This document shows positions 1 to 64,000 of a stretch of 64,000 nucleotides of DNA, in pieces. The stretch lies in assembly GCF_002251795.1 (NCBI RefSeq), contig NZ_NOXU01000031.1, positions 496,001 through 560,000 on the forward strand. The letters are read 5' to 3'. Every line of letters starts with the position of its first letter. Within the stretch, counting starts at the first letter, position 1. This DNA is from Niveispirillum lacus. Its GTDB lineage: Bacteria; Pseudomonadota; Alphaproteobacteria; Azospirillales; Azospirillaceae. The notes beneath the pieces are model-generated. The model ran no database searches. It was not told where the DNA came from and saw nothing but the letters and a program-made list of their open reading frames with translations. Made by a program: the position numbers and the translations under genes.

Positions 1-1364
1 TCAAGGATGTCAATAATCTGGCCCGTACGCTGCACGAAGCATTCTATGTGGCCAAGAATGGACGTCCTGGCCCGGTTGTCATCGACATCCCCAAGGATGT
101 GCAGTTTGCCGACGGCGTCTATCGCACGCCGGGCGAAAGCCAGCCCAAATCCTATCGCCCGCAGGTGAAGCCCGACCTGAACAAGGTCGAGGAAGCGGTG
201 GAGATGCTGGCCAATGCCAAGCGGCCCATCTTTTATGTTGGCGGCGGCGTCATCAATGCCGGCCCGGTGGCCAGCCAGTTGTTGACACAACTGGTGCGCA
301 TGACCGGATATCCCTGCACCACCACGCTGATGGGTCTGGGCGCCTATCCCGCCCATGATCAGCAGTGGCTGGGCATGCTGGGCATGCACGGGACCTATGA
401 GGCCAATCTGGCCATGCATGGCTGTGACCTGATGGTTTGCGTCGGCGCCCGGTTTGACGACCGCGTCACGGGCAAGATCAGCGAGTTCAGCCCCGGATCG
501 AAGAAGATCCACATTGATATCGACCCGTCGAACATCAACAAGAATGTGCGTGTGGATCTGCCGATCGTCGGCGATGCGGCCTATGTCCTGGAAGATATGA
601 TCCGCATCTGGAAGGCCCGCAACAAGCGGGCCGACCAGGTGGCGCTGAAGGCCTGGTGGGACCAGATCGCTGTCTGGCGGTCAAAGGATTGCCTGCGCTA
701 TGAGAAGACTGACAAGGTCATCAAGCCGCAATATGCGCTGGAACGTCTGCGCGCCGCCGTGGCCGGCCGCGATGATGTGTATATCAGCACGGAAGTCGGC
801 CAGCATCAGATGTGGGCGGCGCAGTTCCTGCCCTTCAATAAGCCGAACCGCTGGCTGACCTCGGGCGGGCTGGGCACCATGGGCTATGGTCTGCCCGCCG
901 CCATCGGTGCGCAGATTGCCAACCCTGGCGCGCTGTGCATTGATGTCGCGGGTGAGGCGTCGATCCTGATGAATATTCAGGAAATGGCGACGGCCCTTCA
1001 GTACCGCCTGCCAGTCAAGGTCTTTATCCTCAATAACCAGTGGATGGGCATGGTCCGGCAGTGGCAGGAGCTGCTGCATGGTTCGCGCTATTCGGAAAGC
1101 TATTCAGAGGCGCTGCCTGACTTTGTGAAGCTGGCTGATGCCTTTGGCGGTGTGGGGCTGCGCGCCACCAAAGTGTCGGAAGTGGATGATGTCATCGCCG
1201 AGATGATCGCCACCCCCCGCCCCGTGATTGTCGACATGTGCGTGGATCAGAAGGAAAACTGCTTCCCCATGATCCCTGGCGGCAAGGCCCATAATGAAAT
1301 GCTGCTGGGCCCAGCGGACAAGGTCTCCGAAGCCACGCCGGAGGAGGGGATGGTGCTGGTGTAA
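1..1364 (+). CDS. ilvB: Acetolactate synthase large subunit, 5' truncated
   Basis: This is the C-terminal part (453 codons, frame starting at base 3) of the ThDP-dependent enzyme that condenses two pyruvates, or pyruvate and 2-oxobutyrate, in the first common step of valine, leucine and isoleucine synthesis. The central FAD-binding-type domain runs from the edge to about residue 210. The C-terminal ThDP domain carries VAGEASILMNIQEM and the following ILNNQWMGMVRQWQ segment that binds the cofactor diphosphate through Mg2+. The catalytic glutamate lies in the missing N-terminus. The gene is followed after 60 bases by the regulatory subunit and then ilvC, the usual alphaproteobacterial order. 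An ATG or GTG inside the fragment (GTG at 48) is not the real start. Confidence 0.96.
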   Translation, partial: KDVNNLARTLHEAFYVAKNGRPGPVVIDIPKDVQFADGVYRTPGESQPKSYRPQVKPDLNKVEEAVEMLANAKRPIFYVGGGVINAGPVASQLLTQLVRMTGYPCTTTLMGLGAYPAHDQQWLGMLGMHGTYEANLAMHGCDLMVCVGARFDDRVTGKISEFSPGSKKIHIDIDPSNINKNVRVDLPIVGDAAYVLEDMIRIWKARNKRADQVALKAWWDQIAVWRSKDCLRYEKTDKVIKPQYALERLRAAVAGRDDVYISTEVGQHQMWAAQFLPFNKPNRWLTSGGLGTMGYGLPAAIGAQIANPGALCIDVAGEASILMNIQEMATALQYRLPVKVFILNNQWMGMVRQWQELLHGSRYSESYSEALPDFVKLADAFGGVGLRATKVSEVDDVIAEMIATPRPVIVDMCVDQKENCFPMIPGGKAHNEMLLGPADKVSEATPEEGMVLV

Positions 1365-1424
1365 TCCAGCCATCCTCATATCCGCCTCGACCGACCCTGA
1401 CCCGACTTCCCGGAGCCTTGCCCC

Positions 1425-1937
1425 GTGACCCAAGAGACCAACATCCGCCGCCACACGATCTCCGTGCTCGTCGATAACGAGCCGGGTGTGCTGGCGCGTG
1501 TCATCGGCCTGTTTTCTGGCCGTGGCTATAATATCGAAAGCCTGACCGTGGCAGAGATTGATGCCAGCGACAGCCTGTCGCGCATCACCATTGTCACCTC
1601 CGGCACGCCCATGATCATCGAACAGATCAAGGTGCAGTTGGAGCGCCTGGTCCCCGTTCACAAGGTCAAGGATTTGACCCTGGAAGGCCCGTTCATCGAG
1701 CGGGAAATGGCCCTGGTCAAGGTCGTGGCCAATGGCGAAAAGCGCGTTGAATCCTTGCGCATCGGCGATGTCTTCAAGGCCCGCGTCGTGGACGCCACCA
1801 TCTCCAGTTTTGTGTTTGAAATCACCGGCACCGCCGATGATCTGGACCGCTTCATCGACTTGATGCAGCAGTTGGGTGAGGTTGATATCAGCCGTACCGG
1901 GGCTGCTGCCCTGTCGCGGGGCACCTCGACCCTGTAA
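1425..1937 (+). CDS. ilvN: Acetolactate synthase small (regulatory) subunit
   Basis: The 170-residue protein starts at GTG. It has an N-terminal ACT domain (about residues 10-85, beginning ISVLVDNEPGVLARVIGLFS) that binds valine for feedback inhibition, and a C-terminal ALS_ss_C domain. Its length matches the long IlvH/IlvN type. It activates and regulates the large subunit encoded just upstream. The gap to ilvC is 78 bases, so the three genes very probably form one transcript. The start rests on the ACT-domain register, since the Shine-Dalgarno match before GTG is poor. Confidence 0.95.
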   Translation: MTQETNIRRHTISVLVDNEPGVLARVIGLFSGRGYNIESLTVAEIDASDSLSRITIVTSGTPMIIEQIKVQLERLVPVHKVKDLTLEGPFIEREMALVKVVANGEKRVESLRIGDVFKARVVDATISSFVFEITGTADDLDRFIDLMQQLGEVDISRTGAAALSRGTSTL

Positions 1938-3035
<1,098 letters not shown>

Positions 3036-3066
3036 GCTGTTTCAACGGTTTGGTTTGACGTATGAC

Positions 3067-3102
3067 GCCCGGCAGGGAAACCTGCCGGGCGGTTTGCGTT
3101 TT
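3067..3102 (+). terminator. Rho-independent terminator of ilvBNC
   Basis: A perfect 10-bp stem (GCCCGGCAGG at 3067-3076 against CCTGCCGGGC at 3081-3090) closes a GAAA tetraloop. It is followed by a T-rich tail, GGTTTGCGTTTTG. It begins 32 bases after the ilvC stop codon. Confidence 0.85.
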
Positions 3103-3135
3103 GATGCGCGTGGCTAAAGATACAATTTTACCGAC

Positions 3136-3164
3136 TTGCGCCTATCGCGCGAGTGGCATAGGAT
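3136..3164 (+). promoter_or_regulatory. Candidate sigma-70-type promoter for the 297-aa gene
   Basis: TTGCGC (3136-3141) and TAGGAT (3159-3164) are separated by 17 bases. They lie 39 bases before the ATG at 3203 and after the ilvC terminator. The weaker sigma-54-like reading TGGCAT-N5-TTGT overlaps the same bases. It differs from the consensus at key positions, so it is only an alternative. Confidence 0.35.
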
Positions 3165-3202
3165 TTGTTCGGATCAAAATGATCGGCATATTGGGGGAGC
3201 CC

Positions 3203-4096
3203 ATGATCTCGCTAAATGCGGGTTCGCTCTTCGGCGCCACAAACGCGGTGGCGATGAAGACGGCTATCGACCGCCATGTCGACAAGGCGGTTGAGGAGCG
3301 TTTCAAGAAGGTCGACGGGCCCGGATATCAGGGGCAAATCCAGCAGGATGTCTATAAACGCCTGTCAGATCTTGGCATTGGCGGCGGTGGTTTTGAAGAA
3401 GCCGCAAAAAGTGCCGCACGCATCGACGAACTCAGCAAATACATGGACAAGGCCCGGTCGGAAATTGACCGCAAGGCCGCTGGCGAGAAGCTGAACCAAT
3501 CCAAACGCCGCATGAGCGAGTTGGAACAGGAGGCGCGTCAGGCGGCGGCGCGCGGCGATGCCCGCAAGCTGGCGCAGATTGCACGTGAAGCCACCGGCAT
3601 GACCCGCAATCTGGCGCAAGAAGCCAAGAATCTGGTCGACGGTCGGTCGGTTGATCCCGCCGAACGGGCGGCCGCCATCGCGCGCGGTGAACCCGATCCG
3701 GCAATCCCCGTTGAGCCACAGCCCGGCATGACGGCTGCCGGCATTCCTGTTTCCTATGCCCGCGCCTATGTGCAGGAAGTGCGCGATTTTGCCGGACGGG
3801 CTCGCACCCTCCTGACCCAGGCGGAAGCCAATAAGGGCAACACGCTGTGGATGAGCGAGGAAGAAAAACAGGACCTGGCCGAAACTCTCAAGGCTGCCCG
3901 CGATGATCTGGCCGCTGCTGGTGAAATGCTGGAAAGGCTGAACGGGACACTGGAGGCGTTGGACCCGGGCGGGGCAGCGGCGGCCGGAGGCATTGACGCG
4001 GGGTCGGTGATGGAGGTGACCTCGACCAGCATCTATACCGAGACCCTGACCATTGCGGTACAGACCACGGAATCCTTCGTCTCGATCACGGCGTGA
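3203..4096 (+). CDS. Uncharacterised helical/coiled-coil protein
   Basis: I do not recognise this 297-residue protein. ATG at 3203 is chosen because GGGGGAG lies six bases upstream; an in-frame ATG at 3179 has no ribosome binding site. There is no signal peptide or membrane segment. Residues about 60-150 are rich in charged residues and alanine with heptad-like spacing (predicted coiled coil). A proline-rich linker follows near residue 170, then a second helical part with the motif SMEEEK-like acidic stretch, and a threonine-rich C-terminus (TSTSIYTETLTIAV). It lies alone between the ilv terminator and alr, and its TGA abuts the alr stop on the other strand with no base between. A structural or secreted role cannot be told from sequence. 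Confidence 0.7.
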   Translation: MISLNAGSLFGATNAVAMKTAIDRHVDKAVEERFKKVDGPGYQGQIQQDVYKRLSDLGIGGGGFEEAAKSAARIDELSKYMDKARSEIDRKAAGEKLNQSKRRMSELEQEARQAAARGDARKLAQIAREATGMTRNLAQEAKNLVDGRSVDPAERAAAIARGEPDPAIPVEPQPGMTAAGIPVSYARAYVQEVRDFAGRARTLLTQAEANKGNTLWMSEEEKQDLAETLKAARDDLAAAGEMLERLNGTLEALDPGGAAAAGGIDAGSVMEVTSTSIYTETLTIAVQTTESFVSITA

Positions 4097-5230
4097 TCAG
4101 CCGTTGATGTAAATCCGGTGATAGCGCGACCCGAGGCGGGTCAGCACTTCGTACCCGATGGTGCCGGCTTCTTTGGCAAATTGGTCAATATCGCGGTGCG
4201 GACCAAGAATGTCGGCCCAATCGCCCACCCGCCGCAGGTGGGCCGGGACGCCGCTGACATCCACGGTCAGAAGGTCCATTGATATGCGTCCGATCACCGG
4301 GGCGGGATATCCTGCGACCAGAGCCACCCCTTTGCTGGCCAGCGACCAGGGGTAGCCATCGGCATAACCCATACCCAGGGCAGCCACTTGGCCCGGTGCG
4401 GTGATGCGGTGCGTCGCATCATAGCCCACGGTGTCAGGTGGGGCGACATCACGGATTTGCAGGATGCGGGCCAGCAAGCGGATAACGGGTCGCATCGGAT
4501 TGGGCAGCCAGGGAGCGGGGTTGGCGCCATAGAGTGCGATGCCGGGCCGCACCAGATTGAAATGATAATCGGCGCCATGGAAGATACCGGCAGAGTTCGA
4601 CAGGCTGACCGGCGCTCGGGGCAGCCGCACCAGTGCCGTGCGCAACCGCCGCAACTGCTCCGCCGTGAATGGATTGCTCGGATCATCGGCACAGGCCAGA
4701 TGGCTCATCCAAGCCAGGAGATCCATGCTATCCAAGATGCTTACGGCATCATTACATAACCGGTCCAATTCGGAAGGGGGCAGGCCCAGCCTATTCATTC
4801 CGGTATCGATATGAATAAATGCTGGTAACTTTCGGTCCAGCCGTCGGGCATAGGCGCCCCAGCGTTCAATCTCGCCCAGACTGCTGAGCACCGGGATCAG
4901 ATCGCGCGCTGCCAGTTCGGCCTCTGTCCCGGTGGGCACACCATGCAAGACCAGGGTGCGGGATTGGGGCAGTGCGGCCTTCACCCGCACCCCGGCCTCG
5001 ATATCCGCAACAAAGAAGCTTCGCGCGCCTGCCTTCCACAGGGCTGACGCTACGGCGACGTCGCCCAGGCCATAACCATTGGCCTTGACCACAGCGGCGC
5101 ATTCCGCCCCCGGTGCCAGCGCCGCTATCTGCCGCCAATTGGCGGTCAGCGCTGCCAGATCGATGACCAGCACGGCGCCGACACGGGCTGCTTCGGGGCT
5201 GTTCAACAACCCCGCCAGCTCACTCGTCAT
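4097..5230 (-). CDS. alr: Alanine racemase
   Basis: This PLP enzyme interconverts L- and D-alanine and supplies D-Ala for peptidoglycan. With the start at 5230 the protein is 377 residues, normal for Alr. The PLP lysine is in VVKANGYGLGDV (about K49), and the C-terminal beta domain holds the catalytic tyrosine region ALGMGYADGYPW. ATG at 5230 overlaps the dnaB stop by 11 bases, pointing to translational coupling. A longer reading back to 5308 would add residues encoded inside dnaB and is rejected. It is the last gene of the rpsF-rpsR-rplI / dnaB-alr group and ends flush against the convergent 297-aa gene. Confidence 0.95.
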   Translation of the reverse strand: MTSELAGLLNSPEAARVGAVLVIDLAALTANWRQIAALAPGAECAAVVKANGYGLGDVAVASALWKAGARSFFVADIEAGVRVKAALPQSRTLVLHGVPTGTEAELAARDLIPVLSSLGEIERWGAYARRLDRKLPAFIHIDTGMNRLGLPPSELDRLCNDAVSILDSMDLLAWMSHLACADDPSNPFTAEQLRRLRTALVRLPRAPVSLSNSAGIFHGADYHFNLVRPGIALYGANPAPWLPNPMRPVIRLLARILQIRDVAPPDTVGYDATHRITAPGQVAALGMGYADGYPWSLASKGVALVAGYPAPVIGRISMDLLTVDVSGVPAHLRRVGDWADILGPHRDIDQFAKEAGTIGYEVLTRLGSRYHRIYING

Positions 5231-6725
5231 ACGATCCGCCACCATGTTGTGTGTCCAGATCGCCAAAGCGGGTATAGTTGCCATCGAAATAGAGGCGGAC
5301 GGTGCCAACCGGGCCGTGACGCTGCTTACCGATGATCACGTCGGCGGTGTTGTGGACCTGGGCCAGCCGGTCCTGCCATTGCGCATAACGATCATTGTAT
5401 TTGTCTTCCGACTCATCCGGGCGGCGGCCCGGTTCGGCGCGTTCCAGATAATATTGCTCACGGAATACGAACATCACGACGTCCGCATCCTGCTCGATCG
5501 AGCCTGATTCCCGGAGGTCCGAGAGTTGCGGCCGCTTATCCTCGCGGCTTTCTACCGAACGCGAAAGCTGCGACAGGGCAATGACGGGCAGGTCCAGTTC
5601 CTTGGCAATGGCCTTCAGGCCGCGGGTGATTTCGGAAATTTCCTGCACACGGTTCTGTTCACCACGGCCGGTCCCGCCCCCGCGCAGGAGCTGGAGATAG
5701 TCGACCACCACCAGCCCCAGCCCGTGGGTGCGTTTCAACCGGCGGGCGCGGGTGCGCACGGCGCTGATGGTCAGGGCAGGCGTATCATCGACAAAGAACG
5801 GCACCCGGGCCAGATACTGGCTGGCCTCGACGAATTTCGGAAAGTCGGTGGCGGTGATTTCGCCACGGCGGATCTTGTCGCCCGACACTTCCGCCTGGTC
5901 GGCCAGAATACGCAGGGCCAATTGTTCAGCCGACATTTCCAGGGAGAAGAAGCCGACCGGTGCCCCTTCCTTGCCGCCCGATAGCATATAGGCCTTGGCT
6001 GCATTGAAGGCGATGTTGGTGGCCAGCGCCGTCTTACCCATCGAGGGCCGACCAGCCAGGATCAACAGGTCGCTGGGATGCAGGCCACCCAGTTTGGTAT
6101 CCAGATCGCGCAGGCCCGATGTCACGCCGGTCACATGGCTGGACCGGCGGAACGCCGCCTCGGCCGTCTGGATGGCAGCGGTCAAGGCGCGGTCAAAGGG
6201 GATGAAGTCGCCTTTGATGTCGCCCGTCGCTGCCAGTTCGAACAGCTTCTTTTCCGCATCCTCGATCTGGTCGTTGGCGGCGATGTCGATATCGTGCTTG
6301 TAGGCCTGATTGACCATATCCTCGCCGACTTCGATCAATTGCCGGCGCAGATAGGCGTCATGGATGATGCGTCCATAATCCTCCAGATTATGGACGGTGA
6401 CGATGGCAGCCGCCAATCGAGCCAGATATTCCGGCCCCCCGATTTCGGTCAGGTCGCGGTCCTGCTCGAAATAGGCCTTCAAGGTAATGGGGTTTGCTAC
6501 CTGGCCCCGGTCGATCATCTTCAGGATGGCCTGATAGATTTTCTGGTTGGCCGGGTCGAAAAAATGCTCCGGCCGCAGGAATTCGCCAACTTTTTCAAAG
6601 GCCTTGTTGTTGACAAGGATGGCGCCCAGCACGGTTTGTTCCGCTTCCTCATTATGGGGCGGCGTGCGGTAGGTCACGGCGGCGTTGCCGGCAAAGCCGG
6701 CAGGGTCGATCAGTTTGGTATCCAT
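5220..6725 (-). CDS. dnaB: Replicative DNA helicase DnaB
   Basis: The 501-residue hexameric helicase unwinds DNA at the replication fork and recruits primase. The N-terminal DnaB domain (about residues 20-125, PPHNEEAEQTVLGAIL) is followed by the RecA-like motor domain with Walker A GRPSMGKTAL. The DnaB-specific sequences VVVDYLQLL (Walker B) and ALSQLSRSVESR follow. The length is normal. The gene lies downstream of the ribosomal protein genes rpsF-rpsR-rplI, as in many bacteria, but a terminator separates it from rplI. It is overlapped by alr at its 3' end. Confidence 0.98.
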   Translation of the reverse strand: MDTKLIDPAGFAGNAAVTYRTPPHNEEAEQTVLGAILVNNKAFEKVGEFLRPEHFFDPANQKIYQAILKMIDRGQVANPITLKAYFEQDRDLTEIGGPEYLARLAAAIVTVHNLEDYGRIIHDAYLRRQLIEVGEDMVNQAYKHDIDIAANDQIEDAEKKLFELAATGDIKGDFIPFDRALTAAIQTAEAAFRRSSHVTGVTSGLRDLDTKLGGLHPSDLLILAGRPSMGKTALATNIAFNAAKAYMLSGGKEGAPVGFFSLEMSAEQLALRILADQAEVSGDKIRRGEITATDFPKFVEASQYLARVPFFVDDTPALTISAVRTRARRLKRTHGLGLVVVDYLQLLRGGGTGRGEQNRVQEISEITRGLKAIAKELDLPVIALSQLSRSVESREDKRPQLSDLRESGSIEQDADVVMFVFREQYYLERAEPGRRPDESEDKYNDRYAQWQDRLAQVHNTADVIIGKQRHGPVGTVRLYFDGNYTRFGDLDTQHGGGSYDE

Positions 6726-6846
6726 GGCGGCGGCATTCTAGCCGCCTGCCCCGGCGGCGTCACGCCATCACACGGGCAGGGGGACACAAACACGGTGGAT
6801 GAAAGCTGGGGATAAGCTGTGGATAAGGCCGGGACGCAGCGCGACC

Positions 6847-6881
6847 AAAGAAAAAGGGCGGCCTCCTGAGAGACCGCCCTT
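6847..6881 (-). terminator. Rho-independent terminator after rplI
   Basis: On the minus strand a GGGCGG/CCGCCC stem (6874-6879 with 6856-6861, extended by AA/TT) is followed by an uninterrupted T run (the A run at 6851-6855 on the plus strand) and further Ts. It sits 50-80 bases past the rplI stop and before dnaB. Confidence 0.8.
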
Positions 6882-6930
6882 CATCGCTACCAGAGAGGCC
6901 GACTGTTTCCATTCGGCACCGGGGCCTGGA

Positions 6931-7485
6931 TCAGGCCTCGGTCTCCTCGGTGGCTTCGGTCTCTTCGACCGTCTCGTCCTCATCGTCCTGGTCGTTGCCG
7001 ACGACCATGCCGCCACGGGCGGCCTGGACAGCGGCTTCTTCGACCGAACGAGCCACGTTCACGGTGACGCTCACGGCGACTTCCGGATGCAGGACAACCT
7101 TGACCTTGAACAGGCCCAGGGTCTTGATCGGGTCGGCGATGGCGACCTGTGCACGCGCGATCGTGGTGCCGGTGGCGGTCACGGCCTCGGCGATATCGCG
7201 CGAGGTGACCGAACCGTACAGCACGCCGGACTCGGCGGCCTGACGAACGACGACGACGGAGACGCCATCGACCTTCTTGGCCACAACCTCGGCTTCCTGC
7301 TTCAGCTCCAGATTGCGCGCTTCGATCTGCGCCTTCTGGGCCTCAAAGTAGGCCAGGTTTTGCTTGGTTGCACGGAGGGCCTTCTTCTTCGGCAGCAGGT
7401 AATTACGGGCATAACCCGGCTTCACCTTGACCACCTGACCGAGTTGGCCCAGCTTCTCGACGCGTTCCAGCAGAATGACGTCCAT
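6931..7485 (-). CDS. rplI: 50S ribosomal protein bL9
   Basis: The 184-residue protein begins with the L9 signature [19 protein letters not shown] and continues into the conserved N-terminal domain (residues 1-50), the long connecting helix and the C-terminal rRNA-binding domain to about residue 150. A strongly acidic tail ([18 protein letters not shown]) follows, longer than in the E. coli protein (149 residues). It is the third gene of rpsF-rpsR-rplI, 20 bases after rpsR. Confidence 0.97.
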
Positions 7486-7505
7486 TGTCTTTGCTCCTGG
7501 TTCGC

Positions 7506-7787
7506 TTACTTCACGACGTACGGCAGAAGAGCCAGGAAGCGGGCGCGCTTGATCGCACGGGCCAGCTCACGCTGCTTCTTCGCCGAAACGGCGGTGATAC
7601 GGGACGGGACGATCTTGCCACGCTCGGAGATGAACCGGGACAGCAGCTTGATGTCCTTATAGTCGATCACCGGTGCGTTCGGACCGGAGAACGGGCAGGT
7701 CTTCCGGCGACGGAAGAACGGACGACGGCCACCGCCAGAGCGGGGAGCGCCACCCGTGGGAGCGCCCTGGGGACGTTCGGTGGTCAT
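7506..7787 (-). CDS. rpsR: 30S ribosomal protein bS18
   Basis: This is a 93-residue small-subunit protein. The conserved core runs from [12 protein letters not shown] through [19 protein letters not shown] to [19 protein letters not shown]. The N-terminus carries an extra glycine/arginine-rich stretch. Its ATG overlaps the rpsF stop by four bases (ATGA), so it is translationally coupled to S6, its binding partner on the platform of the 30S subunit. Confidence 0.97.
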
Positions 7788-8251
7788 GCGCGATCTCCTT
7801 CACCTTCACCGGCGGCGTCACGACGCGGGCCACGGCTGAAGCCGCCCTCGCGCGGACCACGGTCGCCAAATTCACGACGCGGGCCACGGTCGCCGAAGCC
7901 ACCGCGGGGGCCACGCTCCGCGCGCTCGCCCTTGTTGGCGAGCATGGCGGTCTGGCCTTCTTCGATCTTCTCGACCTTGACGGTCATGACGCGCAGCACG
8001 TCTTCGTTGATCGACAGGTTACGTTCCATTTCGGCAACGGCCGCCGCGGGGGCGTCCAGGCCGAGATAAACATAATGACCCTTGCGGTTCTTGTTGATCC
8101 GGTAGGTCAGGGTCTTCAGACCCCACTGCTCGGTCTTGACGACGGAGCCGCCCTGTTCCTTCAGGATATTGCTGAAGGTCTCGGTCAGGGTTTCAACCTG
8201 AGTCGAGGAGATGTCCTGACGGAAAATCAGGATCGTTTCATACAGTGCCAT
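7784..8251 (-). CDS. rpsF: 30S ribosomal protein bS6 with RG-rich tail
   Basis: The 155-residue protein starts [13 protein letters not shown], the S6 signature. The ferredoxin-like S6 domain fills residues 1-100 and binds S18 and 16S rRNA. About 50 extra residues follow, with repeated GDRGPR and RGGF units, very rich in arginine and glycine. E. coli S6 instead ends in glutamates. First gene of the rpsF-rpsR-rplI operon, with a promoter and a hairpin-bearing leader upstream. Confidence 0.97.
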
Positions 8252-8289
8252 AAAAACTCCCCATGGCTATTGATGGTCCGCCGCTGTGT

Positions 8290-8305
8290 CCGGAACAGGT
8301 TCCGG
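8290..8305 (-). promoter_or_regulatory. Hairpin in the rpsF leader, possible S6:S18 control element
   Basis: Inside the predicted 110-base leader, CCGGAA and TTCCGG form a perfect 6-bp stem around a 4-base loop, 38 bases before the rpsF start. Autoregulation of rpsF by the S6:S18 complex through a leader stem-loop is known in many bacteria. Whether this hairpin has the required CCG-containing loop or bulge is not clear by eye. Confidence 0.35.
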
Positions 8306-8367
8306 GTCAGCCGCACGGTCCTAGCCGGCGCCTTGGCCAAGCGTCGGCGGGGTTTCGGAAGCGGCGC

Positions 8368-8395
8368 ACTATACAGATTGGCGGCCAACGCGCAA
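8368..8395 (-). promoter_or_regulatory. Promoter of rpsF-rpsR-rplI
   Basis: On the minus strand TTGCGC (8395-8390) and TATAGT (8373-8368) are 16 bases apart, a good sigma-70-type match. The predicted start of transcription, near 8361, leaves a leader of about 110 bases before the rpsF ATG. Confidence 0.6.
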
Positions 8396-8454
8396 GGGGA
8401 GGCGCGGGCATGGACCGGCATGGGCGGGGTGTTGATCCCGCATGGACGCTGGGA

Positions 8455-9282
8455 TCACGGTTCAGCATCCGCCGCGGCCGTCCGTGCGCTCGTCGCCTCG
8501 CGATGCAGCCGTTGGGCGGCAGGCGTATAAAGGACAGTGCTGATCCGTAGGCGGACATCCAGCGGCATCGCGTGTGAGCATGCCAGCCAGAAACCCACTT
8601 CCGGTAACTCCGCCACCACCCGCAGCTTCAAGGCCTTTATCTCCGGTGCTGAGAGGGAGCTGTCAAGCATCAGCCCGAAGCGGGGATGACCGGCATCGAC
8701 CATCTGGGCCAGTTGCCGGTGGTCGTCGACGACGATGTGACGGATACCCCGGCTGTCCAGGATGGTGCGGTAAATCCCGCTGGGGGCGCCGACCTGGCCG
8801 CTTGCCACCGACAGCAGATCGGCTAGCCTGCCGTTGAAAGGGTCGTTGGCCCGTGTCACAAAGACGATTCGGTCCCGCTTCATTTTATACAGCCAGTTGA
8901 CATTCTTCTCCCGCACCGGAAGCCGGGCATAGTTCAGCGAACAGGTATCGGGATTGCGCATCAGGTCATCCAGGCGTTCCTTGTCGGTCACTGGCCGAAT
9001 AGTCAGCCGCACCCGTGCGCCATCGGCAAGCAGGGCCAGCCATTGGCCCAGGGCCCTGTGCGGCACACCCGTGACATCCACGTTGTTGGGGGACATGGAG
9101 AGCATCAAGATGATCTCTGGCGCGTCAGCGGCGCCATAAGAGACGATACTCCCCGCCGCCAGTGACGGTGCCGTCAACAGCGGGGTGACCAGGACCAGCA
9201 ATAATGCCCGGCACCAACACGCAAGCCTGAACAACCGGATCGGTGATCCTGGCGGGCGAGGAAGGAAGGTTGGCGCTCTCAT
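8455..9282 (-). CDS. Periplasmic substrate-binding-like protein, paralogue 3 of 3
   Basis: The 275-residue protein has an N-terminal hydrophobic segment (about residues 20-42, ending SLAAGS) that reads as a signal peptide. The rest resembles the type 2 periplasmic binding fold of SBP_bac_3 proteins, with APSGIYRTILDSRGIRHIVV as its clearest segment. Two cysteines (TCSLNYARLP and LACSH) are shared with the next two genes and could form a disulfide. Its ATG overlaps the stop of the upstream paralogue by four bases. No permease or ATPase gene lies nearby, so a role as a solute sensor or orphan binding protein is as likely as import. Ligand unknown. Confidence 0.75.
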   Translation of the reverse strand: MRAPTFLPRPPGSPIRLFRLACWCRALLLVLVTPLLTAPSLAAGSIVSYGAADAPEIILMLSMSPNNVDVTGVPHRALGQWLALLADGARVRLTIRPVTDKERLDDLMRNPDTCSLNYARLPVREKNVNWLYKMKRDRIVFVTRANDPFNGRLADLLSVASGQVGAPSGIYRTILDSRGIRHIVVDDHRQLAQMVDAGHPRFGLMLDSSLSAPEIKALKLRVVAELPEVGFWLACSHAMPLDVRLRISTVLYTPAAQRLHREATSARTAAADAEP

Positions 9283-10055
9283 TGCGTGGGTGTTCCCGCA
9301 TGCAGTTGGCTTGCCGGATCGGAATCCAGGGCCAGTTGCCGCAGATGCTCGGCCGTGCGGTCATTCAGCGCGGCAACCAGCCGTGTCGCCAGCGCATCTG
9401 ACATGTCGCGGCTGCAGGTGAACCAGTATTCCTTGAACGGTAACTCGCCGACGATGCGTACGGGCAGCGAGGCCACTTCCGGAGCATCCAGAGTGCCACT
9501 GATCACGATGCCGAACCGCACCCGGCCCACCGCCACCATGCGGGCCAGCGCGCGCTGATCATCGACGATGGTATAACGGACGCCTTGCTTTTCCAGGATG
9601 TCGCGGTAAATGCCGGTGGGTGAGGCAATCTGGGTATCAGCCAGTTTCATCAGCGCCTCCAGCGGGCCGCTGAACGGGTCGTTGGCGGCGGCGATGATGA
9701 CGATGCGGTCCCGCCGGATCACGTCCAGCCAGCGCACCATCGTTTCCCGCTCCGGGACGCGTGCAATCCCCAGAATGCAGCTATGTGGGCTGCGACCGCT
9801 GTCGGCAATGCGGCGCTCAAACCCCGCAGGCTGCAGACGCATGCGCACATTGGCCCGGTTGGCCACATGGGTCAGCCACCGGGTGATGGCCGGTTGTACA
9901 TTCTGTTGTGGGTCCAGAAGGCGCGGGGTCAAGGGTACAAGAACCGTAATCGGCTCCCCCATTTCCGGCCCCACCTCCTGCGCGCCCACAGCGATGGTGC
10001 ACGCCAGCAGCAGGGCGATCTGAAACAGGGCGAGGCGAAGGCAGGGGTGACGCAT
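9279..10055 (-). CDS. Periplasmic substrate-binding-like protein, paralogue 2 of 3
   Basis: Starting at ATG 10055 the protein has 258 residues and a clear signal peptide (LALFQIALLLACTIAVGAQ). A TTG at 10073 is a possible but weaker start. It shares with both neighbours the order SCILGIARVPERE, RRDRIVIIAAANDPFSG, ASPTGIYRDILEKQGVRY, VDDQRALARMVAVGRVRFG and FTCSRDM. The fold suggested is a type 2 periplasmic binding protein. It is co-transcribed with the gene at 8455 (ATGA overlap). Function unknown. Confidence 0.75.
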   Translation of the reverse strand: MRHPCLRLALFQIALLLACTIAVGAQEVGPEMGEPITVLVPLTPRLLDPQQNVQPAITRWLTHVANRANVRMRLQPAGFERRIADSGRSPHSCILGIARVPERETMVRWLDVIRRDRIVIIAAANDPFSGPLEALMKLADTQIASPTGIYRDILEKQGVRYTIVDDQRALARMVAVGRVRFGIVISGTLDAPEVASLPVRIVGELPFKEYWFTCSRDMSDALATRLVAALNDRTAEHLRQLALDSDPASQLHAGTPTQ

Positions 10056-10328
10056 TGACGATGTCCGGTACAAGAAGCCGAATTATAGGGTCGGCCGCCG
10101 GACGGGCAAAAGTGCGCGCGGAGTCGATTCCGTATGGTATGCCCCCCCCTTGACAAGGGAGCCTACCCACCTTGGCTGGTTGCCAAGTGATGGGGGGAGG
10201 CCAGAGAACTATCCAAACATTCTCTGGAATCTGATTAAGACCAGGGGCCGGCTGGCTGCTTCATCGCACCGGTCCCCCGACAGTGATCGGAGGGGGTGTT
10301 CATTAATGCCGGTCCCGCCGATGATTGT
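10056..10328. other. Intergenic region between two binding-protein paralogues
   Basis: This 273-base stretch separates the third (upstream) paralogue from the two-gene unit and should hold the promoter of the latter. The visible structures are a perfect CTTGGC/GCCAAG hairpin at 10171-10187 and a CCCCC/GGGGG pair at 10274-10296. Neither has a T run. No credible coding sequence is present. Confidence 0.5.
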
Positions 10329-11141
10329 TCATTCCGCCGGAAACTTGGCCAAGCGGGTGCTGAACGGTATCGCCAGCATTCGGAGTTTTTCAGCTTCTTC
10401 CGATTTCAGTGCCGTTGTCAGACGGTCGACAATATCGGGTGGTAAATTGCGCGAGCATGCAAACCAGAAGTCGAGTGGCGGTGTTTCAGCCACAATCCGC
10501 AGCCCCATGCCCTTCACATCCGGTGTTTCCAGTGTGGCACCGATCAACATGCCAAAACGCACGCGTCCCGCAGCCACCATCCGGGCAACAGAGCGCTGGT
10601 CATCGACCGCGACATGCGGGATGTCCCGCAGAGCCAGAAGTTCCCGATAGATGCCACTCGGAGCGGCAACCTGATCAGGCAGGATGGACATCAGCGCGTC
10701 GATATCACCGTAAAAACTGTCATTGCCGCGGGCAACAAACAGGATGCGGTCCTGTCCAATGCGCGTCAGCCACAATGCCCCGGCCTCACGTGATGGAACC
10801 CGGTCATATCCCACCACGCAGTGGTTGGGCCGGCGGGAAATGTCAGCGGCGCGACGGTCAAAGCTAGAGGGCTGTATTTCCAGGTAAACCGACGCCTGTT
10901 CAGCCACGTGGGCCAGCCAGCTTGCCATCGCCGGCTGCAACCGTGCGCGGTTATCGATGAATGTTGGCATGATTGGCACGGCCAGCGTGACCTTCGCCGA
11001 TTCTGGATTGCCAAAATACTCGGCCATTTCCTGTTCTGCCCCCGCCACGTTCAACGCCGTGACCAGACAGAGTGCAAGGCATGCCGCCGTCAGCACGCCC
11101 CAGCGTGCTGCTAAACCGGGCTTTCGGTTTTTGATGACCAT
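10329..11141 (-). CDS. Periplasmic substrate-binding-like protein, paralogue 1 of 3
   Basis: The 270-residue protein starts at ATG 11141, preceded by GGAAG. Residues 14-35 form a signal peptide ending NVAGAEQ. The same conserved line as in the two downstream genes is present: HCVVGYDRVPSREAG, GQDRILFVARGNDSFYGD, AAPSGIYRELLALRDIPHVA, VDDQRSVARMVAAGRVRFG, WFACSRNLP. It resembles SBP_bac_3-type periplasmic binding proteins. It is divergent from fabD. No transporter partner is encoded nearby. Confidence 0.75.
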   Translation of the reverse strand: MVIKNRKPGLAARWGVLTAACLALCLVTALNVAGAEQEMAEYFGNPESAKVTLAVPIMPTFIDNRARLQPAMASWLAHVAEQASVYLEIQPSSFDRRAADISRRPNHCVVGYDRVPSREAGALWLTRIGQDRILFVARGNDSFYGDIDALMSILPDQVAAPSGIYRELLALRDIPHVAVDDQRSVARMVAAGRVRFGMLIGATLETPDVKGMGLRIVAETPPLDFWFACSRNLPPDIVDRLTTALKSEEAEKLRMLAIPFSTRLAKFPAE

Positions 11142-11396
11142 GGTGGCTTCCGACGGGCCCGTGGATGATGAAGGTAACACAAAAAGACCTTAAGGTGCCA
11201 AAGGCCAGCCGGGAATCGGCCGTTAAGAATTGATGTTTCCTTGACGGTGGGGCCTGTTCGGCCTGCCTCCGCCTTGGCAAAGTTTCTGGGCTATTCTGCG
11301 CTAGACTGCGCTGCGGTGCCAGTATTTCCATTACCTTACCACAGCCTTCCGTAATGGTAACCAACAAGCAGCCGCGCCTCAACAGGGTGGGACAGC

Positions 11397-11424
11397 TTGA
11401 CAGAGCCACGCGCCGCTGTATCAA
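11397..11424 (+). promoter_or_regulatory. Promoter of the fab operon
   Basis: TTGACA (11397-11402) and TATCAA (11419-11424) are 16 bases apart. They lie 31 bases before the fabD start, with AGGA as ribosome binding site. The rest of the 314-base divergent region (11142-11455) shows no gene; it must also carry the promoter of the minus-strand binding-protein gene. Confidence 0.6.
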
Positions 11425-11455
11425 GGCCCCACGTTATTTATGACAGGATTTATCC

Positions 11456-12391
11456 ATGAGCCGCGCTTTCGTCTTTCCCGGTCAGGGCAGCCAAGCCGTT
11501 GGCATGGGCCGCGAACTGGCCGAACGGTTTGCCATTGCCCGCGACACGTTTGCCGAAGTGGACGAAGCCCTGGGACAGAAGCTGTCAGCCCTGATGTTCG
11601 AGGGGCCAGGCGACGATCTTACCCTGACCGAAAATGCGCAGCCGGCCCTGATGGCCGTCTCGGTGGCCGTGACCCGTGTGTTGCAGGCGGAGAAGGGCCT
11701 GGACCTGTCCAAGGCCGCCTTTGTGGCCGGACACAGCCTTGGTGAATATTCGGCGCTGTGTGCGGCCGGCGCGATCAGTTTGTCCGATACGGCACGCCTG
11801 CTGAAGCTGCGCGGCCGGTCGATGCAGAAGGCCGTCCCTGTCGGTGTTGGCGCCATGGCCGCCATTCTGGGGGCGGATCTGGAGGCTGCGCGCGAGATTG
11901 CGGCGGAGGCCGCCCAAGGCCAGGTCTGCACAGCCGCCAACGACAATGCCCCCGGTCAGGTGGTGGTGTCGGGCCATAAAGAGGCTGTTGAACGCGCCAT
12001 CAAGATCGCGGCAGAACGCGGATTCAAGCGTGCGATGCTGCTGCCCGTATCCGCCCCCTTCCATTGCCCCCTGATGCAGCCAGCCGCCGATGCCATGGCT
12101 GAGGCATTGGCCGGGACAGCCATCCTGTCGCCCGTTGCGCCGCTGGTCGCCAATGTCACTGCCTCCGCCGTGACCGATCCGGAGACCATCCGCCGCCTGT
12201 TGGTGGAGCAGGTCACCGGTGCGGTCCGGTGGCGTGAAAGCGTGCTGTTCATGAAGGAACAGGGTGTGACCGATCTGGTCGAACTGGGTGCCGGCAAAGT
12301 GCTGGCCGGTCTGGTGAAGCGTATCGACAAGGAACTGGTGGCCAGTTCCGTTGGTCTGCCGGCCGATATCGATGGTTTCACTCTCGCCTGA
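11456..12391 (+). CDS. fabD: Malonyl-CoA:ACP transacylase
   Basis: The 311-residue enzyme moves malonyl from CoA to acyl carrier protein, feeding fatty acid elongation. It begins with FVFPGQGSQAVGMGRELAE, has the nucleophile motif GHSLGEYSAL (serine near residue 92) and the conserved PVSAPFHCPLM histidine. The length is normal. It opens the fabD-fabG-acpP-fabF group. Confidence 0.97.
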   Translation: MSRAFVFPGQGSQAVGMGRELAERFAIARDTFAEVDEALGQKLSALMFEGPGDDLTLTENAQPALMAVSVAVTRVLQAEKGLDLSKAAFVAGHSLGEYSALCAAGAISLSDTARLLKLRGRSMQKAVPVGVGAMAAILGADLEAAREIAAEAAQGQVCTAANDNAPGQVVVSGHKEAVERAIKIAAERGFKRAMLLPVSAPFHCPLMQPAADAMAEALAGTAILSPVAPLVANVTASAVTDPETIRRLLVEQVTGAVRWRESVLFMKEQGVTDLVELGAGKVLAGLVKRIDKELVASSVGLPADIDGFTLA

Positions 12392-12418
12392 TCCGCTTTT
12401 CATCTCTGGAGGTTTTCC

Positions 12419-13159
12419 ATGTTCGACCTGAGCGGCAAGACGGCCCTGGTCACGGGCGCATCGGGGGGCATTGGTGCTGCCATTGCCCGCACCCTTCATG
12501 GCAAGGGCGCCAAGGTGGCGCTGCATGGCACCAAGGTGGAGGCGCTGGCGGCGCTGGCTGCCGAACTGGGTGAGAACGCGGTCGTGGTGCCCGCCAACCT
12601 GTCCGATCCGGCACAGGTGGAGGACCTGTTCAAGAAGGCCGAGGCTGCGCTGGGCGGGACCGTCGATATCCTGGTCAATAATGCCGGTCTGACCCGTGAT
12701 GGTCTGATCCTGCGCATGAAGGACGAGGACTGGGACAGCGTCATCAATGTCAACCTGACCGCCGGCTTCCGTCTGGCGCGTGCTGCCGTCAAGGGCATGA
12801 TGAAGCGCCGCTGGGGCCGCATCATCGGCATCACATCGGTCGTTGGGGTCACGGGCAATCCCGGTCAGGTGAATTATGCTGCGAGCAAGGCAGGCATGAT
12901 CGGCATGTCCAAGGCGCTGGCCCAGGAAGTGGCAACGCGTGGCATCACGGTGAATGCCGTGGCCCCCGGTATGATCGCCACGGCCATGACTGACGTGTTG
13001 AATGATGCGCAGAAGGAGGCGATGAACAGCCGCATTCCCGCCGGCCGCCTGGGCACGCCCGACGATATTGCGGCTGCTGTGCTGTACCTGGCTTCCAACG
13101 AGGCCGCTTATGTCACAGGCCAGACATTGCATGTGAATGGCGGCATGGCGATGATCTGA
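12419..13159 (+). CDS. fabG: 3-oxoacyl-ACP reductase
   Basis: This 246-residue short-chain dehydrogenase reduces 3-oxoacyl-ACP with NADPH. It shows the cofactor motif TGASGGIGAAIA (residues 12-23), NNAG, and the catalytic serine, tyrosine and lysine in ITSVVG and YAASKAG. The C-terminus has GQTLHVNGGMAM. It starts 27 bases after fabD with GGAGG upstream, in the standard fatty acid synthesis order. Confidence 0.96.
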   Translation: MFDLSGKTALVTGASGGIGAAIARTLHGKGAKVALHGTKVEALAALAAELGENAVVVPANLSDPAQVEDLFKKAEAALGGTVDILVNNAGLTRDGLILRMKDEDWDSVINVNLTAGFRLARAAVKGMMKRRWGRIIGITSVVGVTGNPGQVNYAASKAGMIGMSKALAQEVATRGITVNAVAPGMIATAMTDVLNDAQKEAMNSRIPAGRLGTPDDIAAAVLYLASNEAAYVTGQTLHVNGGMAMI

Positions 13160-13364
13160 TCAGCAAGGTGGGCCGGTTCCGTTCGGGGACTGCCTGCGCT
13201 TGCTGCTGCGAATGCTGGTCAGGGGCCGCTGTTCATGTTAGATGACGGCTCTTTCCTGACCGGCGTCGCGGGCCGGGCAAGGAATATGCTTGTTCCGTCT
13301 CCGCGATGGCCCTTAACAACCGGCTCCGGCCGGTCCCACCGGAAGATCCTGAAAGGTCAAATAA

Positions 13365-13601
13365 ATGAGCGATGTTGCTGAACGCGTGAAGAAGATCGTT
13401 GTCGAGCACCTGGGCGTCGAAGAGGCCAAGGTCACCGACACCGCCAGCTTCATCGACGATCTGGGCGCCGACAGCCTGGACACCGTCGAACTGGTCATGG
13501 CCTTCGAGGAGGAGTTCGGCATCGAGATTCCGGACGACGCCGCCGAGAAGATCCTGACCGTCAAGGACGCCATCGACTTCATCAGCTCCAAGCAGGGCTG
13601 A
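13365..13601 (+). CDS. acpP: Acyl carrier protein
   Basis: This is a 78-residue acidic protein. The [20 protein letters not shown] motif carries the serine (near residue 37) that AcpS loads with phosphopantetheine. It carries the growing acyl chain in fatty acid synthesis. A 205-base gap after fabG suggests its own promoter, as is common for this highly expressed gene. A hairpin follows 21 bases after its stop. Confidence 0.98.
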
Positions 13602-13622
13602 TCCCCAACGGTGGGATGGACG

Positions 13623-13644
13623 GGGCCGACCCCAGGGTCGGCCC
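13623..13644 (+). terminator. Hairpin between acpP and fabF
   Basis: GGGCCGAC (13623-13630) pairs perfectly with GTCGGCCC (13637-13644) around a 6-base loop. No T run follows. It is therefore more likely a partial terminator or an mRNA-end stabiliser that raises acpP expression relative to fabF than a full stop. Confidence 0.5.
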
Positions 13645-13740
13645 TGCTCCTGGCAAATCCACCGTGGCGTGCCTATGTTCCCATCGGGTGTCGGCCCCGG
13701 TCGCCGCCCGCTTTCGTCTTCACATCTACAGGTCGGATAC

Positions 13741-15006
13741 ATGCGCCGCGTCGTCATCACCGGTATGGGTCTCGTGACTCCGCTCGGGGTCGGGGTGCAA
13801 ACCAACTGGGATCGGCTGATCAAGGGTCAGTCGGGCATTCGCACCATCCAGGGCTTTGATGTTTCCGATCTTCCCTGTCGTATCGCCGGCCAGGTGCCGC
13901 GCGGTGACGGCAGCGACGGCACCCTGAACCTTGATCTCTTCATTCCGCCCAAGGAACAGAAGAAGATGGATGACTTCATCATGTTCGCCATCGCGGCGGC
14001 CGATGAAGCCATCAAGGACAGCGGCTGGAAGCCGTCCAATGACGAGGAATTCGAACGCACGGGCGTTTCTGTCGGCTCCGGTATCGGAGGCCTGCCCGGC
14101 ATTTATGAGACCTCTCTGGTGCTGGCCGAAAAAGGGCCGCGCCGGGTTTCTCCCTTCTTCATCCCATCCTGCCTGATCAATCTGGCGTCGGGCCATATTT
14201 CCATCAACCATGGCTATAAGGGCCCGAACCATGCGGTCGTGACCGCCTGTTCCACGGGTGCCCATTCCATCGGTGACGCTGCGCGCATGATCGCGCTGGA
14301 CGACGCCGATGTGATGGTGGCCGGTGGTGCAGAGGGTGCGTGCTCGCGGCTGGGTATTGCCGGTTTCGCTGCCGCCCGGGCACTGTCCACCAGCTTCAAC
14401 GATACGCCCGAACAGGGCAGCCGCCCTTATGACAAGGCCCGTGACGGTTTTGTCATGGGCGAGGGGGCCGGTGTTGTGGTTCTGGAAGAACTGGAACACG
14501 CCAAGAAGCGTGGGGCCAAGATCTACGCCGAAGTGGTGGGCTATGGTCTGTCGGGCGATGCCTATCACATCACCTCGCCGTCGGAAGATGGCAATGGCGG
14601 CTTCCGGTCCATGCGCATGGCGATGAAGCGCGCCGGTCTCAACCCCGGCGATGTGGATTACATCAACGCGCACGGCACCTCTACGCCGCTGGGTGACCTG
14701 ATCGAGCTGGGGGCTGTGAAGCGTCTGTTCGGCAATGATCTGGCTGGTGCGTCGATGTCGTCGACCAAGTCGGCCATTGGCCACCTGCTGGGTGCGGCGG
14801 GTGCTGTCGAAGCCATCTATTCCGTTCTGTCCATCCGCGATCAGGTGGTTCCGCCAACCCTCAATCTGGACAACCCGGATGATGGGACGGAAGGGGCTGA
14901 TCTGGTGCCGAAGGTGGCGAAGGAGCGCAAGGTCCGCGCCGCCCTGTCCAACAGCTTCGGGTTTGGTGGCACCAACGCGTCGCTGGTGTTCAAGGCGCTG
15001 TCCTGA
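13741..15006 (+). CDS. fabF: 3-oxoacyl-ACP synthase II
   Basis: The 421-residue condensing enzyme starts at ATG 13741, which gives the usual MRRVVITGMGLVTPLG. An upstream in-frame extension to 13669 crosses the hairpin region and is rejected. The catalytic triad is visible: cysteine in VVTACSTGAHSIGD, histidine in NAHGTSTPLGD, histidine in SAIGHLLGAAGAVEA. It elongates acyl-ACP by two carbons, including the C16 to C18 unsaturated step. Confidence 0.97.
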   Translation: MRRVVITGMGLVTPLGVGVQTNWDRLIKGQSGIRTIQGFDVSDLPCRIAGQVPRGDGSDGTLNLDLFIPPKEQKKMDDFIMFAIAAADEAIKDSGWKPSNDEEFERTGVSVGSGIGGLPGIYETSLVLAEKGPRRVSPFFIPSCLINLASGHISINHGYKGPNHAVVTACSTGAHSIGDAARMIALDDADVMVAGGAEGACSRLGIAGFAAARALSTSFNDTPEQGSRPYDKARDGFVMGEGAGVVVLEELEHAKKRGAKIYAEVVGYGLSGDAYHITSPSEDGNGGFRSMRMAMKRAGLNPGDVDYINAHGTSTPLGDLIELGAVKRLFGNDLAGASMSSTKSAIGHLLGAAGAVEAIYSVLSIRDQVVPPTLNLDNPDDGTEGADLVPKVAKERKVRAALSNSFGFGGTNASLVFKALS

Positions 15007-15014
15007 ACCGCAGC

Positions 15015-16025
15015 GTGAGCGCGACGCCGGAAAACCAGACAAGACCACGCCGCCATTGGCTTCGGCTGACGGCGGCGTCGCTTTCTGTCGTCTTGCTGGC
15101 CGCCGCCGGCGCTGGCTGGCTGGGCTGGCAGCGTTATACCGGGCCGGGGCCTTTAGGCGCTGACAAGGCTGTGGTGATCCCGCGTGGAACGGGTGTGCAG
15201 GGAATAGCCCAGCGTCTGGTGGATGCGGGTGTCGTTCCGCATGCGCTTGATCTGATCATCGCATCGCGTTTGCGCGGGGACGGGGGCAAGTTGCGGGCCG
15301 GGGAATATCTGTTTCCGGCCGGTATCAGTGTGAAGGGCGCGCTGGACCTGATCATCTCCGGCAAGGTGATCGTTCACCGCGTGACAGTGCCGGAAGGGCT
15401 GACAAGCTGGCAGATCGTGGAACGGTTGCGGGCGGAGGAAACGCTATCGGGCGAGGTCACCAGCATCCCTGCCGATGGCTCCCTGCTGCCCGAAACCTAT
15501 CAGTATCTGCGCGATGACCCCCGCACCGATATCCTGTCGCGTATGTCGGCCGATATGGAAAAGGTGCTGGACCGGCTCTGGGCCGAGCGTGACCCTAACC
15601 TGCCCCTGAAATCAAAGCAGGAAGCCGTCATCCTGGCCTCTATTGTCGAAAGGGAGACCGGGGTGGCCGCGGAACGGCCGCGGGTAGCGGGCGTGTTTGT
15701 CAACCGTTTGCGCATCGGCATGCGGCTTCAGTCCGATCCGACCATCATCTATGCCCTGTCGGACCGGCGCGGCCAGATTGACCGTGACCTGACCCGCGCG
15801 GACTGGAAACTGGAAAGCCCCTACAACACCTACATCATTCCGGGCCTTCCCCCCGGCCCCATCGCCAATCCCGGTCTGCTGTCGCTGCAGGCCGTGCTGA
15901 AGCCGGAAGCCCACAATTATCTGTATTTCGTGGCTGATGGCACCGGCGGGCACGCATTTGCGCAAACGCTGGCGGAGCATAATCGCAACGTCGTGAAATG
16001 GCGGCGTGTGCGGGATGGCGGGTGA
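15015..16025 (+). CDS. mltG: Endolytic murein transglycosylase MltG (YceG family)
   Basis: The 336-residue inner-membrane protein cleaves nascent glycan strands and is thought to set their length. One membrane anchor lies at about residues 18-38 (LTAASLSVVLLAAAGAGWLG). A LysM-like segment follows, then the YceG domain with the catalytic glutamate in ILASIVERETG and the conserved LQSDPTIIY and YNTYIIPGLPPGPIANPG. It starts at GTG eight bases after fabF without a clear ribosome binding site, which suggests coupling. The fabF-mltG order is common. Confidence 0.94.
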   Translation: MSATPENQTRPRRHWLRLTAASLSVVLLAAAGAGWLGWQRYTGPGPLGADKAVVIPRGTGVQGIAQRLVDAGVVPHALDLIIASRLRGDGGKLRAGEYLFPAGISVKGALDLIISGKVIVHRVTVPEGLTSWQIVERLRAEETLSGEVTSIPADGSLLPETYQYLRDDPRTDILSRMSADMEKVLDRLWAERDPNLPLKSKQEAVILASIVERETGVAAERPRVAGVFVNRLRIGMRLQSDPTIIYALSDRRGQIDRDLTRADWKLESPYNTYIIPGLPPGPIANPGLLSLQAVLKPEAHNYLYFVADGTGGHAFAQTLAEHNRNVVKWRRVRDGG

Positions 16026-16056
16026 GGGCTGCCAGGGACGGGCAGCAGCCAGACTG

Positions 16057-16938
16057 TCAGGGAAACAGATCGTCCACGGCCGACTGTGACATGACGGGCC
16101 CACTAGCAGCGGGTTCATCCTCCATCATGCGTGCGGCTGGCTTTGCCGGCGATGGGGGCGGTGGCGCTGGTGGGGGCGTTGCCGCAACCGCTTGTGCGGC
16201 CAGCGGATCAGCACCGGCGGCACGGGCGGCCGCCGCACCGGTCAACAGCATGTCGACCGCATCCTGATTGATGGCACCCCGCAGGGGCGGCCCATTCATC
16301 AAATGGGCATCCGGCCGCATATCCCTGGGCTCGCCGGCCAAGGCGGCCGCCATCTCGTCCGCGTCCAGATTTTCCAGGCCCCAGATCTGGATCATGGCAT
16401 GCACGCGCCGTTCGATATAGCGCAGGGTGTTGACCACCTTGGTCATGCGCTGACCTGTAATGTCCTGAAAGGAACAGGCCGTCATGATTTCGGTCACCTC
16501 GTTATCCAGTGTCTGGGCGAGGTCGGGGTGGTCTTTACGTAAACGGTCGGCTACCGACTGAATCCGTTCCGAGCCATTCAGAATCTCGGTCGTTGCATGC
16601 TCGGTGGATTGCAGGATGGCATCCAATTCCTCTGTCGCCCGCATGATGCGGTCAGCAGAAGGATCATCGGGCTTCAGGGCGGCAATCTCTCGCCGCGTCT
16701 CTGCTATATGTGAAGAAAGGTCCTGCAACTCTCGTCGCAGGACCTTGATATGAGATTTGGGGTCTACTTCCGGAAGATCGCGATGTTCGCGGATCAGACG
16801 GCGGACATCATCCACCGCCACCACGCGGTTCCGGCGATCGCGGGCGCGCAAAAAAGCACGCCCGCGCGGACTGGACATCAACGCGTCTTCGATCTCGTCA
16901 TAATCCTGGTCGGACAGATCGAAGATCGGTTCTGACAC
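16057..16938 (-). CDS. cheZ: CheZ-type CheY-P phosphatase
   Basis: The 293-residue protein contains the CheZ signature CSFQDITGQR (residues 155-164), whose glutamine positions water for CheY-P dephosphorylation. Long helices at about 60-200 should form the four-helix dimer. A Pro/Ala-rich linker follows (about 245-280). Two peptides resemble the CheY-binding N-terminus of FliM (LSQAEIDALLNG in E. coli): INQDAVDMLLTG at 223-234 and MSQSAVDDLFP at the very end (283-293). The E. coli CheZ tail also binds CheY. The gene follows cheY by six bases on the minus strand. Confidence 0.92.
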   Translation of the reverse strand: MSEPIFDLSDQDYDEIEDALMSSPRGRAFLRARDRRNRVVAVDDVRRLIREHRDLPEVDPKSHIKVLRRELQDLSSHIAETRREIAALKPDDPSADRIMRATEELDAILQSTEHATTEILNGSERIQSVADRLRKDHPDLAQTLDNEVTEIMTACSFQDITGQRMTKVVNTLRYIERRVHAMIQIWGLENLDADEMAAALAGEPRDMRPDAHLMNGPPLRGAINQDAVDMLLTGAAAARAAGADPLAAQAVAATPPPAPPPPSPAKPAARMMEDEPAASGPVMSQSAVDDLFP

Positions 16939-16944
16939 GACAGA

Positions 16945-17328
16945 TCAGCCCAGTGCGCCCAGAACGCTTTCGATCTTCTTCTTCAACGTGTCGGCGTTGA
17001 AGGGCTTGACGATGTAATTGTTCACACCGGCTTCCTTGGCCGCGATGACGTTTTCCGTCTTCGATTCGGCGGTCACCATGATGAAGGGCGTAGCCTTCAG
17101 ACGTACATCGGCGCGCACTTCCTTCAGAAGCTGCAGGCCGGTCATCGGTTCCATGTTCCAGTCGGAAATCACCAGCCCAAAGGCAGATGAACGCAGCTTG
17201 GACAATGCTTCCGCACCATCAGCGGCTTCATCAATCTTCGTGAACCCGATCTGGGTGAGCAGGTTCCTGATGATACGCCGCATCGTCGCGTAGTCGTCGA
17301 CAACCAGCACCTGAATGTTCAAGGACAC
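16945..17328 (-). CDS. cheY: Chemotaxis response regulator CheY
   Basis: This is a 127-residue single receiver domain. It shows the acidic pair VDDY (about 11-12), phosphorylation site aspartate in VISDWNM, the switch threonine in VTAES and the lysine of IVKPF. There is no output domain. It is co-transcribed with cheZ, so phosphorylated CheY made here would be turned over by the product of the next gene. No kinase or receptor gene is in the window. Confidence 0.95.
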   Translation of the reverse strand: MSLNIQVLVVDDYATMRRIIRNLLTQIGFTKIDEAADGAEALSKLRSSAFGLVISDWNMEPMTGLQLLKEVRADVRLKATPFIMVTAESKTENVIAAKEAGVNNYIVKPFNADTLKKKIESVLGALG

Positions 17329-17530
17329 TGCGGAACCCCCACCTGAACGTGTTGCACCAAAGCAAACAGCTTAATATTCATCCGGCGCCCACAAAGGGAC
17401 ACCGCCTACCCATATAGGTTACCCGATCCGCCCTAACAAGCCAATCGCGTTCACCCCGATCCGGGTCACAGGGCCGCACTTTGGTAGGCAGCCCCTGGCT
17501 TGTCAAGCCATGACCCCGGGCAATCTATGC

Positions 17531-19201
17531 TTATGCACCACGCAGCAGGGAAAGAAGCCCGCTGGTGATGGGGTAACGACGGTCGCGACCAAAGCTGCGT
17601 GAGGTGATTTTGACGCCCGGCGGCGCCTGACGTCGCTTATATTCGGCCCTGTCGAGCATGCGCCAGACCCGGTTGACGGTCGCTTTATCGTGCCCGCGCG
17701 CAACGATGTCCTGCAATGAAAGGTCGCGTTCCACCAGACATTCCAGAATGTCGTCCAGTACCGGATATTCGGGCAGCGTGTCCTGGTCCTTCTGGCCGGG
17801 CTTCAGTTCCGCCGTAGGGGCCTTGGTGATGATCCGTTCCGGGATTACCCGGCCTGCCGGTCCCGCGGCGCCTGTCGGGCGGTTGGTGTTGCGCCAGTGC
17901 GACAGTTTGTAAACAGTCGTCTTGTAGACGTCCTTCAGGACATTGTAGCCGCCGCACATATCGCCATAGAGCGTGGCATAGCCGACCGACATTTCCGATT
18001 TATTGCCGGTGGACAGGACCATGCTGCCAAACTTGTTGGACAGCGCCATTAGCGTCAGGCCGCGTGAACGGCTTTGCAGGTTTTCTTCCGTGATGTCCGG
18101 GCTGGTGCCGGCGAAGGACGGTGCCAACATGGCGGCAAAAGCATCCATGGCCGGTTGGATGGAGATCGTGTCAATCCGGCAGCCCAGCAGAGCGGCACAT
18201 TCGGCCGCATCATCCAGGCTGTCCTGGCTGGTGTAGGGGCTGGGCATCATTACGCAATGCACCTTGTCCGGCCCCAGCGCATCCACTGCCACGGCGGCGG
18301 AGATGGCCGAATCGATACCGCCCGACATGCCCAGGATGACGCCTGGGAAACCGTTCTTGCCCACATAGTCGCGCAGACCCAACACTAGGGCACCATAAAG
18401 TGCGCCCAGAGCATCGGGTGGGGCGGTCTTCGCATCCGACGTGGCGGTCCAGCCGCCTGAATCACGTGCCCACCGGGTCACGGCGATATGACTGGTAAAG
18501 GCGGGCAACTGGGCCACCAGCGAGCGGTCCCGGTTCAGGACGAAGGATGCGCCATCAAAGACCAGTTCGTCCTGGCCGCCCACTTGGTTCAGGTAGATCA
18601 GCGGCAGACCTGTTTCCACAACCCGTGACACGGCCAATTCTAGTCGCCGGTTGGCCTTGTCGATCTCAAAGGGCGAGCCATTGGGGACAACCAGGATTTC
18701 GGCCCCCGTCTCCTCCAACGTCTCAGCCACATCCGGTGTCCACATATCCTCACAGATCAGAACACCCAGGCGGACGCCCCGAAAATTGACCGGGCCGGGC
18801 AGGGGGCCCGCAGCAAACACCCGCTTCTCATCGAACGGGCCGTAATTAGGGAGGTCATGTTTCAACCGAACGGCCGCGATGGCGCCGCCATCCAGCAGCA
18901 GGGCGGCATTGTACCGCTGACCATCCACCCGCCAAGGGGCGCCAACCAGCAAAGCGGGCCCGCCATCGGCTGTGTCCGTCGCCAGGGCACGAACCGTATC
19001 CTCGACCTTGTCCAGGAAGAACGGTTTAAGCACCAAATCTTCCGGCGGGTAACCGCAGACCGAGAGTTCCGGAAAGACCACAAGATCGGCACCGGCCGCC
19101 GCCGCTTGGGCGCGTGCCGCCCGGATCAGGGCGGCGTTATGGTCCAGAGCGCCGACCGTAGGGTTGATCTGGGCCAACGCAATGGTCAATTGATCGGTCA
19201 T
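17531..19201 (-). CDS. nadE: Glutamine-dependent NAD+ synthetase
   Basis: The 556-residue enzyme makes NAD+ from nicotinate adenine dinucleotide using glutamine and ATP. The N-terminal nitrilase-type glutaminase domain (1-250) has the catalytic glutamate in FPELSVCGYPPEDL and cysteine in LGVLICEDMW. The C-terminal synthetase domain has the PP-loop GMSGGIDSA and the adenylate-binding STGNKSEMSVGYATLYGD. ATG 19201 is chosen because it gives the family start MTDQLTIALAQINPTVG, with AGGACAAG upstream. The 84 codons of open frame further upstream show no homology. Confidence 0.96.
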   Translation of the reverse strand: MTDQLTIALAQINPTVGALDHNAALIRAARAQAAAAGADLVVFPELSVCGYPPEDLVLKPFFLDKVEDTVRALATDTADGGPALLVGAPWRVDGQRYNAALLLDGGAIAAVRLKHDLPNYGPFDEKRVFAAGPLPGPVNFRGVRLGVLICEDMWTPDVAETLEETGAEILVVPNGSPFEIDKANRRLELAVSRVVETGLPLIYLNQVGGQDELVFDGASFVLNRDRSLVAQLPAFTSHIAVTRWARDSGGWTATSDAKTAPPDALGALYGALVLGLRDYVGKNGFPGVILGMSGGIDSAISAAVAVDALGPDKVHCVMMPSPYTSQDSLDDAAECAALLGCRIDTISIQPAMDAFAAMLAPSFAGTSPDITEENLQSRSRGLTLMALSNKFGSMVLSTGNKSEMSVGYATLYGDMCGGYNVLKDVYKTTVYKLSHWRNTNRPTGAAGPAGRVIPERIITKAPTAELKPGQKDQDTLPEYPVLDDILECLVERDLSLQDIVARGHDKATVNRVWRMLDRAEYKRRQAPPGVKITSRSFGRDRRYPITSGLLSLLRGA

Positions 19202-19387
19202 GATGCCTTGTCCTGCCGGAACATTCTCGTCCGGGCGGTCGCCGGACCCCTTCATATGCTCTTTCTGAGTATAAGGGGTCAAGCCGGCCCCTGGCCGGTC
19301 TGGCGGCATGGCGGACCTGCTTCTGTCTGCTTGCCGGACGGGCCCCACCCGCTTAACGTGCCCGCTATCGAACCGGGGAGCCTTGTC

Positions 19388-20032
19388 ATGGGCCGTATCG
19401 TCACCGCAGTGTTTTTCGGCCTTGGCCTGCTCCTGGCATCGCTGCCGGCGCATGCGGACAGGTTACCGGCGCCGATGGCTGCGTTCAGCGCGTCGCAGAC
19501 CCTGAGCGTCGATGGCACGGCCCTGTCGGCCCGGCTTTTCCATGACAAGGGTCTGGAGCGGCGCGAAAGCCGGGTGGACGGGCTGAATAACCTGCTGATC
19601 ATCCGACCCGACCGGCGGGAAGCGCTGGTGATTCAGCCGGAAAGCAAGGTGGGCATGAAACTGCCCTTGACCGATCCAGAAGTCGGGGTGGTGGCAACCA
19701 CCCTTTCGTTGCTGTCCGGTACGGTTGAAGGCACGGAGACCCTGGCCGGCGAAAAGGTCACCCGGTATCGGGTGCAAGATATCACTCCGGATGGCAGTGG
19801 TTTTGACGGTCGCGTCTGGGCCACCAAGGATGGCATTTATGTAAAGTTGGAAGGCCGTATGGCCGGGGAGGGAGCGGTCACCATTGCCATGACGCTCACC
19901 GATATTCGGCGTGGAGCGCAGGACCCCACCCTGTTCGAGCCGCCTGCCGACCTGTCGATCATGACGTTGGACCCGCTGCAAGGCCGTGTACCGCCCGCTT
20001 TCCAGGCGGAGAAAGAGACAAAGACCCCATGA
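19388..20032 (+). CDS. Secreted protein with DUF4412/LolA-like fold
   Basis: The 214-residue protein has a signal peptide (TAVFFGLGLLLASLPAHAD, residues 5-23). The mature part is rich in beta strands, with alternating segments such as LIIRPDRREALVIQPESK and TRYRVQDITPDGSGFDGRVW. These resemble the DUF4412 and outer-membrane lipoprotein carrier type folds. ATG 19388 is chosen because the signal peptide follows directly. It overlaps the next gene by four bases, so it is coupled to an FKBP-type isomerase, suggesting a role in envelope protein quality. Ligand unknown. Confidence 0.75.
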   Translation: MGRIVTAVFFGLGLLLASLPAHADRLPAPMAAFSASQTLSVDGTALSARLFHDKGLERRESRVDGLNNLLIIRPDRREALVIQPESKVGMKLPLTDPEVGVVATTLSLLSGTVEGTETLAGEKVTRYRVQDITPDGSGFDGRVWATKDGIYVKLEGRMAGEGAVTIAMTLTDIRRGAQDPTLFEPPADLSIMTLDPLQGRVPPAFQAEKETKTP

Positions 20033-20517
20033 TCCGGCGCCGTCAGCTTCTGCTTTGCCTGGCCTTTGCTCCCCTCATTCCGGTGGCGGCACAGGCCCAG
20101 ATGGCGCCGCCAGCCGAGCAGGCTTTTCTGGCCAAGCTGGGCCCGGACTGGCGCACCGTGCCGAACGGACCAACCCGCTACCGGATCATAAAGTCAGGGC
20201 CAAGCAACGGACCGACGGTGCCGTTGGTTTCCACCGCGACCCTGCATTACCAGGGACGGCTGGAGAGCGGAAAAGTCTTTGAAGATACACGTGACGCCGG
20301 CCGCCCGGCGCAGTTGATGCTGACCCGTGCCATCGCTGGCTGGAAGCAGGTGCTGCCGCTGATGCGGCCAGGTGATGTCTGGGAGTTGGCCATCCCCGCC
20401 AGCGCTGCATACGGCGCCGCCGGATCGGCCAGCGGCAAGGTGCCGCCCCATGCCAACCTGTTTTTTACCATCGAAGTGATTACCTTTGTTAAACCGAAGC
20501 TGAGCAGCGGATTTTGA
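20029..20517 (+). CDS. Periplasmic FKBP-type peptidyl-prolyl isomerase
   Basis: The 162-residue protein has a signal peptide (LLLCLAFAPLIPVAAQAQ) and one FKBP domain (about residues 48-155) with LHYQGRLESGKVFEDT, WKQVLPLMRPGDVWELAIP and AYGAAG. It should help fold periplasmic or outer-membrane proteins. The usual DSS after GKVF is replaced by EDT, and the loop is shorter than in the paralogue that follows. ATGA overlap with the upstream gene. Confidence 0.88.
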   Translation: MIRRRQLLLCLAFAPLIPVAAQAQMAPPAEQAFLAKLGPDWRTVPNGPTRYRIIKSGPSNGPTVPLVSTATLHYQGRLESGKVFEDTRDAGRPAQLMLTRAIAGWKQVLPLMRPGDVWELAIPASAAYGAAGSASGKVPPHANLFFTIEVITFVKPKLSSGF

Positions 20518-20606
20518 GCCGGGGCCGGTCATGCGCCACGTGACCGTTGGCCGGATCCATGCTACCCCGCTGTCATCTGTACCATCGTGCATCGCGGAGC
20601 GTTGAC

Positions 20607-21173
20607 ATGTCCGGCCGCCTGAAGACCGCTGTTTGCTTGACCACCCTGTCCCTGGCCGTGGGCATTCCCGCCGCCGCCCAGCAGGCGCCGCAGACCCAGC
20701 CGTCGGGAAATGTGAACGACGTTTTGTCTATGCCGCGTGTCGATCCGCAATTGCAGTATCTGGTGGAGAATCAGAAAAAGCCCGGTTGGCAGGTGACGCC
20801 GTCCGGCCTGCAATACCGGGTGGTGCGGCGCGTGGCGGGTAATCCGCCGCGCCCGCTTCTGTCTGACGATGTCACGGTGAATTACCGGGGCCTGCTGATT
20901 GATGGAACGGAGTTTGACAGTTCCTATGCGCGCGGTCGCCCCGCCACGTTCCCCCTGTCGAAGGTGGTGCGTGGCTGGCAGGAGGCTCTGTCCATGATGC
21001 GGGTGGGCGAGCAGTGGGAACTGGCGATCCCCGGCAATCTGGGTTATGGCGCTCGCGGTCAGCCCGATGGCGGCATTCCCCCCAACGCCACCTTGTTGTT
21101 CACGGTGGAACTGCTGGCCATCCGCAAACCAGATACCACCAACCTGCTGGCCCGCCCCGGCACTGTCCGCTGA
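20607..21173 (+). CDS. Periplasmic FKBP-type peptidyl-prolyl isomerase
   Basis: The 188-residue protein starts at ATG 20607 with CGGAG upstream. Signal peptide: LTTLSLAVGIPAAAQQ. The FKBP domain (about residues 70-178) is canonical: VNYRGLLIDGTEFDSSY, GWQEALSMMRVGEQWELAIP, LGYGARG, GGIPPNATLLFTVELL. It is the second isomerase in a row and is closer to the family consensus than the first, so the pair looks like an old duplication with one copy drifting. Confidence 0.92.
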   Translation: MSGRLKTAVCLTTLSLAVGIPAAAQQAPQTQPSGNVNDVLSMPRVDPQLQYLVENQKKPGWQVTPSGLQYRVVRRVAGNPPRPLLSDDVTVNYRGLLIDGTEFDSSYARGRPATFPLSKVVRGWQEALSMMRVGEQWELAIPGNLGYGARGQPDGGIPPNATLLFTVELLAIRKPDTTNLLARPGTVR

Positions 21174-21281
21174 TCCCAACCCACGCTTACGAAAATTGCG
21201 TGCCCCACCGATGGCGCGATTTGTGGTATGGATGCGCCGGGCGTTGGAGCGCCTGGGACAAGGTGTGCGACGCGGAACCCA

Positions 21282-21482
21282 ATGACCGACCAGCTCGTGT
21301 TGAGAGAGAAACTTGCGGCTCTGAAAACGGAGCATCGCGATATGGACGACGTCATCCAGCGGCTGACGGAGCAGTTTCCTGTCGACCAGCTTCAGATTCA
21401 ACGTCTGAAAAAGCGGAAATTACTGTTGAAAGACATGATCGCCCGGCTGGAAAGCCAGTTGGTGCCCGACATCATTGCCTGA
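21282..21482 (+). CDS. YdcH/DUF465 family small helical protein
   Basis: This is a 66-residue protein. Family features are the paired helices with EHRDMDDVIQRL, followed by QIQRLKKRKLLLKDMIARLE, typical of DUF465 (YdcH), a widespread family of unknown function in alphaproteobacteria. ATG 21282 gives the family start MTDQ. A longer in-frame reading from 21228 has no similarity. A strong hairpin follows. Confidence 0.88.
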   Translation: MTDQLVLREKLAALKTEHRDMDDVIQRLTEQFPVDQLQIQRLKKRKLLLKDMIARLESQLVPDIIA

Positions 21483-21521
21483 TGCGCCGCATGGCGGCCC
21501 GTGGAAGAGAGGCTGAAACAA

Positions 21522-21555
21522 TTAAGGCCGCATCGGATAGCCGATGCGGCCTTAA
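21522..21555. terminator. Bidirectional terminator
   Basis: A perfect 15-bp stem (TTAAGGCCGCATCGG with CCGATGCGGCCTTAA) has a 4-base loop and lies between the convergent DUF465 and NYN genes. A short T-rich stretch follows on the plus strand and an AATTG stretch on the other side. Confidence 0.8.
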
Positions 21556-21627
21556 CTTTGGTTCAAAGGGCCGTGTTTTTCACAGGCGCAGGGGCAGGAT
21601 GCCGGTCATGCCCGATGACCGGCAACA

Positions 21628-22260
21628 TCACTCGGCAGGTTCCGTGTGATGTTCCGGCTGGACCTGATGATCATCGGTACCGGCATGTTCATGGGCCAGG
21701 GGCGGCTGCTGATAGCGGCTGGAATGGCTGCGCTGGATGCTGCCTGCCAGATCCTGAAGTTCCAGGAAGTTATCGGCCTGACGGCGAAGCTCATCGGCGA
21801 CCATCGGCGGGGTTGAACGAACCGTGCTGATCACCGTTACGCGCACGCCCTTGCGCTGCACCGCCTCCACCAGACGACGGAAGTCGCCATCGCCGGAGAA
21901 GAGCAGGATGTGATCGACATTCTCCGCCATCTCCATCACGTCGATGGCGAGTTCGATATCCATATTGCCTTTGATTTTGCGTCGACCGGACGCATCGGTG
22001 AATTCTTTCGTCGGCTTGGTGACCATCGTGTAGCCGTTATAGTCCAACCAGTCGACCAGCGGACGAATCGGCGAATACTCCTGGTCCTCGACAAGTGCTG
22101 TATAATAAAACGCGCGGATCAGCCGACCCTCTGCGGCAAAAAGCTCTAATAGGCGCTTATAGTCGATGTCAAAGCCAAGGGAACGGGCGGCCGCGTATAG
22201 ATTTGCGCCGTCGATGAACATTGCCAGCCTTTCTTGCTGGTAGAATATTTTGCGTGCCAT
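21628..22260 (-). CDS. NYN-domain (LabA/DUF88) protein
   Basis: The 210-residue protein has a PIN-like NYN nuclease fold, with acidic residues in FIDGANLY (residues 16-23), NMDIELAIDVME and LLFSGDGDF. These four or five aspartates would hold Mg2+. LabA/DUF88 proteins are thought to act on RNA. A histidine-rich, probably disordered tail ends the protein (HEHAGTDDHQVQPEHH). The start has AGAGGAAAG upstream. It is divergent from folK and convergent with DUF465. Confidence 0.85.
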   Translation of the reverse strand: MARKIFYQQERLAMFIDGANLYAAARSLGFDIDYKRLLELFAAEGRLIRAFYYTALVEDQEYSPIRPLVDWLDYNGYTMVTKPTKEFTDASGRRKIKGNMDIELAIDVMEMAENVDHILLFSGDGDFRRLVEAVQRKGVRVTVISTVRSTPPMVADELRRQADNFLELQDLAGSIQRSHSSRYQQPPLAHEHAGTDDHQVQPEHHTEPAE

Positions 22261-22497
22261 TTCTTTCCTCTAATGACGTTGTAATATTCGCACTTCCCGG
22301 AGTATGTGGGTCGCCCAGACCGCCGGGACGGAATGGACGGGTCCTGCAGAGCCTGCGCCGGGCATTGGTGCCAGGATCAAGCGGCAGATGACGGATGATT
22401 TCCGGCACGGTATGCCATCACATGGTTGGCAGCAAGTGCCGTGAAGATCACACGGTCTACATGGGCGTGCGCTGCGGTGATTTCCAGGAAAATATCC

Positions 22498-22995
22498 GTG
22501 ATTTTGATTGCCGTTGGTTCCAATCTTCCTGTTCCTGGCTTTGGTACGCCTGCGCAAATCTGCAATAAGGCGCTTGCCCGGCTCGACTCCATGGGAATCC
22601 GGGTTGTGGGCACGTCCCGGCTTTACCAAACAGCGCCGGTACCCCTGTCTGACCAACCCTGGTTCGTCAATGCCGTGGCCGCTGTCGATACCGGCCTGCA
22701 AGCCGCAGCTTTGCTGGCCAGCCTGCATCAAGTGGAGCAGGAGTTTGGGCGGGTGCGCCGAGAGCGAAACGAGGCCCGGGTGCTTGATCTTGATCTGATT
22801 GATTACAAGGGTGTGGTTTCGGCGGGGATGCCGATTTTGCCGCACCCGCGTCTGGCGGAGCGGGCTTTTGTGTTGCTACCTCTGCGGGATGTTTGCCCGC
22901 AGTGGCGTCACCCGGTGACGGGCGTGGGCATTGATGATCTGATTGCCAGCCTGCCGCCTGATCAGGCCATCCGTCCGTTGTCGGGGCTGGAATGA
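22498..22995 (+). CDS. folK: 2-amino-4-hydroxy-6-hydroxymethyldihydropteridine pyrophosphokinase
   Basis: This 165-residue folate-pathway enzyme transfers pyrophosphate from ATP to the pterin. The core [18 protein letters not shown] is the HPPK signature, and [16 protein letters not shown] is also conserved. GTG 22498 is chosen: AGGAA lies 7 bases upstream and the product then starts like the family with ILIAVGSN. An ATG-initiated reading from 22426 adds 24 residues with no similarity. The usual partner folP/folB is not adjacent. Confidence 0.92.
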
Positions 22996-23017
22996 ATTCG
23001 GCGAAGGGCGGGTATCC

Positions 23018-23046
23018 TTGCAATGCCCGTGTCTGGCCCCTATAAA
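23018..23046 (+). promoter_or_regulatory. Promoter of rpoZ (and rsh)
   Basis: TTGCAA (23018-23023) and TATAAA (23041-23046) are exactly 17 bases apart, the best sigma-70-type promoter seen in the window. It lies 34 bases before the rpoZ ATG and just after folK. Confidence 0.75.
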
Positions 23047-23080
23047 TCAAAGCTTATCCGTCGCTGGAGAGTATCTGGAT

Positions 23081-23467
23081 ATGGCCCGCGTTACCGTTGA
23101 AGATTGCGTCCTGAAGATTCCGAACCGTTTCGAACTGGTGATGATGGCTGCCCAGCGCGCCCGTGACATCGCGTCCGGTTCTCCCCTGTCGATCGACCGG
23201 GACAATGACAAGAACCCCGTCGTCGCCCTGCGTGAGATCGCGGATGAGACGGTGGCGCTCGATCACCTGAAAAACAGCCTGATCAAGGGTCATCAGCGGG
23301 TGCCGGAGCAGGACGAGCCGGAAGAAGAGATCGTCGAACTGATGGCCGGCGAGACCGCCTGGGGCGCCGATGCGGCCCGCGCCGAGGCCGAGGATGAGCT
23401 GGGTGGCGAGATGGACTTCTCCGAGGGCGAAGTCGGCGGTGCCGACCTGGCCGACGAGGATATCTGA
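23081..23467 (+). CDS. rpoZ: RNA polymerase omega subunit
   Basis: The 128-residue protein begins [20 protein letters not shown] and contains the omega core [14 protein letters not shown]. It promotes assembly of RNA polymerase and in proteobacteria forms part of a ppGpp binding site. The C-terminus is long and acidic (about 50 residues, with [12 protein letters not shown]), typical of the alphaproteobacterial form. ATG 23081 has GGAGA upstream. It precedes the ppGpp synthase gene, a conserved neighbourhood. Confidence 0.97.
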
Positions 23468-23532
23468 GCCGGCGGGATCGTGCAGATGGAAGGCCCGTGT
23501 TGGCGCGATAATATCCGGAAAGGCGGCCTGAT

Positions 23533-25746
23533 ATGAGCCGCCAGACCAAAATCATCCGCCAGTACGAGCTGGTTGAGCGTGTGATGGGGTACGACCCCAA
23601 TGCCGATGAGGACGCGCTTAACCGGGCCTATGTTTTCACGATGAAGGCGCATGGCTCGCAGACGCGGGCCAGCGGCGACCCTTACTATGTTCACCCGATC
23701 TGGGTGGCCTGGCTGCTGACCGAGCTGAAGCTCGATGCCAACAGCATCATCACGGCACTGCTGCACGACACGGTTGAAGACACCCTGACGACGCTGGAGG
23801 AAATCCAGCGTCTGTTCGGGCCTGAGGTGGCGCGTCTGGTCGATGGCGTGACCAAGCTGTCGCGCATCGAGCTGCAGAATATCGGTGAGCAGAGCGAAAG
23901 CACCAAGCAGGCGGAAAATTTCCGCAAGTTGGTGCTGGCCATGTCGGAGGATATCCGTGTCCTTCTGGTCAAGCTGGCTGACCGCCTGCACAATATGGGC
24001 ACCATCCAGTTTTTGAAGCCTGAGAAGCGCCGCCGTATCGCGCGCGAGACGCTGGAAATCTATGTCCCGCTGGCCGAACGTATCGGTATCCAGCGCTGGA
24101 AGGATGAATTAGAGGACCTGGCGTTCAAAGAATTGAACCCGGACGCCTATGACAGTATCCGTATCCGGCTTGATGATCTGCAATCCACGGGCAAGGCTCG
24201 CGTTGATCGCATCATCGAGGAATTGGACAAGACCGTCCGGTTCAACAACGAATCGGCCGTCGCCAATGCTGAGATCTACGGGCGTCTGAAATCGCCCTAT
24301 TCGATCTGGCGCAAGATGCACGCCAAGAATGTGGCGTTCGAACAACTGTCCGACGTGATGGCCTTCCGCATCGTGGTCGACACATTGGGCGAGTGTTACC
24401 AGGCGCTGGGCATCATCCATGCCCGCTATCCGGTTGTGCCGGGGCGGTTCAAGGATTACATCTCCACGCCCAAGCCCAACGGCTATCAGTCGATCCACAC
24501 CACGGTCATCGGCCCGGAAAAGCAGCGTATCGAGGTGCAGATCCGCACCCGTGACATGCATGAAGTCGCCGATATGGGTGTCGCGGCCCACTGGTCCTAT
24601 AAGCAGGGCGCGCCCGAGGCGGCGCAGCCAAAGACCGAAGGGCGGCAATATCGCTGGTTGCGCGAACTGCTCGACATCCTGGAGCATGCGACGCGGCCTG
24701 AGGAATTCTTGGAACATACCAAGCTGGAACTGTTCCAGGATCAGGTCTTCTGTTTTACGCCCAAGGGCGACCTGATCGCCCTGCCGCGCGGGGCCACACC
24801 GGTCGATTTCGCCTATGCCGTCCACAGCCAGGTGGGCGACACCTGCGTGGGCGCCAAGATCAATGGCCGCATGCAACCGCTGCGCAGCCATTTGCAGAAT
24901 GGCGACCAGGTGGAGGTGCTGACCTCGAAGAATTCCTCGCCCTCGCCGGACTGGGAAAACTTCGTCATCACCGGCAAAGCCCGCGCGCGCATCCGTCGCT
25001 TCATCCGTACCCAGCAGCGGGGCGAGCATATCAAGCTCGGCCGCGGCCTGATGGAGCGACTGTTCAAGCAGGAAGGCTATGAATATTCAGAAAAGGCCTT
25101 CGACGGCGTTCTGAAGATCTATCAGCAGCCGGGTGTGGACGACCTGTTGGCGGCCATCGGCGCCGGAACGGAAGGCGCGCGCGACGTCTTCAACTCCATC
25201 TTTCCGGGGCATCGAAACGTCAACCCGGTGGTGGCGGATGAGAAGGTGGCGGCCATCGCCACCAAGCCCAAGCCGGTTACCAAGGGCAGGGGCACCACGC
25301 CGCTGGCCATCCGGGGCCTGATCCCCGGCATGGCCGTGCATTATGCCCGCTGCTGCCACCCGATTGTGGGTGACCGTATTGTCGGTATTGTCACCACCGG
25401 CAAGGGTGTCACGATCCACACGATCGATTGCGAGACGCTGGAGAGTTTTCACGACAGTCCGGAACGCTGGATCGACGTTTCCTGGGACCCGGATGCCGAT
25501 GCGCCCAACGATCTGGTCGGGCGCCTGTCGGTGGTGGTGGCGAATGAGACGGGCGCGCTGGGCACCCTGTCCACAGTCATCGGCAAGAATGGCGGTAACA
25601 TCACCAACCTGAAGATCACCAACCGTACTAATGACTATTTCGAGATGCTGATTGATGTCGACGTCAAGGATGTCAAGCATCTGACCAACATCATGGCGGC
25701 GCTGCGCGCCACCCCGGTGATCCATTCGGTCGAACGTGGCCGCTGA
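23533..25746 (+). CDS. rsh: Bifunctional (p)ppGpp synthetase/hydrolase (RelA/SpoT homologue)
   Basis: The 737-residue protein has the full long-RSH order: HD hydrolase domain (about 45-195, intact LLHDTVEDT), synthetase domain (about 235-365, with KDYISTPKPNGYQSIHTTV and EVQIRT), TGS domain (about 395-460, FCFTPKGDLIALPRGATPVD), a Cys/His zinc-finger-like HYARCCHPI, and ACT (about 660-737). The intact HD motif argues for both activities, as expected of the single RSH of alphaproteobacteria. It lies 65 bases after rpoZ. Confidence 0.97.
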   Translation: MSRQTKIIRQYELVERVMGYDPNADEDALNRAYVFTMKAHGSQTRASGDPYYVHPIWVAWLLTELKLDANSIITALLHDTVEDTLTTLEEIQRLFGPEVARLVDGVTKLSRIELQNIGEQSESTKQAENFRKLVLAMSEDIRVLLVKLADRLHNMGTIQFLKPEKRRRIARETLEIYVPLAERIGIQRWKDELEDLAFKELNPDAYDSIRIRLDDLQSTGKARVDRIIEELDKTVRFNNESAVANAEIYGRLKSPYSIWRKMHAKNVAFEQLSDVMAFRIVVDTLGECYQALGIIHARYPVVPGRFKDYISTPKPNGYQSIHTTVIGPEKQRIEVQIRTRDMHEVADMGVAAHWSYKQGAPEAAQPKTEGRQYRWLRELLDILEHATRPEEFLEHTKLELFQDQVFCFTPKGDLIALPRGATPVDFAYAVHSQVGDTCVGAKINGRMQPLRSHLQNGDQVEVLTSKNSSPSPDWENFVITGKARARIRRFIRTQQRGEHIKLGRGLMERLFKQEGYEYSEKAFDGVLKIYQQPGVDDLLAAIGAGTEGARDVFNSIFPGHRNVNPVVADEKVAAIATKPKPVTKGRGTTPLAIRGLIPGMAVHYARCCHPIVGDRIVGIVTTGKGVTIHTIDCETLESFHDSPERWIDVSWDPDADAPNDLVGRLSVVVANETGALGTLSTVIGKNGGNITNLKITNRTNDYFEMLIDVDVKDVKHLTNIMAALRATPVIHSVERGR

Positions 25747-25785
25747 CGATCCTGATCGGGGATCGGGAAGGAACCGGTAGAGATC

Positions 25786-26334
25786 ATGTTCAGGCGGCGT
25801 GAACCGTTGACCCCGGCGGGGCGTTTGCGGCGGCTGCTCTGGCCCTCCATGGGGCTGGTGCGGTCGGGGCGGTATGTTGCCTACCGGATCGCGCGCATTC
25901 AGGGGTCACCTCATGCGATTGCCTTGGGGATCGCGCTGGGCGTGGCCATGGCCATGACGCCGCTTCTGGGCCTGCATATTCCGATTGCCTTCCTGCTGGC
26001 CTGGGGAACGCGGGCGTCCATCATGGGGGCGATGGCGGGCACGGTCGTGGCCAATCCCTGGACCTTTCCGGCCATCTGGTATGCCAGCTACCGCCTGGGC
26101 TGTGCCGTGCTTGGCCTGGCACCGGGCCATGATGACCGCGCCGGCCTGACATTGGCGTTCCTGATTGATCACCCGTGGCAGGTGTTCCTGCCCATGTTGA
26201 CAGGCGGTGCCTTGATGGGTGCGGCGGCGGCCGCCATCGTATACGTGATTGCCAAGCCTGTGATCCGGTTCTATCAGGAAAAGCGGCGTGAACGGCGGCA
26301 GGTCGGCCGCACGCTTGCGGGCAAAGAGAAGTGA
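25786..26334 (+). CDS. DUF2062 membrane protein
   Basis: The 182-residue protein is rich in hydrophobic segments: about 45-65 ([20 protein letters not shown]), 66-95 with the family-typical [17 protein letters not shown], and 140-160. These fit the DUF2062 family (small inner-membrane proteins, function unknown, often beside pdxJ or acpS genes in alphaproteobacteria). The C-terminus is basic and cytoplasmic. It is 39 bases after rsh and overlaps the region upstream of pdxJ. Confidence 0.85.
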
Positions 26335-26345
26335 AGGTGGACAGG

Positions 26346-27095
26346 ATGGATACCAAGCCGCTGCGTTTGGGCGTGAATATCGACCATGTCGCCACCGTGC
26401 GGAATGCGCGCGGCGGGGATAATCCCTGCCCGGTGCGCGCGGCCCTACTGGCCGTGCATGCGGGCGCCGATGGCATAACCGCCCATCTGCGTGAAGATCG
26501 CCGCCATATCCGGGACGAGGATATCGACCGGCTGATGGCCGAACTGCACAAGCCGCTGAACCTGGAAATGGCAGCAACGGCGGAGATGCTGGCCATCGCC
26601 CTGCGCCACCGGCCCCATGCCGTCTGTCTGGTCCCGGAGAAGCGGGCGGAACGGACGACGGAGGGCGGCCTGGATGTCATCTCAAAGAGCAACGAGTTGG
26701 GACCCTATGTCGGGCGGCTGACCGATGCGGGTATCCGTGTTTCCATCTTCATTGGTCCGGACCCGGCGCAACTGGATATGGCGCGTGCCCTTGGTGCCCC
26801 GGTGGTGGAGTTACACACCGGTGCCTACGCAGACGCACCAAAGGGGCCGAAGCGTGACGCAGAACTGGCCAAACTGGTTGCTGCCGCAGAACATGCCGCC
26901 GCCATCGGGCTGGAATGTCATGCCGGTCACGGCCTGACCTTTGACAATGTCGGCCCCATTGCCGCCATCCAGTCGGTGGTGGAACTGAATATCGGGCATT
27001 TCATGATGGGGGAGGCGATGTTCATTGGCCTGCCCGCCACCATCGCCGAAATGCGCGCCCGCATGGATGCGGGCCGCCGGTCGGGGGCGGTATGA
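26346..27095 (+). CDS. pdxJ: Pyridoxine 5'-phosphate synthase
   Basis: The 249-residue TIM barrel joins 3-amino-2-oxopropyl phosphate and deoxyxylulose 5-phosphate to form vitamin B6. Motifs: [18 protein letters not shown] at the start, [17 protein letters not shown], and [15 protein letters not shown] 26346 is preferred (AAGGTGG upstream). A GTG at 26331 that overlaps the previous stop is possible. The acpS ATG overlaps its stop by four bases. Confidence 0.95.
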
Positions 27096-27502
27096 TTCTG
27101 GGCATCGGCAGCGATCTGGTCGATATCCGCCGCATCCAGGCCAGCCTGGATCGTTTCGGCGACCGTTTTGCTGCCCGTGTCTTTACCGATGCCGAGCGCG
27201 CCCGTGCCGATGCGGCGGGCAGCGCCACTGTGCGTGCCGCCACCTATGCCAAGCGTTTTGCCGCCAAGGAAGCGACGACCAAGGCGCTGGGTACCGGCTA
27301 TGCCGAAGGCGTGCATTTCAGGGATATTGAGGTGCGCTCCGACGGTAAGGCCCGCCCGACTCTGCATCTCACGGGCGGCGCGCTGGACCGGTTGAACGCC
27401 CTGGTGCCCGCCGGCATGCAGGCACGGATTGATCTATCGATGACGGATGAACTGCCCTATGCGCAGGCCTTTGTCGTCATTTCCGCCCAAGCGGCGGGGT
27501 GA
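27092..27502 (+). CDS. acpS: Holo-[acyl-carrier-protein] synthase
   Basis: This 136-residue enzyme transfers 4'-phosphopantetheine from CoA to the serine of acyl carrier proteins such as the acpP product in this window. Signature sequences: [12 protein letters not shown] (Mg2+ aspartate) and [16 protein letters not shown] (glutamate and lysine). ATGA overlap with pdxJ and three bases to lepB: one operon. Confidence 0.96.
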
Positions 27503-27505
27503 TCC

Positions 27506-28357
27506 ATGGAACCGCAGCGCCGCCGCACACCCCCGACCTTCCGGCAAGACCCGTTGCCACCGCTTGTCGAGACGCAGCCGCACCCTGTGGGCGGTGGCTG
27601 GGGCGAGACGCTGCGAATCATCCTGGTCACCATCGCCGTTGTCGTGGGCATTCGTACCTTGTCCATCGAAGCGTTCAACATCCCCAGCGGGTCAATGGTA
27701 CCCACCCTGCTGGTGGGGGATTATCTTTTTGTGAACAAGGCATCCTATGGGTACAGCCGTTACTCCCTGCCATCCTTGTTGCGGTTCGGGGGCAAGGCGC
27801 CGCCCGTGACCACGGATTGCAAGGCAACCCCCGGTCGCCTGTTTGGACGCCTGCCCGAACGTGGCGATGTGGCCGTCTTCAAGCTGCCCAAGGATACCAG
27901 CGTCGATTACATCAAGCGCATCGTAGGCCTGCCCTGCGACCGGCTGCAGATGATCGGCGGCGCACTTTATGTGAATGGGGAGATGGCGGCCCGTATCCGG
28001 GTTCCGGATTTTGTCCTGCATGAAGCCTTCGGTGGCGCCTTCACCGCCCCACAATATATTGAAACCCTGCCGGGCGGGCATCAGCACCCGGTGATTGAGA
28101 TCTCGGGGGATCAGGGTCTGCTGGACGATACGCCCGTGTTCACAGTGCCGCCCGGCTATGTCTTTGGTATGGGTGACAGCCGCGACAATTCGCAGGACAG
28201 CCGCGTGCCAGACGTGGTGGGTTTCGTGCCAGTCGAAAATCTGGTGGGACGCGCCACCACAATTTTCCTGTCGGTGAAGGAGGAGGAGAGTCTGTGGCGC
28301 TTCTGGCGCTGGGGTTCGGCCATCCGTACCGAACGGTTCTGGGAAAGGGTTGACTGA
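27506..28357 (+). CDS. lepB: Signal peptidase I
   Basis: The 283-residue inner-membrane protease removes signal peptides. One membrane segment (about residues 34-54) is followed by the catalytic serine in IPSGSMVPTLLVGDYLFV. The general-base lysine is in DYIKRIVGLPCDRLQ, and box E is GMGDSRDNSQDSR. The proline-rich N-terminus is cytoplasmic. The stop overlaps the rnc start by one base. Confidence 0.96.
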   Translation: MEPQRRRTPPTFRQDPLPPLVETQPHPVGGGWGETLRIILVTIAVVVGIRTLSIEAFNIPSGSMVPTLLVGDYLFVNKASYGYSRYSLPSLLRFGGKAPPVTTDCKATPGRLFGRLPERGDVAVFKLPKDTSVDYIKRIVGLPCDRLQMIGGALYVNGEMAARIRVPDFVLHEAFGGAFTAPQYIETLPGGHQHPVIEISGDQGLLDDTPVFTVPPGYVFGMGDSRDNSQDSRVPDVVGFVPVENLVGRATTIFLSVKEEESLWRFWRWGSAIRTERFWERVD

Positions 28358-29034
28358 TGGAACTGGATCGCTTGCAGGATATCCTAGGCCATCGTTTCAA
28401 GGATGTTGCCCATCTGAACGAGGCCTTGACCCACCCGTCGGTGGGCGGGGTCAATCGGGCCAAGGTGGGCAAGGGTTATGAACGGCTGGAATTCCTGGGC
28501 GACCGCGTCCTTGGTCTGATCGTGGCTGAATGGCTGCTGGAACGGTTCCCCAAGGAACAGGAGGGGGCGCTGGCCCGCCGTCTGACGGCCCTGGTTCGGG
28601 CCGAAGCGTTGGTGGTGGTGGCCGAGCGTATCGGCTTGGGTCTCTATCTGCGGCTGGCGCCGGGTGAACAGGCGGGCGATGTGAAGCCAGCCATCCTGGC
28701 CGATGCCTGCGAGGCCGTTATCGGCGCGTTGTATCTCGATGGTGGTTTGCCGGCGGCGGCGGGCTTTGTCCGCCGTTACTGGGATGCCGCATTGGAAGGG
28801 GCGAAGGCCGCACCCCCGCAGGACCCGAAGACCGGCCTTCAGGAATGGGCGCTGGCGCGCGGACGCAAACTGCCGCTTTATACCGATATCGGCCGCACCG
28901 GCCCGGACCATGCCCCCATCTTCCAGGTCAGTGTGACTGTGGAGGGGTTTGAACCGGCGGTGGCAACCGGCCCTTCCAAGCGCGCGGCGGAAAAGTCCGC
29001 CGCCGAAGCTCTGCTTTCCCGGATCAGGACGTAA
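28357..29034 (+). CDS. rnc: Ribonuclease III
   Basis: The 225-residue double-strand-specific RNase processes rRNA and structured mRNA. The catalytic signature ERLEFLGDRVLGL (residues 41-53) and the second acidic site DACEAVIGALYLDGG are intact. A C-terminal double-stranded RNA-binding domain (about 155-225) ends in SKRAAEKSAAEALL. It is coupled to lepB and abuts era with no spacer. Confidence 0.97.
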   Translation: MELDRLQDILGHRFKDVAHLNEALTHPSVGGVNRAKVGKGYERLEFLGDRVLGLIVAEWLLERFPKEQEGALARRLTALVRAEALVVVAERIGLGLYLRLAPGEQAGDVKPAILADACEAVIGALYLDGGLPAAAGFVRRYWDAALEGAKAAPPQDPKTGLQEWALARGRKLPLYTDIGRTGPDHAPIFQVSVTVEGFEPAVATGPSKRAAEKSAAEALLSRIRT

Positions 29035-30012
29035 ATGACCGACAGCGACGATATCGTTTCCCGTTTTCTTTCGGGCCAGGATGCCAGCGGCGATGCCCCG
29101 GCACGGCCAGCCCCTACCCATCCGCGCTGCGGCTTCGTTGCGCTGGTGGGGGCCCCCAATGCGGGTAAGTCCACCCTGCTGAACGCGCTTGTCGGATCGA
29201 AAATTTCAATCGTCAGTCCCAAGGTTCAGACCACACGCTCGCGCGTGCTGGGTATTGGCATGGCGGGTGACAGCCAGATCCTTTATGTCGACACGCCCGG
29301 CATCTTCACCCCGAAGAAGCGGCTGGAACGCGCCATGGTCGCCGCCGCCTGGCAGGGGGCGACCGACGCCGACCAGGTCGCCGTATTGTTTGATGCGGCA
29401 CAGAAACGTATTGATGACGATACACGCGGCATCGTCGAAAAGCTGAAGGAAGCGGGCCGAACGGCCGTGCTGGTCCTGAACAAGATCGACCTGATCAAGC
29501 GGGAACGTCTGCTGGCGCTGGCGGCTGAATTCGCCGAATTCGGTGTGTTCACCGAAACCTTCATGGTCTCGGCCCTGACTGGCGACGGTCTGGAAGGGCT
29601 GCTGAAATTCTTCGCTGCATCCGTCCCGGAAGGCCCCTGGCTTTATCCGCCCGATCAATTGTCCGACATGCCGGAACGGTTGCTGGCCGCCGAAATCACG
29701 CGCGAGAAGCTGTTCTTGCAACTGCATCAGGAAGTGCCCTACGCGACGTCGGTGGAGACGGAGACGTGGGAGGAGTTCGAGAACGGCTCCGTCCGCATTG
29801 GTCAGGTCATCTATGTCCAGCGCGATACGCAGAAGGCCATCATTCTGGGTAAGGGTGGGGCCCGCATCAAGCAGATCAGCACTGCCGCCAGGGTGGAGAT
29901 GGCCGAATTCCTGGGCCGTCCCGTTCACCTGATGCTGTTCGTCAAGCTGCGGGAAAACTGGGCCGAAGAACGGGATCAATACGAACCCTGGGGCCTGGAT
30001 TACAACGCCTAA
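29035..30012 (+). CDS. era: GTPase Era
   Basis: The 325-residue GTPase binds the 3' end of 16S rRNA during 30S maturation. G1 is GAPNAGKSTLLN, G3 is DTPGIF, G4 is NKID. The C-terminal KH domain (about 240-315) has IYVQRDTQKAIILGKGGARI. There is an N-terminal extension of about 30 residues before the G domain. Final gene of pdxJ-acpS-lepB-rnc-era. Confidence 0.97.
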   Translation: MTDSDDIVSRFLSGQDASGDAPARPAPTHPRCGFVALVGAPNAGKSTLLNALVGSKISIVSPKVQTTRSRVLGIGMAGDSQILYVDTPGIFTPKKRLERAMVAAAWQGATDADQVAVLFDAAQKRIDDDTRGIVEKLKEAGRTAVLVLNKIDLIKRERLLALAAEFAEFGVFTETFMVSALTGDGLEGLLKFFAASVPEGPWLYPPDQLSDMPERLLAAEITREKLFLQLHQEVPYATSVETETWEEFENGSVRIGQVIYVQRDTQKAIILGKGGARIKQISTAARVEMAEFLGRPVHLMLFVKLRENWAEERDQYEPWGLDYNA

Positions 30013-30051
30013 CCGGCGAGGGGCCGGATATGAGGGCAGGGGAGGTCTGCG

Positions 30052-31215
30052 TTACCGCGACGTCCCCATGACCGCCGGTGCTGGCTGCACGCTGGCACGC
30101 GGGGCGGCGGCCGGCGGGCCGGAACTGCCAGCACCCGCCGGGGCCGGGGTGGCCCCGTCACCACCCCCCGCCGACCCAGCGCGAAGGATACTATCGCGCA
30201 GCAGCACGATGGAGATGCGGCGGTTGCGCGGGGAGTTCGGGTCATCCTTGAACAGGTGATCGCGGTCAGCCCGGCCGACAACGGTCTCAATCCGCCCATC
30301 CTGCACGCCCATCGCCTCCAGTGCGCGGCGCGTGGCGTTGGCCCGGTCAGATGACAGTTCCCAGTTGGTGTAGGAAGCCCCCGAACCAAAGGGAATGCTG
30401 TCCGTGTGACCGCTGATCGACAGGCGGTTGGGTAGGTTTGATACCGCCTGCGCCACCTGTGACAGAAGCTGAGCCGTCTGCGGCTGCATCTTGGCACTGC
30501 CTGACGGGAACATCGAATAGCCTTCCTGATCGACCAACTGGATACGCAATCCCTCTGGCGTTTTGTCAATGATCAGGTTCTGGGCCAAGTTGCGGAGTTC
30601 GGGGATCTGCTGGATGGCCTGACGCAACTCAGCCTCGGCCTTGGCGAACTGTGCCTCCTCATGCTTGGCCAGGGCTTCTTTCAACTCCCCTTCATCGACG
30701 TTGCCATCCTTGTTCTTGTCGGCGGCATCCTTTTCCCCGGCCCGTTCCAGCACCGCCAGACCGTTCACCACATCGCCGCGGGTCCAGCCACCTTCCTTGG
30801 CACCGGCCCCCTTGCCAGTGGTTTCCTGTTCCGTCGGGCGACCGCTGGAACTGTCCTGCATGTCGTCGGTCTGTTCATCCGAATTGGCGGCGGCAGGCAT
30901 TGTCGGTGTCGGAACAGTAACGCCGGGCGGGCTGGACGAGTTAACCATTGCCCCTTCGACGCGGATGGTCTGCCCGCCCAGAACCCCGCCCGAACCGCTG
31001 GTTTGTCTCGACGCGCTGGCCGGACTGAAATAATCGGCGATGCCCATCTTCTGTTCGGCTGTCGTCACGTTCAGCAGCCAGAGCAGCAGAAAAAACGCCA
31101 TCATCGCGGTCACAAAGTCGGCATAGGCGACCTTCCAGGCGCCACCATGATGGCCCTCGCCACCCTTGTTGATTTTTTTGATGATGATGGGGGCTTTTTC
31201 TTCGCCGCCTGCCAC
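30052..31215 (-). CDS. motB: MotB-like flagellar stator protein with an EF-hand-like loop
   Basis: From GTG 31215 the protein has 387 residues. Residues 25-48 (AWKVAYADFVTAMMAFFLLL) form the single membrane helix with the proton-binding aspartate (D33) of MotB. The plug region GIADYFSP follows, and residues 240-350 form the OmpA-like peptidoglycan-binding domain (SISGHTDSIPFG, NWELSSDRANATRRAL, RNRRISIVLL). Between them, residues 166-177 read DKNKDGNVDEGE, a textbook EF-hand loop. The N-terminus IIIKKINKGG is typical of alphaproteobacterial MotB. motA is not adjacent. A reading back to 31260 adds 15 residues without support. Confidence 0.93.
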   Translation of the reverse strand: MAGGEEKAPIIIKKINKGGEGHHGGAWKVAYADFVTAMMAFFLLLWLLNVTTAEQKMGIADYFSPASASRQTSGSGGVLGGQTIRVEGAMVNSSSPPGVTVPTPTMPAAANSDEQTDDMQDSSSGRPTEQETTGKGAGAKEGGWTRGDVVNGLAVLERAGEKDAADKNKDGNVDEGELKEALAKHEEAQFAKAEAELRQAIQQIPELRNLAQNLIIDKTPEGLRIQLVDQEGYSMFPSGSAKMQPQTAQLLSQVAQAVSNLPNRLSISGHTDSIPFGSGASYTNWELSSDRANATRRALEAMGVQDGRIETVVGRADRDHLFKDDPNSPRNRRISIVLLRDSILRAGSAGGGDGATPAPAGAGSSGPPAAAPRASVQPAPAVMGTSR

Positions 31216-31354
31216 GATGCCATCCCGGTCCACTGAACAATCCGGATAACAGTGTAGCAAGCGCGCTGCCGTCGGTCACGGCCCTTGCGGCCTTGCGCGC
31301 ATGCCCTACCTCGGGGTAACCCCTAAAAGACAAGAGCACAGGAGTTTGCCCGGT

Positions 31355-31843
31355 ATGAGTTTCGACCAGCGCGCCTTCCGCGACACCCTGGGCTGCTTCG
31401 CCACTGGGGTCTGTATTGCATCGACCAGCGACAAGGATGGTCGGCCTGTGGGCCTGACGGTGAATTCATTCACCTCCGTGTCGCTTGACCCGCCTCTGGT
31501 GCTGTTCTGCCTGGATAACCGGTCGGAAAGTCTGTCCGCTTTTCTGGAGGCACCTGGATTCGCCCTGTCGATTCTCTCGGCGGAGCAGCAGTCACTCTCG
31601 AACCGTTTTGCCCGCGATCCCGCCGGCACACGCTGGGACGGTCTGGCCGCAGTCACGGGGAAGGGGGGCGCGCCGCTGATCGAAGGGGCGCTGGCGATGC
31701 TGGATTGTGCTCATCATGCCACCCATCCCGGCGGTGATCATACCATCCTGGTCGGCCGTGTGCTGGGCTATGCCAACCGGACCGGTGCGCCGTTACTCTA
31801 TTATCGGGGTGGCTACGCCGCCTTGGCGAATGGTCAGGGTTGA
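31355..31843 (+). CDS. Flavin reductase-like FMN-binding protein
   Basis: The 162-residue protein belongs to the flavin reductase family (HpaC/RutF type split barrel): FRDTLGCFATGVCIAST, GLTVNSFTSVSLDPPLVLFC and the final HTILVGRVLGY are typical. Such proteins reduce FMN or FAD with NAD(P)H for a partner monooxygenase. ATG 31355 has CAGGAG upstream. No partner oxygenase lies beside it; it is divergent from motB and precedes two alpha/beta hydrolases. Confidence 0.88.
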   Translation: MSFDQRAFRDTLGCFATGVCIASTSDKDGRPVGLTVNSFTSVSLDPPLVLFCLDNRSESLSAFLEAPGFALSILSAEQQSLSNRFARDPAGTRWDGLAAVTGKGGAPLIEGALAMLDCAHHATHPGGDHTILVGRVLGYANRTGAPLLYYRGGYAALANGQG

Positions 31844-31902
31844 AACCTGATTCATGTTTCAGTATTTTGACATTATCGCCGTCTGCCGGAGTGTGAGACC
31901 TG

Positions 31903-32757
31903 ATGTCCAGTTTTGTCGATAAATCCTGCCAGGGCCTGTCGGCGACGGGGTTTCATCGTCTGGCCTATCGTGAATGGGGCCACGGGGCGCGCACCGTCAT
32001 CTGTGCCCACGGCTTGACCCGCAATGGCCGTGACTTCGATGTGCTGGCTGCTGAACTGGCTGACCGTCTGAAGGTCCGGGTCGTCTGTCCTGATGTGGTG
32101 GGGCGGGGTCGGTCCGGGCGGCTGGCCAATCCCGATCTTTATGGCTACCCGCAATATCTGTCTGACATGGCCGTACTGCTGGCCCGGTTGGATGTCGAAC
32201 AGGTGGATTGGGTTGGGACCTCCATGGGGGGGCTGATCGGCATGATGCTGGCGGCGCAGCCGGGCAGCCCGATCCGTCGGCTGGTCATCAATGATGTGGG
32301 GCCTTTCATCCCGAAACAGGCGCTGGAGCGGATCGGCGATTATGTCGGACTGGACCCGTTCTTTGCCGATCTGGCGGCTGTGGAGGCCTATCTGCGCGAA
32401 CAGTATGCCGGTTTCGGTGCCCTGACCGATGCGCAATGGCGGCATATGGCAGAAACCAGCAGCGATGCGCAGCCGGATGGCGGTTACCGCCTTGCTTATG
32501 ATCCCGGTATCGCCCGCATTTTCCAGGTCAGTGCCGTGAGCGATGTCGATCTGTGGCCACTCTGGCCCCTGATCCGGCAGCCGGTACTGGTCGTCCGGGG
32601 CGCACAATCTGACCTGCTGCTGGCCGATACGGCCACACGCATGACACAGGAAGGGCCGCGGGCCAGCCTTTACACCGTCCCCGATGCCGGCCATGCCCCG
32701 GCCCTGATGGCCGCAGATCAGGTGGCGGCGGTGCGGGATTTCCTGGCCCATGGCTGA
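31903..32757 (+). CDS. Alpha/beta hydrolase
   Basis: The 284-residue protein has the alpha/beta hydrolase fold: oxyanion strand CAHGLTRNGRDFDVLA, nucleophile elbow GTSMGGLIGMML (serine near residue 107), acid in the strand around LVVRGAQSD, and histidine in DAGHAPALM. No signal peptide. The substrate is unknown; the sequence resembles esterase or carboxylesterase-type members common in Rhodospirillales. It overlaps the next gene by eight bases. Confidence 0.88.
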   Translation: MSSFVDKSCQGLSATGFHRLAYREWGHGARTVICAHGLTRNGRDFDVLAAELADRLKVRVVCPDVVGRGRSGRLANPDLYGYPQYLSDMAVLLARLDVEQVDWVGTSMGGLIGMMLAAQPGSPIRRLVINDVGPFIPKQALERIGDYVGLDPFFADLAAVEAYLREQYAGFGALTDAQWRHMAETSSDAQPDGGYRLAYDPGIARIFQVSAVSDVDLWPLWPLIRQPVLVVRGAQSDLLLADTATRMTQEGPRASLYTVPDAGHAPALMAADQVAAVRDFLAHG

Positions 32758-33736
32758 CGGCACCCGGCCGTTTTCGCTGCCCCTGTTCCGGCCTCGGTTC
32801 CCCTGGTGGGGACGGCATTTGCAGACCGTGCGCAACACCCTGGTCAAGCCGGCCCACCCAATGCCGGCCGGGCTGAGGATGCGCTTTGCGATGGATGATG
32901 GCAGCGGCGACGTGTTGTTGGGCTGTTTGAACCAGCCACCGACGCAGGCCAATCAGCCCCTGGTCGTGCTGCTGCATGGGTTGACTGGCAGTGAGGACAG
33001 TTTTTATGTGCGGGCAACGGCGGCAATGCTGTTGCGGCGAGGGCACCCGGTTCTTCGCCTCAACTTGCGCGGGGCGGGGCCGTCGGCCGACACCTGTGGT
33101 CGCCGCTATCACGCTGGGCGCACCGGCGATGTGCATTCGGTGCTGCGGCAGCTTTCGCCTGAACTGACGCGGTTGGGCATTGTTCTGATCGGCTGGTCGT
33201 TGGGGGGGAACTGCGCCCTGAAATTCCTGGGAGAAGGGAGTTTCCCGGTGCCGGTTCTGGCTGGTGCCGCCATTTCAGCCCCGATTGATCTGGCAGCCAG
33301 CAGCCGGCTGTTCGGCGCGCCCCCCAACCGGCTGTACCATAACCGCCTGCTGGGCCAGATGAAGGCCGATATGCAGGCGAACCGGGATCGGGTCGGCACG
33401 CACTGGGCCGATGCCGCCCTGTCCGCCCGTGACCTGTGGGACTTTGATGACAAGGTGGTCGCGCCCTGGAATGGCTGGTCCGGTGCACCGGAATATTATG
33501 CGGTGAATTCCGCCCTGACTTTTATGCCAGAGATCCGCGTCCCCACCCTTATTGTTCATGCCCTGGATGATCCCTGGATACCGTCACCCGCCTATAGGGA
33601 GTTTCCCTGGTCCCGCCATCCCTGTTTGTATCCGGCCATCAGCCGTTCCGGCGGTCATGTCGGGTTTCATGGAACCAATGGCGTCTGGTCGGATCAATGT
33701 CTTGAGCTATTCTTGAATGCTATTCTGAATGGATAG
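32750..33736 (+). CDS. YheT-family alpha/beta hydrolase
   Basis: The 328-residue protein matches the YheT/ABHD1-3 group: FRPRFPWWGRHLQTV at the start, LLHGLTGSEDSFYV, nucleophile GWSLGGNCALKFLGE, and the C-terminal SRSGGHVGFHG with the catalytic histidine. These enzymes are cytoplasmic esterases of unclear physiological substrate. It is translationally coupled to the preceding hydrolase. Confidence 0.9.
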   Translation: MADGTRPFSLPLFRPRFPWWGRHLQTVRNTLVKPAHPMPAGLRMRFAMDDGSGDVLLGCLNQPPTQANQPLVVLLHGLTGSEDSFYVRATAAMLLRRGHPVLRLNLRGAGPSADTCGRRYHAGRTGDVHSVLRQLSPELTRLGIVLIGWSLGGNCALKFLGEGSFPVPVLAGAAISAPIDLAASSRLFGAPPNRLYHNRLLGQMKADMQANRDRVGTHWADAALSARDLWDFDDKVVAPWNGWSGAPEYYAVNSALTFMPEIRVPTLIVHALDDPWIPSPAYREFPWSRHPCLYPAISRSGGHVGFHGTNGVWSDQCLELFLNAILNG

Positions 33737-33873
33737 TATTGTACAAATTATACGTGTATTCATGTATCGTTGTGCGCATATTTTATTGATACTAGTGATG
33801 TGAACCGGTCTTAATATTAAGAAATTCAACCGATTCGCCGGTCGCTTGTCGGGGAGGGCAGGGGGCTGCGTCA
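33737..33873. other. AT-rich intergenic stretch with palindromes
   Basis: This 137-base region is clearly richer in A and T than its surroundings. It contains TTGTACAA (33739-33746) and CTTAATATTAAG (33810-33821), both perfect palindromes. It precedes a TTG-initiated gene and may hold its promoter (TTGATA at 33786, TTAATA at 33811, 19 bases apart, poor spacing). Confidence 0.45.
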
Positions 33874-34338
33874 TTGTTCACTATCACTCATCGCCAGATG
33901 GTTGAGCTGGATCAGAGCCTTGACCGGTGCTTTCGCGACCGGCCTGCGGATGCGCTTCTGGTGCAGGACCCGTCCCAGGGCTCGCCAGCGCATGCGGAAA
34001 AAGAGCGGGACCTGCATATGGGTCAGGCCCGTCCGTTTGGTCTTTCCCAGCAATCGGAGGTCGCGGCCGCACGGCTTTTGCTGGCTGCGGGGGCTGATCC
34101 GGATAGGCGCCTGGGTGGCGATACCGTCTTGCACCGCGCGGTCTATGTCCAGGGACGGGACGCCGTTGATCTGCTTCCGGCGGCCGAATCCCGTCTGCTG
34201 ACGGGCGCGCCGGAAGGTACGGCCCGCGACGAGGTCATCGCCCGCTGGCGGTCGGCCGGATTGCCCTGGCCCCCACCAGATGCCGAGACTTTGCTTGCCG
34301 CCGTTGCGCAAGGGCGCTGGCCCCCGCCACCGCCGTAA
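33874..34338 (+). CDS. Hypothetical protein with ankyrin-like segment
   Basis: This is a 154-residue protein of unknown function. TTG 33874 is chosen because GGGGAGGGCAGGGGG lies 9 bases upstream and the start MFTI-x3-QM-x2-L resembles a small protein family I associate with type VI secretion neighbourhoods. The next ATG (33898) has no ribosome binding site. Residues 65-95 (AARLLLAAGADPDRRLGGDT followed by VLHRAVY) read like one ankyrin repeat. The tail is proline-rich. No secretion genes are in the window, so it may be an orphan or remnant. Confidence 0.5.
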   Translation: MFTITHRQMVELDQSLDRCFRDRPADALLVQDPSQGSPAHAEKERDLHMGQARPFGLSQQSEVAAARLLLAAGADPDRRLGGDTVLHRAVYVQGRDAVDLLPAAESRLLTGAPEGTARDEVIARWRSAGLPWPPPDAETLLAAVAQGRWPPPPP

Positions 34339-34387
34339 CGCCATTGTCACAATTACCGCGTACCCTTTGGGCGCAGCGGAGGGAAAA

Positions 34388-34981
34388 ATGCGGTTTTTGA
34401 CAGTTGCGTTGGCCACGTGCCTCTGTCTTTGGACAAGTGCGCGGGCACAAGGACCTGTGCAGCCCGTTGATCCCGCCCTGACGGCCTTTCTGTCGAATAC
34501 GCCGGTCACGCTGATGGATTGGGGCATGCTGCGTTTGGACCGGGAGGTGCGGCAGGCCGTGGCGGCACTGGAAATCAAGGATGGGCGTGACGGGCCGGTC
34601 AAGGTGGGGACGTCATACCGGCCGTTCGATCGCCGTGTACTGGCTTATCTGTCTGTGCCCATGACAGCCCGCGAACGCAACCTGTCACGGTGCCGCGACC
34701 TTTATGGATTGTTACGGGAACACCTGCTGGCCGGGGCACCTGGTGGCTTGTCGGCGGCTGGCTGGTACCTGCAACGCATCTTCGCTCCAGATGGCCGAGG
34801 CGGCGGCAATGGGCGTCCCGAGCCCTTCGGCGATATGCTGGTCAACATGGTGCTGCTTGAGGTGACCTTGCGCGTGCCAGAGGCGGACGCCTTTGCGGCG
34901 GGCCCGCCCAAGGTGACTTGCGCCGGCCGTCTGGACCAGGAAGAAGCGGTCGAGGTACAGCCCTGGCGGCCACCAGGCTGA
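34388..34981 (+). CDS. Hypothetical secreted protein
   Basis: The 197-residue protein starts at ATG 34388 with GGAGGG upstream and has a signal peptide (FLTVALATCLCLWTSARAQ). The mature part has TLMDWGMLRLDREVRQAVAA and two cysteines (SRCRDLYG, VTCAGRL) that could pair in the periplasm. I do not recognise the family. It lies 49 bases after the TTG-initiated gene. Confidence 0.65.
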   Translation: MRFLTVALATCLCLWTSARAQGPVQPVDPALTAFLSNTPVTLMDWGMLRLDREVRQAVAALEIKDGRDGPVKVGTSYRPFDRRVLAYLSVPMTARERNLSRCRDLYGLLREHLLAGAPGGLSAAGWYLQRIFAPDGRGGGNGRPEPFGDMLVNMVLLEVTLRVPEADAFAAGPPKVTCAGRLDQEEAVEVQPWRPPG

Positions 34982-35101
34982 GAGCTGCCGCCGCGCGAAT
35001 TCTAAGCCTTTCGGACGTACCCGTCTGATTCAACGTGATTTTTTGCCGCGTTTCCACCTTTCCCATTGACCGCGCGACTCGGGCTGTGATTCCATCCAGC
35101 C

Positions 35102-35473
35102 ATGACAATGATCCGTACCCTCCGTTCCGCCCTTGGTCGTACCCTCCGACAGATTGTCGGGCCGGTGATCGGCGTGTCCGTCGTCGCCTATTTTGCCTAT
35201 CATACAGTGCATGGCGATCGTGGCCTCGTCGCGCTGACCCATCTGCAAAGTGAGGTGGCGCGCGCCCAGTCCACATTGGATCAGGTGCGCGGAGAGCGTG
35301 AAGAACTGGAACGGCGTGCAAGCCTGCTGCGCCCAGACAATCTGGACCCTGATCTGCTGGAAGAGCGGGCACGTGCGGTCCTCAACCAATCGCACCCTGA
35401 CGATTTGGTAATCCTCCTTCCGCGACGCTCTGCCCCGCAGTCCACGCAGGGCAATCCCGACCAAGGTCGGTAA
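35102..35473 (+). CDS. FtsB/DivIC-type septum formation protein
   Basis: The 123-residue protein has one membrane helix (about 20-38, VGPVIGVSVVAYFAYH) followed by a periplasmic coiled coil (LQSEVARAQSTLDQVRGERE) and the conserved DLLEERARAVLN. This is the FtsB/DivIC pattern; such proteins link FtsL and FtsQ in the divisome. In alphaproteobacteria this gene often precedes pdhA, as here. The tail from residue 103 is basic and variable. Confidence 0.88.
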   Translation: MTMIRTLRSALGRTLRQIVGPVIGVSVVAYFAYHTVHGDRGLVALTHLQSEVARAQSTLDQVRGEREELERRASLLRPDNLDPDLLEERARAVLNQSHPDDLVILLPRRSAPQSTQGNPDQGR

Positions 35474-35474
35474 G

Positions 35475-35504
35475 TTGCTGAAAACAAGGCGATTAGCCTA
35501 AAAT
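35475..35504 (+). promoter_or_regulatory. Candidate promoter of the pdh operon
   Basis: TTGCTG (35475-35480) and TAAAAT (35499-35504) are 18 bases apart in an AT-rich patch upstream of pdhA. The -10 lies within CCTAAAATAGG, a small inverted repeat that could be an operator. It would give a leader of about 130 bases. Confidence 0.4.
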
Positions 35505-35641
35505 AGGTTAACGCTGATTTTCTCAAGTAAAACAATCTTTTGCACTGCACACTCCTTGCGCTCCGTGGATAGTGGCGATACCTCTTATCGCATCGCACAG
35601 CGATCACGCTATTCCGCAACCCCCATCCCTGGGAGGAGCCC

Positions 35642-36658
35642 GTGGCAGTCACCAAGCGCCGCAGCACCCGTACAGCGGCCCCCGCGGCCCCGGCCTTGCC
35701 AAGCAAGGACGAGCTTATCCGCTATTACCGCGACATGCTGTTGATCCGCCGTTTTGAAGAAAAGGCGGGGCAATTGTACGGCATGGGCCTGATCGGTGGT
35801 TTCTGCCACCTGTATATTGGTCAGGAAGCCGTTGTCGTCGGCATCCAGGCTGCGATGCGGGAAGGCGACAGTGTCATCACCTCCTACCGCGACCACGGCC
35901 ATATGCTGGCCTGTGGCATGGAAAGCCGCGGTGTGATGGCCGAACTGACGGGCCGCGCCGGTGGTTATTCCAAGGGCAAGGGCGGCTCGATGCACATGTT
36001 CAGCCGCGAGAAGCGCTTCTATGGCGGCCATGGCATCGTGGCTGCGCAGGTGCCAATCGGTGCCGGCCTGGGCTTTGCGCACAAGTATCTGGGCGATGGC
36101 GGCCTGAACGCCTGCTACATGGGCGACGGCGCCATCAACCAGGGTCAGGTTTACGAGACGTTCAACATGGCAGCACTCTGGAAGCTGCCGACCCTGTTTG
36201 TCATCGAGAACAACAAGTACGCCATGGGGACCGCCCAGGCCCGCGCCTCTGCCGGTGAGCTGTTCGAGCGCGGCAGCGCTTATGGCATTCCAGGCTATCA
36301 GGTGAACGGCATGGACGTGCTGGAGGTGAAGGCGGCGGCTGACAAGGCCATCGCCCATATCCGCGCCGGTAACGGCCCTGTCATCCTGGAAATGAAGACC
36401 TACCGCTATCGCGGCCATTCCATGTCCGATCCGGCCAAGTACCGGACGAAGGAAGAGGTCAACAAGATGCGGTCGGAAAGCGACCCCATCGACAACCTCA
36501 AGAAGCTGCTGCTGGACCAGGGCATCACCGACGAGGACGCCTTGAAGGTGATCGACCGCGAGGTGAAGGACATCGTCACCGATGCGGCCGAGTTTGCCAC
36601 CACCAGCCCCGAGCCCGATCCGTCCGAACTGTGGACGGACGTTCTGGTCGAAGCCTGA
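35642..36658 (+). CDS. pdhA: Pyruvate dehydrogenase E1 alpha subunit
   Basis: The 338-residue ThDP-binding subunit, with E1 beta, decarboxylates pyruvate and acetylates the lipoyl groups of E2. ThDP motif: MGDGAINQGQVYE with NN. Other conserved parts: GFCHLYIGQEAVVVG, the phosphorylation-loop-like YRYRGHSMSDPAKYR, and GKGGSMHMFS. It starts at GTG 35642 with GGGAGGAG upstream. First gene of pdhA-pdhB-pdhC-(DUF29)-lpd. Confidence 0.97.
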   Translation: MAVTKRRSTRTAAPAAPALPSKDELIRYYRDMLLIRRFEEKAGQLYGMGLIGGFCHLYIGQEAVVVGIQAAMREGDSVITSYRDHGHMLACGMESRGVMAELTGRAGGYSKGKGGSMHMFSREKRFYGGHGIVAAQVPIGAGLGFAHKYLGDGGLNACYMGDGAINQGQVYETFNMAALWKLPTLFVIENNKYAMGTAQARASAGELFERGSAYGIPGYQVNGMDVLEVKAAADKAIAHIRAGNGPVILEMKTYRYRGHSMSDPAKYRTKEEVNKMRSESDPIDNLKKLLLDQGITDEDALKVIDREVKDIVTDAAEFATTSPEPDPSELWTDVLVEA

Positions 36659-36684
36659 TCAGGCCGCAGCGGAGGATTTGAGAG

Positions 36685-38043
36685 ATGGTACAGGTTCTGA
36701 TGCCGGCTCTGTCGCCGACCATGACGGAAGGCAAGCTGGCCAAGTGGCTGAAGAAGGTTGGCGACACCGTGAAGAGCGGTGAGGTGCTGGCCGAGATTGA
36801 GACCGACAAGGCCACCATGGAAGTGGAAGCCGTCGATGAGGGCACGCTGACCGAGATTCTGGTGCCCGAGGGCACCGAGAATGTGGCGGTGAATACCCCC
36901 ATCGCCAGCATCCGTGGCGAAGATGAGGCGGCGGCCCCGGTCGCTGCCCCGGCCCCTGTGGCGGCGGCCCCGGCCCCTGTCGCTGCGGCGCCGGTGGCAG
37001 CAGCCCCGGCGCCGAAGGCGGCCCCGGCAGCCTCGGATGAGGATCACTGGTACAAGTCCACGCAGACCATGACGGTGCGCGAGGCTTTGCGTGAGGGCAT
37101 GGCCGCCGAAATGCGTCGGGACGAGACTGTGTTCCTGATGGGTGAAGAAGTCGCCGAATACCAGGGCGCTTACAAGATCAGCCAGGGCCTGCTGCAGGAG
37201 TTTGGTGAAAAGCGCGTCATCGACACGCCCATCACCGAACATGGTTTTGCCGGTCTGGCCGTCGGTGCGGCCTTTGGCGGTCTGCGCCCGATTGTGGAGT
37301 TCATGACCATGAACTTCTCAATGCAGGCCATCGACCATATCATCAATTCGGCAGCCAAGACGCTGTATATGTCGGGTGGCCAGATGGGCTGTCCCATCGT
37401 GTTCCGTGGCCCCAACGGTGCCGCCGCCCGCGTGGGCGCGCAGCACAGCCAGTGCTACGCCTCCTGGTATGCCCATGTTCCGGGCCTGAAGGTTCTGGCA
37501 CCCTACAGTGCCGCCGACGCCAAGGGGTTGATGCGGGCCGCCATCCGTGACCCCAACCCGGTCGTGTTCCTTGAGAACGAGATCATGTACGGGCACAGCT
37601 TCGAGGTGCCGACCGATCCCGACTTCATCCTGCCCATCGGCAAGGCGAAGATCGAACGGGCCGGCACGGATGTCACCATCGTTGCCTACTCCATCTGCGT
37701 CGGCCACGCCCTGGCCGCGGCCGAAAAGCTGGCGGCCGAAGGGATCAGTGCCGAGGTCATCAACCTGCGCTCCATCCGTCCGCTGGATATCGACACGATT
37801 GTCGAGAGTGTGAAGAAGACCAACCGTCTGGTCTCGGTCGAGGAAAGCTGGCCCTTCGCGGGCATCGGTTCCGAAATGGCCGCGGTCATGATGGAACACG
37901 CCTTCGACTATCTGGATGCGCCGGTGGTCCGTGTCTGCGCCAAGGATGTGCCGCTGCCCTATGCGGCCAACCTGGAAAAGCTGGCCCTGCCGCAGCCCGA
38001 CGATGTCGTGGCCGCCGTCAAGTCCGTCACCTACCGCAAGTAA
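36685..38043 (+). CDS. pdhB: Pyruvate dehydrogenase E1 beta subunit with N-terminal lipoyl domain
   Basis: The 452-residue protein fuses a biotinyl/lipoyl domain (residues 1-78; lipoyl lysine in [15 protein letters not shown]) through an Ala/Pro linker (80-118) to the E1 beta domain (125-452, with [30 protein letters not shown] and [15 protein letters not shown]). A lipoylated E1 beta is a known alphaproteobacterial trait. It starts 26 bases after pdhA with CGGAGGA. Confidence 0.97.
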
Positions 38044-38062
38044 GGCAGAGGGAGGCTTTAAG

Positions 38063-39391
38063 ATGCCCGTTGATATCCTGATGCCCGCGCTGTCGCCGAC
38101 CATGACGGAAGGCAAGCTGGCGAAGTGGGTGAAAAAGGAAGGCGATAAGGTCAAGTCCGGCGATGTGCTGGCCGAGATCGAAACCGACAAGGCCACCATG
38201 GAAGTGGAGGCCGTGGATGAGGGCACGCTGGGCAAGATCCTGGTCGCCGAAGGGACCGAGGGCGTGGCGGTGAATACCCGTATCGCCATCATCCTGGAAG
38301 ACGGGGAGGATGCGTCCGCCCTGTCCGGTGCGCCCAAGGCCGCCGCCGCTCCGGCTCCCGCCGCTGCCCCGGCTGCGGCCGCCGCTCCGGCGGTTGCTGC
38401 GGCTTCGGCCCCGGTTGCAGCACCGGCTGCTGCGGCCCATGGTGACCGGGTGTTTGCCAGCCCGCTGGCCCGCCGCATGGCGGCGCAAAGTGGCCTGGAC
38501 CTGTCCGGCGTCGCCGGCACCGGTCCGCATGGTCGTGTGGTGAAGGCCGATGTGGAGGCCGCCCTGAAGGGCGGTGCGCCGAAGGTTGCCGCAGCCCCGG
38601 CTGCGGCTGCTGCTCCAGTTGCAGCAGCTCCCGCCGCCGCTCCGGCCCCGGCTGCTGCCACCGCCGCACCCAAGGGCGTGGATGCCAAGGCGCTCGCCGA
38701 CAAGCTGGGCATGAAGTACAAGGTCCTGCCCAACAGCGGCATGCGCAAGACCATCGCCAAGCGTCTGACCGAAGCCTGGCAGACCATCCCGCACTTTGGC
38801 CTGGCTGTTGATTGCGAGATCGACAATCTGCTGAAGCTGCGCGCCGAACTGAACGCGAAGTCGGGGGAAAAGATCTCCGTCAACGACTTCGTGGTCAAGG
38901 CGGTGGCCGTGGCACTCGCCAAGTACCCGGCGGCCAATGTGTCCTGGCACGAGGATGGCATTCTTCAGTATGAGAATGTCGACGTCTCCGTCGCCGTCTC
39001 CACCGATGGCGGGCTGATCACCCCCATCGTGAAGAATGCCGACCGCAAGGGCCTGGCCACCATTTCGGCCGAGGTCAAGGAACTGGCGAAGAAGGCCAAG
39101 GACGGCAAACTGAAGCCGGAAGAGTTCCAGGGTGGCACCTTCTCCGTGTCCAACCTGGGCATGTTCGGCATCAAGAGCTTCACCTCCATCATCAACCCGC
39201 CGCAGAGCTGCATCCTGTCGGTCGGGGCGGGTGAGAAGCGCCCCGTGGTCAAGGGCGATGCGCTGGCGATTGCCACCGTCATGTCCCTGACGCTCACCGT
39301 CGACCATCGTTCGGTCGATGGTGCGGTGGGTGCGGAGTTCCTGAAGCTGCTGAAGGGCCTGATCGAAGACCCGATCACCTTGATGCTGTAA
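38063..39391 (+). CDS. pdhC: Dihydrolipoamide acetyltransferase (E2 of pyruvate dehydrogenase)
   Basis: The 442-residue E2 core protein has one lipoyl domain (1-78), an Ala/Pro linker, the peripheral subunit-binding domain (about 130-165, ASPLARRMAAQSGLDLSGVA), a second Ala/Pro linker, and the catalytic domain (215-442) with SVNDFVVKAVAVALAKYP and the active-site DHRSVDGAVGAEF. ATG 38063 is preceded by GGGAGG; upstream in-frame codons lie inside pdhB. Its lipoyl domain is nearly the same as that of pdhB. Confidence 0.97.
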   Translation: MPVDILMPALSPTMTEGKLAKWVKKEGDKVKSGDVLAEIETDKATMEVEAVDEGTLGKILVAEGTEGVAVNTRIAIILEDGEDASALSGAPKAAAAPAPAAAPAAAAAPAVAAASAPVAAPAAAAHGDRVFASPLARRMAAQSGLDLSGVAGTGPHGRVVKADVEAALKGGAPKVAAAPAAAAAPVAAAPAAAPAPAAATAAPKGVDAKALADKLGMKYKVLPNSGMRKTIAKRLTEAWQTIPHFGLAVDCEIDNLLKLRAELNAKSGEKISVNDFVVKAVAVALAKYPAANVSWHEDGILQYENVDVSVAVSTDGGLITPIVKNADRKGLATISAEVKELAKKAKDGKLKPEEFQGGTFSVSNLGMFGIKSFTSIINPPQSCILSVGAGEKRPVVKGDALAIATVMSLTLTVDHRSVDGAVGAEFLKLLKGLIEDPITLML

Positions 39392-39465
39392 GGTCTGGTG
39401 TTGCGGCGCTGCGAATGGTTTCATCATCGCAGCGCCCGTGATCGCCCGGACAAGAGGGAGAGGGG

Positions 39466-39939
39466 ATGATGGACACAATCCTCTATGAACGCGATTTCCA
39501 TGCCTGGGCATTGGAACAGGCGTCCGCTCTGCGCAAGCTGGCGGAGGAGCGTGTCAATCTCCCCCTCGACCTGCCGCACCTGATCGAGGAGGTCGAGTAT
39601 TTGGCCAATAACGAGCTGGATGTGGTGGAGGGTAACCTGACCCAGGTGATCCTGCATCTCCTCAAGCTCGAGTGGTCAGCGGAGGTTCAGCCGCGCCGTC
39701 ACTGGCGGGCAGAGACAGCCGCGTTTCGGGCGAATGCCCATCGCCGCCTGCGCCGCAGCCCCACGGTTCGCGGTCGCATCGACTTGGCCAGCCTCTATGA
39801 TGATGCCAGACGGCAATTGTCTGAAGCATCGCCGGAGATCGGCCAATCCCTGTCTGACGAACCGCCTTACACGCTTGATCAGGTGCTGGACCGTGACTGG
39901 TTTCCCGCCAACCGGCTCGGCATCAGTGATGAGCACTGA
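39466..39939 (+). CDS. DUF29 family protein inside the pdh operon
   Basis: The 157-residue helical protein is a DUF29 member: LYERDFHAWALEQASALRKL, PHLIEEVEYLANNELDVVE, ILHLLKLEW and the tryptophan-rich stretch around ARRHW-like residues are family hallmarks. DUF29 function is unknown; the family is expanded in cyanobacteria and some alphaproteobacteria. It sits between pdhC and lpd on the same strand with a strong GAGGGAGAGGGG ribosome binding site. Confidence 0.88.
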   Translation: MMDTILYERDFHAWALEQASALRKLAEERVNLPLDLPHLIEEVEYLANNELDVVEGNLTQVILHLLKLEWSAEVQPRRHWRAETAAFRANAHRRLRRSPTVRGRIDLASLYDDARRQLSEASPEIGQSLSDEPPYTLDQVLDRDWFPANRLGISDEH

Positions 39940-40089
39940 CGGTGCCGCCGTCCTGTGCGCTGGTCACGCCGCTCAGCACTTATCTTCCTTCCGGATTGTT
40001 CCGTGACCTGAATATGTGCAGGTGACCGGCGAAGCTTCGTTCTGCTCGGTCGGCACCGCCCCCTGATAACGCCAAGGAAAGCGATAATC

Positions 40090-41490
40090 ATGGCCGAGAA
40101 TTTCGACCTCCTCGTCATCGGTGCCGGCCCCGGCGGTTATGTCGCCGCCATCCGCGCCGCCCAGTTGGGCATGAAGACCGCCGTGGTGGAGCGGGAGCAT
40201 CTGGGCGGCATCTGCCTGAACTGGGGCTGCATCCCGACCAAGGCGCTGCTGCGCTCCGCCGAGATCGCGCATTACATCGAGCATGCCCAGGCCTATGGCA
40301 TCAAGGTTGAAGGCAAGGTGACGCTGGACGTGGAAGCCATCGTCAAGCGCTCGCGCGGCGTGGCCAACCAGCTCTCCGCCGGCGTCAAGGGCCTGCTGAA
40401 GAAGAACAAGGTCACCGTTCTGGACGGTTCGGCCAAGCTGCTGGGCGGCGGCAAGGTCGCCGTCACCGCCAAGGATGGCAAGGTCACCGACGCGGCCGCC
40501 AAGCACATCATCATCGCCACCGGTGCCCGCGCCCGCGTGCTGCCGGGGCTGGAGCCCGATGGCAAGCTGGTCTGGACCTACAAGGAAGCCATGGTGCCGA
40601 CGGCGACGCCCAAGAGCATGCTGGTTATCGGCACCGGTGCCATCGGCGTGGAATTTGCCTGCTTCTACAAGGCCATGGGCGTGGACGTGACCCTGGTTGA
40701 GGTCGTGGACCGCATCCTGCCGGTGGAAGATGAGGAAATCAGCGCCTTTGCCGCCAAGGCCTTCACCAAGCAGGGCATCAAGATCAAGACCGGTGCCAAG
40801 GTGGTCAAGCTGGACCGCCATGCCGATAGCGTGACGGCCCATATCGATGTGGGCGGCAAGGTGGAGACGGTCACGGTTGACCGCATCATCTCCGCCGTCG
40901 GCATCGTCGCCAATACCGAAGGGCTGGGCCTGGAAAATACCAAGGTCAAGCTGGACCGGGGCCACATCGTCAATGACGGCTATGGCCGCACGGACGAGCC
41001 TGGTGTTTATGCCATTGGCGACGTCGCTGGTGCCCCCTGGCTGGCGCATAAGGCCAGCCATGAAGGCATTATCTGCGTGGAGAAGATTGCCGGCCTGCCG
41101 CATGTCCACACCATGGATAAGTCCAACATCCCCGGCTGCACCTATTCCTTCCCGCAGGTGGCCTCGGTCGGCCTGACCGAAGCCAAGGCCAAGGCGGCGG
41201 GGCATGAGGTGAAGGTCGGTCGCTTCCCGTTCATCGGCAATGGCAAGGCCATCGCGCTTGGCGAGCCGGAAGGTCTGGTCAAGACCGTGTTCGATGCCAA
41301 GACCGGCGAACTGCTGGGTGCCCATATGATCGGTGCGGAAGTGACCGAACTGATCCAGGGTTATACGATCGGCAAGACGGCCGAACTGACCGAGGCAGAG
41401 TTCATGCACACGGTTTTCCCGCACCCGACCCTGTCGGAAATGATGCATGAGGCTGTGTTGGCCGCCTATGGCCGCGCCATCCATTACTGA
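40090..41490 (+). CDS. lpdA: Dihydrolipoamide dehydrogenase (E3)
   Basis: The 466-residue flavoprotein reoxidises the lipoyl groups of E2 with NAD+. It shows the FAD motif GAGPGGYVAAIRAAQLG, the redox disulfide GGICLNWGCIPTKALL, the NAD motif GTGAIGVEFACFY, the second FAD contact GVYAIGDVAGAPWLAHKA and the C-terminal HPTLSEMMHEA with the catalytic His-Glu pair. It closes the pdh operon and is followed by a strong terminator. Confidence 0.97.
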   Translation: MAENFDLLVIGAGPGGYVAAIRAAQLGMKTAVVEREHLGGICLNWGCIPTKALLRSAEIAHYIEHAQAYGIKVEGKVTLDVEAIVKRSRGVANQLSAGVKGLLKKNKVTVLDGSAKLLGGGKVAVTAKDGKVTDAAAKHIIIATGARARVLPGLEPDGKLVWTYKEAMVPTATPKSMLVIGTGAIGVEFACFYKAMGVDVTLVEVVDRILPVEDEEISAFAAKAFTKQGIKIKTGAKVVKLDRHADSVTAHIDVGGKVETVTVDRIISAVGIVANTEGLGLENTKVKLDRGHIVNDGYGRTDEPGVYAIGDVAGAPWLAHKASHEGIICVEKIAGLPHVHTMDKSNIPGCTYSFPQVASVGLTEAKAKAAGHEVKVGRFPFIGNGKAIALGEPEGLVKTVFDAKTGELLGAHMIGAEVTELIQGYTIGKTAELTEAEFMHTVFPHPTLSEMMHEAVLAAYGRAIHY

Positions 41491-41513
41491 TCGGCTCAGG
41501 CTGACCTGTTAAC

Positions 41514-41545
41514 AAAAGGGGCGCCCCTTCCGGCGCCCCTTTTTT
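41514..41545. terminator. Strong bidirectional terminator after lpdA
   Basis: GGGGCGCC (41518-41525) pairs with GGCGCCCC (41532-41539) around CCTTCC. AAAA lies before and TTTTTT after, so it serves both the pdh operon and the convergent amidohydrolase operon. Confidence 0.9.
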
Positions 41546-41563
41546 CAGTCGGATGATAGTGTT

Positions 41564-42868
41564 TCAGCGGTTCAGGTAACGTTGTTCCAGCGCACGGGCG
41601 CGGGTTTGCAGCGACTGTTCGGTCCCGTTGACGAAGACCTTTTCCGCCAGGACAGTAGGTTCCAGGGGGTCACCACCCCAAAGTACCAGATCGGCAGGTT
41701 TGCCCACCGCAATGACGCCTGCGTCCGGGACCCCGAACAGGGCGGCAGGGCGGCTGGTGATGGCGGCCAGTGCTTTATCCTTAGGCATTCCATAAGCAAC
41801 CGCCGTACCGGCCTCAAACCGGACCTGATTGGCATAATGGCCATCCGCAGTGGTGGTGATGATCACATTCACCCCCGCTTTCTCCATGAGAGCGGCATTT
41901 TCCAATCGTGCGCGCTGAATTTCAAACCGATTGGGAATATTGGTGGTCGGCTTTACAACCACCGGAACGCCTGCCGCCGCGATCTCGTCGGCGACGATCC
42001 AGCCTTCTTCTACGCCCAGAAGAACAAGCTTCAGCTTCTCTTCTCGGGCAAGCCGCAGGGCCAGGCGGATATCGGCCGCCCGTGATACGGCGAGGAAAAG
42101 GGGCGCCTCACCCTTGGCCACCGGCAGCAACGCCTCCAGATCCTGACGGGAAAGGCTGTAATCGCGTGTTCCACCCTGATTGAAGGCAGCCTTGTTGGCA
42201 CCGTAATGGCGGGCATCTTCAAGGGCGGCCTTCAAGATGGCCACGGTCAGGCTGCGGCTGCCGCCGGCATTGCTGGCGGCACTTTCGCCAAAGGGCAGGG
42301 CAACGCCGATGCGCGTGCGCACCAGAATGTCCGGAGCGGCCCCTGTATGAATGACGGCCGGCTGTCCATGGAACATTGGTTCGTCCGCATGGCCGGCCGT
42401 GTCCCCTTCATGCGTGTGGGCACCGTCACCAAAGGCCGCAGCCGGCATGACCACGGCCCGCGTGACCCCACCAGCCCGGGCCAGCGGCAGCAAGGTGCTG
42501 GCCGGATTGACCGAATAGGACGGGTCATAGGCGACCGCAAAATCTTTGTTCTCAGCGCTGCTGTCATTGGTCTGGGGAACCGCGCTGACCTCGTCGATGC
42601 CCAGATCGCTGCTGGACACAAACAGGCCCGGGGTTATCACCTTACCAGTGCCATCAATCAGCGTTGCCCCGGCAGGAATGGCCGCACCAGTGCCGGCGGC
42701 GGTGATGATACCATTCTGGATAATGATTGTCGCACCGGTCAGTGACACTCCGGTACCGGTGACCAGGGTGGCACCCTGGATCGCGATGGTCTGTGCCAGG
42801 GCCGCACCGCTAAAAGCCAGGGCGGCGAAGACACTGCCCAGCAGAGCCTTTTTCACTGTGTTCATCAC
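41564..42868 (-). CDS. Amidohydrolase-like secreted protein lacking the HxH metal motif
   Basis: The 434-residue protein has a signal peptide (ALLGSVFAALAFSGAALAQ) and the amidohydrolase layout: the N-terminal beta part (IIIQNGIITAAGTG, KVITPGLF) and the C-terminal composite domain (GVIAVGKPADLVLWGGDPLE). The residues after ITPGLF are VSSSDLGID where related enzymes read DMHSHLGV, so the first two metal histidines are missing. Other conserved catalytic-barrel histidines are also hard to find. It may be a non-catalytic partner. It is the second gene of an operon with an intact homologue (ATGA overlap). Confidence 0.82.
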   Translation of the reverse strand: MMNTVKKALLGSVFAALAFSGAALAQTIAIQGATLVTGTGVSLTGATIIIQNGIITAAGTGAAIPAGATLIDGTGKVITPGLFVSSSDLGIDEVSAVPQTNDSSAENKDFAVAYDPSYSVNPASTLLPLARAGGVTRAVVMPAAAFGDGAHTHEGDTAGHADEPMFHGQPAVIHTGAAPDILVRTRIGVALPFGESAASNAGGSRSLTVAILKAALEDARHYGANKAAFNQGGTRDYSLSRQDLEALLPVAKGEAPLFLAVSRAADIRLALRLAREEKLKLVLLGVEEGWIVADEIAAAGVPVVVKPTTNIPNRFEIQRARLENAALMEKAGVNVIITTTADGHYANQVRFEAGTAVAYGMPKDKALAAITSRPAALFGVPDAGVIAVGKPADLVLWGGDPLEPTVLAEKVFVNGTEQSLQTRARALEQRYLNR

Positions 42869-44340
42869 TTCACCCCCGCCTTGAAGATTTCCGGACCCGA
42901 CTGTCCCAGCTCAAAATCGGAGCGGGGCTGGGCGGGCGGGTTGGCGCGGTCATGCATCAGCACACCGTCGATATAGACCAGATCGGCCAGGGTATAGATG
43001 GAGAAGGGATTACCGCTCCACACCACGATGTCGGCCATTTTTCCAGGTTCCAACGTGCCGGTCTTGTCCTGGATGCCGATTGCCTTGGCCGGGTTGGCGG
43101 TGATCCAAGTGATGGCGTCCTCATCCTTGATATCCAGGCCCAGATAGCGCCCCTCGGCCATGGCCTGGGCGGTTTCCTTGGTCAGATGCTGGATCAGCGT
43201 CTCGTCATCGGAATGGATGACGGCGCAGGCGCCCTTGTGATGAACAATGGCAGCATTAGCCGGCACCCCGTCATAGGCCTCCATCTTGAAGCCCCACCAA
43301 TGGGCCCAGGTGGCGATACAGGTGCCGCTTTCTTTCAGCAGGTCGCCGATCTTGTAGGCTTCGGTCGCGTGGTGGAACGCCCGGATCGAATAGCCGAACT
43401 CTTTGGCGATATCGAGCATCACCGACATTTCGTCTGCGCGGTAGCAGTGATTCTGGATCAGGATTTCACCACGCAGCACGTCGGCCAACGTATCGAGCTG
43501 CAGGTCGCGTTTGGGCGGATCGCCAGGCCCCTTGTCATCGCCCTTTTTCTGCTTCTCGTAATAAGCATCCCATTTGCGCCGATACTCGGCGGCCTCGATC
43601 CAGGCTGCGCGGTAGCCGGCGACATTCGACATTCGACTGGCCGGAGCCCGGCCCTTACCGCCGTAGACTCGCTTGGGATTTTCACCACAGGCCATTTTCA
43701 GGCCATAGGGGGCACCGGGGAACTTCATCTCCTGCACATTACGGGCGGGTACATTCTTCAAGGTCACGCTGCGCCCGCCGAACAGATTGGCGGAACCGGG
43801 CAGGATCTTAAGGGTGGTGACGCCGCCGCGCAGCGCGCGCTCAAATCCGGGGTCCTGCGGCCAGACCGAATGTTCGGCCCAGACCTCTGCCGTGTTGGGG
43901 GCTGTCGCCTCATTCCCGTCGGAATGCGCCTCAACAGCGGGGGAAGCGTAAACACCCAGGTGTGAATGCATGTCGATGATGCCCGGCGTGATATAGCGCC
44001 CAGTGGCGTTCACCACTGTCGCACCAGCCGGTACGGGAAGGGCGGCACCCACCGCCTCAATCCGCCCATCGCGGACAATGACCGTGCCATTGTCAATGCG
44101 TTGGCCGGTCCCGGTCAGCACGGTGGCCCCGGTCAGGGCGAACAGACCGCTCGGTGCTGGTTTGTACCGGCTTGGGAAGGGGTCACGATTGGCGGCCGGG
44201 TCCAGCCCTTGTGCCAGCGCCGCCTTGTCGTCGTCCCTGTTCTTGTCCGTGGATTGTTTGGTCGCCTGCCCGGTGGCACATCCGGCCAGCACCAAGGCCA
44301 GCCCCGCCACCATCCAGCGACCGCTCCGCGACCGCGCCAT
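42865..44340 (-). CDS. Amidohydrolase, probable lipoprotein
   Basis: The 491-residue protein starts at ATG 44340. Residues 10-26 (MVAGLALVLAGCATGQA) form a lipoprotein signal with lipobox LAGC. The metal-binding HSH lies in IIDMHSHLGVY, a carboxylated-lysine candidate follows in TTLKILPGSANLFGG, histidines in LIQNHCYRADEM and IRAFHHATEAYK, and aspartate in AVIHSDDE. The C-terminal domain has GTLEPGKMADIVVWSGNPF. It resembles imidazolonepropionase-like periplasmic peptidase or amidase proteins, which often come in pairs. Substrate unknown. Confidence 0.88.
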   Translation of the reverse strand: MARSRSGRWMVAGLALVLAGCATGQATKQSTDKNRDDDKAALAQGLDPAANRDPFPSRYKPAPSGLFALTGATVLTGTGQRIDNGTVIVRDGRIEAVGAALPVPAGATVVNATGRYITPGIIDMHSHLGVYASPAVEAHSDGNEATAPNTAEVWAEHSVWPQDPGFERALRGGVTTLKILPGSANLFGGRSVTLKNVPARNVQEMKFPGAPYGLKMACGENPKRVYGGKGRAPASRMSNVAGYRAAWIEAAEYRRKWDAYYEKQKKGDDKGPGDPPKRDLQLDTLADVLRGEILIQNHCYRADEMSVMLDIAKEFGYSIRAFHHATEAYKIGDLLKESGTCIATWAHWWGFKMEAYDGVPANAAIVHHKGACAVIHSDDETLIQHLTKETAQAMAEGRYLGLDIKDEDAITWITANPAKAIGIQDKTGTLEPGKMADIVVWSGNPFSIYTLADLVYIDGVLMHDRANPPAQPRSDFELGQSGPEIFKAGVK

Positions 44341-44471
44341 TGCCCCACCCCATTGTTGTCCTTGAAACAATGGGCAAGAGTGTGCGGACCGTTCGCCGCC
44401 TAAGTCAACGGCTTGGGGTGTAACGGGATTGTAACGGATTGCACCGGGTGATGCCGTTGCCGGTGGGCAAC

Positions 44472-44501
44472 AAAAAAGGGCACCGTGCAGACGATGCCCT
44501 T
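44472..44501 (-). terminator. Terminator of prs
   Basis: On the minus strand GGGCA (complement of 44495-44499) pairs with TGCCC (complement of 44478-44482), followed by six Ts. It lies 25 bases after the prs stop codon. Confidence 0.75.
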
Positions 44502-44525
44502 TTCATCACAGCTAACCTGCCAAGA

Positions 44526-45458
44526 TCACACGAACAGGCTGGACACCGACCGTTCGTTGCTGATCCGGTCGATGGCGTCGGCCATCAGCCGGGCGATGGA
44601 GCGCTGCCGGATATTCTTGGAGTTACGGACTGCCTCGGTCGCGACAATGCTGTCGGTGATCACCAGCTCATTCAGCGGTGACTTCGCCACGCGTTCGACC
44701 GCACCACCCGACAACACGCCATGGGTGACATAGGCGCGCACCGACGTGGCGCCCCGGTCCTTGAGCGCAATGGCCGCGTTGCACAGGGTGCCGGCACTGT
44801 CGACAATGTCGTCAATCATGATGCAGTCGCGACCGGCCACATCGCCGATGACATTCATCACTTCCGATACACCGGCACGTTCGCGACGCTTGTCGATGAT
44901 GGCCAGATCGGCCTCAAGCCGGCTGGCGATGGCGCGAGCGCGGACCACGCCGCCCACATCGGGGGAGACGACCATCAGCTTGCCATTGCCGACCTGTTCC
45001 TTGATGTCTTTGGTGAATTCACCACCAGCCACCAGATTGTCCACCGGAATATCAAAGAAGCCCTGAATCTGGCCCGCATGCAGATCCATGGTCAGCACAC
45101 GGTCGGCACCGGCAGTGGTGACCAGATTGGCCACCAGCTTGGCCGAAATCGGCGTGCGGGGACCGGTCTTGCGATCCTGTCGGGCATAACCATAGTAGGG
45201 GATCACTGCGGTGATGCGGCGGGCGGAACCCCGGCGCAGCGCGTCGATGATGACCAGCAGTTCCATCAAATGGTCGTTGGCGGGGAACGAGGTCGACTGG
45301 ATCACGAACACGTCCTCACCACGGACATTCTCGTTGATCTCGACGAAGATTTCGTTGTCCGCGAAGCGCCGGATCGAAGCCTTGGTCAGGGGAACCTCAA
45401 GGCAATTCGAAATGGCTTCAGCCAGCGGCTGATTGCTGTTACCGGCGATCAGCTTCAT
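44526..45458 (-). CDS. prs: Ribose-phosphate pyrophosphokinase
   Basis: The 310-residue enzyme makes PRPP from ribose 5-phosphate and ATP. PRPP synthetase signatures are [38 protein letters not shown] and the PRPP loop [13 protein letters not shown] 45458 gives the family start [16 protein letters not shown]. An ATG two codons earlier (45464) is equally possible. It stands alone between a terminator and the class II amidotransferase gene. The 304-base gap upstream (45459-45762) shows no other gene and should hold both divergent promoters. Confidence 0.97.
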
Positions 45459-45762
45459 GGTCATGCTGCCCGTCTGTGGTGGAAAACCAGGGGTGAGCGG
45501 TGTCACCCAGGGGACGACACCGAACCTTCACAAAGGCGGGCGCACCATAACCCCGACCCCCCGGCCTGTAAACGCTGCGACCGTTGCAGCCTACAACGGT
45601 GTGGCAGGCAGCCACGGCATGGACGGGGTGGACGGTCTGTCGCGAACATTGTTCAAAATGCCTCGGCTTTGCCCTTGTTCTGCCACCGGCGTCTGATTTA
45701 ACACTTGTCAGGCCGTGGTTCGGGGCCTGATCTGTTTGCCGGACCGATATAAGGTGGTTTCA

Positions 45763-46581
45763 ATGTGCCGTTGGCTGGCCTATGCCGGTATTCCCATCGC
45801 GATGGACACGCTGTTGTTTCAGCCCTGCAACTCGCTGATCCGGCAGTCACTGTCGGCGCAGCGCAGCGTAGCGCCCACCAATGGCGATGGATTCGGCCTG
45901 GGCTGGTATGGCGACCTGGCCCGGCCCGGCCTTTATCGGGACACGATGCCCGCCTGGTCGGATGCCAATCTGCGATCGCTGGCCGAACAGATCCGCTCGC
46001 CGCTGTTTTTCGCCCATGTGCGGGCGTCGACCGGGACTGCGACCTCGCGACTGAACTGTCACCCGTTCCGTTACGGTGACTGGCTGTTCATGCATAATGG
46101 ACAGATCGGCGGCTGGCCGGCCGTGCGCCAGGATGTCGAGGGCATGATCCGCAAGGACCTGTACCGCCACCGCGAGGGATCGACCGACAGCGAAGCCTTT
46201 TTCTATCTGGCGCTGGGCAATGGCCTGATGGAGGATGCGGCCAAGGCCTTTGCGCTGACTGTGGCCCAGATCGTGGGCAAGATGCGCCATGAAGGGGTGA
46301 CGGAGCCGTTCCGGATGACGGCGGCCCTGTCTGATGGCCAACGGCTTTACGCGGTCCGCTGGTCCTGTGACGGGCGGTCACCCAGCCTGTACTGGACCCA
46401 GGGCCATATTGATGGCTGTCGCGATGGCCGGGTCTGCCTGGAACAGGGGGGCGATTCGGTTATGGTCCTGTCCGAACCCCTGGATGAGGATGCCAGCCAC
46501 TGGAACGAAGTGGATGAAGGCAGCTTCCTTGTGGCGGAAAATGGGCGAGTTACTGTACAGTCTTTCAACCCGTTCGGTTGA
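45763..46581 (+). CDS. Class II glutamine amidotransferase (YafJ/EgtC-like)
   Basis: The 272-residue protein begins MCRWLAYAG, so cysteine 2 becomes the N-terminal nucleophile. Other Ntn features: GDGFGLGWYGD, FAHVRAST, LNCHPFRYGDWLFMHNGQIG and STDSEAFFY. No second synthetase domain is present, so it is a stand-alone glutaminase domain of the DUF3412/YafJ type; EgtC (ergothioneine) is related but its pathway genes are absent here. ATG 45763 has AAGGTGG upstream. It ends in a coupled arrangement with the next secreted protein. Confidence 0.88.
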   Translation: MCRWLAYAGIPIAMDTLLFQPCNSLIRQSLSAQRSVAPTNGDGFGLGWYGDLARPGLYRDTMPAWSDANLRSLAEQIRSPLFFAHVRASTGTATSRLNCHPFRYGDWLFMHNGQIGGWPAVRQDVEGMIRKDLYRHREGSTDSEAFFYLALGNGLMEDAAKAFALTVAQIVGKMRHEGVTEPFRMTAALSDGQRLYAVRWSCDGRSPSLYWTQGHIDGCRDGRVCLEQGGDSVMVLSEPLDEDASHWNEVDEGSFLVAENGRVTVQSFNPFG

Positions 46582-46595
46582 GGGGAGCCATGGTG

Positions 46596-47255
46596 ATGCG
46601 CAAGGCCGGTTTCATTCTGCTGCCTCTGTTGTTGTCTGCGCCCACGCTGGCGGCGCCCGGCACCCATACCGTGCCCTACAAGGAATTCTTCGATCAGATG
46701 GCGCGGTTTTATGGGCAGGACAATGACCGGCTGGTGCTGCGCCTGTCGGTACAGCCTGCCAAGGATACAGAGCCATTGGATGTCCCGGTTACCATGTCGG
46801 TGACGATCAATGGTCAGACACAGCCCATCACCCTGGATGCCCATAATGCCGTCGCGCTGGACTATCGTCCCGACTGGGTTGAACAGGGGGCGATGGTCAC
46901 CATCAACCAGGCACGTGAAACCTACGTCATGCGGGCGCAGATCGGTATGAAGATGCCAAGCGGCACCCAGACCCTGCGCTATGCCGAGGTGCAGGCCGCG
47001 TTCGACCAGTTCAACCGCCTGATCGAAAAAGAGGCGGGTATGGTCTCTTTCCTGGCGCCATCGGCCAAGACGCTGCGCGTGTTCTGCGGTCCGGCTTGTA
47101 CGGTGACCCTGAAGGGGGACAAGGGCAGCAAGGATCTGACACCAGATGACAAGGGTCGGGTGAATATCGCCAACGACAAAGCATTGATGCGGCAATATCC
47201 CGACATTGTTATCAGCAATCCGGTCGCCTATACGGTGCTGACCACGAAGGGCTGA
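46596..47255 (+). CDS. DUF2987-like secreted protein
   Basis: The 219-residue protein starts at ATG 46596, 8 bases after AGGGGAG; ATG 46590 is a close alternative. Signal peptide: FILLPLLLSAPTLAAPG. The mature part has TVPYKEFFDQMARFYGQDND and a conserved C-terminal segment with two cysteines (VFCGPACTVTLKGDKG). It resembles DUF2987 proteins of unknown function. It follows the amidotransferase by 14 bases. Confidence 0.68.
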   Translation: MRKAGFILLPLLLSAPTLAAPGTHTVPYKEFFDQMARFYGQDNDRLVLRLSVQPAKDTEPLDVPVTMSVTINGQTQPITLDAHNAVALDYRPDWVEQGAMVTINQARETYVMRAQIGMKMPSGTQTLRYAEVQAAFDQFNRLIEKEAGMVSFLAPSAKTLRVFCGPACTVTLKGDKGSKDLTPDDKGRVNIANDKALMRQYPDIVISNPVAYTVLTTKG

Positions 47256-47259
47256 TTGG

Positions 47260-47661
47260 TTAACGCCACGCTTCGGCCGGACCCACCGCATAGCGCCGCC
47301 ACACATAATCCCAAGGCGTCACCGCGACCAGGATGACAACAAGACCGCAGGCAACCAAGTTGGCGGTTATGGCATCGGTCATCTGGTCTTGCTGCCAGGC
47401 GGGAAGGGCGATGCGGAACAGCCAGATCAGTTTCCAGGCGATTTCCCAGAACATCAGCGGCAGCATGCGCAACGGATGGCGCAGACCCAGCAGGGACAGG
47501 GCCGACATGGCGGCCAACATCGTGACAACCACCCCTTCCATGAACGCCCAGCTTTGGGCCGGATCGATGATCTGTGACCAGTTCAGATAGCCGGCCCCCA
47601 GCGCCATCACCAGATAGGCCGCACGCAGCAGATTAAGACGCCAGGGCGCGATCTCGCTCAT
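47260..47661 (-). CDS. Small polytopic membrane protein
   Basis: The 133-residue protein has four hydrophobic segments (about 10-30, 37-60, 66-84 and 100-120) and little loop sequence. Conserved-looking parts are LRAAYLVMALGAGYLNW and FWEIAWKLIWLFRIALP. The family is not recognised with certainty; the last gene of an arsR-type operon, three bases after the previous one. Confidence 0.75.
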   Translation of the reverse strand: MSEIAPWRLNLLRAAYLVMALGAGYLNWSQIIDPAQSWAFMEGVVVTMLAAMSALSLLGLRHPLRMLPLMFWEIAWKLIWLFRIALPAWQQDQMTDAITANLVACGLVVILVAVTPWDYVWRRYAVGPAEAWR

Positions 47662-47664
47662 GGT

Positions 47665-47922
47665 TCATTCCACCTGTTTCAGGATTTTTTCGACATTGGC
47701 CAAGGTGGCACGGGCGGCCGCCAGGTCGGTGCGCAGGGCATTGATGGTGCCCGTCTGCTGTTCCAGTGCGGTCACGGCCCGCTCGGCAAGCTCCCGGTAA
47801 TTCTGCTGCTCTGTTGTTTTGGCCTTCGCCTGGACAACGGTGCTGATCATACGCATGGCGAAGACCGACACGATCGCCACCACGAACCAGAAGATCGAAT
47901 AAAGATAGGTATCGTCTGCCAT
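47665..47922 (-). CDS. Small single-pass protein with coiled coil
   Basis: The 85-residue protein has one N-terminal membrane segment (about 8-27, IFWFVVAIVSVFAMRMISTV) and a C-terminal helix with heptad spacing (LAERAVTALEQQTGTINALR). Function unknown. It lies between the ArsR-type regulator and a four-segment membrane protein with spacings of 10 and 3 bases, so the three are surely one operon. Confidence 0.75.
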   Translation of the reverse strand: MADDTYLYSIFWFVVAIVSVFAMRMISTVVQAKAKTTEQQNYRELAERAVTALEQQTGTINALRTDLAAARATLANVEKILKQVE

Positions 47923-47932
47923 GAGTGTCCCC

Positions 47933-48286
47933 TTACTCTCCTGTGTTTGTTCCCGGTGCTGGCAGGGTTTCCGTGGCCTGACGGATGGTCTCCGCTGTCA
48001 GGTCCAGGCGGAAAGGTGCCAGTTCCAGAAAATTCAAGGCCTTGCCGTCATCTGACAGTTCCAACTGCGACGTGACCAGACCGGCCTCCAGCAGTTTCTG
48101 CACATGCAGGTGCAGCAACGGCCGGCTGATCCCCATTTCACGCGCCAACTGGCTGACATAATGCCGACCACCCGCCGCCAGCAGTGCCACGATGCGTAAC
48201 CGGTGCGGGTTGGCCAAGGCACCCAGGGCCAGCAAAACCCGTCCCCCATCACACGCCGATCCGGCTATCTGAAGATGATGTTTCAT
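47933..48286 (-). CDS. ArsR-family transcriptional regulator
   Basis: The 117-residue winged-helix protein has LLALGALANPHRLRIVALLA, QLAREMGISRPLLHLHVQKL and the wing region. The metal-binding ELCVCDL box of ArsR/SmtB is absent, so the signal is probably not a thiol-bound metal. A perfect inverted repeat right before its start is a likely autoregulatory operator. It leads an operon with two small membrane proteins. Confidence 0.9.
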   Translation of the reverse strand: MKHHLQIAGSACDGGRVLLALGALANPHRLRIVALLAAGGRHYVSQLAREMGISRPLLHLHVQKLLEAGLVTSQLELSDDGKALNFLELAPFRLDLTAETIRQATETLPAPGTNTGE

Positions 48287-48287
48287 G

Positions 48288-48305
48288 TGTAAGATATTTC
48301 TTACA
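48288..48305. promoter_or_regulatory. Inverted repeat operator next to arsR-type gene
   Basis: TGTAAG and CTTACA flank ATATTT, giving a perfect 6-bp dyad one base from the regulator start codon (48286). ArsR proteins bind such 12-2-12 or shorter dyads over their own promoter. It lies in the 140-base gap shared with the divergent GFA gene. Confidence 0.65.
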
Positions 48306-48426
48306 GGTGAAAGAAAGAGTCAAGCGCTTTCGCACCCGCCTGACGGGGCAGGCAGGTGGCTGGCTTGACGGCGGCCGGGTCAGGTGGCTCACTCGCGTGG
48401 CATATCGGGCGGGAAGGGGTCGGGTG

Positions 48427-48828
48427 ATGCTGACGGGTTCTTGCCATTGCGGGGCGGCACATTGGACCCTGGACGGTGATCCCGGTCCCGCGACGGCCTG
48501 CAACTGCACGCTCTGCCGCCGCTATGGGGCGCTGTGGGCGTATGATTACGAGAATGAGCGGATACGGATTTCGGGTCTGACCACCGCCTATACCCGCGCC
48601 GGCAAGGTGAACCCGGCGCTTGAAATCCGCTTTTGCGCGACCTGCGGCTGCGTGATCTGCTGGCGCGGCTTGCGCCTGGACCAGGACCAGCGCCGCCGCA
48701 TGGCCGTCAATCTGCGGTTAGCGCCGCCGGAAGCGGTCGCCGACCTGCCCATCGACCATTTCGACGGCCTGGACACGTTCGACGACCTGCCCCGCGACGG
48801 GCGCTGTGTTAGAGACTTGTGGTTCTAG
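48427..48828 (+). CDS. GFA-family zinc-binding protein
   Basis: The 133-residue protein has the cysteine pattern of the glutathione-dependent formaldehyde-activating/CENP-V family: GSCHCGAAHW (C6, C8), CNCTLCRRYG and RFCATCGCVICW. The structural and catalytic zinc ligands are therefore present. Substrate of this branch is unknown. ATG 48427 follows GGGTCGGG; a GTG one codon before could also serve. Divergent from the ArsR operon. Confidence 0.87.
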   Translation: MLTGSCHCGAAHWTLDGDPGPATACNCTLCRRYGALWAYDYENERIRISGLTTAYTRAGKVNPALEIRFCATCGCVICWRGLRLDQDQRRRMAVNLRLAPPEAVADLPIDHFDGLDTFDDLPRDGRCVRDLWF

Positions 48829-48877
48829 CGGTTTAGGGCGAGGTTTCTGTTATCGGTCGACAGTGGGTTGTTTAGGA

Positions 48878-50458
48878 TCACTCCCACTCAATCGTGCCCG
48901 GCGGCTTGGACGTGATGTCATAGGTCACCCGGTTGATGCCGCGCACTTCGTTGATGATGCGGGTGGCGACATGGCCCAGGAAGCTGTGGTCGAACGGGTA
49001 ATAATCGGCCGTCATGCCATCGACCGAGGTCACGGCCCGCAGGGCGCAGGCATAATCATAGGTGCGGCCATCGCCCATCACGCCGACCGTACGCACCGGC
49101 AGCAGGACGGCAAAGGCCTGCCAGATCTCATCATAAAGGCCAGCCTTGCGGATTGCGTCCAGATACACGGCATCGGCCTGACGCAGGATGTCCAGCTTTT
49201 CGCGCGTGATCTCGCCCGGCACGCGGATGGCCAGGCCGGGGCCGGGGAAGGGGTGACGGCCGACAAAGCTGTGGGGCAGACCCAGTTCACGGCCAAGGGC
49301 GCGGACCTCATCCTTGAACAGTTCGCGCAGCGGCTCCACCAGCTTCAACTTCATGCGGTCGGGCAGGCCGCCGACATTGTGGTGCGACTTGATGGTGACG
49401 CTGGGTCCGCCGGTGAAGGACACGCTTTCGATCACGTCAGGATACAGCGTTCCCTGGGCCAGGAATTCCGCGCCGCCGATCTTCGCCGCCTCGCCATCAA
49501 ACACCTCAATGAACAGACGGCCAATGATCTTGCGCTTCTGTTCGGGGTCGGACACGCCTTCCAATTGACCCAGGAACAGGTCGGACGCGTCCACATGCAC
49601 CAGCGGGATATTGTAATGGTCACGGAACAGGGTGACGACCTGTTCGGCCTCACCGGTCCGCATCAGCCCGGTATCAACAAAGATGCAGGTCAACTGGGCG
49701 CCGATGGCTTCATGGATCAGCACGGCGGCCACAGAGCTGTCGACCCCGCCCGACAGGCCGCAAATGACCTTGGCGCTGCCCACCTGTTCACGGATGCGGG
49801 CCACGGCCTCGGCCCGGAAGGCGGCCATGGTCCAGTCACCCTTCAGACCGGCCACCTTGAACAGGAAATTGCGGATCAGGGCGTCGCCATGCGGCGTGTG
49901 GACCACTTCGGGGTGGAACTGCACGGCATAGAAGCGGCGGGCATCGTCAGCGATGATGGCATAGGGCGCGCCTTCCGACGTGGCAACGATACGGAACCCT
50001 TCGGGCAGCTTCGTCACGCGGTCGCCATGGCTCATCCAGACTTGTTCGCGGGCGCCGATGCTCCACACACCCTCAAACAGGGCGCAATCATCCTTGACCT
50101 CGACAAAGGCGCGACCAAATTCGCGGGTCTCGCCGGGTTCCACCTTGCCGCCCAACTGTTCGCACATGGTCTGCTGGCCATAACAGATACCGAACACCGG
50201 GACACCCAGGGTCCAGACGACATCGTTGGCGCGGGGGGAGCCTGCTTCCGTCACGCTGGCCGGGCCGCCCGACAGGATGATGGCCTTGGGTGCGAAGGCG
50301 CGGATGCGGTCCGCGTCGGCGCTGAAGGGGATGATCTCGCAATAAATGCCAGCCTCGCGCACACGGCGGGCGATAAGCTGCGTCACCTGCGATCCGAAAT
50401 CCAGGATCAGGACACGGTCGGGATGAGCGGCGGGTGCGGTGGAAGCGGCGGCGGCCAT
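48878..50458 (-). CDS. guaA: GMP synthase (glutamine-hydrolysing)
   Basis: The 526-residue enzyme converts XMP to GMP. The N-terminal class I amidotransferase domain (15-205) has the nucleophile GICYGQQTM and the His-Glu pair in [10 protein letters not shown]. The ATP pyrophosphatase domain has the PP-loop [14 protein letters not shown], and the dimerisation domain ends [14 protein letters not shown]. Length and motifs are normal. Monocistronic by context. Confidence 0.98.
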
Positions 50459-50835
50459 GGCGCATTATCCTGCGGGTCAGGGGCGGAGAATGCGCCGCAA
50501 CCTAACCAACCAAGCCGGCCGGGACAAGGCGCACATAAGCAAGGCAGACCCTTGCCGGGACCGGACCGGAACGGACAATGGGCGGACCATCGGTCGCCCA
50601 CCTGATCACAGGCAGATACCCGAAACGGGCACAGTCCAGGATGGCATCCACCGCCCCGGCATCACGCCGTTGATTAACGCGGACCCGTTTGTTGTTTCCG
50701 ACAGTGGAGACGGGCTGCTGGCTGTCGTTGCCCTGATTGCCGACGCGGTGGTCCGGTCAGGATCAACGCGACTGACGGATGGTGTCCCCTCTGCTATGCC
50801 CCAGTGTGGGAATGGTTGTGGGTGTGGGACAGGTG
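50459..50835. other. 377-base intergenic region between guaA and the EamA gene
   Basis: The region holds the divergent promoters of guaA and the exporter. An open frame crosses part of it but has neither ribosome binding site nor protein-like composition. I see no clear -35/-10 pair, RNA gene or repeat. Confidence 0.5.
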
Positions 50836-51729
50836 ATGGGTGACCGGCCATTAATGATCAAGGAATTGCTCCTGCTGTTGCTGCTGGCGACATTGTGGGG
50901 GGCGTCTTACACCTTCATCAAAATCGGGGTGGCGACCATCCCACCGGTAACGCTGATCGCGGTCCGCACACTGATCGCCGGATGTATCCTGTTGGCTGTC
51001 ATGCGCTGGCTTGGCCTTTCAATGCCGCGTGACCCCCGTGTCTGGCGCCAGTTCACGTTTCAGGCCGTGATGAATTCCGCCGTACCCTTCACCTTGGTTG
51101 CCTGGGGCGAACAAACCATTGATGCCGGGCTGACGGCCATTTTGAACTCCACCACACCGATCTTCACCTTCCTGCTGACCGCGCTGATCACCCGGCATGA
51201 GCCGGTGACCTTTCGCAAACTGTTCGGGGTGATGGTCGGCATGGTCGGCATCTGTCTGATCATCGGCATGGAGGCCCTGCACGGGCTGGGGGACCAGTTG
51301 CTGGCGCAACTCGCCATCGTGCTGGCCACGATTTCCTATGCCGGTGCCGCCATTTACGGAAAGAATTTCAAAGGCCTGCACCCGATCCAGCCGGCGGCGG
51401 GCTCCATGCTTGCCGGCGCCGCCCTGCTGTTGCCGGTCAGTCTGCTGGTGGACCAGCCCTGGACACTCAGCCCGTCCCTGCCGTCCATCGCCGCCCTGCT
51501 GGGACTGTCGATTTTTTCCACTGCCCTTGCCTTCACCATCTATTTCCGTCTGATGCAGACGCTGGGGTCCATCGGGACGACGGCCCAGGCCTATCTGCGT
51601 GTTCCGATCGGTGTCGGGCTTGGCCTGCTGTTTCTGGGCGAAAGTCTGTCGCCCACTGCCCTGACCGGGCTGGTCTGTGTTGTGGTCGCCGTGGTCGCCA
51701 TGACCTGGCCTGCGCGCGCCAACGCCTGA
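50836..51729 (+). CDS. EamA/DMT-family transporter
   Basis: The 297-residue protein has about ten membrane helices in two EamA halves: LLLLLLLATLWGASYTFIKI opens the first, LAQLAIVLATISYAGAAIYG the second, with VVVAVVAMTWPARANA at the end. Such proteins export metabolites or amino acids. The start is uncertain: ATG 50836 is used, ATG 50854 (MIKELLLL) is equally possible. It lies 117 bases before metY, so a link with sulfur amino acids can only be guessed. Confidence 0.9.
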   Translation: MGDRPLMIKELLLLLLLATLWGASYTFIKIGVATIPPVTLIAVRTLIAGCILLAVMRWLGLSMPRDPRVWRQFTFQAVMNSAVPFTLVAWGEQTIDAGLTAILNSTTPIFTFLLTALITRHEPVTFRKLFGVMVGMVGICLIIGMEALHGLGDQLLAQLAIVLATISYAGAAIYGKNFKGLHPIQPAAGSMLAGAALLLPVSLLVDQPWTLSPSLPSIAALLGLSIFSTALAFTIYFRLMQTLGSIGTTAQAYLRVPIGVGLGLLFLGESLSPTALTGLVCVVVAVVAMTWPARANA

Positions 51730-51846
51730 GACAGGACAAGCATTGTCGTGGGACGGCTGCTGCGCTTATCGTTCCGCCCGGACAGTCCGAAGCCGGGGTA
51801 ACCGGCCGCCAATATCCGCGGAAACACCAGCGCAGGAAGAGAGATC

Positions 51847-53136
51847 ATGACCGACAAGACCCCGTCCGCCTTGGGATTTGAAACCAGGGCGATCCATGCC
51901 GGTGCTGCCCCCGATCCGGCCACCGGCGCGCGCGCCACCCCCATCTATCAGACCAGTTCCTTCGTCTTTGATGATGCGGAGGATGCGGCGGCCCTTTTCA
52001 ACCTGCAGAAAGCCGGCTTCATCTATTCCCGACTGACCAACCCGACCGTGTCGGTTCTGGAAGGACGCATCGCTGATCTGGAAGGCGGGGCCGGGGCAAC
52101 GTGCACCGCGTCGGGTCATGCGGCCCAGATGATGGCGTTGTTCCCCCTCCTGTCGCCTGGCGATGATTTTGTCGCCTCGCGCAAACTGTATGGCGGATCG
52201 CTGAACCAGTTCGCCAACAGCTTCCCGCGCGCCTTCGGTTGGAAATGCAACTTTGTCGCCGGTGATAACGCCGATGATTTCCGCCGCGCCATCACGGCGC
52301 GCACCAAGGCCATCTTCATCGAAAGCTTGGCCAATCCCGGCGGTATTGTCAGCGATATCGCGGCCATTGCGGCCGTCGCGGAGGAGGCGGGCATCCCCCT
52401 CATTGTCGATAATACCCTGGCCACGCCGTATCTCTGCCGGCCCATCGAACATGGTGCGACCCTGGTTGTGCATTCCACAACCAAGTTCCTGACCGGTAAT
52501 GGCACGTCGGTCGGTGGTGTGGTGGTGGATAGCGGCACATTCGACTGGTCGCGTGGCGGAAAGTTCCCGGCCCTGACAGAGCCGGAGCCGGGTTATCATG
52601 GCATGCGGTTTTTTGAGACCTTCGGGCCGGCGGCCTTTACCGTCCATGGCCATGCCATCGGTCTGCGCGATCTGGGGCCGTCCATGGCGCCGCTGAATGC
52701 CTTCATGGGCATCCTGGGCACCGAAACCCTGGCCTTGCGCATGGAGCGTCACTGCGCCAATGCGCTGAAGGTGGCAGAATATCTGTCGGCCCATCCGGCG
52801 GTGGCCTGGGTCAATTATGCCGGCCTGCCCGACAGCCCCTACCGCGCCCTGGCCGAACGCTATCTGCCCAACGGTGCCGGTGCCGTCTTCACCTTTGGCC
52901 TGAAAGGCGGCTACCAAGCGGGGGTGAAGCTGGTGGAGAGCGTCAAGCTGTTCAGCCATCTGGCCAATATCGGCGATACACGGTCGTTGATCATCCATCC
53001 GTCCAGCACCACACACCGGCAATTGTCGCCGGAGGCACAGGTACTAGCAGGTGCCGGGCCTGATGTGATCCGCCTGTCGGTGGGCCTGGAGAGCGTTGCC
53101 GATATCATTGCCGATCTGGAACAGGCGCTGGGCTGA
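51847..53136 (+). CDS. metY: O-acetylhomoserine sulfhydrylase (aminocarboxypropyltransferase)
   Basis: The 429-residue PLP enzyme makes homocysteine from O-acetylhomoserine and sulfide. Features: ARATPIYQTSSFVFDDAEDA, YSRLTNPTVSVLEGRI, SGHAAQMMALFPLL, and the PLP lysine in VVHSTTKFLTGNGTSVGG. The length and the FDDAEDAAALF block fit MetY better than MetZ or cystathionine enzymes. AGGAAGAGA precedes the start. It ends just before the catabolic island and is probably unrelated to it. Confidence 0.93.
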   Translation: MTDKTPSALGFETRAIHAGAAPDPATGARATPIYQTSSFVFDDAEDAAALFNLQKAGFIYSRLTNPTVSVLEGRIADLEGGAGATCTASGHAAQMMALFPLLSPGDDFVASRKLYGGSLNQFANSFPRAFGWKCNFVAGDNADDFRRAITARTKAIFIESLANPGGIVSDIAAIAAVAEEAGIPLIVDNTLATPYLCRPIEHGATLVVHSTTKFLTGNGTSVGGVVVDSGTFDWSRGGKFPALTEPEPGYHGMRFFETFGPAAFTVHGHAIGLRDLGPSMAPLNAFMGILGTETLALRMERHCANALKVAEYLSAHPAVAWVNYAGLPDSPYRALAERYLPNGAGAVFTFGLKGGYQAGVKLVESVKLFSHLANIGDTRSLIIHPSSTTHRQLSPEAQVLAGAGPDVIRLSVGLESVADIIADLEQALG

Positions 53137-53154
53137 TCGCCTGCGTAGCCGTCC

Positions 53155-53197
53155 TGCCGAAGGGGGTTATCGCCTGAACCGATAGGTCCCTTCGGCA
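53155..53197 (+). terminator. Long hairpin after metY, overlapping a predicted operator
   Basis: TGCCGAAGGG (53155-53164) and CCCTTCGGCA (53188-53197) form a perfect 10-bp stem. Inside it ATCG and CGAT (53169-53172, 53180-53183) can form a second stem. No T run follows, so termination is uncertain. The same bases contain the operator-like module described next, and the two readings compete. Confidence 0.45.
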
Positions 53198-53205
53198 ATA
53201 CCGAC
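53169..53205 (+). promoter_or_regulatory. Nod-box-like LysR operator upstream of the FAH-family gene
   Basis: Module 1 is ATCGCCTGAACCGAT (53169-53183), of the form ATCG-N7-CGAT. After 7 bases module 2 is TTCGGCAATACCGAC (53191-53205), itself a TCGG/CCGA dyad. The pair lies 64 bases before the FAH-family start. The same two-module layout with a 7-base gap is found at the three other promoters of the island. Confidence 0.55.
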
Positions 53206-53268
53206 TTTAGCGAGGGCCCTTCCCATGTCTATCTGGCCGCAACCAACGGCCACATGGATGGGATGGAC

Positions 53269-54240
53269 ATGAAACTCGCCACTCTTGACCTTGGGGGCCG
53301 CGATGGGCGGCTGGCCCTGGTGTCGCGGGACTTGGCCCGCGCGGTGCTGACCACAGGCATCGCGGACACGATGCAGCAGGCGCTGGATGAGTGGGCAACG
53401 CTGGCGCCGGCACTGTCGGCATTGTCCGATGCGTTGAATGCCGGCACCGCCGCCGACAGCTTCCCGTTTGAGGCGAGCAAGGCCTTGGCGCCTCTGCCAC
53501 GCGCGTGGCAATGGCTGGACGGGTCGGCCTTCCATGCCCATGGCGAACTGATGGCCAAGGTATTTGGCATCAGCAACCCGCAACATGACCAACCCCTGAT
53601 GTATCAGGGCATGTCCCACCGCTTCATTGCACCTGCTTCCCCGGTGCCTTTTCCGACCGAAGCCGATGGCATTGATTTCGAGGGCGAATTCGCGGTGGTC
53701 ACCGGTGATGTGCCGTTGGGCATTGATGCAGGGGCGGCGCGTGATCATATCCGGCTGGTCCTGCTGATCAATGACTGGTCTCTGCGGGTGACGGGCCGGG
53801 CGGAAATGGCCACCGGTTTCGGCTGGGTGCAGGCCAAACCCGCCTGTTCGGCCGCCCCCGTCGCGGTGACCGTGGACGAGTTGGGGGATGCCTGGGCCGA
53901 TGGCCGTATCCATCTGAACCTGCTGGTCGATTGGAACGGGAAGCGCTTCGGGGCGGCCCATGGCGGGGCCATGGGTTTCTGCTTTGGGCAGTTGATCGCC
54001 CATGCTGCCCGCACGCGCGACCTTTGTGCCGGGACCATCATCGGGTCGGGCACTGTTTCCAACCCCGATTACCGCGAGGTCGGGTCCAGTTGCATCGCTG
54101 AACGCCGCGGTATCGAGATCCTGGATGATGGGGCGGCTCGCACCGGTTTCCTGCAATTTGGTGATCGCGTGCGGATGGAGGCCCTGAAGGACGGCCAAAG
54201 CGTGTTTGGCGCTATTGATCAGCAGGTCGTGAAAGCCTGA
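53269..54240 (+). CDS. Fumarylacetoacetate hydrolase family protein
   Basis: The 323-residue protein starts at ATG 53269. The C-terminal FAH domain (about 80-315) has IDFEGEFAVVTGDVPLGI with metal-binding glutamates, LLINDWSLR with aspartate, and the final GSGTVSNPDYREVGSSCIAE, RVRMEALKDG. Family members cleave C-C bonds of beta-diketo acids or hydrate 2-oxo acids, typically late in aromatic catabolism. The N-terminus (MKLATLDLGG) resembles that of fumarylacetoacetase-like hydrolases. It is separated by 193 bases from the monooxygenase operon, and each unit has a predicted LysR operator. Confidence 0.9.
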   Translation: MKLATLDLGGRDGRLALVSRDLARAVLTTGIADTMQQALDEWATLAPALSALSDALNAGTAADSFPFEASKALAPLPRAWQWLDGSAFHAHGELMAKVFGISNPQHDQPLMYQGMSHRFIAPASPVPFPTEADGIDFEGEFAVVTGDVPLGIDAGAARDHIRLVLLINDWSLRVTGRAEMATGFGWVQAKPACSAAPVAVTVDELGDAWADGRIHLNLLVDWNGKRFGAAHGGAMGFCFGQLIAHAARTRDLCAGTIIGSGTVSNPDYREVGSSCIAERRGIEILDDGAARTGFLQFGDRVRMEALKDGQSVFGAIDQQVVKA

Positions 54241-54249
54241 CCCAGAGAT

Positions 54250-54286
54250 ATCGCCAGGACCGATGCTTTGTATCGGCATAAACGGC
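54250..54286 (+). promoter_or_regulatory. Nod-box-like LysR operator upstream of the monooxygenase operon
   Basis: Module 1 is ATCGCCAGGACCGAT (54250-54264); after 7 bases module 2 is ATCGGCATAAACGGC (54272-54286). The first differs from the module at 53169 at only two positions. The site lies 148-184 bases before the monooxygenase GTG and ten bases after the preceding stop. No strong -10 follows, as expected for an activator-dependent promoter. Confidence 0.6.
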
Positions 54287-54433
54287 TTTGGTGATTTGTT
54301 CGGTCGGCTTATGGTTTTTGGCATGGAGGTCCGCGACGGCGGCCACCTCCCAACCCATCGACGATAACGACCCGCCGTCACCGGCGGGCAATCCGGCTGT
54401 GATCCCTGTGGATGCATGGCCTGGGAGGAGCAT

Positions 54434-55555
54434 GTGTCCTTGATCCGGTCAGCCCTTGTTGTTGGCGGCGGTATCGCCGGCATGTCGGCCACCTTGGTGC
54501 TTTCGCGTCTGGGCGTGGCGGTCGATGTTATCGACCAGGACCCGGCTTGGCGCGTTTATGGCGCCGGCATTTCCATCACCGGCCCGACCCTGCGGGCATT
54601 TCACCGGCTGGGCATCCTGGACGATTTCCGCCAGCACGGTTACTGCGCGGATAGCACCCGGCTGTTCACGCCCAGCGGACACCCGATCGGGGAGGTGGCG
54701 ATCCCGCCGCTGGCGGCGGACCTGCCATCGGGCGGCGGTATCATGCGCCCGGTGCTTCATGAAATTCTGGCCAGCCGCACCCGCGCGGCGGCCGCCGATA
54801 TCCGTCTGGGTGTCACCATTGAAACATACGCCGAGGATGCGGACAGCGCGGAGGTGACCTTCAGCGATGGGCGCACCGGCCGGTATGATCTGGTGATCGG
54901 TGCCGATGGTATTTATTCCCGCACCCGGTCGCTGCTGTTTCCCGATGCGCCCAAGCCGCGCTTCACCGGTCAGGCCTGCTGGCGCACCACGGCGCCCCGG
55001 CCGGAGGCGGTGAAGGGTGTGGAGATGTTCCTGGGCGCCCCCATCAAGGCCGGCGTGAACCCTTGTTCGCCCAACCAGATGTATCTGTTTGCGCTGGAAG
55101 CCATTGCTCCCGACACCCGGCATGCCGAGGCCGATCTGCCCGGCTTGCTACGGGAACGTCTGGCGGGGTTCGGCGGGTCGATCGGCTTTGTCCGTGATCA
55201 GATCACGGACCAGTCGGTGGTGAATTTCCGCCCGCTGGAGGCGCTGTTGTTGCCCGGTCCCTGGCACACGCGCCGCGCCTTGCTGATCGGTGATGCGGCG
55301 CACGCCACGACCCCGCATCTGGCGTCGGGTGCCGGCATGGCGATGGAGGACGCGGTCGTCCTGGGCGATGTGCTGGCGACTGCCGACAGCCTGGGCGCCA
55401 CCTTTAATGCCTTTATGGCCCGTCGCTATGACCGCGCTGCCATGGTGGTGAACAATTCCGTCCGGCTGGGCGAGATCGAGCTGAGCGGTGTGCACAGTGA
55501 CGAACATCCCCGCCTGATGAATCAGACCATGGCCGCGCTGGCTCAACCACTTTGA
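54434..55555 (+). CDS. FAD-dependent aromatic monooxygenase
   Basis: The 373-residue class A flavoprotein hydroxylase should add one hydroxyl to an aromatic ring with NAD(P)H and O2. Dinucleotide motif: ALVVGGGIAGMSATLVLSRLG; DG motif: YDLVIGADGIYSRTR; GD motif: RALLIGDAAHATTPHLASGAG. GTG 54434 is chosen, with GGGAGGAG five bases upstream; a start 18 bases earlier would put the ribosome binding site inside the gene. It leads an operon with a VOC dioxygenase (20 bases away), so hydroxylation would come before ring cleavage. FdeE of the naringenin pathway belongs to the same enzyme type. Confidence 0.92.
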   Translation: MSLIRSALVVGGGIAGMSATLVLSRLGVAVDVIDQDPAWRVYGAGISITGPTLRAFHRLGILDDFRQHGYCADSTRLFTPSGHPIGEVAIPPLAADLPSGGGIMRPVLHEILASRTRAAAADIRLGVTIETYAEDADSAEVTFSDGRTGRYDLVIGADGIYSRTRSLLFPDAPKPRFTGQACWRTTAPRPEAVKGVEMFLGAPIKAGVNPCSPNQMYLFALEAIAPDTRHAEADLPGLLRERLAGFGGSIGFVRDQITDQSVVNFRPLEALLLPGPWHTRRALLIGDAAHATTPHLASGAGMAMEDAVVLGDVLATADSLGATFNAFMARRYDRAAMVVNNSVRLGEIELSGVHSDEHPRLMNQTMAALAQPL

Positions 55556-55575
55556 TCGTTAGGGAGTGACCTGAA

Positions 55576-56478
55576 ATGACCCGTGTGACCGATATCCGCT
55601 ATGTCGGCTATGGCGTGACGGATCTGGATGCCGAGCGCGCCTTCTACCGAGACAAATGGGGCCTGCGCGAGGTCGCGGCCAAAGATGGCATGGTCTATTT
55701 CGCGGCTGAGGGGTCGCCAGAACTCTATGTGGTCCGCCTGCGTCAGGCGGATGTGCAGCGCGTGGACGTCATCGCCTTCGCCGCCGACAGCAATGCCGAT
55801 GTCGATGCGCTGCATGACAAGGTGGTGGCCGCCGGTTGCCGGGTGATTTTTGCGCCGACCGCCCTTTCATCCTTTGGCGGTGGGTATGGTTTCCGCTTCT
55901 TTGGCAAGGATGGCCTGACCTTTGAAATCTCCGCCGGCATCGAACGCGGGCCAGCGCGGCCGGTGCTTGCCAAGGAAGCGCTGCCCGAAAAGATCAGCCA
56001 CGTTGTCATGCATTCGCCCGATCACAAGGGCACGGTGGACTTCTTTGTGAATGTCCTGGGCTTCCGCGTGTCGGACTGGTTGGGCGACTTCATGTGTTTC
56101 CTGCGCTGTAATGAGTGGCACCACCGGGTCGCCATCCTGCCAGGCCCGCCCTGTCTGAACCATGTCGCCTATGACATGCCCGACATGGACGCGATGATGC
56201 GCGGTGTGGGTAAGCTGAAGAAAGCGGAGATCGAGCTGCGTTGGGGCCCCGGTCGGCATACGGCGGGCAACAACACTTTCAGCTATTTCACCACGCCGGC
56301 GGGGTTTGCCGTGGAATATACGGCGGAGTTGGAACGGGTGGATGAAGCGACCTGGGTCGCCGGCGTACACAAGCCCAGCCCTGACGTCATGGATCAATGG
56401 GGGGCCGGGAGCGGCGGGCCGCAGACCATGCCGCATCCCGCGCCCGATCCTGGCCTGTTTCAGGCAGTGGGGGTCTGA
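55576..56478 (+). CDS. Two-domain VOC (extradiol-type) dioxygenase
   Basis: The 300-residue protein has two VOC modules (residues 5-115 and 138-255). The second holds a plausible iron site: histidine in ISHVVMHSPDHKG, histidine in CLNHVAYDMPDMD, glutamate in GFAVEYTAELE. This is the type I extradiol dioxygenase pattern (2-His-1-carboxylate) for meta-cleavage of catechol-like rings. GGGAGTGA precedes the start. Its place directly after an aromatic hydroxylase and before a C-C hydrolase supports ring cleavage. Confidence 0.88.
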   Translation: MTRVTDIRYVGYGVTDLDAERAFYRDKWGLREVAAKDGMVYFAAEGSPELYVVRLRQADVQRVDVIAFAADSNADVDALHDKVVAAGCRVIFAPTALSSFGGGYGFRFFGKDGLTFEISAGIERGPARPVLAKEALPEKISHVVMHSPDHKGTVDFFVNVLGFRVSDWLGDFMCFLRCNEWHHRVAILPGPPCLNHVAYDMPDMDAMMRGVGKLKKAEIELRWGPGRHTAGNNTFSYFTTPAGFAVEYTAELERVDEATWVAGVHKPSPDVMDQWGAGSGGPQTMPHPAPDPGLFQAVGV

Positions 56479-56481
56479 ACC

Positions 56482-57645
56482 ATGGCGCTTTTTCAGTATT
56501 TTCCCAATAATTACATCTGGAACCTCTCGGTCAACATCGCCATCGAAAGCGGTGCGCGGGTTGGCGAGATCGAGGATATGTGCCGCCCCTTGATTGAGGC
56601 GGCGGCGCGCGGTGAAGATGCGGGTACCGGTGCCTTTCTGGCGCAATGGGTTGCGATGGCGGATAAGCTGGTGGGGCTGGCAGCCGAGGATGAGGCACGG
56701 GGTCGTGCCTTTTCTGCCGGGACCAAGCTGCAACGCGCCTCGCTTTATTACATCACCGCGGAACGGATGCAGGGCCATGGCCATCCCGGTCGGGCGGAGA
56801 CCTTTGCTAAGGGCCAAGATGCGTTCCGCCGGGGCACCGCGCTGTCACGGGAGAACTGCACCCGTGTTGAAATTCCGTTCGGCAACAGCTTCATTCCCGG
56901 CCTGTTCACCAAGGCCGAGGGGGTGGACGGTCCCGCCCCTTGTGTCCTCTATGTGAACGGCCTGGATAGCTGCAAGGAGTTGCTATTCTGGTCATGGCTC
57001 CCCCATGCCCTGGCCAAGCGGGGTATCTCCACCCTGTGCATCGACCAGCCCGGTACGGGTGAGGCGCTGCGCGCCAACAATCTCTATGTCACGCATGAAA
57101 CCGAACGCTGGGCGACCCCTGTGTTTGATTATCTGGCGGCCCGGCCCGATGTGATTGCCGACAGGATTGGCATGGTCGGCATCTCACTGGGCGGCTATTT
57201 CACCCCACGCGCAGTGGCGTTTGAGCCGCGCTTTGCCAGCGGTGCCGTCTGGGGTGCCAATCATGATTGGCGTGAGGTCCAGCAAAAGCGCCTGAAGCGG
57301 GAAGGGGAGAACCCCGTTCCGCATTATTGGGGCCATGTGCGCTGGGTGTTCGGTGCCAAGGACATGGACGATTTCTTTGCCAAGGCCGAAGGCATGCATT
57401 TGAACGGTGTGCTCGACCGGATCAAGGTGCCGTTCCTGGTCACCCATGGGGCGAAGGATCGCCAGATCTCTGTCGATTACGCCCACCAGACTTATGACCA
57501 GTTGGTCAACTCCCCCAAGCGCGAGCTGAAAATCTTCACCGACCGCGAGGGCGGGGTGGAACATGTGGGCGCCGATAACATGTCGTTTGGCCGCGACTAT
57601 ATCGCCGACTGGTTTGCCGACACGCTGGGCGGACACACGGCGTGA
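56482..57645 (+). CDS. Alpha/beta hydrolase related to C-C bond hydrolases (DHPON hydrolase type)
   Basis: The 387-residue protein has a helical N-terminal cap (1-130) and an alpha/beta hydrolase core: PCVLYVNGLDSCKELLFW (oxyanion strand), IDQPGTGEALR, nucleophile GMVGISLGGYFTPRAVAF, LVTHGAKDRQIS (acid) and EHVGADN (histidine). The cap plus core layout resembles 2,6-dihydroxypseudooxynicotine hydrolase and FrsA-like proteins, which cleave C-C bonds. It follows the dioxygenase by three bases and overlaps the ferredoxin by four, so it probably acts on the ring-cleavage product. Confidence 0.87.
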   Translation: MALFQYFPNNYIWNLSVNIAIESGARVGEIEDMCRPLIEAAARGEDAGTGAFLAQWVAMADKLVGLAAEDEARGRAFSAGTKLQRASLYYITAERMQGHGHPGRAETFAKGQDAFRRGTALSRENCTRVEIPFGNSFIPGLFTKAEGVDGPAPCVLYVNGLDSCKELLFWSWLPHALAKRGISTLCIDQPGTGEALRANNLYVTHETERWATPVFDYLAARPDVIADRIGMVGISLGGYFTPRAVAFEPRFASGAVWGANHDWREVQQKRLKREGENPVPHYWGHVRWVFGAKDMDDFFAKAEGMHLNGVLDRIKVPFLVTHGAKDRQISVDYAHQTYDQLVNSPKRELKIFTDREGGVEHVGADNMSFGRDYIADWFADTLGGHTA

Positions 57646-57935
57646 GGGTGATACTGCACCGATTGGACGGGGAGGGGACGGTTGACGTTCCGCCCGGTCA
57701 GTCCTTGTTCCAAGCCATCGCCGCTCAGGACCGTGCAATGATCACGGCTCTGTGCGGCGGTTGCTGTATTTGTGGGACCTGCCGTGTGCGGGTTCTGGAC
57801 GGCGATCCTGGCCCGATGGGGCCGGATGAGGCGCATCTGCGCTGGCAGCTTGCCATCACTGACCCTGCCATTCGTCTTGCCTGCCAGATGCGGCCCGGTT
57901 GCAGGCTGCGCGTTGACATCATCCAGCCGGAGTAA
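57642..57935 (+). CDS. [2Fe-2S] plant-type ferredoxin
   Basis: The 97-residue protein binds a [2Fe-2S] cluster through C38-x5-C44-x2-C47 (CGGCCICGTC) and C81 (RLACQM). Extra cysteines at 41, 42 and 87 are unusual. Starts at GTG 57642 (GTGA overlap with the hydrolase). In extradiol pathways such ferredoxins reactivate oxidised Fe(III) dioxygenase (XylT type), and that role fits here since no Rieske oxygenase is encoded in the island. Confidence 0.9.
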   Translation: MRVILHRLDGEGTVDVPPGQSLFQAIAAQDRAMITALCGGCCICGTCRVRVLDGDPGPMGPDEAHLRWQLAITDPAIRLACQMRPGCRLRVDIIQPE

Positions 57936-57940
57936 GCGAC

Positions 57941-58714
57941 ATGCCGCGGATCATTGACTTGTCGGTGCATCTGGAAAATGACGTGCCCGCCGACCCGCCC
58001 TTCATGCGGCCCAAGATCCGTTATGCCAGCCATGCCGAGGGGGCAGCGGAATATTGCCAGATGTTCCCTGGTCTGAAGGCCGAGCAGTTGCCCGATGGGG
58101 AAGGACCGGCGGCGGAATGGGTGGAGATCTCCACCCATAATGGCACGCACATGGACGCGCCGTGGCATTATCATTCCACGATGGATGGCGGCAAACGTGC
58201 CATCACCATTGACGAGGTACCGCTGGATTGGTGTTTCCGCCCGGGTGTGAAGCTTGATTTCCGCCACCTGCCCGATGGTCACGTGGTGACAGCAGCGGAG
58301 GTGGAGGCCGAACTGACCCGCATCGGCCATGTGCTGCAACCGCTTGATATCGTGCTGGTCAACACAGCAGCCGGTGCTGCTTATGGTACACCGCATTTCC
58401 TGGCCAAGGGGTGTGGCATGGGGCGCGAGGCGACCTTGTTTCTGGTGGAACGCGGTGTGCGGGTGACCGGCATTGACGGCTGGAGTTGGGATGCGCCATT
58501 TCCGTTCACGGCCGCCAAGTTCAAGGAAACGGGTGACGCCTCCCTGATTTGGGAAGGGCACTATGTCGGCAAGGATGTCGGCTATTGCCATATGGAAAAG
58601 CTGACCAATCTGGACACGTTGCCAGCCACCGGGTTCACGGTGGCCTGTTTCCCGGTCAAGGTGCGGGCCGCCTCGGCTGGCTGGACCCGCGCCGTGGCGA
58701 TCCTTCAGGATTGA
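57941..58714 (+). CDS. Cyclase-family (kynurenine-formamidase-like) metal hydrolase
   Basis: The 257-residue protein has the cyclase family motif HNGTHMDAPWHYH (metal-binding histidines and aspartate), preceded by IIDLSVHLENDVPADPP, and GIDGWSWDAPF later. Members hydrolyse amides, esters or enol lactones, and some act in aromatic catabolism. GGAG lies upstream. It ends the plus-strand operon, its last ten bases overlapping the 3' end of the convergent dehydrogenase gene. Confidence 0.9.
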   Translation: MPRIIDLSVHLENDVPADPPFMRPKIRYASHAEGAAEYCQMFPGLKAEQLPDGEGPAAEWVEISTHNGTHMDAPWHYHSTMDGGKRAITIDEVPLDWCFRPGVKLDFRHLPDGHVVTAAEVEAELTRIGHVLQPLDIVLVNTAAGAAYGTPHFLAKGCGMGREATLFLVERGVRVTGIDGWSWDAPFPFTAAKFKETGDASLIWEGHYVGKDVGYCHMEKLTNLDTLPATGFTVACFPVKVRAASAGWTRAVAILQD

Positions 58715-59622
58715 CTCAGCGAGCGGTCGATCAGCCTGTCGACGGTCCCATCATCGCGGAACCCCGCTGCAAGGGCTGTGTCGGCCCGCAGCGGCGGCTG
58801 GCGGCCAAACCGCGCCTCCACTGACGGGTCGGGCGTGTAGGTCACATCGACAGGGCCGAAGCGACGGGCCAGGGCCGCTACCAGTTCCCCAATGGTCAAA
58901 CGCAGGACCGGGGGCAACCAGACGCGGCCCTGTCCGGGCAGGCCGGATGCATGCACCAGCGCATCCACGGCGGCCGCCACCGACATCCACCAGCAGACAG
59001 CATCCGGTCCGACCGGCAGCGTAACAGGACGTCGCTCCGCCGCTGCCCACATCAGCTCGCTCATGAAGGCCGAGATCAGGCCGGACGGTGCCGGGGGGCG
59101 GGCCACGATTCCGGGCAGGCGCAGGCTGCATCCGTCGACAAGGCCGCGCCGGCTGTAATCGGCCACCATAACCTCTGCTGCCAGTTTCTGCGCACCGTAG
59201 GACAGGGTGGGATTGGGCGGGGTCACATCATCAACCGTATCGGGCAGCGGGGCGCCATAGATGGCGACGCTGCTGGCAAAGACAAACTTTGCCCGGTGGT
59301 TGTGCTGTCGCAGCGCGTCCAGCAGGCCAATGGTCCCCTGCAGGTTCACCGCCATACCGAGATCGAACTCCCGCTCTGCCAACCCACCCGGCACGCTGGC
59401 GAGGTGAAACACGGTATGCGGGGGGAGGGCCATGGCCCTGGCCCACAGGGTGCTGTCCGCAATGCTGCCTGTGACGGGACATAGGCGGGGATCCTTGGGT
59501 AAGTCCCCAAACTGCTGATCCACCAGCGTCAGACGGCTGACGGCCGTCTCGGTCCCGGACAGCAGATGACGGACAAGTGCGCGACCGACAAAACCGTCGG
59601 CACCGGTGATCAGGATATGCAT
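58705..59622 (-). CDS. NAD-dependent epimerase/dehydratase (D-erythronate dehydrogenase-like)
   Basis: The 305-residue extended SDR has the NAD motif ITGADGFVGRALVRHL, HLASVPGG, a catalytic serine in FASSVAIYG, and the YxxxK motif as YGAQKLAAE. The later AVCWWMSVAAAVDAL resembles the DenD (D-erythronate dehydrogenase) group. Role in this pathway unknown; it may oxidise a sugar acid or a reduced side chain. It lies 19 bases after the SDR and is convergent with the cyclase gene. Confidence 0.85.
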   Translation of the reverse strand: MHILITGADGFVGRALVRHLLSGTETAVSRLTLVDQQFGDLPKDPRLCPVTGSIADSTLWARAMALPPHTVFHLASVPGGLAEREFDLGMAVNLQGTIGLLDALRQHNHRAKFVFASSVAIYGAPLPDTVDDVTPPNPTLSYGAQKLAAEVMVADYSRRGLVDGCSLRLPGIVARPPAPSGLISAFMSELMWAAAERRPVTLPVGPDAVCWWMSVAAAVDALVHASGLPGQGRVWLPPVLRLTIGELVAALARRFGPVDVTYTPDPSVEARFGRQPPLRADTALAAGFRDDGTVDRLIDRSLSQS

Positions 59623-59641
59623 GGTGGTTCCATTGTCTTGT

Positions 59642-60427
59642 TCAGTTGCCGTCAGTGATCAGCGTGCCGCCATCGACAACGATATTCTGTCCCGTGATGA
59701 AGGCCCCTGCGGCGCTTGCCAGCATCACGGCCACGCCCGCAACCTCTGCCGGCTCGCCCGGTCGGCGCAGCGGCGTCATGGCCATGCGCCGTTGCATGAA
59801 GTCCGGATTGTCCAGCAGGTCACGCGAGAGATCGGTGCGGATGAATCCGGGAGAGATGGCGTTGACCCGGATGTTGGAAGGTCCCCATTCGACGGCCAGG
59901 TTGCGCGCCAACTGCGCGTTGGCGGCCTTGGACAGACCATAAAGGCCCAGCGCCCTGTTGCCGCGCAGCCCGGCGATGGAGGACATGATCATCATGCTGC
60001 CACCACCTGTCCCCGCCATGCCCGGCAGCACCATGCCCGCCAGCCAGAGCACACTTTGCAGGTTGATGGTCATGGTTGCCTGCCAGTCGGCGTCGCTGGC
60101 CGTTGTGATGGCCCCCGCATGCGGCGCCACGCCGGCGTTGCAGACCAGAATGTCCAGCGGCCCGGCCGCCATGACCCGTTCGACCATTGCGGACAGTGCC
60201 GCACGGTCTGCGACGTCGCAGGCTATGGCATGGACATTCAACCCCTGCACCCGTAGCGCTTCTGCCGCAGCCGTGCAGTCCCTTGCGTCCTCGCAGCATA
60301 TCCAAACCTCTGCGCCGTGACAGGCCAGAGCGGTGGCAATGGCCCGTCCCAGCCCGCGCTGTCCGCCGGTGACCAGGGCACGGCGACCGGACAGGTCGAA
60401 CAGGCGGCCATAAGCGGTCGCATCCAT
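59642..60427 (-). CDS. Short-chain dehydrogenase/reductase
   Basis: The 261-residue classical SDR starts at ATG 60427 (AAGGAAAG upstream); a reading back to 60517 would cross the operator region. Cofactor motif: LVTGGQRGLGRAIATALA; NAG: VCNAGVAPHAG; catalytic serine in IMSSIAGLRG and YGLSKAA. The sequence ITGQNIVVDGGTLITDG ends it. It probably oxidises or reduces an intermediate. It is divergent from the LysR gene, with a dyad in between. Confidence 0.9.
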   Translation of the reverse strand: MDATAYGRLFDLSGRRALVTGGQRGLGRAIATALACHGAEVWICCEDARDCTAAAEALRVQGLNVHAIACDVADRAALSAMVERVMAAGPLDILVCNAGVAPHAGAITTASDADWQATMTINLQSVLWLAGMVLPGMAGTGGGSMMIMSSIAGLRGNRALGLYGLSKAANAQLARNLAVEWGPSNIRVNAISPGFIRTDLSRDLLDNPDFMQRRMAMTPLRRPGEPAEVAGVAVMLASAAGAFITGQNIVVDGGTLITDGN

Positions 60428-60487
60428 GGGCTTTCCTTGGCGGGGAGGTAGTGGAGCCACGATAGGGGCTGTACCTCCATCACCGAA

Positions 60488-60524
60488 GTCGTATTTAATG
60501 AACCAAACTATCGGCATGACCGAT
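60488..60524 (-). promoter_or_regulatory. Nod-box-like LysR operator between SDR and lysR genes
   Basis: The perfect dyad ATCGGCATGACCGAT (60510-60524) is followed, on the minus strand and after 7 bases, by TTCATTAAATACGAC (60502-60488). On the plus strand AACCAAACTATCGGC (60501-60515) overlaps it. That is close to the ATCCAAACAATCGAT core of rhizobial nod boxes. It sits in the 114-base divergent gap, 17 bases before the lysR ATG and 60 bases before the SDR start. Confidence 0.65.
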
Positions 60525-60541
60525 GGATGGGAGGATGATCA

Positions 60542-61456
60542 ATGCGGTTCCAGAAACTGGACCTGAATCTGCTGGTGGTTCTGGATGTGCTGCTGGAAGA
60601 ACGCAGCGTGTCGCGCGCGGCCAACCGCCTGAACCTGAGCCAGTCCGCCGTCAGCGGCAACCTGGCCCGTCTACGTGAATTTTTCGACGATGACATCCTG
60701 GCCCAGATCGGTCGGTCGATGGTGCCGACACCGCTGGCTGACAGCCTGGCCGAACCGGTGCGCGATATCCTCATGCAGATACAGGCCACCATCGAAACCA
60801 AACCCAGTTTCGATCCCGCCAGTGCCACACGCACGATCCGCTTGCATGCGTCCGACTATGTGACCGAGGTGCTGCTGGCCCGCGTGATTCGGGAGGCACG
60901 CCGTCTGGCGCCCGGTATCAAGGTTGAAATCGACGGTATGGATGATCTGGTGCTGGAACGGCTGTCGCGGGGGCAGGTGGACTTTCTGGTGACGCCGGAT
61001 ACCTTCACCCATCCGGACCATCCCAAGGAAAAACTGTTCACCGACACCCATGTTGTTGTCGCTTGGGATGGCAACAGTAAGGTTGGGGAGACAATCAGTT
61101 TCGATGAATATATGGCGATGGGCCATGTCCTGGTCCGGTTCGGGATGAAGCGGGCGCCCAGCTTTGATCAATGGTTCCTGGATCGTTTTGGCTATACCCG
61201 CAATGCCGAACTGTTTGTGGCCGATTTCACCACCGTGCCGAATATGGTGATTGGCACCGATCTTCTGGCCACCATGCATGAAAGACTGGCGCGGCTTTAT
61301 GTGCAGCGTCTTCCCCTGCGTATTCTGCCGCTGCCCATTGAATTTCCCGTGCTGACAGAGATGGTGCAGTGGCATCGCCATTTTCAGCGCGACCCGGCCC
61401 TGGTCTGGTTCCGCAACCTGATGCGCCGCTGTGCCGCCGAACAGGATGCCGACTGA
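60542..61456 (+). CDS. LysR-family regulator of the NodD/FdeR type
   Basis: The 304-residue protein has the N-terminal winged helix (residues 1-65, RFQKLDLNLLVVLDVLLEER and LNLSQSAVSGNLARLR). Its start, GRSMVPTPLADSLAEPVR, the HPKEKLF block, YMAMGHVLVRFG, PSFDQWFLDRFG and LTEMVQWH closely parallel the NodD family as I remember it, not generic LysR proteins. NodD and FdeR respond to flavonoids. It is divergent from the SDR gene and followed by the TonB receptor. Predicted activator of the island; the signal molecule is inferred. Confidence 0.88.
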   Translation: MRFQKLDLNLLVVLDVLLEERSVSRAANRLNLSQSAVSGNLARLREFFDDDILAQIGRSMVPTPLADSLAEPVRDILMQIQATIETKPSFDPASATRTIRLHASDYVTEVLLARVIREARRLAPGIKVEIDGMDDLVLERLSRGQVDFLVTPDTFTHPDHPKEKLFTDTHVVVAWDGNSKVGETISFDEYMAMGHVLVRFGMKRAPSFDQWFLDRFGYTRNAELFVADFTTVPNMVIGTDLLATMHERLARLYVQRLPLRILPLPIEFPVLTEMVQWHRHFQRDPALVWFRNLMRRCAAEQDAD

Positions 61457-61459
61457 ACC

Positions 61460-61496
61460 ATTAGCGAGACTGATAGGTCGGATCGGAAAATACGAT
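61460..61496. promoter_or_regulatory. Nod-box-like LysR operator downstream of lysR
   Basis: ATTAGCGAGACTGAT (61460-61474, of the form ATT-N9-GAT) and ATCGGAAAATACGAT (61482-61496, ATCG-N7-CGAT) are 7 bases apart. They begin three bases after the lysR stop and about 270 bases before the receptor start. Confidence 0.5.
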
Positions 61497-61632
61497 TTCG
61501 GCGATGTATTCGTCGCTGATATTGTTCTCTCACCAAAAAACATCAGACCGGCCAAAAGGCTGGCGGTTGGGGAGGATGCCGCATTGGCGGTCGTTGGCGC
61601 CACGGTTTGCGCCTTCATCACATATGGCTGAC

Positions 61633-61653
61633 AGGGTCCGCTGTACGGACCCT
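61633..61653 (+). terminator. Hairpin between lysR and the TonB receptor
   Basis: AGGGTCCG (61633-61640) pairs perfectly with CGGACCCT (61646-61653) around CTGTA and is followed by TTTGTAT. It is a plausible terminator for lysR or an attenuator in the leader of the receptor mRNA. Confidence 0.6.
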
Positions 61654-61765
61654 TTGTATCCCCGCACCCGCCTGCCTGTTGCTGCTGTGTCCAAATCCGG
61701 CGCCACGTCCGGAGTTGCCCGAACCGTGCCCAGGTGCCGGGTGATGAACCATGGAGGAAGCCAGA

Positions 61766-64000
61766 ATGCGTACCCCCCTGCTTTTGTCCACCGCGATACT
61801 TACGGCTGTTGCCGCCGTCCCGGTTCAGGCTCAATCCCCAGACACGGCTACGCTGGAAGAGATTGTTGTGACCGCGCAGCGCCGGTCGGAAAATCTGCAA
61901 AAGGTGGCGGTGGCGGTTTCTGCCGTCTCCGCTGATGATCTGGTGACGGCTGGTGTCACCGATACGGCAGGCCTGACCAAGCTGGTGCCAGCGCTGGTGG
62001 TGCAGCCGGGTGGCGGTTCCAATACCGGCTTCTATCTGCGCGGTGTCGGCACGCTGGGCCCTAATTCCTTTTCCGAAAATGCCATCGCCTTCAATTATGG
62101 CGGCGTTTACATCGGCCGTCCCACGGCGCCGGTAGGTACATTCTTCGATCTCCAGCGAGTGGAGGTGCTGAAGGGTCCGCAGGGCACATTATACGGCCGC
62201 AACGCCACCGGTGGTGCTGTCAATGTCATCCCCAATCGCCCCGATGCCAGTGGTACTGCCGGCGAGGCGGGGCTGGAGATTGGCAATTACAACCTGCGCA
62301 AGGCTACAGGCATGTTCAATGCGCCGGTCAGCGACACGCTGAGCCTGCGTGTGGCCGGGCAGGTGGTGGATCGTGATGGTTACATGTCCGACGGCTATGA
62401 TGACGAGGAAGGCCAGGCTGCCCGCGCCTCATTGCTCTGGGAGCCCGATGACCGGTTGAGCCTGCTGTTATCGGGTGATTATTTCCATCAAGGCGGCAAG
62501 GGCACGGGCGGCGTTCTGGTGCCGGGTACCCTGACCCCGACGGCGCCGGCGGTGAAGGATCGGATTGGCGGATCAGAGGCCGTCAGCATTGCTGAACTGC
62601 GTACCCGTTTCCCGGCACTGATCAATTCCGGCCTTGTTGTCCCGCCCAGAAATGACGGCTTCAATGACAGCACCTTCTGGGGCGTGACCGCGACACTGGA
62701 TTACCAGTTTGACGCTGGCACCCTGACCGTGCTGCCCGCCTATCGCGACAGCCGTCCGGACTTTGTATTCTACAGTGTGGGCTTCCAGGGTACGATCCAG
62801 GAAGTGTCGAAGCAGAGCTCTGTCGAGGTCCGCTTTGCGTCGGCCGAGGATAACCCGTTCCGTTATGTCGTCGGCGGCTTCTGGTTCCGCGACGAGGTGA
62901 ATGCCTTCAACAATTTCTTCCAGGGCGGCCTGTCGACCACGACGTTCCGGCCAAACCAGGAAACGGTCAGCAAAGCGGTTTTCGGCCAGGGCACCTACGA
63001 TCTGGCCCCGGCCTTGCGCCTGGTGGCCGGTGTCCGCTACACGCATGAAAACAAGCAGCAGACGACACCTGTGCGCCAGAGCAGTGCTGCCAATCCCAAT
63101 CCGGCGTTCCTGATTGCCACCGGCGACGAGGATTTCAGCAGCGTAACGTGGAAGGGCGGCATTGAGTTTGATGCCGGTCCGCAATCCCTGCTCTATGCCA
63201 ATGTCGCCACAGGTTTCAAGGCCGGTGGCTTCTATCCAGCGGTCGTCAAGAACAGCTTCGATCCCGAGGAACTGACAGCCTATACGATCGGATCGAAGAA
63301 CCGCTTCCTGGATAACCGGTTGCAACTGAATGCCGAGGCGTTCTGGTGGGACTATAAGGACCAGCAGATCGGCTATATCGGCCCGGTCGAAGTCCGGCCG
63401 GGCGTCTATGGCCAGGCAGCGGTGACGGCCAATGTCGGTCAGGCCCGCATGTACGGCATGGAGGTTGAGGCGCAGTTCCTGGCCACCCGGAATGATGAAT
63501 TCGGCATCAACCTTCAATATATGGACACCAAGTATAAGAGCTTTGTCTACACCGCCATCTCGGCGGGCGGCGCGCCCTTGCCCAGCGGCTGCCGGGTTAC
63601 GCCCAACAGTTCCCTGCCCGTGGCGGCGCCCGCCCGGTTGTTCACGGTCGATTGCTCCGGCAAGTCGGCGGTGAATGCGCCGAAATGGTCGCTGAACCTC
63701 AGCTACAGCCACACATTTGAACTGTCGGCCGATCTGGATCTGGTTCTGGGCGCACGCAGCCGCATCGAAAGCGGACGCTTCCTGTCCATTGACTACCGGC
63801 CAGAGCAGTATCAAGACGGTTACATGACGGCGGATGCCTGGCTGACCCTGGAAGCACCGGGCCAGGGCTGGTCAGTGACGGGTTATGTCAATAACCTGAC
63901 GGATGAGGATGTCTATTCCACGTCCATCACACGGCCCATCCTGAATGTTGTCTATAACGGCCTGCGCCCGCCCCGTACCTACGGGCTGCGCGGATCGGTC
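61766..64000 (+). CDS. TonB-dependent receptor, 3' end cut by the window
   Basis: 745 codons are present; the final YGLRGSV suggests only a few residues are missing. Residues 1-22 form a signal peptide (LLLSTAILTAVAAVPVQAQ). TonB box: LEEIVVTAQRR (about 30-40). The plug domain (45-160) includes RVEVLKGPQGTLYGRNATGG and the barrel follows with RLVAGVRYTHEN and the C-terminal region near NNLTDEDVYSTSI. It should bring a large or scarce substrate across the outer membrane; the sequence type is common in sphingomonad-like aromatic or plant-polyphenol uptake. ATG 61766 follows GGAGGAAG. Confidence 0.93.
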   Translation, partial: MRTPLLLSTAILTAVAAVPVQAQSPDTATLEEIVVTAQRRSENLQKVAVAVSAVSADDLVTAGVTDTAGLTKLVPALVVQPGGGSNTGFYLRGVGTLGPNSFSENAIAFNYGGVYIGRPTAPVGTFFDLQRVEVLKGPQGTLYGRNATGGAVNVIPNRPDASGTAGEAGLEIGNYNLRKATGMFNAPVSDTLSLRVAGQVVDRDGYMSDGYDDEEGQAARASLLWEPDDRLSLLLSGDYFHQGGKGTGGVLVPGTLTPTAPAVKDRIGGSEAVSIAELRTRFPALINSGLVVPPRNDGFNDSTFWGVTATLDYQFDAGTLTVLPAYRDSRPDFVFYSVGFQGTIQEVSKQSSVEVRFASAEDNPFRYVVGGFWFRDEVNAFNNFFQGGLSTTTFRPNQETVSKAVFGQGTYDLAPALRLVAGVRYTHENKQQTTPVRQSSAANPNPAFLIATGDEDFSSVTWKGGIEFDAGPQSLLYANVATGFKAGGFYPAVVKNSFDPEELTAYTIGSKNRFLDNRLQLNAEAFWWDYKDQQIGYIGPVEVRPGVYGQAAVTANVGQARMYGMEVEAQFLATRNDEFGINLQYMDTKYKSFVYTAISAGGAPLPSGCRVTPNSSLPVAAPARLFTVDCSGKSAVNAPKWSLNLSYSHTFELSADLDLVLGARSRIESGRFLSIDYRPEQYQDGYMTADAWLTLEAPGQGWSVTGYVNNLTDEDVYSTSITRPILNVVYNGLRPPRTYGLRGSV

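Follow-up and report, generated by a model that had tools for sequence, protein, structure and literature searches.

Among the closest described counterparts of this locus are two clusters of flavonoid catabolism. According to published reports, the fde operon of Herbaspirillum seropedicae is a polyphenol ring-cleavage cluster under FdeR, a NodD-like LysR regulator with a footprint reported as 60-bp, and the ifc isoflavone cluster of Variovorax encodes a FAD monooxygenase and a glyoxalase, together with an alpha/beta hydrolase that resembles 2,6-dihydroxypseudooxynicotine hydrolase. For the DNA sites, published accounts describe the rhizobial nod box as two ATC-N9-GAT-type repeats 7 bp apart within about 47 bp, and the OxyR repeats (ATAG-N7-CTAT) as 15-bp inverted repeats at -66 and -44, with centres 22 bp apart.

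The window, a stretch of 64,000 nucleotides from Niveispirillum lacus, carries an island that resembles these clusters (see the table). As in fde, compared by its published description, a FAD monooxygenase (FMO) and a glyoxalase-type extradiol dioxygenase (EDO) lie beside a NodD-like LysR regulator, and the regulator with its operators is a further case of the known FdeR-like type. The best solved relative of the alpha/beta hydrolase (ABH) is 2jbw, the 2,6-dihydroxy-pseudo-oxynicotine hydrolase to which the ifc hydrolase is likened. On the other hand, the EDO shares just about 33% identity, across 128 residues, with its counterpart in a Variovorax locus, the cupin genes mentioned in the ifc description were not found among the ten window proteins scanned, and the island has an additional TonB receptor. 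The enzyme families and the likeness to ifc and fde, as these are described in print, suggest that the substrate may be a flavonoid. The true start of FMO may be an in-frame GTG at 54434, which follows GGAGGA. From its sequence, we take the frame at 61766 to be a TonB-dependent receptor; its orthologues belong to seven of eight Niveispirillum islands, the eighth genome having its copy at another place.

Table. Genes, operators and predicted -10 elements of the island, in window coordinates. Bit scores are those of profile R2.
Feature	Position	Strand	Basis or score
Operator S1, 47 bp, ahead of the FAH-family gene	53167..53213	+	32.5 bits (R2, excluding S1)
Predicted -10 TATCTG, 17 bp past S1	53230..53235	+	inference
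FAH-family hydrolase (FAA_hydrolase, FAA_hydro_N_2)	53254..54240	+	domain scan
Operator S2, ahead of the FMO operon	54248..54294	+	41.0 bits
Predicted -10 TATGGT, 16 bp past S2	54310..54315	+	inference
FAD-dependent monooxygenase (FMO)	54416..55555	+	
Extradiol (VOC) dioxygenase (EDO)	55576..56478	+	
Alpha/beta hydrolase (ABH)	56482..57645	+	
2Fe-2S ferredoxin	57642..57935	+	
Cyclase-family protein	57941..58714	+	
NAD-dependent epimerase/dehydratase, gene 2 of the minus-strand unit	58705..59622	-	
Short-chain dehydrogenase (SDR), gene 1 of the minus-strand unit	59642..60427	-	
Predicted -10 TATCGT, 16 bp past S3	60459..60464	-	inference
Operator S3, between the divergent SDR-epimerase unit and the regulator	60480..60526	-	42.0 bits
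LysR-type regulator, NodD-related, proposed binder of the four operators	60542..61456	+	HTH_1 and LysR_substrate domains
Operator S4, ahead of the TonB-dependent receptor	61458..61504	+	43.9 bits
Predicted -10 TATTGT, 16 bp past S4	61520..61525	+	inference
Presumed TonB-dependent receptor, extending past the window end	61766..64000	+	open frame, 745 aa

An earlier note on this DNA had drawn attention to ATCG-N7-CGAT at 53169, 54250, 60510 and 61482, and these four matches are indeed present and intergenic, in the gaps 53137-53253, 54241-54415, 60428-60541 and 61457-61765. The total for the 64-kb window, however, is seven and not four, the others being at 13990, 24291 and 52657, the last within the upstream PLP-enzyme gene; shuffles give an expectation of 1.73, with at least seven matches in 1 of 100. 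The weaker second copy, said to lie 7 bases from each of the four, is found at every one of them in degenerate form (TTC-N9-GAC, ATC-N9-GGC, TTC-N9-GAC on the minus strand and ATT-N9-GAT at sites 1 to 4, respectively). Once all sites are read in a common direction, which for site 3 means the minus strand, sites 1-3 have the strong repeat in front and site 4 has it behind. The two-module operator is real, but what is conserved goes beyond the modules: the four sites share, in one register, a 47-bp operator with two 15-bp inverted repeats whose centres are 22 bp apart, which has the nod box layout of ATC-N9-GAT twice, 7 bp apart, with the weaker module degenerate in each site. A matrix made from the other three sites recovers the site left out at 31.0, 34.1, 34.8 and 35.8 bits, and the best score in the 64 kb other than those of the four sites, 13.4 bits, belongs to a match overlapping site 3. 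The earlier observation is confirmed, and is larger than it had been described.

The tail of the operator fits a -35 hexamer, TTYGGY in most sites, followed 16-17 bp downstream by a TAT-type -10. The distance from box to -10 is 16 bp for 23 of 29 sites and 17 bp for the remaining six, all FAH sites. Relative to the start predicted in this way, the inverted repeats, with the T-N11-A core and the spacing of LysR regulator and activation sites, are centred at about -65 and -43. The FAH site is the weakest operator, and its copies in G001 and G002 are missing the tail. The idea of a small conserved peptide gene within the TonB-receptor leader was rejected, as the frames there are not conserved, and no RNA family reached its gathering score across 52000-64000.

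The whole-genome matrix scan that the earlier note had called for yielded no crowd of equal matches at unrelated genes. In the 4.97-Mb genome, profile R2, from whose training set the window's sites were left out, scores the four sites at 32.5-43.9 bits; of 3,670 first-look candidates the best 150 were scored, and the next match among them reaches 15.1 bits. A search of 11 Niveispirillum genomes with this profile gives 35 sites at ≥26 bits, all in the nine with a regulator orthologue, and none at that score in the two without it (G004 and G008, best 15.6 bits). Nine of these sites are in the gap between the regulator and either the SDR or the epimerase gene, nine precede FMO, nine the TonB receptor and eight the FAH gene; save for one FAH site degraded in G007 (11 bits), the modules are not lost from orthologous islands. 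The boxes precede orthologous targets even where the target sits elsewhere in the genome. Six of the 35 sites are on stretches outside the training set, three of them only 0-1 base off a training site and three 4-5 bases off every one, the latter including the box of an FMO on another contig in G001 and, in G002, that of a TonB receptor some 134 kb away from the regulator. Regulator and boxes co-occur, but this cannot be separated from the presence of the whole island.

The idea that one LysR regulator serves four transcription units is strongly supported, as far as sequence comparison goes, by the uniqueness of the sites in the genome, by their presence in 9/9 against 0/2 genomes and by boxes that follow relocated targets. 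A LysR regulon with a nod-box-type operator is well supported. We propose, with a probability of roughly 0.8, that the island is one regulon in which the NodD-related LysR protein binds all four 47-bp operators. On each operator, one dimer would occupy the upstream repeat and a second one the downstream repeat, where it would adjoin the -35 hexamer in the operator tail. The inducer would be an aromatic compound, probably a plant flavonoid or a related polyphenol, and would convert the tetramer to an activating form, by which the FAH gene, the FMO-EDO-ABH-ferredoxin-cyclase operon, the SDR-epimerase unit and the TonB receptor would be turned on. The position of S3, 15 bp ahead of the regulator ATG, suggests autoregulation as well.

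The regulator is about 43% identical to S. meliloti NodD1, yet it falls outside the rhizobial NodD clade. In a tree of 113 proteins, thinned to 83 at 88% identity before rows L129 and OUT_L025 were dropped, the 19 rhizobial rows form one clade (100/100) that excludes it. Five of the six outgroup LysR rows separate from the NodD-like family at 100/99, and OUT_L024, meant as an outgroup, is placed inside that family. The best tree nests NodD within the catabolic regulators. A tree in which the 57 non-rhizobial rows are held in one group is 9.99 log units worse, yet the AU test does not reject it (p-AU 0.29), so we do not retain the claim that NodD descends from within them.

One could wonder whether the repeats are due to chance, or to functionless shared descent of duplicated intergenic DNA, as ATCG-N7-CGAT alone is found seven times in the window. 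This is extremely improbable in view of the 35 sites retained in nine genomes and of the TonB-receptor leader, where the box and the -10 belong to the best conserved stretches of an otherwise diverging region. Another possibility is that the four sites are bound by a different regulator, whose gene lies elsewhere and which has the LysR gene as just one of its targets. Although it would fit with an island and regulator that are gained and lost together, we find it unlikely: T-N11-A and the geometry of the repeats are characteristic of LysR sites, a box borders the regulator gene in the manner of nodD loci (for 14 boxes taken from 17 nodABC loci, the gap between box edge and nodD start is 6-9 bp), and boxes of a similar kind are found ahead of many non-rhizobial NodD-like regulators, in unrelated bacteria.

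The kinship with nod boxes is more delicate. Besides the repeats, the window operators share with them the divergent placement next to the regulator gene; they differ in base content (ATCGG/CCGAT and an AATACGA tail), in their catabolic targets and in the -10 TAT 16 bp downstream, which rhizobial boxes are without. Nodulation genes are not what they control, and a NodA family match is absent from the genome; the same search was positive in 3/3 nodA-bearing genomes. The term nod-box-like, used in the earlier note, is supported by the kinship of the regulator with NodD and by the Niveispirillum matrix described below, but it has to be qualified, since a pair of 15-bp repeats with centres 22 bp apart is a general LysR-family geometry: the OxyR repeats have equal spacing, with other half-sites and another regulator. 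The four sites could accordingly be ordinary LysR-type promoters with no special kinship to nodulation, a possibility that we take seriously and yet consider doubtful. The rhizobial matrix would agree with it: it places the window sites only at ranks 2, 4, 5 and 11 among about 128,000 positions, seven unrelated ones outscoring the weakest site, and on other loci it reaches 23/76 against 17 for the best permuted control. In seven short out-of-clade loci (about 3.9 kb) the best site with either matrix was often ahead of the LysR gene, which led to a composition-controlled test of 25 out-of-clade LysR genes; related layouts at p<=0.01 were found for six with the Niveispirillum matrix, and for 12 with the rhizobial one. 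Since out-of-clade genes score too and the test stays near its best permuted control, a match to the rhizobial matrix was rejected as specific proof of nod box kinship. By contrast, the matrix from Niveispirillum sites alone detects nod boxes beside nodD in nodABC-bearing loci, and its top site lies ahead of the regulator in 33/96 NodD-like loci (permuted mean 1.9, maximum 7). The tree also argues against mere family geometry by setting most outgroup rows apart, as does a -10 at exactly +16 in 19/39 in-clade non-rhizobial sites against 1/13 out-of-clade sites (one more at +17); yet TAnnnT at +16 occurs in 0/22 rhizobial sites. A nod-box-bearing Bradyrhizobium locus (L074), without nodABC in its 16.9 kb, gave no clear target in a Pfam scan of ten open frames.

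The regulon bears on how rhizobia came to treat flavonoids as a signal for nodulation. A tentative answer, to which we would give slightly less than even odds, is that the nod box predates nodulation. It would have been the complete operator-promoter unit of NodD-like regulators of plant-polyphenol catabolism across Proteobacteria, co-opted by rhizobia so that these same compounds could be sensed as a host signal; the window operators would be a living older form, and the fixed -10 at +16 would have been lost or shifted. None of the titles and abstract openings surveyed states an origin of nod boxes from catabolic operators. The regulon is useful for the question of nod box origin: it offers a concrete counterpart outside nodulation, in which one regulator and four native operators could be exchanged with NodD and nod boxes in vitro. 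Its 47-bp profile is searchable and predicts whole regulons, including unlinked targets. Finally, the system is a candidate polyphenol sensor with an operator that, in this genome, does not occur outside its own regulon.

The four copies of ATCG-N7-CGAT that the earlier note had claimed for the catabolic island were found exactly where it placed them, and the window as a whole contains 7 matches to this pattern versus 1.73 expected. Once aligned in one register, the four sites have 47 bp in common. A matrix made from any three of them recovered the fourth at 31.0, 34.1, 34.8 and 35.8 bits, while the non-site maximum in the 64 kb was 13.4 bits, for a match that overlaps site 3. An inverted repeat around the first half of S1 may be where the PLP-enzyme gene upstream terminates, in which case terminator and operator overlap.

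Coordinates of the operators and neighboring features in the window
Feature	Position	Description
Catabolic island	53254 to 61766	from FAH-family hydrolase (FAH) gene to TonB receptor
Inverted repeat	53156-53196	GCCGAAGGG ... CCCTTCGGC
S1	53169	ATCG-N7-CGAT, before FAH
S2	54250	ATCG-N7-CGAT, before FAD monooxygenase (FMO) operon
S3	60510	ATCG-N7-CGAT, SDR-epimerase/regulator gap
Regulator (P0001)	60542..61456 (+)	NodD-related LysR protein
S4	61482	ATCG-N7-CGAT, before TonB receptor
Hairpin	61635-61653	GGGTCCGCTGTACGGACCC, then short T-rich stretch
TCCGG direct repeat	61695-61713	ATCCGGCGCCACGTCCGGA

The whole-genome scan proposed in that note set the four sites far above the rest of the genome with both profiles used: 36.9-46.3 bits with a 24-site profile (next 15.2; best 150 of 3,946 first-look candidates scored) and 32.5-43.9 bits with a profile built without the window's sites (next 15.1; best 150 of 3,670). 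Across 11 Niveispirillum genomes, the latter profile detected 35 sites of at least 26 bits, four each in eight genomes and three in G007, all of which precede one of the four targets. No such site was found in G004 or G008, both without an orthologue of the regulator (best matches at 36-38% identity). Boxes also accompany targets that lie elsewhere: in G001, FMO was not found in the island stretch and an FMO gene on another contig bears its own box; in G002, the boxed TonB receptor is separated from the regulator by about 134 kb. Next to the regulator of G003 and G009 no SDR gene was found, and there the box stands before the epimerase gene. Six of the 35 sites come from stretches that the training set did not include, three at 4-5 base differences from every training site and three at 0-1. 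A further, weaker box (23.1 bits; L191, G005:C210, about 2049) lies in G005 between a divergent TonB-receptor-like gene and what we take to be an efflux membrane-fusion gene, and is a possible extra regulon member.

Of 29 Niveispirillum sites (30 found minus one palindromic overlap), 23 have a TAT-type hexamer, mostly TATnGT, that begins 16 bp past the box; in the other six, all of them FAH sites, it begins 17 bp past it. The operator tail would supply a -35-like hexamer 17 bp upstream of the predicted -10, and the repeat centers would lie at about -65 and -43 relative to the predicted start, which fits where the regulatory and activation sites of LysR proteins usually lie. The OxyR values are close, -66 and -44. 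Between S4 and the TonB-receptor gene, the long leader contains a terminator-like hairpin that is not kept in every species, as well as a TCCGG direct repeat, nearly constant in 8/8 aligned sequences where much surrounding DNA diverges, which is perhaps a second control element.

The regulator, with HTH_1 and LysR_substrate domains, is found at 92% in a Niveispirillum MAG locus and shares 44-48% identity with regulators of Novosphingobium, Massilia, Azospirillum and others, and about 43% with S. meliloti NodD1. Among solved structures, its best relatives are 9iib and 9x6w (146 bits), whose records read just LysR family; we take them as probable NodD ligand domains because the S. meliloti nodD1 product matches them at 384-387 bits. 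A tree of 81 proteins unites the 19 rhizobial rows in a clade (100/100) that excludes the window regulator, which groups separately with its orthologue L036 and with L039 (100/99). The surrounding family comprises regulators, catabolic or unassigned, from alpha-, beta- and gammaproteobacteria and from one Acidobacteriota MAG. NodD is nested among these regulators in the best tree, but the alternative topology is not rejected (p-AU 0.29). The regulator of L074 (Bradyrhizobium sp. SSBR45G), which branches as sister to the remaining 18 rhizobial rows sampled, has a good nod box upstream (7945-7991), and no nodA, nodB or nodC match was found in the 16.9 kb of this locus.

Outside the genus, 96 loci with a NodD-like regulator were scored; the related loci are a sample, since 80 of them are the best 80 of 310 relatives. 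The Niveispirillum matrix had its locus-best site at most 200 bp upstream of the regulator in 33/96, whereas 60 column-permuted matrices averaged 1.9 and never exceeded 7, and eleven of the 17 nod-gene loci are among these 33. The reverse test, in which 76 other loci (67 plus 9 from Niveispirillum) were scored with a rhizobial matrix, is weaker, since it gave 23 where the controls averaged 5.5 and reached up to 17. At a composition-controlled p<=0.01, the Niveispirillum and rhizobial matrices retrieved 26/67 and 35/67 non-rhizobial loci versus 6/25 and 12/25 out-of-clade LysR controls, one of which (L024) the tree places inside the family; 14/29 rhizobial loci were retrieved by the Niveispirillum matrix. 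A variant box with an 8-bp instead of a 7-bp gap between repeats occurs in L041-L043 (Azospirillaceae g2).

Better than these scores, the -10 register, seen by none of the matrices, separates in-clade non-rhizobial sites from rhizobial and out-of-clade ones. TAnnnT stands at +16 from the box end in 19 of 39 distinct non-rhizobial sites (mean 0.11, maximum 1 at other offsets), in 0/22 rhizobial sites and in 1/13 out-of-clade sites; a second out-of-clade site has it at +17. Several rhizobial nod boxes (e.g. L090, L100, L107) are followed by GGATAG, with TA at +17/18, in the place of the TAnnnT of their catabolic relatives.

Enzymes of the island are an FAD monooxygenase, an extradiol dioxygenase with two domains, two hydrolases (one of the FAH family, one of alpha/beta type) and a cyclase-family protein, and it also encodes a ferredoxin. 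The Variovorax isoflavone cluster ifc likewise has an FAD monooxygenase, together with a glyoxalase resembling FdeC and an alpha/beta hydrolase described as related to 2,6-dihydroxy-pseudo-oxynicotine hydrolase, the best solved relative of the island enzyme. FdeR, the naringenin-degradation regulator, is termed NodD-like in the literature, and its protected region spans 60 bp in the fdeR-fdeA gap. From these enzymes, the likeness to ifc and the NodD-like FdeR, degradation of a plant flavonoid or related polyphenol is our best guess, at slightly better than even odds. Boxes (p<=0.01 with either matrix) occur in 28/33 loci with at least two homologues (at least 35% identity) of the island FAH, FMO, extradiol dioxygenase, alpha/beta hydrolase or cyclase, versus 13/34 other loci; none of the 29 rhizobial loci has two such homologues.

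Altogether, the candidate regulon has as much support as sequence can give. A search for the NodA family, positive in 3/3 nodA-bearing genomes and in none of 14 control genomes, found no match in the window's genome. The kind of system is already known: a ring-cleavage cluster whose NodD-like LysR regulator comes with LysR-type operators. What is added here is the full operator set in the genus Niveispirillum, specific genome-wide, a fixed box-to-promoter register common to distant relatives, and evidence for the nod-box pattern beyond nodulation.
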